Below, piece by piece: positions 1 to 26,118 of a stretch of DNA of 26,118 nt. Under the pieces are notes generated by a model. That model saw only the letters and a list, made by a program, of their open reading frames with translations. It was not told the origin of the DNA and did not search any database. The position numbers were made by a program, and so were the translations under genes. Source of the stretch: a virus. Location of the stretch: positions 1 through 26,118 of the IMG/VR virus record IMGVR_UViG_3300035487_000484. One strand, written 5' to 3'. Every line of letters starts with the position of its first letter. The first letter of the stretch is position 1.

Positions 1-1439
<1,439 letters not shown>

Positions 1440-1440
<1 letters not shown>

Positions 1441-2072
1441 TACACATTCAACGCAAGTCTGGTGACTTTAACTACTGTATTTGTACTAGTTGGCAACACT
1501 TTCAATCTAACGGAACCACCAGATATATCAGAATCAATTGTAGCTATAGTTGTGCTTGTAGCAACCTGACCATATTCAGTCATGAAGGTTGCCGAGCCAT
1601 TATGCACCAGAAGAAGTTCTGATGTTTGGAATTTGTTTGCGTTATCAGTATCATCTACTTGAACAACATACTTGGCAGATCTATATGCAGAAGCCAAGAA
1701 GGTGTCAACAACAACCTCAGACTGAGCAGTATGTGTTTTTGTATTTGATGTGTGGGCAGCGTTTGTGCCAACAGTAGCAGCTCCAGTAACTTGAGCAATA
1801 AAGGAAAGCGTACCTGCGCCATCAGTAGACAGTACATAACCGCTAGTGCTATCAGCTGTAGGAAAAGTTAATGCGCCATTCGCAATAGAGATGCCGCCAG
1901 AACCAACAGAAAGGGAGTGGAGGTTTGCTCCAACTTCAAATACTGCAGTGCCTGTAGATGAAAACAACTTTCCATCACGGGTGTTTAGTGCGAGTTCGCC
2001 AGCTTGAATTTCGGAAGTGGTGGGTGCTTTACCTTGGACGGCAGAGCGTTTGATCTTAACGATCGAAGCCAT
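1440..2072 (-). CDS. Small tail-fibre-like structural protein (KIKRS/GELALN N-terminus)
   Basis: A 210-residue protein. Its N-terminus (MASIVKIKRSAVQG, then QAGELALNTRDGKLFSSTG) matches the fibre N-terminal module also present in the 555-residue fibre upstream, and resembles the N-terminal part of phage tropism-determinant proteins. Residues 50-95 are Gly/Ser/Thr-rich repeats typical of fibre shafts. The C-terminal 100 residues (THTAQSEVVVDTFLASAYRSAKYVVQV onward, quoted in part) look like a compact beta-rich domain of a kind I have seen at the ends of marine phage fibres. It follows a rho-independent terminator and precedes the collagen-like gene with a one-base TAATG overlap. No strong ribosome-binding site or late promoter is visible, only TTAGAG about 15 bases upstream. 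The fibre call is firm; receptor and exact position in the virion are unknown. Confidence 0.75.
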
Positions 2073-2110
2073 ATCTATGGTACTCTAATCATTGCCTTAT
2101 ATAAGACAGA

Positions 2111-2155
2111 TAAAAAATAAAGAGGGGAGACTTATAGAAGCCGGATTCCCCTCTT
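2111..2155 (-). terminator. Rho-independent terminator after the 555-residue fibre gene
   Basis: On the minus strand AAGAGGGGA (2155..2147) pairs perfectly with TCCCCTCTT (2128..2120) across an 18-nt loop, followed by the U-rich tail TATTTTTTA (2119..2111). It lies 12 bases past the fibre stop codon. It is the only clear intrinsic terminator I found in the window. The plus strand has no T-run after the stem, so it is directional. Confidence 0.85.
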
Positions 2156-2166
2156 GGTCATTCTAT

Positions 2167-3834
2167 TTAGTATGTACCGCCATCAATGATTGCATCAACC
2201 TGAGCAAGAGTATAACCAGTAGCAGTTGAATCGACTGTAGTTGTTGGTTCAGTCTGAAGACCAGTATAGAACTTGAAGGTGTCATCGGTAGCATCACGGA
2301 AGTAACCGCTGTACTTATTAGTCGCGGAGACTATGTACTTACCATATACACCACTGTCAACTGTATCAGCTGCGTTATTCGCAGACAGCTTCAACATGGA
2401 GTCATCAACATTTACAGTAGATGAAGAGATGTAAGTTACTGCGCCTTCAACATTCAGGTTTCCATCAACAGTAAGTGAGCCGCCAACAGTAGCTGCGCCA
2501 GTTACAGTAAGATCATTACCGATAGTTACGTCATCAGGCAAGCCAATTTGGAAGGTTGTTCCTTCACCAGCAGATCCAGTTACCTCAACTTCGTTAGTAG
2601 TACCAGTTACAGCAGCGGCATAGTTTCCAGTGGTATCACCACCAAGGGCAACAGAGTTCGCCTGAATAGTAGTTGCGATAGTTACAGCAGCTGTACCATC
2701 AAAGTTCACAGTACCAACAACGTCACCAGAAAGGGCAATCGCACGAGTAGTTTCTAATGCTGTAGCAGTTCCAGCGTTACCAGTCATATCACCAGTTACA
2801 GCACCAGTGAATACAGAATCAGTACCGTCAGTACCAGCTTCCAGTATCTTCTGTCCGCCAGAAGAATAAACGTCACCAGTTACATCACCTGTTGTGTTAC
2901 CAGTTACGTTACCAGTTACATTACCAGTTACGTTACCAGTAACAGCAGCAGTGACAACACCGAACGATACATTATCAGATGTACCGACAGCCTGCCCGAT
3001 AGCGATAGAACCATTAGTGATAGTAACACCAGTTCCACCAGCAAAGTGAGCGCGGACTTCAGTAGCATTTGGACCAGTGTATGTAAATACACCTGCACTG
3101 TATGCAAAACTACCGTCACCGCCACCATCAACTGCGCTGAAGTGTGCACGGGTTTCCGTTGGACTTGGACCAGTATATGATATTAATCCAGCTGATTTTG
3201 CTATTGAGCCATCACCACTAACATTTGCTACTGTAATAGCAGCCTGAGCGCGTGCAGCTGTATGATAAAGGTTTGTTGCGTGTTCTGCTAAATCGCTAGT
3301 GTCATGATTAGAGAGACTCGAAACTGTACCAGTTACAGCACCAGTTACCGCACCAGTGAAGGTCGCGTCAGTACCGTCAGTACCATTTTCAAGCACTTTA
3401 GTGCCATCAGTAGCTAAAATGTCCGCCTTAACATCACTAGTAATAGTAGAGGCTAGAGCAATTGTCGGGGTAGCAGTTTCACCACTGTTGTTTGTTACAA
3501 CAATGTTACCGCCAGCTACTAGACTAGAAACATAACTTCCAGTAGTATCTGTACCAAGGGCAACAGAGTTTGACTGAATGGTTGCCGCGATAGTTACATC
3601 GGCAGAACCGTCAAAGTTTACCGTACCAACAACGTCACCAGAAAGGGCAATTGCGCGTGGGGTAGAAAGGGTATCAGCAGTATCACCACCAAGAGTCAGA
3701 ATATCCGTACCGTTTGAAGACGAAAAGATTTTCTGATCGATAAGGTTAATTGCCAACTCACCAGCTTGTAGAGATCCGCTAGATGGAACAGAGCCAGCGG
3801 AGGTACTTCTTTTGATCTTGATTATTGATGCCAT
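2167..3834 (-). CDS. Tail fibre protein with internal duplication and VTGN repeats
   Basis: A 555-residue fibre protein. Residues 1-50 carry the KIKRS...LQAGELAIN...KIFSS module shared with the 210-residue protein. A block beginning AIALSGDVVGTVNFDG occurs near residue 57 and again near residue 365, each followed by an IQ(S/A)NSVALG(T/G)DTTG segment. Between them are ARAHF/VRAHF repeats, as in marine phage fibres, and a run of VTGN units (residues 298-321). The C-terminal portion (DDSMLKLSANN, GYFRDATDDTFKFYTGLQ, ending IDGGTY) is a fibre domain I recognise from cyanophages. A good ribosome-binding site (TAGGAA) precedes the ATG. A late-promoter match lies 24 bases upstream and a strong terminator follows. 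It probably forms a trimeric beta-structured fibre; the receptor is unknown. Confidence 0.85.
   Translation of the reverse strand: MASIIKIKRSTSAGSVPSSGSLQAGELAINLIDQKIFSSSNGTDILTLGGDTADTLSTPRAIALSGDVVGTVNFDGSADVTIAATIQSNSVALGTDTTGSYVSSLVAGGNIVVTNNSGETATPTIALASTITSDVKADILATDGTKVLENGTDGTDATFTGAVTGAVTGTVSSLSNHDTSDLAEHATNLYHTAARAQAAITVANVSGDGSIAKSAGLISYTGPSPTETRAHFSAVDGGGDGSFAYSAGVFTYTGPNATEVRAHFAGGTGVTITNGSIAIGQAVGTSDNVSFGVVTAAVTGNVTGNVTGNVTGNTTGDVTGDVYSSGGQKILEAGTDGTDSVFTGAVTGDMTGNAGTATALETTRAIALSGDVVGTVNFDGTAAVTIATTIQANSVALGGDTTGNYAAAVTGTTNEVEVTGSAGEGTTFQIGLPDDVTIGNDLTVTGAATVGGSLTVDGNLNVEGAVTYISSSTVNVDDSMLKLSANNAADTVDSGVYGKYIVSATNKYSGYFRDATDDTFKFYTGLQTEPTTTVDSTATGYTLAQVDAIIDGGTY
2872..2943. 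repeat. Six 12-nt tandem repeats coding (V/T)TG(N/D)
   Basis: Read on the minus strand, four VTGN codon blocks are followed by TTGD and VTGD, a 72-nt minisatellite in frame with the fibre. It is a likely site of length change by slippage in whole four-residue steps. Confidence 0.9.
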
Positions 3835-3858
3835 TTTCTTAATTCCTAATTAGATTGT

Positions 3859-3866
3859 TATTTATC
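3859..3866 (-). promoter_or_regulatory. T4-type late promoter, GATAAATA
   Basis: Minus-strand GATAAATA differs from the T4 late consensus TATAAATA only at the first base, which I recall being variable in marine T4-like phages (NATAAATA). It lies 24 bases upstream of the 555-residue fibre ATG and includes the TAA stop of the preceding gene. Confidence 0.55.
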
Positions 3867-4200
3867 TGAGCCCACCGCTGCGGGTCGGAGCTTCTTTTGA
3901 TATTCTATTTATAATTACTGAAGGTTGAACATATATTTTATAATACTCAATCTCTTTTTTCTGGGTTTCAACCAGATCGTTCAATGATGCTATTTGCGCC
4001 AAAACAGATGGTGGTATGGGTATATTCAGTGCTCGCTCCCTCTCATCAGCTAACTTCTCACGACCTTTAGTTATTTGGTTCTGCAATAAACTTATCTTAG
4101 CTCGCAATGCGACAATTGTTTTTCGCAATTCTGATATTTCTTTTTCTGTGTGTTGAGCATATAAGTCCAACACGCCTTCCGCGTCTTCGAAATCTGCCAT
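3862..4200 (-). CDS. Coiled-coil protein of the fibre cluster, function unknown
   Basis: A 112-residue protein. Residues 15-60 are strongly helical with heptad-like spacing (EKEISELRKTIVALRAKISL, QNQITKGREKLADERER), and a second helix lies near residues 68-90 (LNDLVETQKKEIEYYKIYV). The basic C-terminus, VIINRISKEAPTRSGGLR, resembles the end of small proteins I recall from marine T4-like phages, but I know no function for them. The ATG directly follows the upstream stop (TAGATG), so translation is probably coupled. Lying among fibre genes, it could be a fibre chaperone, trimerisation factor or small virion component; none of these is shown by sequence. It lacks a signal peptide or membrane segment. 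Confidence 0.75.
   Translation of the reverse strand: MADFEDAEGVLDLYAQHTEKEISELRKTIVALRAKISLLQNQITKGREKLADERERALNIPIPPSVLAQIASLNDLVETQKKEIEYYKIYVQPSVIINRISKEAPTRSGGLR
3906..3913 (-). promoter_or_regulatory. Exact TATAAATA inside the 3' end of the coiled-coil gene
   Basis: Minus-strand TATAAATA, identical to the T4 late consensus, 71 bases upstream of the 555-residue fibre start. It may be an additional late promoter for the fibre, but it lies within coding sequence. Confidence 0.45.
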
Positions 4201-4620
4201 CTAGTATGTTCCACCATTCAAATCTGTAAAGGTGGGCGCACCATTTGCGGCCACTTGCATTATCTTTCCCTCAGTACCAACTGCTTGCTTCACAACTCCC
4301 GAAGCATTTGTGTACATTAATCCGTTTTCTAAAAAGTCACTTATGACTAGTTTATTTATAGTGGCTTGATCAGTAATGTTCAAATTAACACTAGACAGCA
4401 GAGAGCCAGCACCAGCAAAAAGAACACTCTCAATATTCGCCACCTTATCAACCAACAACTTACCGCCAATATATTCCAAAGTGACAGCAGAGTTGGCTAA
4501 ATCCGTTTGGCCGATAAACATTCTATCTGAGGAGAATGAATATGCCATCTCACCATTGGCAAGTGAACCAGGAGTATTCGCATTCTGACTTCGTTTTATC
4601 GCTAGAACTACACCTGGCAT
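4201..4620 (-). CDS. Small fibre-like structural protein ending GGTY
   Basis: A 139-residue protein. Its N-terminus (IKRSQNANTPGSLANGEMAY, then SFSSDRMFIG) is a diverged form of the KRS...GELA module seen in the two larger fibres downstream. The C-terminal half (NGLMYTNASGVVKQAVG, then ANGAPTFTDLNGGTY) parallels the C-terminus of the adjacent 84-residue protein and ends GGTY, as does the 555-residue fibre. The ATG overlaps the upstream stop as TAATG and has a good ribosome-binding site (GCAGGAG). It looks like a miniature fibre or fibre adaptor with an attachment module and a short distal part. Function beyond virion structure is inferred. Confidence 0.7.
   Translation of the reverse strand: MPGVVLAIKRSQNANTPGSLANGEMAYSFSSDRMFIGQTDLANSAVTLEYIGGKLLVDKVANIESVLFAGAGSLLSSVNLNITDQATINKLVISDFLENGLMYTNASGVVKQAVGTEGKIMQVAANGAPTFTDLNGGTY
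4353..4360 (-). promoter_or_regulatory. Exact TATAAATA inside the 139-residue gene
   Basis: Minus-strand TATAAATA within coding sequence, about 150 bases upstream of the coiled-coil gene start. The match to the late consensus is exact, but the internal position makes function uncertain. Confidence 0.35.
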
Positions 4621-4874
4621 TAGAAATCGGCTCCTGCGTCAAACAAGATAGCACCATTAGCTGCAGTGGAAAGAAACTGCTTCAGTACGAACGAATTAGT
4701 ATTGGACGAATAAACCAACACAGCACCGTCGTCTAAATTGTTCATATCCACGTCGGTCAATCTCTGAACATTACTGGCAGGAATAGTGCTTTTGAGTGTG
4801 ATGTTAGTACCAGAATCCCGTTGGATTACTCTGTTTCCGCTAGACGTCCCAAACTTTATATTAAACTCTGACAT
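4620..4874 (-). CDS. 84-residue fibre-cluster protein, probable small virion component
   Basis: A short protein starting MSEFNIKFGTSSGNRVIQRD. Residues 37-60 (QRLTDVDMNNLDDGAVLVYS) carry the (L/V)(S/T)DVD...L.DG.VLVY motif common in phage fibre proteins. The end (STAANGAILFDAGADF) parallels the end of the neighbouring 139-residue protein. The ATG has an AAAGAGA ribosome-binding site, and an exact late promoter lies 39 bases upstream, so this gene heads a transcription unit. It overlaps the next gene by one base (TAATG). Its size suggests an adaptor or tip subunit rather than a full fibre. I know no characterised homologue. Confidence 0.7.
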   Translation of the reverse strand: MSEFNIKFGTSSGNRVIQRDSGTNITLKSTIPASNVQRLTDVDMNNLDDGAVLVYSSNTNSFVLKQFLSTAANGAILFDAGADF

Positions 4875-4913
4875 ATGATCTCTTTGGTATATTCAATGTA
4901 CTACTAATAACAC

Positions 4914-4921
4914 TATTTATA
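4914..4921 (-). promoter_or_regulatory. T4-type late promoter, exact TATAAATA
   Basis: Minus-strand TATAAATA in the 55-base gap between two genes, 39 bases upstream of the 84-residue ATG. Exact consensus, intergenic position and correct direction make it one of the best promoter calls here. Confidence 0.8.
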
Positions 4922-4929
4922 ACGATTTT

Positions 4930-5265
4930 TTATCTGGTGACCTGCGGTGTTATCGTAGCCAACCCTTCGACCAATCTAGACCTATTGTTTGCGGAACTTG
5001 TTATCTCAACGTCATAAACATATCTTCCAGCATCTAATGCTTCGTTAGCCGTTCTGCCAAGAGCAATTGTCACCACGCCAGTAGATCTATCTGCTGCAAA
5101 TGTAATTTCTAATGCTGTAGATGTAGCTGAAGTGTAGTGCTTTCTTATTTGACCAGATCCAGTGAACCCAGTCAAATCAGTTGCAGTTCCATCATCACCA
5201 GTTACGGTTAATGATGTCGAGTAATCAGAACCCTGATCAATTAAGATATTTGCCTTAGCAGCCAT
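4930..5265 (-). CDS. Small beta-rich virion protein, BppU-N-like
   Basis: A 111-residue protein with alternating beta-strand pattern. Motifs are ILIDQGSDYSTSLTVT at the N-terminus, DLTGFTGSGQIRKHYTS in the middle, and AGRYVYDVEITSS and SRLVEGLATITPQVTR at the end. The pattern (ID.G..., DLTG..., GQIRK, YDVE, ...EG...I.PEVTR-like end) is frequent beside fibre genes in marine T4-like phages and resembles the N-terminal domain of the BppU baseplate protein of lactococcal phages. The ATG overlaps the stop of the large fibre gene (TAATG) with an AAGGAAAG ribosome-binding site. It is probably an adaptor linking a fibre to the baseplate; the family resemblance is from memory and the role is inferred. 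Confidence 0.75.
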   Translation of the reverse strand: MAAKANILIDQGSDYSTSLTVTGDDGTATDLTGFTGSGQIRKHYTSATSTALEITFAADRSTGVVTIALGRTANEALDAGRYVYDVEITSSANNRSRLVEGLATITPQVTR

Positions 5266-8200
5266 TATTTCTTTCCTTCTTCAATCATTGCTCTTAGTTC
5301 AGCGTTATCTTCTTTCAACTCTTTGATTGCTTCAACCAACAACGCAACAACATTACCATACGCAACGGTCTTTATCCCGTCAGGCATTGTCTGGACAACT
5401 TCTGGGACTAAAGGCTCAAGTTCTTGTGCTATAAATCCAATCTGACTTTCACCGTCCATATCAATACGGTCGAATGACACACCCCGAAGTTTGCTCACTG
5501 TATCCAAAGCACCTTCAATGTTTTTAACATTTTCCTTTAAAGATATATCAGAATAAGCAGTTATGTTACCGCTCGAAGTGAATGATCCACTTACATAATT
5601 ACCATTACTTGATAAACTGCCCAACCCTACTTCAGCTGGTGTATTGATGAGACAGTTAAAAGTTGTTCCACTCAACTGCATTCCTGTACCAGCACTATAT
5701 GTCGTATTCGTATTCACATAGCTGGTAATATATCCACGACCGTTTGATATCTGAGTATTATTAGTAACGTAGTTAGCATTAGTAGCAATACCAGCCAGTT
5801 TACTATTTAAAGCAGAAGTAAAGTTGATCTGAGTAAGACCACCATTACCAATTGAATATGTAGTGTTAGTATCAGTGTTATCAGAAGCAGGAATGCGGAC
5901 AGTCTTAGTTGTAACACCCGAGACATGCCCTTCTGAGTTGGTAAGAACAGTACTGATGCAAGTAAACGTCTGGTTATATCCAGGATTTGAAGTAGTGGTA
6001 GTATTGGTTCTAGTAGTATTCTCATGAGTAAATGTCATATCATACGGATCGGCATCAGATCCCGGACTAGTATCAGTCCAGTTTATATTAATATAATTGC
6101 CGCCAATAAGTTTGACTTCCTTACCCTGCGCAATACTAATTTCTGTTCCGTCTTCATCTTCCATGACAAACAAATTGCCATTATTCTGTACATAACGACC
6201 ATCAAGATCAGTAGTCAGATCAAGTCCAATGTTTCTTCCAAGAGTCAGGATACCGTTTCCAGTATTGAACCCCAAAGTATTAACATATTCCGAATCAATA
6301 TTAGTTCCGGATAATGAAATGCCGCCCTGCGGATCTAGGTATGCAAAGCCTGACGCGCTGTCATCCCAAAATACAATTCGGTCATCGTTAGGATCACCAA
6401 GAGAGATAGCACCTGTAGCACCCGTAACACCCTTTTGACCTTTAGCACCTGTAACACCTTCGCCCTTCTGCCCTTTAGCACCTGTAACACCTTCGCCCTT
6501 CTGACCTTTAGTACCACCAGAACCAGCTATGCCTTCGCCCTTCTGCCCTTTAGCACCTGTAACACCTTCGCCCTTCTGCCCTTTAGTACCCGCAGAGCCA
6601 TTACTGCCGTTTGCGCCAATCTCGCCTTTCTGACCTTTAGTACCCGCAGCACCTGTTACGCCAAGTTCACCTTTCTGACCTTTAGTACCCGCAGCACCTG
6701 TTACGCCAAGTTCGCCTTTCTGCCCTTTGGAGCCAGTAACACCGACTTCGCCCTTCTGACCTTTCAACCCTTTCTGGCCAACTTCGCCCTTAACACCCTT
6801 TTGACCCTTTTCACCTTTCTGGCCAAGTTCACCTTTCTGACCCTTCACACCTTGCAGGGCGGAATTGGTGATAGTTGATTTTTTCAGCTTGCCTGTATCA
6901 GACGCGTCTAGAATCAACAGGAAATCATCTCCAGTAACTGAACTCGAAAGATCAGTTCTATCGGCAATTGTGCGACCATCATCAGTCAATATTTCGTCGT
7001 AGTTAGTTCCGTCTTCAGTAGTCTCCCAGATATCAGAAGTTTCATTCCACCGAATATCAACATCAGCAAGACTGCCTCTATTTACGGAGACCCCAGCGTT
7101 TTCAGAAGGAGCGACACCAGCACCGAGATCACTGTTTAAAGTGATTTGGTTATCTGCTACATCAAGAGTGGCAGTATTGATAGTTGTGGTAGTTCCTGAA
7201 ACAATCAAGTTACCTGCAATATGAACATTAGCTGTGGCTCTGACGTCATCTACATAAAGGTTGCGCCAAGATTTAGTTGGACTACCAAGATCACGAACAT
7301 TAGCCGCGTTTGGAATAATAGGTGTATCAATGGAACCAGCGACAGAGATTAGATCTCCAGTTGCATTGCCGAGATCAACATCACCACGGAGATAGGTTTG
7401 GTTTTGGACGACAAGGCTATTGAAAGAACCTTCGCCTGTACTAGTGACTCCTCCAGGAATAGAAACATTATCATGGAATACTGTGTTTGCGTATATATCT
7501 AAGGAAGATAATCCACCGTTCGCCCACTGTAGATGACGTTGCGCTTCAGTAAGCGAAGATCTATTTGTGCCCATATTTATGGAATGCGCATTAGCAGTAA
7601 GAGTTCCTGCGACAGATACGATTGTGGAGTTAGCACCCAAATTCAATGTATCAGGCAGACCAACGGTAACTGTTCCATTGGTTCGGCTTACTGCAATTTC
7701 ATTTGCAGTTCCATCTACAGCAAGTACCGCGCCTGTAGTAGCATTCTTAAGAGTAACATCACCGGAAGTGACATCAAAGTCACCGGAATCAAAACTAGCA
7801 ACACCTTTGTTGGCCGAGGTCGCGTCTTCGCCAGCAACAGTGATATTTCCACTAAGAGCGTGCGTTACATTTATACCTTCTCCACCAGCCACAGATAATG
7901 TGTGGGAGTTGGCTACAAATGTGCCCGTATCAGTAGTCACAGATTTTAAAACAGAATCTTCAAGTTGAACTGCGCCTGAAGATACATCAAAGTCTGCAGC
8001 GGCAAAAGAGGCAACACCTTTATTAGTTGTAGTGGCGTCTTCTGCGGATATAGCAATTGTATTAGCAGAAAGAGTTATATCAATTCCTTCCCCTTGATTG
8101 ATATTCAGCGTTGTTCCAAAATCAATATCAATATTTGATCCGCTTCCATCTGTAGCAAGCTCGATATGATCATTTTGTATCATAGAGTTGAGGATAGTGT

Positions 8201-9842
8201 CTGCAGATATAGTGTTGTTTGCATGTAGCTTTGCATTAGCACTGATAACAACTACACCATCATTTGTTAACGCTCCATCGATATCGGCTTCTTCAGCATA
8301 CACTTTACGCCATTCGTTACCAGTAGCACCCAGATCAAATGCGCCATTAGCAACAAGGTGAGACATTATTCTGGCATTTACTGTGAGTATATCAGAATTA
8401 CTATCACCAATAGTGGCATTAGAACCAAACGATGAGGTCGAAGTGATGATCAAACTATCAGCAGCTGCGTCACCAAGATTCACATCACCATTTAAGTTGA
8501 CAGTATTATTGAAAGATGTCACACCATTGAAGATTGAAGTTCCACCAAATGTGGCGGCACCAATCGTCGCCTGATTAGCAAACTTACCTTTAACAGTTAT
8601 TGTATCAGTCTGAGCGTTGCCCAAAGTGATGTCACCATTAAGAGTTGCGTTACCGTCCACGTTCAAAGTACTATTTAAGTCAACCGCGCCATTAGCAGTA
8701 ATAGTAGTGGTGGTCAACCCATTAAGAGTCGAATTACCGTCTACATTCAAAGTAGTATTTAAGTCAACCGCGCCATTAGCAGTAATAGTAGTGGTGGTCA
8801 ATCCATTGAGCGTTGAATTGCCATCAACATTCAAAGTAGTATTTAAGTCAACCGCACCGTTGGCAGTGATGGTGGTGGCAGTCAATCCATTAAGAGTAGT
8901 TGAACCGTCTACATTGAGCGTTGAATTGAAGTCAACAACACCATTAGCAGTAATGGTAGTGGTAGTCAATCCATTAAGAGTAGTCGCGCCATCTACGTTC
9001 AAAGTAGTGTCGAAGTCTACAGCGGCATTCGCATGAAGCTGGCCAAGAGTTGTGTTACCAACAACATCCAAAGAAGAATCAAAATCAACAGCCCCTTCTA
9101 CATGCAAAGTTCCTTCAGCAATTACATTACCATCAGAGTCTATAGACGCAACGACAGTATTGGCATTGTCAGTAATAACTAGTCTGGAATCGCCAGCAGC
9201 GTCCGTCAGCTGTAGGAATAAGTCAGAATCACCAAGGGTGGCGTCGCCAGCCAAGAAGATTTCAACAGCGTCACCATTTCCATTACCACCAGTAAATCTT
9301 AGGTGGGTAGAATTAAGAGCTTCACCAAAGCTGGTATTGGCTCCAGACATAATTAAATGCGCAGAGTTAGAAGATAAATCAGTTACATCTCTGAGTGTGA
9401 AGGACTTGAATGCTGGGGTATTTGTATTTGTGTCAATGCGTAGGAATTGCCCTTGCGAACCACCCGTTACACGCACGCGAGATATATCGCCAAGAGTTAG
9501 TGTTTCCGCACCAGAAGTTGCGAAAGTGACATTAGCGTTGAATGTGGTATTGGCATTTACAGTGAAAGTTTGTGGGTCAATAATAGTATTAGAGCCGACA
9601 GTAATAGTGCCGCCAGTCAAAGTAGAGGTATTACCACCTTTGAGCAAATTTGTTCTGAATTCATTAGCAGAAAATGTACCTTTAATGTGGCCATTTCCTA
9701 CAGCAACTCCACCCCGATTAGCAGATCCTGCCCGAGCCACTGTCACTACGTTATTGCTGATGATCGTAGCAATATAGTTAGTGTTGAGTCTCCATGAGTT
9801 GAAGCTGATATTCAGTTCTGTGTTCGAAACATTAACTGTCAT
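5265..9842 (-). CDS. Long tail fibre: repeat shaft, collagen-like segment, S74 chaperone
   Basis: A 1525-residue fibre. Residues 1-250 are beta-rich. About 270-410 hold 28-residue tandem repeats (ANGAVDLNTTLNVDG, then NSTLNGLTTTTIT). Around 880-950 is a fibre domain (TTTTINTATLDVADNQITLN onward) seen in many marine fibres. About 997-1140 is Gly-X-Y with many GQKGE units. The last 95 residues match the Peptidase_S74 intramolecular chaperone: SDISLKENV supplies the expected Ser1431/Lys1436 pair, followed by GFIAQELEPLVPEVV and a terminal helix. In that family the domain trimerises, guides folding and then cuts itself off just before the Ser, here predicted after Tyr1430. A ribosome-binding site (AGAGAAT) and a late promoter (AATAAATA) precede the ATG. 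It is likely a main host-binding fibre. Confidence 0.92.
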   Translation of the reverse strand: MTVNVSNTELNISFNSWRLNTNYIATIISNNVVTVARAGSANRGGVAVGNGHIKGTFSANEFRTNLLKGGNTSTLTGGTITVGSNTIIDPQTFTVNANTTFNANVTFATSGAETLTLGDISRVRVTGGSQGQFLRIDTNTNTPAFKSFTLRDVTDLSSNSAHLIMSGANTSFGEALNSTHLRFTGGNGNGDAVEIFLAGDATLGDSDLFLQLTDAAGDSRLVITDNANTVVASIDSDGNVIAEGTLHVEGAVDFDSSLDVVGNTTLGQLHANAAVDFDTTLNVDGATTLNGLTTTTITANGVVDFNSTLNVDGSTTLNGLTATTITANGAVDLNTTLNVDGNSTLNGLTTTTITANGAVDLNTTLNVDGNSTLNGLTTTTITANGAVDLNSTLNVDGNATLNGDITLGNAQTDTITVKGKFANQATIGAATFGGTSIFNGVTSFNNTVNLNGDVNLGDAAADSLIITSTSSFGSNATIGDSNSDILTVNARIMSHLVANGAFDLGATGNEWRKVYAEEADIDGALTNDGVVVISANAKLHANNTISADTILNSMIQNDHIELATDGSGSNIDIDFGTTLNINQGEGIDITLSANTIAISAEDATTTNKGVASFAAADFDVSSGAVQLEDSVLKSVTTDTGTFVANSHTLSVAGGEGINVTHALSGNITVAGEDATSANKGVASFDSGDFDVTSGDVTLKNATTGAVLAVDGTANEIAVSRTNGTVTVGLPDTLNLGANSTIVSVAGTLTANAHSINMGTNRSSLTEAQRHLQWANGGLSSLDIYANTVFHDNVSIPGGVTSTGEGSFNSLVVQNQTYLRGDVDLGNATGDLISVAGSIDTPIIPNAANVRDLGSPTKSWRNLYVDDVRATANVHIAGNLIVSGTTTTINTATLDVADNQITLNSDLGAGVAPSENAGVSVNRGSLADVDIRWNETSDIWETTEDGTNYDEILTDDGRTIADRTDLSSSVTGDDFLLILDASDTGKLKKSTITNSALQGVKGQKGELGQKGEKGQKGVKGEVGQKGLKGQKGEVGVTGSKGQKGELGVTGAAGTKGQKGELGVTGAAGTKGQKGEIGANGSNGSAGTKGQKGEGVTGAKGQKGEGIAGSGGTKGQKGEGVTGAKGQKGEGVTGAKGQKGVTGATGAISLGDPNDDRIVFWDDSASGFAYLDPQGGISLSGTNIDSEYVNTLGFNTGNGILTLGRNIGLDLTTDLDGRYVQNNGNLFVMEDEDGTEISIAQGKEVKLIGGNYININWTDTSPGSDADPYDMTFTHENTTRTNTTTTSNPGYNQTFTCISTVLTNSEGHVSGVTTKTVRIPASDNTDTNTTYSIGNGGLTQINFTSALNSKLAGIATNANYVTNNTQISNGRGYITSYVNTNTTYSAGTGMQLSGTTFNCLINTPAEVGLGSLSSNGNYVSGSFTSSGNITAYSDISLKENVKNIEGALDTVSKLRGVSFDRIDMDGESQIGFIAQELEPLVPEVVQTMPDGIKTVAYGNVVALLVEAIKELKEDNAELRAMIEEGKK
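8635..9054. repeat. 84-nt tandem repeats in the long fibre gene
   Basis: Copies start at 8677, 8761, 8845, 8929 and 9013, exactly 84 nt (28 codons) apart, with degenerate flanks on both sides. The copies differ mostly at synonymous positions while the protein is nearly unchanged. The units are in frame and form a regular fibre-shaft motif. Confidence 0.9.
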
Positions 9843-9873
9843 TTGAAATTCTCTATTCTCTTAATGGGGCGTA

Positions 9874-10083
9874 TTACTTATTTATTAGAATTGAAAGCAT
9901 CGATTTAATATCACCCATGTCTTTTTTCAATTCTTCTATTTCATTCTGCATAGCTTTGTTTTTTTCATTTCTAATCTTTAATGCATTGTGCTGCCTTGTA
10001 GCATTCTCATCAAAGAAAAACACCACACCCGAGACAGGATCTTTCCTCAAATCGGGGTGGTTTTCCACATGCAACAGTTCCAT
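9874..10083 (-). CDS. 69-residue coiled-coil protein, function unknown
   Basis: The chosen start is ATG 10083..10081, one base after the upstream TAA. An in-frame TTG three codons earlier is possible but would overlap the previous gene. The N-terminal part, MELLHVENHPDLRKDPVSGV, then VFFFDENATRQHNALK, resembles short proteins I recall from marine T4-like phages. Residues 40-69 form an amphipathic helix (QNEIEELKKDMGDIKSMLSI) with heptad spacing, so oligomerisation is likely. The ribosome-binding site is weak, which suggests coupling to the upstream gene. It sits between the last baseplate-like gene and the fibres, so it may be a small virion or assembly protein. The function is not known. Confidence 0.75.
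   Translation of the reverse strand: MELLHVENHPDLRKDPVSGVVFFFDENATRQHNALKIRNEKNKAMQNEIEELKKDMGDIKSMLSILINK
9879..9886 (-). promoter_or_regulatory. T4-type late promoter, AATAAATA, for the long fibre
   Basis: Minus-strand AATAAATA lies within the last codons of the coiled-coil gene (CTA ATA AAT AAG TAA), 36 bases upstream of the long fibre ATG. One mismatch to TATAAATA, at the first base. Spacing is almost the same as for the promoter at 12532. Confidence 0.6.
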
Positions 10084-10084
10084 A

Positions 10085-12496
10085 TTATACAAGATTCAGA
10101 GGCGATTTGTGTGTAAATATTTGTAAAGCACTTACCTCGGGAGAATACGATGTACCCTTTCCGGCTGGTCGAGTGAACACAACTTTAACTTGATACTCAT
10201 CTACTCCATGATGTATTGATCCGTCTCCAGACCGATAAGCAATTACACCATTATTACTGCTGTTTTCGCGCACTACGTTAGAAAGCCCTAAGAAATTATC
10301 ACCATCACTATTGGCAGACATTCTATGGTGTAGGAAAACCTGATCGCCTCTATTGCCCAGTGTAGACTTCGGCTTTGGTGTTGTCGTGTATATTGCCATC
10401 TGGGTGAAGTTCTTATCTTCAAGACGCTCCGCATCGTTGTCATTTCTGACACGTACATAAAGTTCAATTCCACTTTCATTAGGGAAGTACGCCTGCGTTA
10501 CTATCTTGAATCTTTCTGATGCTACACCAGTGACGCCATTGGTGGCTCGAGTAACATTAGAAATATATCTAGCTTCTGCTCCACCTGATGGGAAAGTCTC
10601 ATTCGCGGTGCTGTCATTAATTCTTTCTCTTGAAGCACTTACCGTCACGTCATCAGAATCAATAATAGGAGAAACTCTTGAGTCAGCAGTAGAGAAAACA
10701 CCCCTCACCAACAAAGACTTATTTGCAGAATTAGACCTACTATATATTCGTTTCTGTGTTTTGTTAAATTCAACTTGCGTACCGCCAGTAATTGGTCTCC
10801 AAGTAGAATCAAGAGTACCAGAAGTTGAAGTCGCCTTGACGAACCAAGTTAAATCAGTTTCTCCAGGAACGCCAAAGTTTGTTGCCAAATCAACAGAGTC
10901 AATTTTAGGATTTATAATAGCATCAACTTTCGCACCAGCTCCAAATTGCTGACCGCGAATATGATCAGTGGCAACATAACCACCAGAAGTATCAGCTAGG
11001 CGAATTCTACCGAAGTCGGTGTTTAAGAATACAATTTTACCTGTAGCAGTGGTGTTGGCAGAAAAAGAACTTGTATTTCCAGCCCATGCGTTTGAAGCAA
11101 AATATACACAATTATTATTTGCGCCTGCTGTGGTTGGGAATTCCCTAAACGCATCAATTTTTACAGTGACCGTTCCTGAACTTGAAGCTACAATTTTCCG
11201 TACAGTTCCGTCCGCATAACCAGCAGCGGTAATCGCCCCAGCAACAGCAGCAGTTCTGGATCGCAAATTATCACCAACAGAAATTGTTGAATTGTTAGCA
11301 AAGGTCAGTATTGATTCGCCTCTGATCGCTTCGTCCATCTGGAAACCTGTAGAAGAGGTAGAACCGCCAGCAGGTGTAATATTGGAAAGATTGAAGAAGT
11401 CAAGAGCCTTGTTTTCAAAAACAAACGAACAGTCTGTTCCGCCAAGATCTGTTTTAGTTGAGAACTTCTTGTATGAAAGTTTAAATTTTAAGTACTCGTT
11501 AGTCAATGGTGCCCAAACTCTACCTGTCGCAGAGCCGTACAACATAGTACATTCCGGAGTGATATATGCGCTAATGTTAGAAACTTTATCGGGTTTGTTT
11601 TTCGTAGCAGACCAAAGTTCAAAATCAGTTCCGTCTTCATTCGGAAGAACGGTCATAGCATACCTTTTATTTTTAGATAAAGTCGTTCCAGCCCTAAACG
11701 AGAATCTAGTAGCAGCCGAACCATTAGAAGACACGTTAATACTGTTTCGGTATACAGGAGGACTTTGTTCTACTAGGACTGTGGTAGGTCTTCCTCTAGA
11801 ATCAGTTTCCCTAATTTGAACTATCACATAAGCAGTTGACGCTACTGGCTTTTTAGCAAAGAACAAATCAACATATTCTAAATGCGGATTATCAATGGTT
11901 GATACAAAGGTTTGCGACAAGAAATCTGGAATCTCTTCAGTTACAGTACTGTTTGTAACACTCGTCATCGATGAGTCGGCAGAAATTTCAGTAAGAGAAA
12001 TTTGACTGCTTTGGTGCGGAGGAGCATTAGTGTACCGCATTGTGCCAATATTTGATGGAGCGTAGTAATACTGCCCGCACCGAGTTGAAGCACCTGTCTT
12101 ACCAGAACTAATACCGCCACCATAAGGCGGTTTAACGTCGCTGACTTCTAGAAGGTGCTTATACCCTCTAAACCGCATAGTATTGTCATTTGGAATTTTG
12201 AAAAAGTATATCAAGACACCGCTGGCGTTTGTTATCATTGGCGACCCATAATGCGCCTGATCTGCAGGAGAACAATATGGCGAAACGTCTCTTCCGTCAA
12301 ACCGTGGCCAAACACGAGTGGAAGGCTTCAAACCACTACAAGTTACTTTTTGAGCAACGTGGGCTTTAATAGTGTAAGCATTCGTGCCATTAATATATGC
12401 CGAAATGTCAGAGTACTCGGCCAAGCCAGTATAATCAAGACCTGCCTTTTTATACTCATTTAACAATGCCGCTGATGTGGAAGATGAGACTGTCAT
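10085..12496 (-). CDS. Large baseplate or fibre-base structural protein (GLKP / SQTF module)
   Basis: An 803-residue protein. Residues 55-75 (GLKPSTRVWPRFDGRDVSPY) and 98-120 (FFKIPNDNTMRFRGYKHLLE) match a pattern I recall from very large structural proteins of marine T4-like phages (GLKPxTRVYxFFDxxDV ... FxIPN...RFRTG). About 185-340 is a second recurring module: an SQTF motif (DPLAQTF in relatives), then YVDLFFAKKPVASTAYVIVQ, IRE..GRPT and a beta-rich segment. The middle has an ANN..ISVGD motif also found in gp7. The C-terminal 150 residues contain VYVR-like strands and FLHHRMSANSDGDNF. It stands where T4 has genes 9-11, so a baseplate periphery or fibre-attachment role is likely but inferred. 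Late promoter and AGGAAA ribosome-binding site precede the ATG. Confidence 0.75.
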   Translation of the reverse strand: MTVSSSTSAALLNEYKKAGLDYTGLAEYSDISAYINGTNAYTIKAHVAQKVTCSGLKPSTRVWPRFDGRDVSPYCSPADQAHYGSPMITNASGVLIYFFKIPNDNTMRFRGYKHLLEVSDVKPPYGGGISSGKTGASTRCGQYYYAPSNIGTMRYTNAPPHQSSQISLTEISADSSMTSVTNSTVTEEIPDFLSQTFVSTIDNPHLEYVDLFFAKKPVASTAYVIVQIRETDSRGRPTTVLVEQSPPVYRNSINVSSNGSAATRFSFRAGTTLSKNKRYAMTVLPNEDGTDFELWSATKNKPDKVSNISAYITPECTMLYGSATGRVWAPLTNEYLKFKLSYKKFSTKTDLGGTDCSFVFENKALDFFNLSNITPAGGSTSSTGFQMDEAIRGESILTFANNSTISVGDNLRSRTAAVAGAITAAGYADGTVRKIVASSSGTVTVKIDAFREFPTTAGANNNCVYFASNAWAGNTSSFSANTTATGKIVFLNTDFGRIRLADTSGGYVATDHIRGQQFGAGAKVDAIINPKIDSVDLATNFGVPGETDLTWFVKATSTSGTLDSTWRPITGGTQVEFNKTQKRIYSRSNSANKSLLVRGVFSTADSRVSPIIDSDDVTVSASRERINDSTANETFPSGGAEARYISNVTRATNGVTGVASERFKIVTQAYFPNESGIELYVRVRNDNDAERLEDKNFTQMAIYTTTPKPKSTLGNRGDQVFLHHRMSANSDGDNFLGLSNVVRENSSNNGVIAYRSGDGSIHHGVDEYQVKVVFTRPAGKGTSYSPEVSALQIFTHKSPLNLV

Positions 12497-12530
12497 AATT
12501 GTTTCCTAGTTTAATCCTGTTTGGTTCTTC

Positions 12531-15500
12531 TTATTTATTATGAACAACAAAGTTATTAACCACAAAGGTGTCGTCGCCATCAACATCAAGGTTGTATACA
12601 GCAACAAATTCTTCTCTACGATTAATACTACGCAACTTATCTTCATGAGTCTCTAATTGCTCGCTGTACTTGACAAGTTTATTACCAGCAGCCAACTCAG
12701 AGACATCCATTTCCGGATGTATTTCTAGAGTTGCTTCCACATTAAACGACTTCCAGCCAGCAGAGGTGAGAACTGGATGTGATTCAGTCAATTCTAACTG
12801 TTCGTTAATAGTATAAATAACTCTATCTTCAGCTTCGAATTGATGTGTGTCAACCACTTCATTAATTTCACCATTATAACCATAAACCATTTCACCAATC
12901 TGAACATTCTCGATAGACTTGGTAGTTCCATCATACATCAACACCTGAGTGCCAGCAACGAAACAACCACCGTGACGACCCGTTGGCCGAGTCTGGTATG
13001 GAACCCTAATGGCACCAATTCCAGGATTGACTATGGTGTAATAGGAGTTTGGGTCTGGTGCTTGGTATGGCAATGGGACAATTCTAGCTGGGGGAGCAGC
13101 TGCTGGCACCGCTAACTGTGCAATACCGCAAAGAGAGTGCGCTAATGTCATAGTTCCGTTGTACAATTTCGAAGGAGTTGTTTTGGAAACTGTTACCGAA
13201 ATTCTACTAGTCGCGAAAGGCTGTGACACTAATGTAATCCCACCAGTGACAACAGCAGTAATCTTATTATCAGTTACAGTAGTGTTCACGCTACCTGCTT
13301 GAAGAGACAATTCTATATCTTCTAGAGTAGGTATAGACCTCAACGGATCTCTGGAGAAACTCAAATCAGAACTACGCAAAGTGTTGTACGAGCTTTTCGA
13401 TCCGTTCGGGTCAGTATTAATAGAATCCTTTGGTGGTTCAGGTGCGCCATCAGGATCATCAGAACGAAGGACGCTCATTCTCAAGGCAGCAATCTCAGAA
13501 GTATTCAACTGGATGCTCCTTTCATGATATTCAACTTTATCCTCTAATCCTCTCAAATCTTCCATCGTAAATCTGCGATTGTTAGATTGCAGTAAATCAA
13601 CTTCAACATCAGGACGCATATAGTGCATAGCAGCTACTGGCGAAAGTGATGGGTATGGGGGGATGTAGATTATGGCCAAGTTCATTTCATCAGGGGCACT
13701 AGCTGGAACAGACGGAGACGATTCCGGTGCGCCAGTTACGATACTGACTTGTCCGCTAGATGACAAACTTACTGAGTCATATCTCGGCAAATATGACTGA
13801 ACATCACATTGGAAATTCTGGTCAGGTGTAGGGAAATACACACCATCACTATCAATATCAAACACAGTACCTGCCGCTGGGTTGGTAGGCGCGACCGCAG
13901 CTGTGGCTGTTGCGTGTGGTGTAACAGTAGAAGCTCGGATTGGTCTAAAATCAACACTATCTCGAAGATCCATCATATTACCAGCAGCAGTTGCGTATGT
14001 CGGGATTTCTGCTGTGGTTATTGTAGTTGCGGCTGCAGGATTGGCATCATCAATCGGATATGAATCAACACTCATATAACCGATGCCAGCAGAGCGGTCT
14101 CTACCAAAGTAATTGAATTTGACAAGGAGACCTATATTAGTCGTGTCCAACGTACTGGTGGGTCGTTTAACGAGCCTTGCAGTATCATATAGGGAATCGC
14201 GTTGGCCATCATCTATATAAAAATCCGTTGTCACGTCTTCGCCAGTAGCAGCTGTTACAGAAGTATTTGCGCCAGAATGAACCGATACTAACTCAAAAGC
14301 GTCAGAAACACCTAGTGCCCATGGACCAGCATTACTGTCGGTATGACTACCAGTGTCAATGTGAATATTCTTATTCTTGTTAACAGTCTTATTTGCTTGG
14401 CGAGACGAGCTTCTTAAGAGATCGAAGTATACCGATGCAGCAAAGGTAGAAGACAAATTAGCACATTGTAGATCAATAGCGTGCGAAGAACCACTTGAAG
14501 TAATTGTTCCGTTTGACTGAGTATTGAAAATGTGTCCGCTTGGGAATACTTTAGAATGCGCGTTGGCGGCATAACTTTGACTTGTCGAAACTGTCATCGA
14601 TGTGTCACTAGCAATATTTGTGATTCTTTGCTTCGGATGTGCTGCGAGCTGTATGAAATCACCAACTACATATTGTGTGGTGAAGGTTGTTCCAGCTGTG
14701 CCAGTGACTGTTGCGCCAGTTTGTTGAGCCTTACCAGTCATTGGAGAAGTAGTAACTTCACTCTTGGCTACAATTATGATGTTTCTCTCATCAACAGAAG
14801 ATAACGGGGAACCAGTATCATTGTTTGTTTCAGTGCCGCCTGTGTGAGCAGTATTGGCCGAAACCGTTGCCGTGCCACTAGTGGTAAAGGATACAGTCTT
14901 CTCAGTTCGCATTACATATTGTGTTTGTGTACTGTCTGTAGCGTCAGCAAGTTTACGTGTACCAGTAGTTGTAATAGGGAACACTAAAGTATTGAGGTTG
15001 GAATCTTGTAACTTCGCAACACCACTAGTCTCTAAAACAATATCAGCATATGAATCTGGTCCAGAGACATTATTGACATATAACGAACGAGCTTCAGCGA
15101 AACTTTTATCAGCATTCAATTTCATGTCAAAAAGGTATATTCTGAATTTACCAGTCGTAGTTCCGGAAACACCTTCATGATGCTGAAAGCCGCGAACCTT
15201 AGCAGTACCAATTTTAGTACCAGTTACTGAACCAAGGTTGGCGTAGTTGCCAGTAATCATATCTTGTGCAGAAGAGTATATGTCAACTGAGCGAAGTCCT
15301 TGGAAATCCCAAGTACCTGTAACTTCATTACATATAGCAAAGTTGCCAAAGTTCTGACCGATAATGACATCACTTGTAACTTCATAGGTGGTGGCTTTAG
15401 CAATATTGGCTCGGTATAGATCTGTAAGTTCTGTTCTGTAACCTTGAACATAACCAATGGAAGGCTCTACTTCAACAACCAATTTATTAAGGTCGCCGCC

Positions 15501-16520
15501 CTCAGTGACGGAATATACCCCACCGTTAACAGCAGTTTGCAGATGCTCTTCAACATTAACCTTGAATGGGGATAATGCATAATCACCAGACTCTTCCCTA
15601 GTCCTCAGGGCTAGTTCTTCTTGGAGTTCGCCATATTGGGTATCGGTATAATTTCTAATCACACGACCGCTTTGAATATCGGCCAATGGCATAAAGCCAA
15701 CTGTATTAGCATCAGTAAGAGAACGAGTTCTAATTACTGGCAACAGTTTAAGTCTTGATGCTCCTGGTGCTGAGAAGTTGGTTGCTCCTGAAGCGTTATC
15801 TAATAGTGACGAATCTTGATTAGAGTCGACTAATGATTCAGTAGTCTCAAATCCAACACGGACATCAGGAGTTAATGTATACTTACTAACAACACCAGAT
15901 TGATCAGGAGATCTAACGAAATGCCCTTTGTGGTAAACTGTACCACCAGTTACTGCAGCACCGATACCAACTCCTGTAGCGGAATATGCATTTGCAGCAA
16001 CAGTTCCTATAGTATTAGCGGCAACCAAAAATGTAGAAGACGAAGAGTTTCTAAATATTAGTGTTTCGCCATCCTTAAATGACTTTGTTGCGTTGTTCGC
16101 GCCAGAGTTTGTATACGAAACAAATACACTCAAGTAGTTAGGAGCGTTACCTTCAGAACCTTCTTCCGCAGCCAATAACTTTGCTGTGAGACCAGTCGCT
16201 GCACCAGTAACAGTACTATTAGCGATAACTCCAGAAGAAAAGAAGTCATTGAGCAACAGCACTCTGTTGTTCGCATCTTTATCTCTCAGTTTGACATACT
16301 GCCATTGCTGAAGTTCAAGGTCGCAACCGTTCAAAACTGTTCCGTTTGTCAAAACTTCGGAACCAAGACGTTCAACTTGATTCTGCAAGATTGATTGGAG
16401 CTGCGTCAGTTCTCTAGCCTGAACAGCATATCCTGGTCTGAAAAGTACTCGATGAAAGTTCTTCGTTTCGTTGAAGTCGTCAAAGAAAGGACTTTGATTG
16501 AGGTTTGTCTCGATTGTCAT
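12531..16520 (-). CDS. DUF4815-like baseplate structural protein with C-terminal Hint domain
   Basis: A 1329-residue protein. The N-terminus (SPFFDDFNETKNFHRVLFRP, GYAVQARELTQLQSILQNQ) is the signature of the DUF4815-type family of phage tail proteins. Residues about 595-663 hold a small module (VTGTAGTTFTTQYVVGDFI) also present in gp7. Around 1040-1130 are LEDKVEYHERSI and the SRDPLRSIPTLEDIELS segment. Residues 1186-1329 form a Hint (intein/Hedgehog) domain: CFVAGTQVLMYDG at its start, TESH with the T..H pair (1245/1248), and a VYNLDVDGDDTFVV to VVHN end, followed by one Lys and the stop. It lies after gp8, in the T4 gene 9/10 position, so it is probably part of the outer baseplate. Ribosome-binding site is AAAGGTAA. 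Confidence 0.88.
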   Translation of the reverse strand: MTIETNLNQSPFFDDFNETKNFHRVLFRPGYAVQARELTQLQSILQNQVERLGSEVLTNGTVLNGCDLELQQWQYVKLRDKDANNRVLLLNDFFSSGVIANSTVTGAATGLTAKLLAAEEGSEGNAPNYLSVFVSYTNSGANNATKSFKDGETLIFRNSSSSTFLVAANTIGTVAANAYSATGVGIGAAVTGGTVYHKGHFVRSPDQSGVVSKYTLTPDVRVGFETTESLVDSNQDSSLLDNASGATNFSAPGASRLKLLPVIRTRSLTDANTVGFMPLADIQSGRVIRNYTDTQYGELQEELALRTREESGDYALSPFKVNVEEHLQTAVNGGVYSVTEGGDLNKLVVEVEPSIGYVQGYRTELTDLYRANIAKATTYEVTSDVIIGQNFGNFAICNEVTGTWDFQGLRSVDIYSSAQDMITGNYANLGSVTGTKIGTAKVRGFQHHEGVSGTTTGKFRIYLFDMKLNADKSFAEARSLYVNNVSGPDSYADIVLETSGVAKLQDSNLNTLVFPITTTGTRKLADATDSTQTQYVMRTEKTVSFTTSGTATVSANTAHTGGTETNNDTGSPLSSVDERNIIIVAKSEVTTSPMTGKAQQTGATVTGTAGTTFTTQYVVGDFIQLAAHPKQRITNIASDTSMTVSTSQSYAANAHSKVFPSGHIFNTQSNGTITSSGSSHAIDLQCANLSSTFAASVYFDLLRSSSRQANKTVNKNKNIHIDTGSHTDSNAGPWALGVSDAFELVSVHSGANTSVTAATGEDVTTDFYIDDGQRDSLYDTARLVKRPTSTLDTTNIGLLVKFNYFGRDRSAGIGYMSVDSYPIDDANPAAATTITTAEIPTYATAAGNMMDLRDSVDFRPIRASTVTPHATATAAVAPTNPAAGTVFDIDSDGVYFPTPDQNFQCDVQSYLPRYDSVSLSSSGQVSIVTGAPESSPSVPASAPDEMNLAIIYIPPYPSLSPVAAMHYMRPDVEVDLLQSNNRRFTMEDLRGLEDKVEYHERSIQLNTSEIAALRMSVLRSDDPDGAPEPPKDSINTDPNGSKSSYNTLRSSDLSFSRDPLRSIPTLEDIELSLQAGSVNTTVTDNKITAVVTGGITLVSQPFATSRISVTVSKTTPSKLYNGTMTLAHSLCGIAQLAVPAAAPPARIVPLPYQAPDPNSYYTIVNPGIGAIRVPYQTRPTGRHGGCFVAGTQVLMYDGTTKSIENVQIGEMVYGYNGEINEVVDTHQFEAEDRVIYTINEQLELTESHPVLTSAGWKSFNVEATLEIHPEMDVSELAAGNKLVKYSEQLETHEDKLRSINRREEFVAVYNLDVDGDDTFVVNNFVVHNK
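12532..12539 (-). promoter_or_regulatory. T4-type late promoter, AATAAATA, overlapping the Hint gene stop
   Basis: Minus-strand AATAAATA covers the last Asn and Lys codons and the stop (AAT AAA TAA) of the upstream gene. It lies 35 bases before the 803-residue ATG. One mismatch to TATAAATA, at the first base. Confidence 0.6.
12534..12965 (-). other. Hint (intein-like) domain at the protein C-terminus
   Basis: The domain covers 144 codons, from Cys1186 to Lys1329. The key catalytic positions of Hint domains are intact: first-residue Cys, Thr..His of block B, and terminal His-Asn. There is no homing-endonuclease domain. The residue after His-Asn is Lys and then the stop, so there is no C-extein and no Cys/Ser/Thr nucleophile. 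Classic cis-splicing is therefore not possible. N-terminal thioester cleavage or Asn cyclisation remain chemically possible, as in bacterial intein-like domains. Confidence 0.88.
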
Positions 16521-16533
16521 TTAGTTATTACCT

Positions 16534-18312
16534 TTAAAAATCTAGAATGATTTTAATATCTTCTATTTGTTCTGGAGTTCTTGCAACAGCCCTAATGTTC
16601 TCAGTATATATTATCTCACCAGAGAACGTATTAGCTTCAGGACCAAGGATAGCTTCTATCGTAGCAACAGGAGTTTCGCTGGAGCTGTTCAATAAAATAT
16701 CGTCTTTTGTAAATGCTACATGATTACTATAACTTTGTACACTATTTAGGTAAACACTGTAGAAGGATGAATCAGTTTGCGTCTCATCATCTCTAATATA
16801 TACGATATGGGCATTAGCACCCTGAACAGCATTAACTAACGAAGCACCTTTTCTTGCGATTGCACCGAGAGTAGTTACAAACTCAAGAGTACCAAGTTCT
16901 GCCGCAAGGCGATTTCTTTCATTAGTGATTATATCATTAACCACAAAGGGGTTGACGGGAACATTTCCGTCCATACTTGTGTAAGATATAGTGGCTCTTG
17001 AAGTGAATCGTAATGTTGCGGGACTATTTGATGTATTGGCAATAGATTCGACGGCAACGTGGACATTGTTTGAGTTCACTTTAAGAACGGGATCTTTCAA
17101 TATACTCAAAGTTCTGAATTCAGTATTTGAGGGAATGTAACCAGCACCAGTAGAGGAAACACCTTCACTACCTTTAAACTGAACATTCAGCAAGATTTTA
17201 TCTGCAGCCAGTTCTCTAACCGGATTTGCTCCGTGACCGCCGAGCGGTGACACTACTGCGTTGGCGGTAGCACCAGATCCATGGATTGAGTTGGATGTGA
17301 TAACAGCCTTCGCTCTAGTATATTGCGAGCCGACGCTGATTACTGCTACGTTAGATATAGCACCAGTTGCCGAACTCACTCTACTATATGCTTGAGCATT
17401 ATGACCATCACCAATAATAGTAACTGTTGGTGAAATGATCACTCGCGAGTCTGTATTTGGCGTTGTGGTGAAAGCAGTGTTTACTGTCAATGTTTTGGTT
17501 GCGCCTGACCACTGGGTAATTCTTCTAAGTTGACCAACGCCAGTTCCTGATGAAATGTAAACGCTAGAGCCATTATAGAATCCTTGGATCGGGGAAGCAC
17601 CACCGTCACCTGCTCCTGAAATCTTAAGAGTAGTTCTACCGCCAACCTCAACAACAGCATTAGCAACCTGAAAATATCCAGAACCAAGAGCAACGGTTTC
17701 CACAATCTCAATAGAACCATTTACCGCAGCATTTTGGACTGCTGCTTGGCGCGTCTGCTCTGGTGAAGAATCAGGTGTCACAATAGTCTTCACGGGCATA
17801 TGAACTGATGTTAGAAACTTATCAGCTTCGCCGAGTGAAATAGTGTACATATACTTCCACGTATATCCATCAGATGTTGTGAAAGGAAGCGTGGAGAACC
17901 CTGTAGGTCTTACGGAGGATGCCGAACCCTTATTGTTGTAAAGGCATTTATATACATTATACTGATCAGTAAGAACATAAAATTGCCTGTCAGACATTGT
18001 AGTATCAGTGTCGCGATACATAGCATATACTGTAGAAGCAATCCAATCGTGTCTAGGTACAACATGAGATACACTTCCGACATCAATCTTCTTAGCACCA
18101 ATAAACCTTCTGTGCTGTTCGTAGTGTAAATTCTGTTCGCTGTCTACAACAAAACTTGGGTCTGGCTCAGCCGCCCAGTCAACTGTATTTCCCATTACGG
18201 CATAAAGTATAACTGATTTTTTGCTTGATGATCCATCTACCGCGTTCAAAGCTTTAACAAAAGCCTGTGCATTATTGATGGATAAATCTTTAGTTGCGTA
18301 TCTATAATACAT
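16534..18312 (-). CDS. gp8: Baseplate wedge subunit gp8
   Basis: A 592-residue protein homologous to T4 gp8. Early landmarks are WAAEPDP (46-52), AKKIDVGSVSHVVPRHDW (73-90) and FYVLTDQYNVYKCL (111-124), which match the T4 pattern VIPRRDW and VYRCLD. The C-terminus, GEIIYTENIRAVARTPEQIE, then DIKIILDF, parallels the T4 end GEMIYMENRPPIIMAMDQTE, then EINILFTF. T4 gp8 is 334 residues; the extra length here lies in the middle and contains GSGY-type beta repeats (VALGSGYFQVANAVVEVGG, AVISVGSQYTRAKAVI). In T4, gp8 is a dimer in the outer wedge. The ATG overlaps the gp7 stop (TAATG), with an AGGA ribosome-binding site. T4 gene order is kept. Confidence 0.92.
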   Translation of the reverse strand: MYYRYATKDLSINNAQAFVKALNAVDGSSSKKSVILYAVMGNTVDWAAEPDPSFVVDSEQNLHYEQHRRFIGAKKIDVGSVSHVVPRHDWIASTVYAMYRDTDTTMSDRQFYVLTDQYNVYKCLYNNKGSASSVRPTGFSTLPFTTSDGYTWKYMYTISLGEADKFLTSVHMPVKTIVTPDSSPEQTRQAAVQNAAVNGSIEIVETVALGSGYFQVANAVVEVGGRTTLKISGAGDGGASPIQGFYNGSSVYISSGTGVGQLRRITQWSGATKTLTVNTAFTTTPNTDSRVIISPTVTIIGDGHNAQAYSRVSSATGAISNVAVISVGSQYTRAKAVITSNSIHGSGATANAVVSPLGGHGANPVRELAADKILLNVQFKGSEGVSSTGAGYIPSNTEFRTLSILKDPVLKVNSNNVHVAVESIANTSNSPATLRFTSRATISYTSMDGNVPVNPFVVNDIITNERNRLAAELGTLEFVTTLGAIARKGASLVNAVQGANAHIVYIRDDETQTDSSFYSVYLNSVQSYSNHVAFTKDDILLNSSSETPVATIEAILGPEANTFSGEIIYTENIRAVARTPEQIEDIKIILDF

Positions 18313-21300
18313 TAAGAAATCGATCCTGTCGAGTAATAAACATTAGCTGCAGCTAATCCAGTAGCAGCCCACTGAACTTTAGTGTTCGCGAGAGTGTTGC
18401 TTGATACTATATTTAGCGGAATTCTATAGTACTTCTCAGGAGAAACCTCAATTAATATTGTACCATTATTCGCAAGCTTAGACATGAATGTCGTACTAGT
18501 TCCGACAACATTAAAGTTTGAATTGCTCAACGCTACAGTTCCGCTGCCCTTTCCTCTAGTACTGTTGTTGGCTGATGTAATGACATCCAACGCAACATTA
18601 GAATGCGACTGATACTTGCCAAACAATTTCTGTCCGGAAGGGTGGACCAACTTCAAAGCAATATCTTTATATCGCTTCAGGGCAAGAGGTGAAACAATTT
18701 GATATGAATACTCTTGATAGAAATCACTGTCTTGAATATAACCGCGTTTGGTTGATACATGACTTCTTGATGAAGAATAATATCCTTCCGAGTTTGCTAC
18801 ATTTTTCAGTGTCAATCTCACAACAGCTTGCGTAGCATCTGGGTGAGATGATTCTTGTATACGAACTTGCTCGAGATGATCATATGAGTATCCCGAATCA
18901 ATAACCCGCACACCAGTAATAGTACCATTCGCACCAACGCTTGGAGTGATCTTAGCATTCTGACCCAAAATCCCTTCGTCAACAACTTTAACTATCTTAG
19001 CTGTACCAACGCTAGTTGTTGTCCTAGCATCAACTGTCCCAGGAACTATAGATGAGTCATACTTATTAAGAGTAATGGTTGCGTTGTTAGCGAAAGATAT
19101 ATTTCCTGGATGTCTCTGTAGAAAGTCTTGCCAAATGCGAACAGTTGTTTGGTATGTTCCATTAGCGAGAACTATTGTCTGAGGTGCTAAATTCTTTCCA
19201 GCACCTGCCTTAATTCCTCCACCCGCACCAGTGCTAGTTTGGAATACAGAATCATTAGTATCCAAACCATTTACCTGACTATTTGCGGTTCCCCAATTAG
19301 CATCATCAGACTCAATAGTGATGTAGGACTCACCAACACCAAGAATCGCGATATTAGGTTCAATGACTTGAACGGTCGGAGCAACACTGAATCCATCTCC
19401 ACCAACTTTATTAGAAAGGTTTTCGATTGTTCCGAATGTGGTAGTCTTGAATATCAATGAATCGCTTAATTTTGTATGACGGTTCTCATAAACAGTATTA
19501 GAGGAAGTATACGCTACATTAGCAAGTACCGTTGCCGAACCGACCGCACGGACGCCATCAAGTTCTATGAAGGGAGCCATCGGACCAGTGTGGAACTGAT
19601 TAGATGTGTTCGCGGTATTATTGGCACAAACTCTGTAAGTAGTGAGGTCTCTCCAAACGCCACCCTTACCATAAGCGACGCCAGATAAAGTTGGGTTGAA
19701 AGAATCAGAAACAATTAGAGAGGTATCACTAGCTATGCTAACAATTCTTCGACTAGATTGACCGCCAGCTTTTATGACCCCGCCCACGGCAAAGTCTGTT
19801 GAGAATGTGGTTCCTGAGCCAGTCACAGTATTAGCTGATGTGCTCACCGTACCAGTAAGGGTAGTATTCGCTGTTGGGTTGTGCTCATATCCGTTGACTA
19901 TGTTGGCAACAATCTTCTTAACTACACCGAAGCTATGAGTCACTTCATTTGTCTTGATCATATCGGCTGTATTTGCAGCATAGCTGAATGGGGAGATAGA
20001 AACAAGTTCATCGCCCACGCTTATATTTACTGAAGATAGACGCCCCAGCTGAAGAACGTGGCCACCGACAGTATTACTTTGAAAGGCACTAACAGTTCCG
20101 ACTGACGCGCCAGCTGTGGTGTCGATCTTGACAGTCTCTGAAGTCGCGAAGTTCCTATATGTGTCAACCCGAAGCCAAGTCGCACCAGCTGTCGCGTCAA
20201 CAAGTTCCACAACAATAGCGTTGGCTTGTGATGTCACACCAAATAACGAATCACCAACGCTTATCTGCGCGGAATTTGCTATTCTGATTGCAGCGTTTGC
20301 GTTATCTCGATATACTGAGTTACTAGGCACTTCAGCGTATTCTGGAAACCCGTAGCTCGCTGCGCCAATAATTGTATTGGCAAAGGTATTCATGATGCCA
20401 GTACTTGCGTCAGCATAGGTTACTTTAGCACCGCCAGAGCCATAAGTGTTGTTGGCTCCAATTAAGTTGGTGTTCATAGATATAGCAAATGTGTCGCCAA
20501 TATCAGTTTGTTGTAGATTAAAACTTGCTGGCGATTGCCCGTCACCACCGATAATAGAAATTATCGATTCGCCCTGATCCACACCACCGCCAGAAGAAGT
20601 ATAACCTGAACCGCCATCCGCGATTGAGAATGTGATCGAGCCGCCAAGGTCTATCGTATCAGTTACAACTACTTTACCGAAATCACCAACCTTATCAGAC
20701 AACAAATCAACAACGTCGCCTTTAGAATATTCACCACCAGGAGAAATAATTTCAATTCTAGATATACCAGCTTCAACCAAAGGAACGTGTCCAGTGCTCT
20801 CATCTGTTTGATTCAGAATACGAATTGGTTCTTGGTGGTTGAAGTTACCCTTCACATTAGAAACAATTATCTGCATAACGTCTCTGTTACGAATCACTCT
20901 ACCAACTATATCTTCAACTAATGCTTCAGCGCGTGACTCCTGCCCCTGAATCGTTTTTCCGATAAATTTATAATTATTAATATCGTAAGTTGTTACGAGA
21001 TATTTGTCAAGGTTCCAATCACCATCGGAAACTTTAAGCATTTGATCGGCAGGGTAATTTACCTCAACCGATTCATTGTATATTGTTCTGAACATCAACT
21101 TGTATGATGCTAATGACCCACGAGTTACGTTATAATATTTTACATACTTGGCCATAAGCTTTTTGTCAGCAGCAACTTCATGCGGAACTGATGGCAAAAG
21201 GGTATCTTGGAAATATTGGATATATTCATCAAGAGTTGTGTTGATGTCCCTGCTTTCCTCGAGATTTTGTAATGCGTCAGTCAACTTCCCGTTTTGCTCA

Positions 21301-21407
21301 AGGTACTCGTAGTATGCCTCAATGAAAGCAAGAAAGTTCTCACCTTCTTCCTGAAAGAATGCGGGGAACTGATTCTTTACGATCGACGAAAGTTTAGCTT
21401 TTATCAT
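18312..21407 (-). CDS. gp7: Baseplate wedge subunit gp7
   Basis: A 1031-residue protein, almost the length of T4 gp7 (1032), and placed between gp6 and gp8 as in T4. The N-terminus (VKNQFPAFFQEEGENFLAFI, EAYYEYLEQNGKL) and a following helical region (YVKYYNVTRGSLASYKLMFR) are characteristic of the marine T4-like version. The middle is beta-rich, with GGEYSKGDVV, GGSGYTSSGG and DSGYSYDHLEQVRI motifs. A small module (VTGSGTTFSTDFAVGGVIKA) lies at about 515-580, and a diverged copy (VVGTSTTFMSKLANNGTILI) closes the protein. In T4, gp7 joins the inner wedge (gp6, gp25, gp53) to outer parts. The assignment rests on position, length and N-terminal pattern. The ATG is two bases after the gp6 stop, with a GGTGAG ribosome-binding site. 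Confidence 0.82.
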   Translation of the reverse strand: MIKAKLSSIVKNQFPAFFQEEGENFLAFIEAYYEYLEQNGKLTDALQNLEESRDINTTLDEYIQYFQDTLLPSVPHEVAADKKLMAKYVKYYNVTRGSLASYKLMFRTIYNESVEVNYPADQMLKVSDGDWNLDKYLVTTYDINNYKFIGKTIQGQESRAEALVEDIVGRVIRNRDVMQIIVSNVKGNFNHQEPIRILNQTDESTGHVPLVEAGISRIEIISPGGEYSKGDVVDLLSDKVGDFGKVVVTDTIDLGGSITFSIADGGSGYTSSGGGVDQGESIISIIGGDGQSPASFNLQQTDIGDTFAISMNTNLIGANNTYGSGGAKVTYADASTGIMNTFANTIIGAASYGFPEYAEVPSNSVYRDNANAAIRIANSAQISVGDSLFGVTSQANAIVVELVDATAGATWLRVDTYRNFATSETVKIDTTAGASVGTVSAFQSNTVGGHVLQLGRLSSVNISVGDELVSISPFSYAANTADMIKTNEVTHSFGVVKKIVANIVNGYEHNPTANTTLTGTVSTSANTVTGSGTTFSTDFAVGGVIKAGGQSSRRIVSIASDTSLIVSDSFNPTLSGVAYGKGGVWRDLTTYRVCANNTANTSNQFHTGPMAPFIELDGVRAVGSATVLANVAYTSSNTVYENRHTKLSDSLIFKTTTFGTIENLSNKVGGDGFSVAPTVQVIEPNIAILGVGESYITIESDDANWGTANSQVNGLDTNDSVFQTSTGAGGGIKAGAGKNLAPQTIVLANGTYQTTVRIWQDFLQRHPGNISFANNATITLNKYDSSIVPGTVDARTTTSVGTAKIVKVVDEGILGQNAKITPSVGANGTITGVRVIDSGYSYDHLEQVRIQESSHPDATQAVVRLTLKNVANSEGYYSSSRSHVSTKRGYIQDSDFYQEYSYQIVSPLALKRYKDIALKLVHPSGQKLFGKYQSHSNVALDVITSANNSTRGKGSGTVALSNSNFNVVGTSTTFMSKLANNGTILIEVSPEKYYRIPLNIVSSNTLANTKVQWAATGLAAANVYYSTGSIS

Positions 21408-21409
21408 AA

Positions 21410-23179
21410 TTAAGTCTGCTCACCAACAACATTAATAACAGCGTCAACGGAATCTAACAATAATATTTGCTTCCGTACAGGTATGACATCTAAATTCGCA
21501 GGGGAGACTTTGACTTTCAATTCCAGATCAGAGAACGCTGTTGGCAAAAAGTTCTCAACAGTAACCAGTCCAGTTTCATAGTCAATTGCTCCTGCGCTGG
21601 GAACGATATTGACACGCTCCTTAGTATCATTGTAGCGAAAGATACTCACTTTGCCGAGGCTGTCGTCACCTAAAAATGCCGAGAATCCCTCATATGTAAA
21701 TTCCGAAGAATCCAATGTACCAGTACGGAGAGGATTATTGAAATCTAACGAAACCAGTTCAGCCTTGTTTAAGTTGGGGATGATTCTTTTTTCAATTTTA
21801 ATAGAAGCATCATTGTTTAAGACATGACCTCCAGAGGCATCATCCAAAGTTCTTATGAATCGAGAGAACCTGAGTTTCTTACCAAACCTTCCTAGATTAT
21901 CTGTAGCGAATTTGGCAACAGCCGCACGGGCATTGACCTCAACTGCGCTGTCATTTAATGTAGATTTAGTCACATCATAATATGTGGTTATGGTGGGAAT
22001 AATATATGTGTAGTCAGCGTCAATGATAACTGGGTCAATAGCTAGTGGTGTCCTATCTACTATAGATGTTCTGATTGACTGCTTCCTGCTGCTGGTAGCA
22101 AATTTCTCACCAAAAGGTTTAACCGCAATATACACCTTACCGAATACCGCTGGGGTTGCTAACTCACCGCCATAAGCGATAACGGACTGTAAGTCTGGAT
22201 TTTCAGAAAGAAGAATCCTTTCATAGTCAGCAGCAATAACAGCTCGGTTTTGAGTTTGGTAATTTCTTGGTGCTTGGAATTTTATTGACTCAACTGTTTC
22301 TTGTGGGCGTCCGCCAAGAGCACTAGAAGTCACAGAGGTAATAGTCGCAGCAGTATAAGAAGTGCCGATATTCAAACTATCAATACTGAACGAATCAGCA
22401 CCATTAGTGGCATCACCATTATTCACAAGATAATCCACCTTGACGATATTGCCAGCTTTCAAAGTCTTGCCCAAAGAACCAGAACCAAATATTATTTCGT
22501 ATTTCTCATCAGCAGATTCCTCTATGAAATAGATTGGAGATGTGGAATATACTTGGGTGATATTTGATGCTTTGTAGAATTCAACAACAGTACTATCAGC
22601 AGAAGATTCTTGAACAGATACAGTGATACTTGTAGAATCAACTCCAGCATTAGGAATAATGTATCTAACAGGATTAGATGAACTCACAGTCCACGTGTGC
22701 GCCAGAGGCTCACCTTCTTTAATTGTCAAAGAACCATTAAACACGCCAGCCGAAGTCGCTGCGATATTAGTGGCTTTGGGGGTGACGTATGTGTATGTCA
22801 CATCATCAACAGTTGTCGTGAACTTGGAGTTCTTAGGAACAGTAATTTGAATGATCGTTGAGTCAACACCTGTTACGCTAATGGCGATTTCAGCCTGCGA
22901 GCCTACAGATGAGACCGGAACATAACCCAGCTCTTTAGCGCGGGAAACTACAGAGTCTCTTTGCTGCGCTGTGTCCAAGAACATTTCATTACCGACCATA
23001 TTCAAATAATATGCATTATAATGAGTATTGTATGCCAGAACGTCAAGGAGGACAGCCATGGCTGAACCCTCAAAACTATAGTCTTTAAACTGGTCTTGGG
23101 TGCTTAAATAAGTTTTTAGATTTTTTCGTATATCGTCAAAATCTAACTCTGATACTTGTAAGTATGTGTTTGCTGACAT
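21410..23179 (-). CDS. gp6: Baseplate wedge subunit gp6
   Basis: A 589-residue protein of the gp6/gpJ wedge family (T4 gp6 is 660). The N-terminal region is diagnostic: LDFDDIRKNLKTYLSTQDQF (13-32), YSFEGSAMAVLLDVLAYNTH (34-53), YYLNMVGNEMFLDTAQQRDS and VVSRAKELGYVP. The middle has the typical RPQETVESIKFQAPRNYQTQ and AVIAADYERILL segments, and the core fold continues to VYIAVKPFGEKF. In T4, gp6 forms the continuous inner ring of the baseplate and drives the change from dome to star shape. The ATG overlaps the gp25 stop by one base (TAATG), with an AGAGTCAGGTA ribosome-binding region. The N-terminal pattern, length and place in gp25-gp6-gp7-gp8 make the call secure. Confidence 0.95.
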   Translation of the reverse strand: MSANTYLQVSELDFDDIRKNLKTYLSTQDQFKDYSFEGSAMAVLLDVLAYNTHYNAYYLNMVGNEMFLDTAQQRDSVVSRAKELGYVPVSSVGSQAEIAISVTGVDSTIIQITVPKNSKFTTTVDDVTYTYVTPKATNIAATSAGVFNGSLTIKEGEPLAHTWTVSSSNPVRYIIPNAGVDSTSITVSVQESSADSTVVEFYKASNITQVYSTSPIYFIEESADEKYEIIFGSGSLGKTLKAGNIVKVDYLVNNGDATNGADSFSIDSLNIGTSYTAATITSVTSSALGGRPQETVESIKFQAPRNYQTQNRAVIAADYERILLSENPDLQSVIAYGGELATPAVFGKVYIAVKPFGEKFATSSRKQSIRTSIVDRTPLAIDPVIIDADYTYIIPTITTYYDVTKSTLNDSAVEVNARAAVAKFATDNLGRFGKKLRFSRFIRTLDDASGGHVLNNDASIKIEKRIIPNLNKAELVSLDFNNPLRTGTLDSSEFTYEGFSAFLGDDSLGKVSIFRYNDTKERVNIVPSAGAIDYETGLVTVENFLPTAFSDLELKVKVSPANLDVIPVRKQILLLDSVDAVINVVGEQT

Positions 23180-23580
23180 TACCTGACTCTTTCTAGTATG
23201 ACATCTAAGATGACTGGTTCGGGATCGTTGATTATCATAAATGCTACGGAAACGATAAGTGCGTGTGTCTCAGGACTTTCTTCTACAAGTACTGCGACAA
23301 TATCTGCGCGAGGTTCGTAGTTTGTGATAACCTCTCGGATAGCACGCTCCATTTGTTGTTTTATTGCTGGAGTGAAAAGTTCAAAGAGATAATACCGAAT
23401 GCTACATCCGATATTTGATTTGAATGGTCTTTCGAAATAATCAGTCAACACAAGGGACTTAACAGATTGTCGCACTGAGTCCCTATTAGTTTTCCGAGAT
23501 ACAGCCTGAGTGATAGGATGAGCATAGAACCCCAAATCCAGATCACTGAAGATTTCTTTATTTTTAGTCTTGCCAGCCAT
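23179..23580 (-). CDS. gp25: Baseplate wedge subunit gp25
   Basis: A 133-residue protein, matching T4 gp25 (132). Motifs are FSDLDLGFYAHP (11-22), DYFERPFKSNIGCSIRYYLF (47-66) and NYEPRADI with the conserved EPR triplet (89-91). It closes with a VAFMIINDPEPVILDVILER strand pattern. The family includes type VI secretion TssE and sits in the inner wedge, where it contacts gp6 and helps nucleate sheath assembly. The older label acidic lysozyme is not supported by structure of the family. An AGAGAG ribosome-binding site precedes the ATG. It follows the Hc1-like gene by 11 bases, so both may be read from the late promoter at 23859. Confidence 0.95.
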   Translation of the reverse strand: MAGKTKNKEIFSDLDLGFYAHPITQAVSRKTNRDSVRQSVKSLVLTDYFERPFKSNIGCSIRYYLFELFTPAIKQQMERAIREVITNYEPRADIVAVLVEESPETHALIVSVAFMIINDPEPVILDVILERVR

Positions 23581-23591
23581 ATCTCTCTACT

Positions 23592-23762
23592 TTATGTGTT
23601 CTTAGATTCTTGTATCTCTTTGCGTCTGTCTTTACACAACTTACTTATTTCTGCTAATGCCTTTCTTGCTCTGGTGCCAGCCGCTTTATTACCAGATTCA
23701 AACTTTTCACTTTCAGCTGTGTACGTTTCGAATAAATTTGTTAAACTATCGTGAGTATTCAT
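23592..23762 (-). CDS. Hc1/histone-H1-like small protein
   Basis: I take ATG 23762 as the start, preceded by AAAGG at good spacing; an in-frame TTG at 23786 would add eight residues. The 56-residue product, MNTHDSLTNLFETYTAESEK to QESKNT, has the pattern ESEKFESGNKAAGTRARKAL, then AEISKLCKDRRKEI. This resembles the N-terminal helical part of chlamydial Hc1 (ERGNKAAxxRVR...K..K..RK). It is highly charged and helical and has no membrane segment. Hc1-like small proteins are known from marine phages, and a DNA-binding role is usually assumed but is unproven here. It lies oddly between hub and wedge genes and has its own late promoter. Confidence 0.75.
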   Translation of the reverse strand: MNTHDSLTNLFETYTAESEKFESGNKAAGTRARKALAEISKLCKDRRKEIQESKNT

Positions 23763-23858
23763 AAAATAAACCTTTACTTTTTTCAATAATATAGTATAAT
23801 AGAAATGTAACCCTTTAAATGTATATCAACTGTTCTAATTAAGCATCAATTGATAATC

Positions 23859-23866
23859 TATTTATA
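23859..23866 (-). promoter_or_regulatory. T4-type late promoter, exact TATAAATA
   Basis: Minus-strand TATAAATA in the non-coding gap 23763-23874, nine bases past the stop of the 145-residue gene and 96 bases upstream of the Hc1-like ATG. It probably drives the Hc1-like gene and the wedge genes. The perfect palindrome ATCAATTGAT (23845-23854) lies at about the predicted transcription start. Confidence 0.8.
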
Positions 23867-23874
23867 AGAGTAAC

Positions 23875-24312
23875 TTAGAACGATTCTACTGTAATGATGT
23901 CTCCATTAGAAGTAGCATCAATAAAATTAACGGTAGACCCACCGACAGCAGTAAAATCAGTATTAGCCACCAGCCTGATGCCATTCAAATAAGCACCGAC
24001 CTTCCCAGCAGTATATGTTAGAGTAGTGCCATCATCATCTGTACCAGAGAATGAGTTGGCACTATTTGTTGAGGTGAATGTGAAAGTCTTGAAGGTGGAA
24101 ACCGCATCCGAGACTCCTGAGATACCAGATGTATTAAGACGCATCTTAACAACACCGTTCAGCTTGAATACCAACTCACCAGATTCGTTGACGATAACCC
24201 AATCGCCGAATACTAGTTGTCCACCTATCGTGCCTACGCTTGTCGTATTGGCAACTTCAATGCCTCCAATTTTAAGCGAGAAGGTTGATTCGTCTAATAA
24301 TTTAATGGCCAT
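23875..24312 (-). CDS. Fibre-like virion protein in the hub cluster, function unknown
   Basis: A 145-residue beta-rich protein. Residues 31-60 (QLVFGDWVIVNESGELVFKL onward) resemble fibre head sequences. The C-terminus (YTAGKVGAYLNGIRLVANTD, then FTAVGGSTVNFIDAT and SNGDIITVESF) matches a domain repeatedly found at the ends of phage tail-fibre and tail proteins (VxxxLNGVRL..xxDFTA..GxxVxLxxAxxxGDxIxVxxF). The ATG is ten bases after the gp5-like stop, and its ribosome-binding site AGGTGAT overlaps that stop codon. Being directly after the spike gene, it could be a small hub-attached decoration or a tail-tip protein. I know no T4 counterpart. Confidence 0.75.
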   Translation of the reverse strand: MAIKLLDESTFSLKIGGIEVANTTSVGTIGGQLVFGDWVIVNESGELVFKLNGVVKMRLNTSGISGVSDAVSTFKTFTFTSTNSANSFSGTDDDGTTLTYTAGKVGAYLNGIRLVANTDFTAVGGSTVNFIDATSNGDIITVESF

Positions 24313-24322
24313 TAATCATCAC

Positions 24323-25222
24323 CTATTGTGGCTTGCTGGAAATACCAGCAGCTAGTCCTTCGGTATCTTTATGAGTATGACCCTTACCAGATATTCCTGC
24401 CGAAACGTGATCACCTGATGCGGTAGAGGTTCCAGTAATATTCAGATCGCCTGTCAAGTTTATATCACCAGTCCAGTTTGTCGTTGGTGTATTGACAGTA
24501 GTAGTTCCCGCAACTGTAATATTCGTGTCGCCATCTACATATATAGTAACATTCCCTTTGACATGTAATTTATCATCACCAGCTGTTACTGTGTAATTGT
24601 CTTTAACAACTTTTGTAACTTTAGTTCCATCTGGGTATATCTCATAAAATGAACCGCTTTTATGAAACTCTTTAATTCTTTCCGCGTCAGCAGTGTCATC
24701 ATATTCCTTATAGTGACCTGACTCCGTCGACTTGACGTGGTTCATTGGGTACACAGGATTATAAGGCGAGACCGGAGTATCTATTTTATCAACCTCTGGG
24801 ATAATGGCTGGTATTGCTACCCCACGTGCCCTTGAGTTGACATCAGACTCGTCAAGATATTTTGGATACACCCCATTGGGATCATTGAACCCAATATTTG
24901 GATTTGAGCTTGTATTCGGTGCACCTGCCAAAGTGCCGACAATAGCAGGTTCTTGAGCGCGGTCTCCATCAATGAAGAATCCAACAACCCAAGAACCTTC
25001 TACCATTCCTGTCGGGGATATTCCTATTCCGCTGATCGAAGCAGATTCTATGCTATTGATTGGCGTTGCCCAAGGAAGGCTATCGGTAGGAATTTGGTCT
25101 TTGTCTTCTGAGTGCAATCCGAATGTGCGGACTCTCACCCTCCCGAGCTGGGCTGGATCATTCCTATCTTCGACAACTCCAATAAACCAAACGAAGTCAC
25201 CCTTACCGATAAATTGTCTCAT
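24323..25222 (-). CDS. gp5: Baseplate hub spike, gp5-like, without lysozyme domain
   Basis: A 299-residue protein. Residues 9-100 fit the N-terminal OB-fold of gp5/gpV/VgrG spikes: VVEDRNDPAQLGRVRVRTFG, LPWATP and GSWVVGFFIDGDRAQEPAIVG. Residues 158-190 (YPMNHVKSTESGH, then EYDDTADAERIKEFHKSG) are the conserved entry to the C-terminal spike. From about 200 on come short V/I-G beta-helix repeats (VKGNVTIYVDGDTNITVAGT). The tip has GHTHKDTEG, an H-x-H that in P2 gpV-type spikes binds iron. T4 gp5 is 575 residues and carries a lysozyme domain between OB and beta-helix; here only about 55 residues fill that place. As a trimer it should form the membrane-piercing needle under the gp27-like hub. 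Ribosome-binding site AAGGTAG. Confidence 0.88.
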   Translation of the reverse strand: MRQFIGKGDFVWFIGVVEDRNDPAQLGRVRVRTFGLHSEDKDQIPTDSLPWATPINSIESASISGIGISPTGMVEGSWVVGFFIDGDRAQEPAIVGTLAGAPNTSSNPNIGFNDPNGVYPKYLDESDVNSRARGVAIPAIIPEVDKIDTPVSPYNPVYPMNHVKSTESGHYKEYDDTADAERIKEFHKSGSFYEIYPDGTKVTKVVKDNYTVTAGDDKLHVKGNVTIYVDGDTNITVAGTTTVNTPTTNWTGDINLTGDLNITGTSTASGDHVSAGISGKGHTHKDTEGLAAGISSKPQ

Positions 25223-25230
25223 GCGCTACC

Positions 25231-25428
25231 TTATTTTTTCCAGCGACTTTTCTTTTTTTCAGTTGCGTCAACGATTGGCTCTTCAACTTCTTCAACCAAT
25301 TCTTCGTGGTCATGAGTTGGTTCCTTTATTTCCTGTAGAAATTCTGGAGCAGCTACAGGTGGGGCAACATTCTGTTCAGCAATTTCAGATAAGAATTGTT
25401 TTTCTCTTATTGATCCTGGGATTGGCAT
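25231..25428 (-). CDS. 65-residue charged protein between hub and spike genes, unknown
   Basis: A short protein, MPIPGSIREKQFLSEIAEQN at the start, with a Pro/Ala-rich stretch (APPVAAPEFL), then an acidic part (HDHEELVEEVEEPIVD) and a basic tail (EKKKSRWKK). It is probably largely disordered. A strong ribosome-binding site (AGGAGA) at ideal spacing and tight gaps of 18 and 8 bases to its neighbours support a real gene. I recognise no family. Position between the gp27-like and gp5-like genes suggests a hub assembly role, a chaperone, or a component linked to the spike, but this is context only. Confidence 0.7.
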   Translation of the reverse strand: MPIPGSIREKQFLSEIAEQNVAPPVAAPEFLQEIKEPTHDHEELVEEVEEPIVDATEKKKSRWKK

Positions 25429-25446
25429 TATATTTCTCCTAGTTAA

Positions 25447-26118
25447 TTAAAGTTTGGTGCCAGTATCTTTTGCGCACTCAAGTATAGTTGTAAATGAATC
25501 AGTTCCGTCAAGCATTTTATGTCTCAACTTTGTTATAATGTACTTACCGCTCAAGTATTTATCTTCATCCCCATCTTGGTCTGCTGAGGTGGCTGCGGAG
25601 GGTATGCTAAGACGAATGATATTTCCGACATCAAGTTCACTATCTCCAGGAAGAGAAACCTCAATTACAGTATTGAATATGTGCTGACCGTAGGATGCGC
25701 TCTGCCCCATAACCTCATTACTCTTCGTAGGGTTTGGAGATTCATCAATAAACAGTGCATCGACATCATGACCTTTGCGGCTCGTAACCATTCTCACTAC
25801 TGGAGATGTGTCAAGGCTTCCATTTATTTTGAATGGTTGTAGTTTGGTAAACTTAGGAGCATAGTCATCATAATTGAATATGACTTCTCGCTTCGTTTTC
25901 TTCAGGATATCTAGATGAATTGTTTTCGACCTATACAATCCTTGTTGAATATTATCTATAACATTACTTTGCTTGATAACATCAAATGATATCAGTTTAG
26001 TTCTATCGAAATTCTCATCACTGGGCGACCCTTTACCTTCGTCCATATTTGATGGGAGGTAACTGTACTCTTCTTTGACTTCCTGCTTAATTAAGTTGCT
26101 GAGGTTTTTGAAGTTGAA
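25447..26118 (-). CDS. Baseplate hub protein, gp27-like C-terminal part (partial)
   Basis: The reading frame is open to the right edge, so the N-terminus lies off the window. The first ATG in the window, at 26046, is an internal Met: 24 sense codons with no stop precede it. The 223 visible residues include KREVIFNYDDYAPKFTKLQP, TVIEVSLPGDSELDVGNIIR and YLSGKYIITKLRHKMLDGTD, then SFTTILECAKDTG. The V.G..I.L ... DKYLSGKYIITK..H..... pattern is typical of the last tail-tube-like domain of gp27/gpD hub proteins, where bound ring and gp5 contacts are made. The gp5-like spike lies two genes downstream, as expected for the (gp27)3-(gp5)3 complex. Identity as gp27 rests on this pattern and context. 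Confidence 0.72.
   Translation of the reverse strand, partial: FNFKNLSNLIKQEVKEEYSYLPSNMDEGKGSPSDENFDRTKLISFDVIKQSNVIDNIQQGLYRSKTIHLDILKKTKREVIFNYDDYAPKFTKLQPFKINGSLDTSPVVRMVTSRKGHDVDALFIDESPNPTKSNEVMGQSASYGQHIFNTVIEVSLPGDSELDVGNIIRLSIPSAATSADQDGDEDKYLSGKYIITKLRHKMLDGTDSFTTILECAKDTGTKL

Follow-up and report, generated by a model that had tools for sequence, protein, structure and literature searches.

A putative self-trimming Hint domain at the fission point of the phage baseplate protein VrlC

Bacterial-intein-like (BIL) domains of the A type, for which 2lwy is a structure, were reportedly described by Amitai in 2003 and Dassa in 2004. A histidine of block F contributes to intein-type chemistry. 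The Asp at block F position 4 assists the nucleophile at the +1 position (PMC7765530), and BIL domains lacking such a nucleophile predominantly give cleavage products (PMC7664689). The BIL2 domain of Tetrahymena is reported to form K(epsilon-NH2)-C-terminus isopeptide bonds and to attach ubl4 to other proteins (PMC8616854). VrlC is a core baseplate protein of pelagi- and cyanomyophages (PMC7029224). Here we describe a Hint domain at the end of the first of two VrlC genes in a marine phage; the window, as we call the whole stretch of DNA analysed, comprises the 26,118 nt of IMG/VR record IMGVR_UViG_3300035487_000484.

The gene in question (12531..16520, minus strand like all features of the window given here) encodes 1329 aa, matches DUF4815 (PF16075) with 127 bits and phrog_358 with 626 bits, and covers positions 1-1084 of the 2056 positions of that PHROG family. 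An earlier note on this DNA had claimed that the DUF4815-like protein ends in a complete Hint domain without endonuclease, followed only by a Lys and the stop, and each part of this claim was borne out. The Hint domain (12534..12965, comprising residues 1186-1328 and the terminal Lys1329) is recognised by PF05203 (Hom_end_hint) over residues 1186-1317 with 40.7 bits against a Pfam cut-off of 32.1 used without tuning (E 3.4e-10), the Vint and Hint models of Pfam being weaker on this protein. No endonuclease insert is present between residues 1186 and 1328, and the domain is the only Hint in the entire window. Its AlphaFold2 model, built from a 14-row alignment, is a full Hint fold with a mean pLDDT of 96, and the best match in the PDB is BIL2 (6y75, Z 20.6), ahead of the gp41-1 intein (18.4), the Ssp DnaB intein (18.0), Hedgehog (1at0, 17.6) and the BIL domain 2lwy (17.2); a sequence profile search also places BIL2 at the top (E 1.9e-14). 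The longer segment of residues 960-1329, predicted with the mixed alignment A5, reached a pLDDT of 38, too low to be informative.

All residues named in the note are found exactly. Cys1186 (12963..12965), the first residue of the domain and the site of the expected N to S acyl shift, is invariant in 45/45 representative domains tabulated. Block B reads Thr1245-Glu-Ser-His1248 (12777..12788), its His being invariant in all classes and its Thr in 9/9 representatives of the clade of C-terminal Hints described below, and the protein ends with His1327-Asn1328-Lys1329 (12534..12542) and the stop TAA at 12531-12533. In block F, position 4 is taken by Asn1310 (12591..12593), as in 7/9 terminal-clade and 23/23 VrlC Hints, where 8/13 nucleophile-type (splicing) inteins have Asp. 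The block F histidine is replaced by Asp1317 (12570..12572); Asp stands here in 9/9 terminal-clade Hints, and the histidine itself is present in 7/13 splicing inteins and 12/23 VrlC Hints. Another gene of the window (5265-9842) encodes a tail fibre of 1525 aa that has collagen repeats and, at its C-terminus, an endosialidase-type chaperone (S74), likewise a terminal domain of a self-cleaving kind.

N-part homology and gene order identify the protein as VrlC: upstream lie T4-type baseplate genes (gp5-, gp25-, gp6-, gp7- and gp8-like), and the gene follows gp6, gp7 and gp8, with neighbours annotated as baseplate wedge subunits. The next gene (10085..12496, 803 aa) has its own start, matches phrog_358 at positions 1314-1577 and can be aligned with the C-part of the L021 protein, a fused chain of 2080 aa (the L numbers denote the loci compared). 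Since PHROG places both genes in phrog_358, and since pelagiphage HTVC008M encodes VrlC in a single CDS of 6006 nt (a chain of about 2000 aa is found there and in others), the window encodes one protein in two genes, each for one half, with the Hint placed at the VrlC fission point. To regard the protein as a baseplate component with a mere Hint ornament is thus an incomplete view. The claim that there is no C-extein is literally right, as the ORF stops and a separate ATG follows after a gap of 34 nt in a different frame (L010 has TAA TAA at the corresponding position), but it overlooks that the next gene encodes what remains of this protein. That the two genes are joined by stop-codon read-through or by a frameshift is ruled out by the differing frames and by additional stops. 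A split intein is ruled out as well, because the C-part carries no intein fragment and its N-terminus aligns with those of Hint-less relatives.

Among 35 viral loci compared as close relatives, VrlC occurs in three arrangements: fused without Hint (L020-L023 and L025), as two genes without Hint (L008, L014, L016, L019, L026, L031, L033 and L034), where the first gene usually ends in a variable Gly- and aromatic-rich tail, and as two genes with Hint (the window, L003, L004-L006 and L010-L012). In the tree the Hint bearers together with L008 form one clade, with an unresolved fork, inside the split clade. Because of this nesting, the split probably came first, and the Hint would then have been lost in L008 or gained more than once. 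The VrlC N-half of L003, a contig nearly identical to the window, shows a break in frame around residue 176 (about 8500-8570), which may be a sequencing error.

The Hint is under strong purifying selection while the linker that precedes it drifts. For the Hint, dN/dS is 0.05 between the window and L003, 0.10 between L004 and L005 and 0.18 between the window and L004. For the 55 codons of linker adjoining it (12966..13130, ending in GRHGG), the value is about 1.0 in close pairs and 0.39 between the window and L004, where synonymous sites are near saturation. Near-identical contigs show 11 and 30 differences per 150 nt in this linker, compared with about 0-11 elsewhere. Between lineages it cannot be aligned, and the N-extein ends differ as well (GRHGG in the window, GGSG in L004 and GGDE in L044).

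Hints at VrlC junctions recur in many phages. Every Hint-bearing VrlC gene comes from metagenomic viral contigs; none was found among cultured phages, where Hint queries match helicases, terminases and other proteins. The Hint may stand at the gene end (the window, L106) or near it in tandem (L077), the C-part lying on the next gene in both L077 and L106. In L103, whose middle part matches phrog_358 at 1205-1397, Hints follow the VrlC part within a middle gene. In other VrlC proteins Hints lie within one ORF in runs of 1-4, just upstream of the C-part motif DPLxQTF. When HN-x-DPLxQTF was scanned for with any residue allowed as x, 17 contigs were obtained. In 15 of these VrlC contains Hint sequence, one to four domains in a row, each with Lys or Arg as x; the exceptions are L193 (Tyr), which is without Hint, and L199, where a separate frame carries the Hints. 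Two to six Hints in tandem, with the +1 Lys of one abutting Cys1 of the next, occur in phage proteins of L112, L187, L194, L197, L199, L202 and L107, the last not being VrlC by the profile used. Cysteine pairs immediately ahead of Cys1 (CC followed by CF) are seen in VrlC-internal Hints of L196, L198, L194 and L199.

Hint ends were scanned with an HNK pattern and then with the +1 residue left free. In the free scan, restricted to viral loci, +1 is Cys in 28, Ser in 7 and Thr in 5 cases, and a separate group has Lys (17), Ala (2) or Arg (1); as the seeds were of the Lys type, these counts describe the neighbourhood of the window's Hint and not all Hints. Among representative VrlC Hints that end in HN (85% clustering) the residue after His-Asn is Lys in 23/26 and Arg in 3/26, never Cys, Ser or Thr as in splicing inteins; by sequence the terminal Lys is a conserved feature of the class. 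A first scan of bacterial genomes with alignment A1 gave nothing; a second, with a pattern requiring Lys, gave 11 loci, which are outside the viral +1 counts but inside the non-VrlC classes of the clustered residue table. Among the bacterial proteins retrieved with this Lys-requiring pattern are Gly-rich ones of Lentisphaerota, Planctomycetota and Elusimicrobiota (L175, L177, L179, L181, L178 and L182), in which Lys follows a single Hint or Hints in tandem.

A phylogenetic tree of 75 Hints, whose deep forks are weak because only 148 columns serve 75 rows, places the window's domain in a clade (98/90) with L101, L075/L082, L044, L051, L094 and the long-branched L120. The hosts of these Hints are a phrog_2048 tail protein upstream of a J-like gene (L101), a phrog_32 tail assembly protein upstream of J (L075/L082) and a giant virion protein (L044), and a longer form of L051, L105, carries a Baseplate_wedge domain. 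Judged by these sequences, the clade is common to unrelated tail-tip and baseplate proteins. Its members end with HNK and stop except L120 (HN-Ala-Lys), part of the clade having been retrieved with Lys-requiring patterns and the window, L004, L010 and L044 otherwise, and C1, T60, H63, H142 and N143 are invariant in 9/9 representatives. A derivation of the window's Hint from VrlC-internal Hints is not favoured by its place in a different clade, the weakness of the deep forks applying here too. L044 repeats the situation of the window, with a giant protein split and a terminal Hint: the Hint (L044:6001-6426) ends the first gene with HNK and stop in a second giant virion protein (phrog_10938, also in L184), unrelated to VrlC, and in Xanthomonas phage XacN1 a single CDS (203370-213311) is matched by this gene as well as by the next, which also holds for RAS14. 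Three neighbouring structural genes of L044 (6432-9700) have Pro/Thr-rich repeats at or near their C-termini; a similar beta-rich domain occurs in the first two and the Hint in the first only.

We consider it fairly probable that the Hint of the window is an active A-type BIL domain that sheds itself from the VrlC N-half by N-cleavage, and on the sequence it probably acts on parts of the phage tail, trimming or joining them with no enzyme involved. Cys1186 would take over the peptide bond after Gly1185 by an N to S acyl shift aided by Thr1245 and His1248, and the thioester would then be resolved by water or another nucleophile. The mature N-half would end near GRHGG with the 143-residue Hint shed, and the next gene would supply the C-part; as there is no C-extein, nothing would be spliced. 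In other phages, one or several Hints within the unsplit ORF may cut (or splice) there, and in the lineage of the window the gene itself is split, which would leave a self-trimming C-terminal module. What the analysis shows is the sequence with its conserved catalytic residues, the predicted fold, the selection on the domain, its fission context and its recurrence; cleavage, and whatever resolves the thioester, are inferred. The invariant residues of the thioester step and the strong purifying selection fit an active N-cleaving domain. In Hints of this kind the nucleophile at +1 is absent and so, in most of them, is the Asp of block F, and this joint loss fits thioester formation without splicing and thus favours N-cleavage. 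The natural series of VrlC, fused in HTVC008M, L021 and L022, split without Hint in L008, L014 and L016 and with a Hint at the junction elsewhere, supports the same view, and so does the unrelated giant protein of L044, divided with a terminal Hint there but a single CDS in XacN1 and RAS14. Against self-trimming, HN and the +1 Lys are kept though simple N-cleavage needs neither, and the change of the block F histidine to Asp in the terminal clade could weaken parts of the chemistry. Moreover, a self-removing domain should be easily lost, as in L008, which nests with Hint bearers, yet it persists, so some further benefit is left unexplained.

A rival reading is conjugation, with the thioester of Cys1186 passed to an amine to create an isopeptide bond. 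This amine would belong either to the terminal Lys1329 (leaving the N-half with a Lys) or to a lysine on another protein nearby, in the virion or at the cell surface. That other molecules are attached to the baseplate was suggested in the earlier note; by analogy with BIL2, which sets a precedent for isopeptide formation on lysine, the idea is worth considering, with Lys1329 as the nearest amine. BIL2 is also the nearest PDB fold, HN is followed by Lys in every terminal-clade representative except one and by Lys or Arg in every VrlC Hint, and the N-extein end GRHGG recalls the RGG motif noted for BIL2. However, Arg replaces Lys in several VrlC Hints, where a side-chain amine is therefore not required, the GG end is not universal, as the ends in L004 and L044 show, and a substrate-recognition region is absent, and we regard conjugation in the window as unlikely. 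Slightly less likely still is its extension to the whole class of phage Hints with Lys or Arg at +1, which would move among tail-tip proteins of unrelated kinds, with stacks of up to four in VrlC. Such Hints would be built-in acyl-transfer units: large baseplate proteins would be cut at defined sites and their activated ends handed to lysines, so that isopeptide bonds cross-link or decorate the tail with no other enzyme taking part.

We give little credence to a decaying relic, an ancestral intein or BIL domain that lost its C-extein at the gene break and was kept passively. The missing C-extein, the sporadic distribution with absence from L008 of the same clade and the lost block F His would agree with it, but the low dN/dS of the Hint, the retention of all core catalytic residues at 54-67% identity and its place in the Hint tree, away from the VrlC-internal Hints and among those at the C-termini of other tail proteins, speak against it. 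Equally doubtful is an uncleaved Hint fold that stays on the virion as a stable structural domain for ligand binding or assembly: it would account for the conserved HN and Lys, unnecessary for N-cleavage, and for the presence of the clade on tail-tip and baseplate proteins, but leaves the invariance of Cys1 and of the block B Thr and His without a reason. Rejoining in trans, in which the N-terminus of the separate C-part attacks the thioester of the N-half, is very improbable. The two genes do make up one protein between them, and ligation by BIL domains in the absence of nucleophilic side chains is reported, going by the title of reference 16 in PMC7664689, but the C-part has no intein piece, starts like that of Hint-less relatives, which manage with two unlinked chains, and has no conserved Cys, Ser or Thr after Met (MTVSS in the window, MPASA in L010).

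The finding points to self-processing of the phage adsorption apparatus: one clade of C-terminal Hints, nearly all ending in His-Asn-Lys-stop, recurs among tail-tip and baseplate proteins that are unrelated to one another, and Hints of a related group lie, single or in tandem, at one VrlC junction. If these domains are active, the baseplate of contractile tails would be matured or conjugated post-translationally by intein-family chemistry. We found no earlier description of baseplate maturation or conjugation by intein chemistry in our searches of the open literature, and we know of none for contractile tails. The natural series of fused, split, Hint-internal and Hint-terminal forms also serves the study of how giant virion proteins are divided.

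Compared with known systems, the domain matches the A-type BIL domains in its Hint fold, Cys1 with the TxxH of block B, the terminal His-Asn, the lack of Cys, Ser or Thr at +1 and the placement in a variable region, and it shares with them the Asn at block F position 4; the presence of the HN motif separates it from the B type, which lacks the C-terminal intein motif. It differs from A-type BIL domains in being C-terminal on the N-half of a phage baseplate protein, at a protein fission point, and the phage Hints further differ by the invariant Lys (Arg in some VrlC-internal ones) after HN and by tandem runs of up to four in relatives. The BIL2 domain of Tetrahymena BUBL1 (6y75, 6tmm) is the closest in solved fold, with 26% identity, as well as in profile, and is reported to transfer its N-extein to lysine (PMC8616854), but it is eukaryotic and lies between ubiquitin-like domains, none of which was recognised in the protein of the window. 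Mini-inteins (gp41-1, Ssp DnaB and Mtu RecA) share the fold (Z about 18) and the same set of N-terminal chemistry; in contrast to these, the window's Hint has Lys and a stop at +1 instead of the C-extein with initial Cys, Ser or Thr of class 1 inteins, and both the Asp and the His of block F are replaced. The Hedgehog autoprocessing domain is likewise a C-terminal Hint that detaches an N-terminal domain, but the window's Hint keeps the terminal His-Asn and is followed by just Lys and stop where the Hog type has its sterol-recognition region. As in fractured genes with split inteins, a gene is broken at an intein-family domain, but here the first gene holds the whole Hint and the second has no intein piece.
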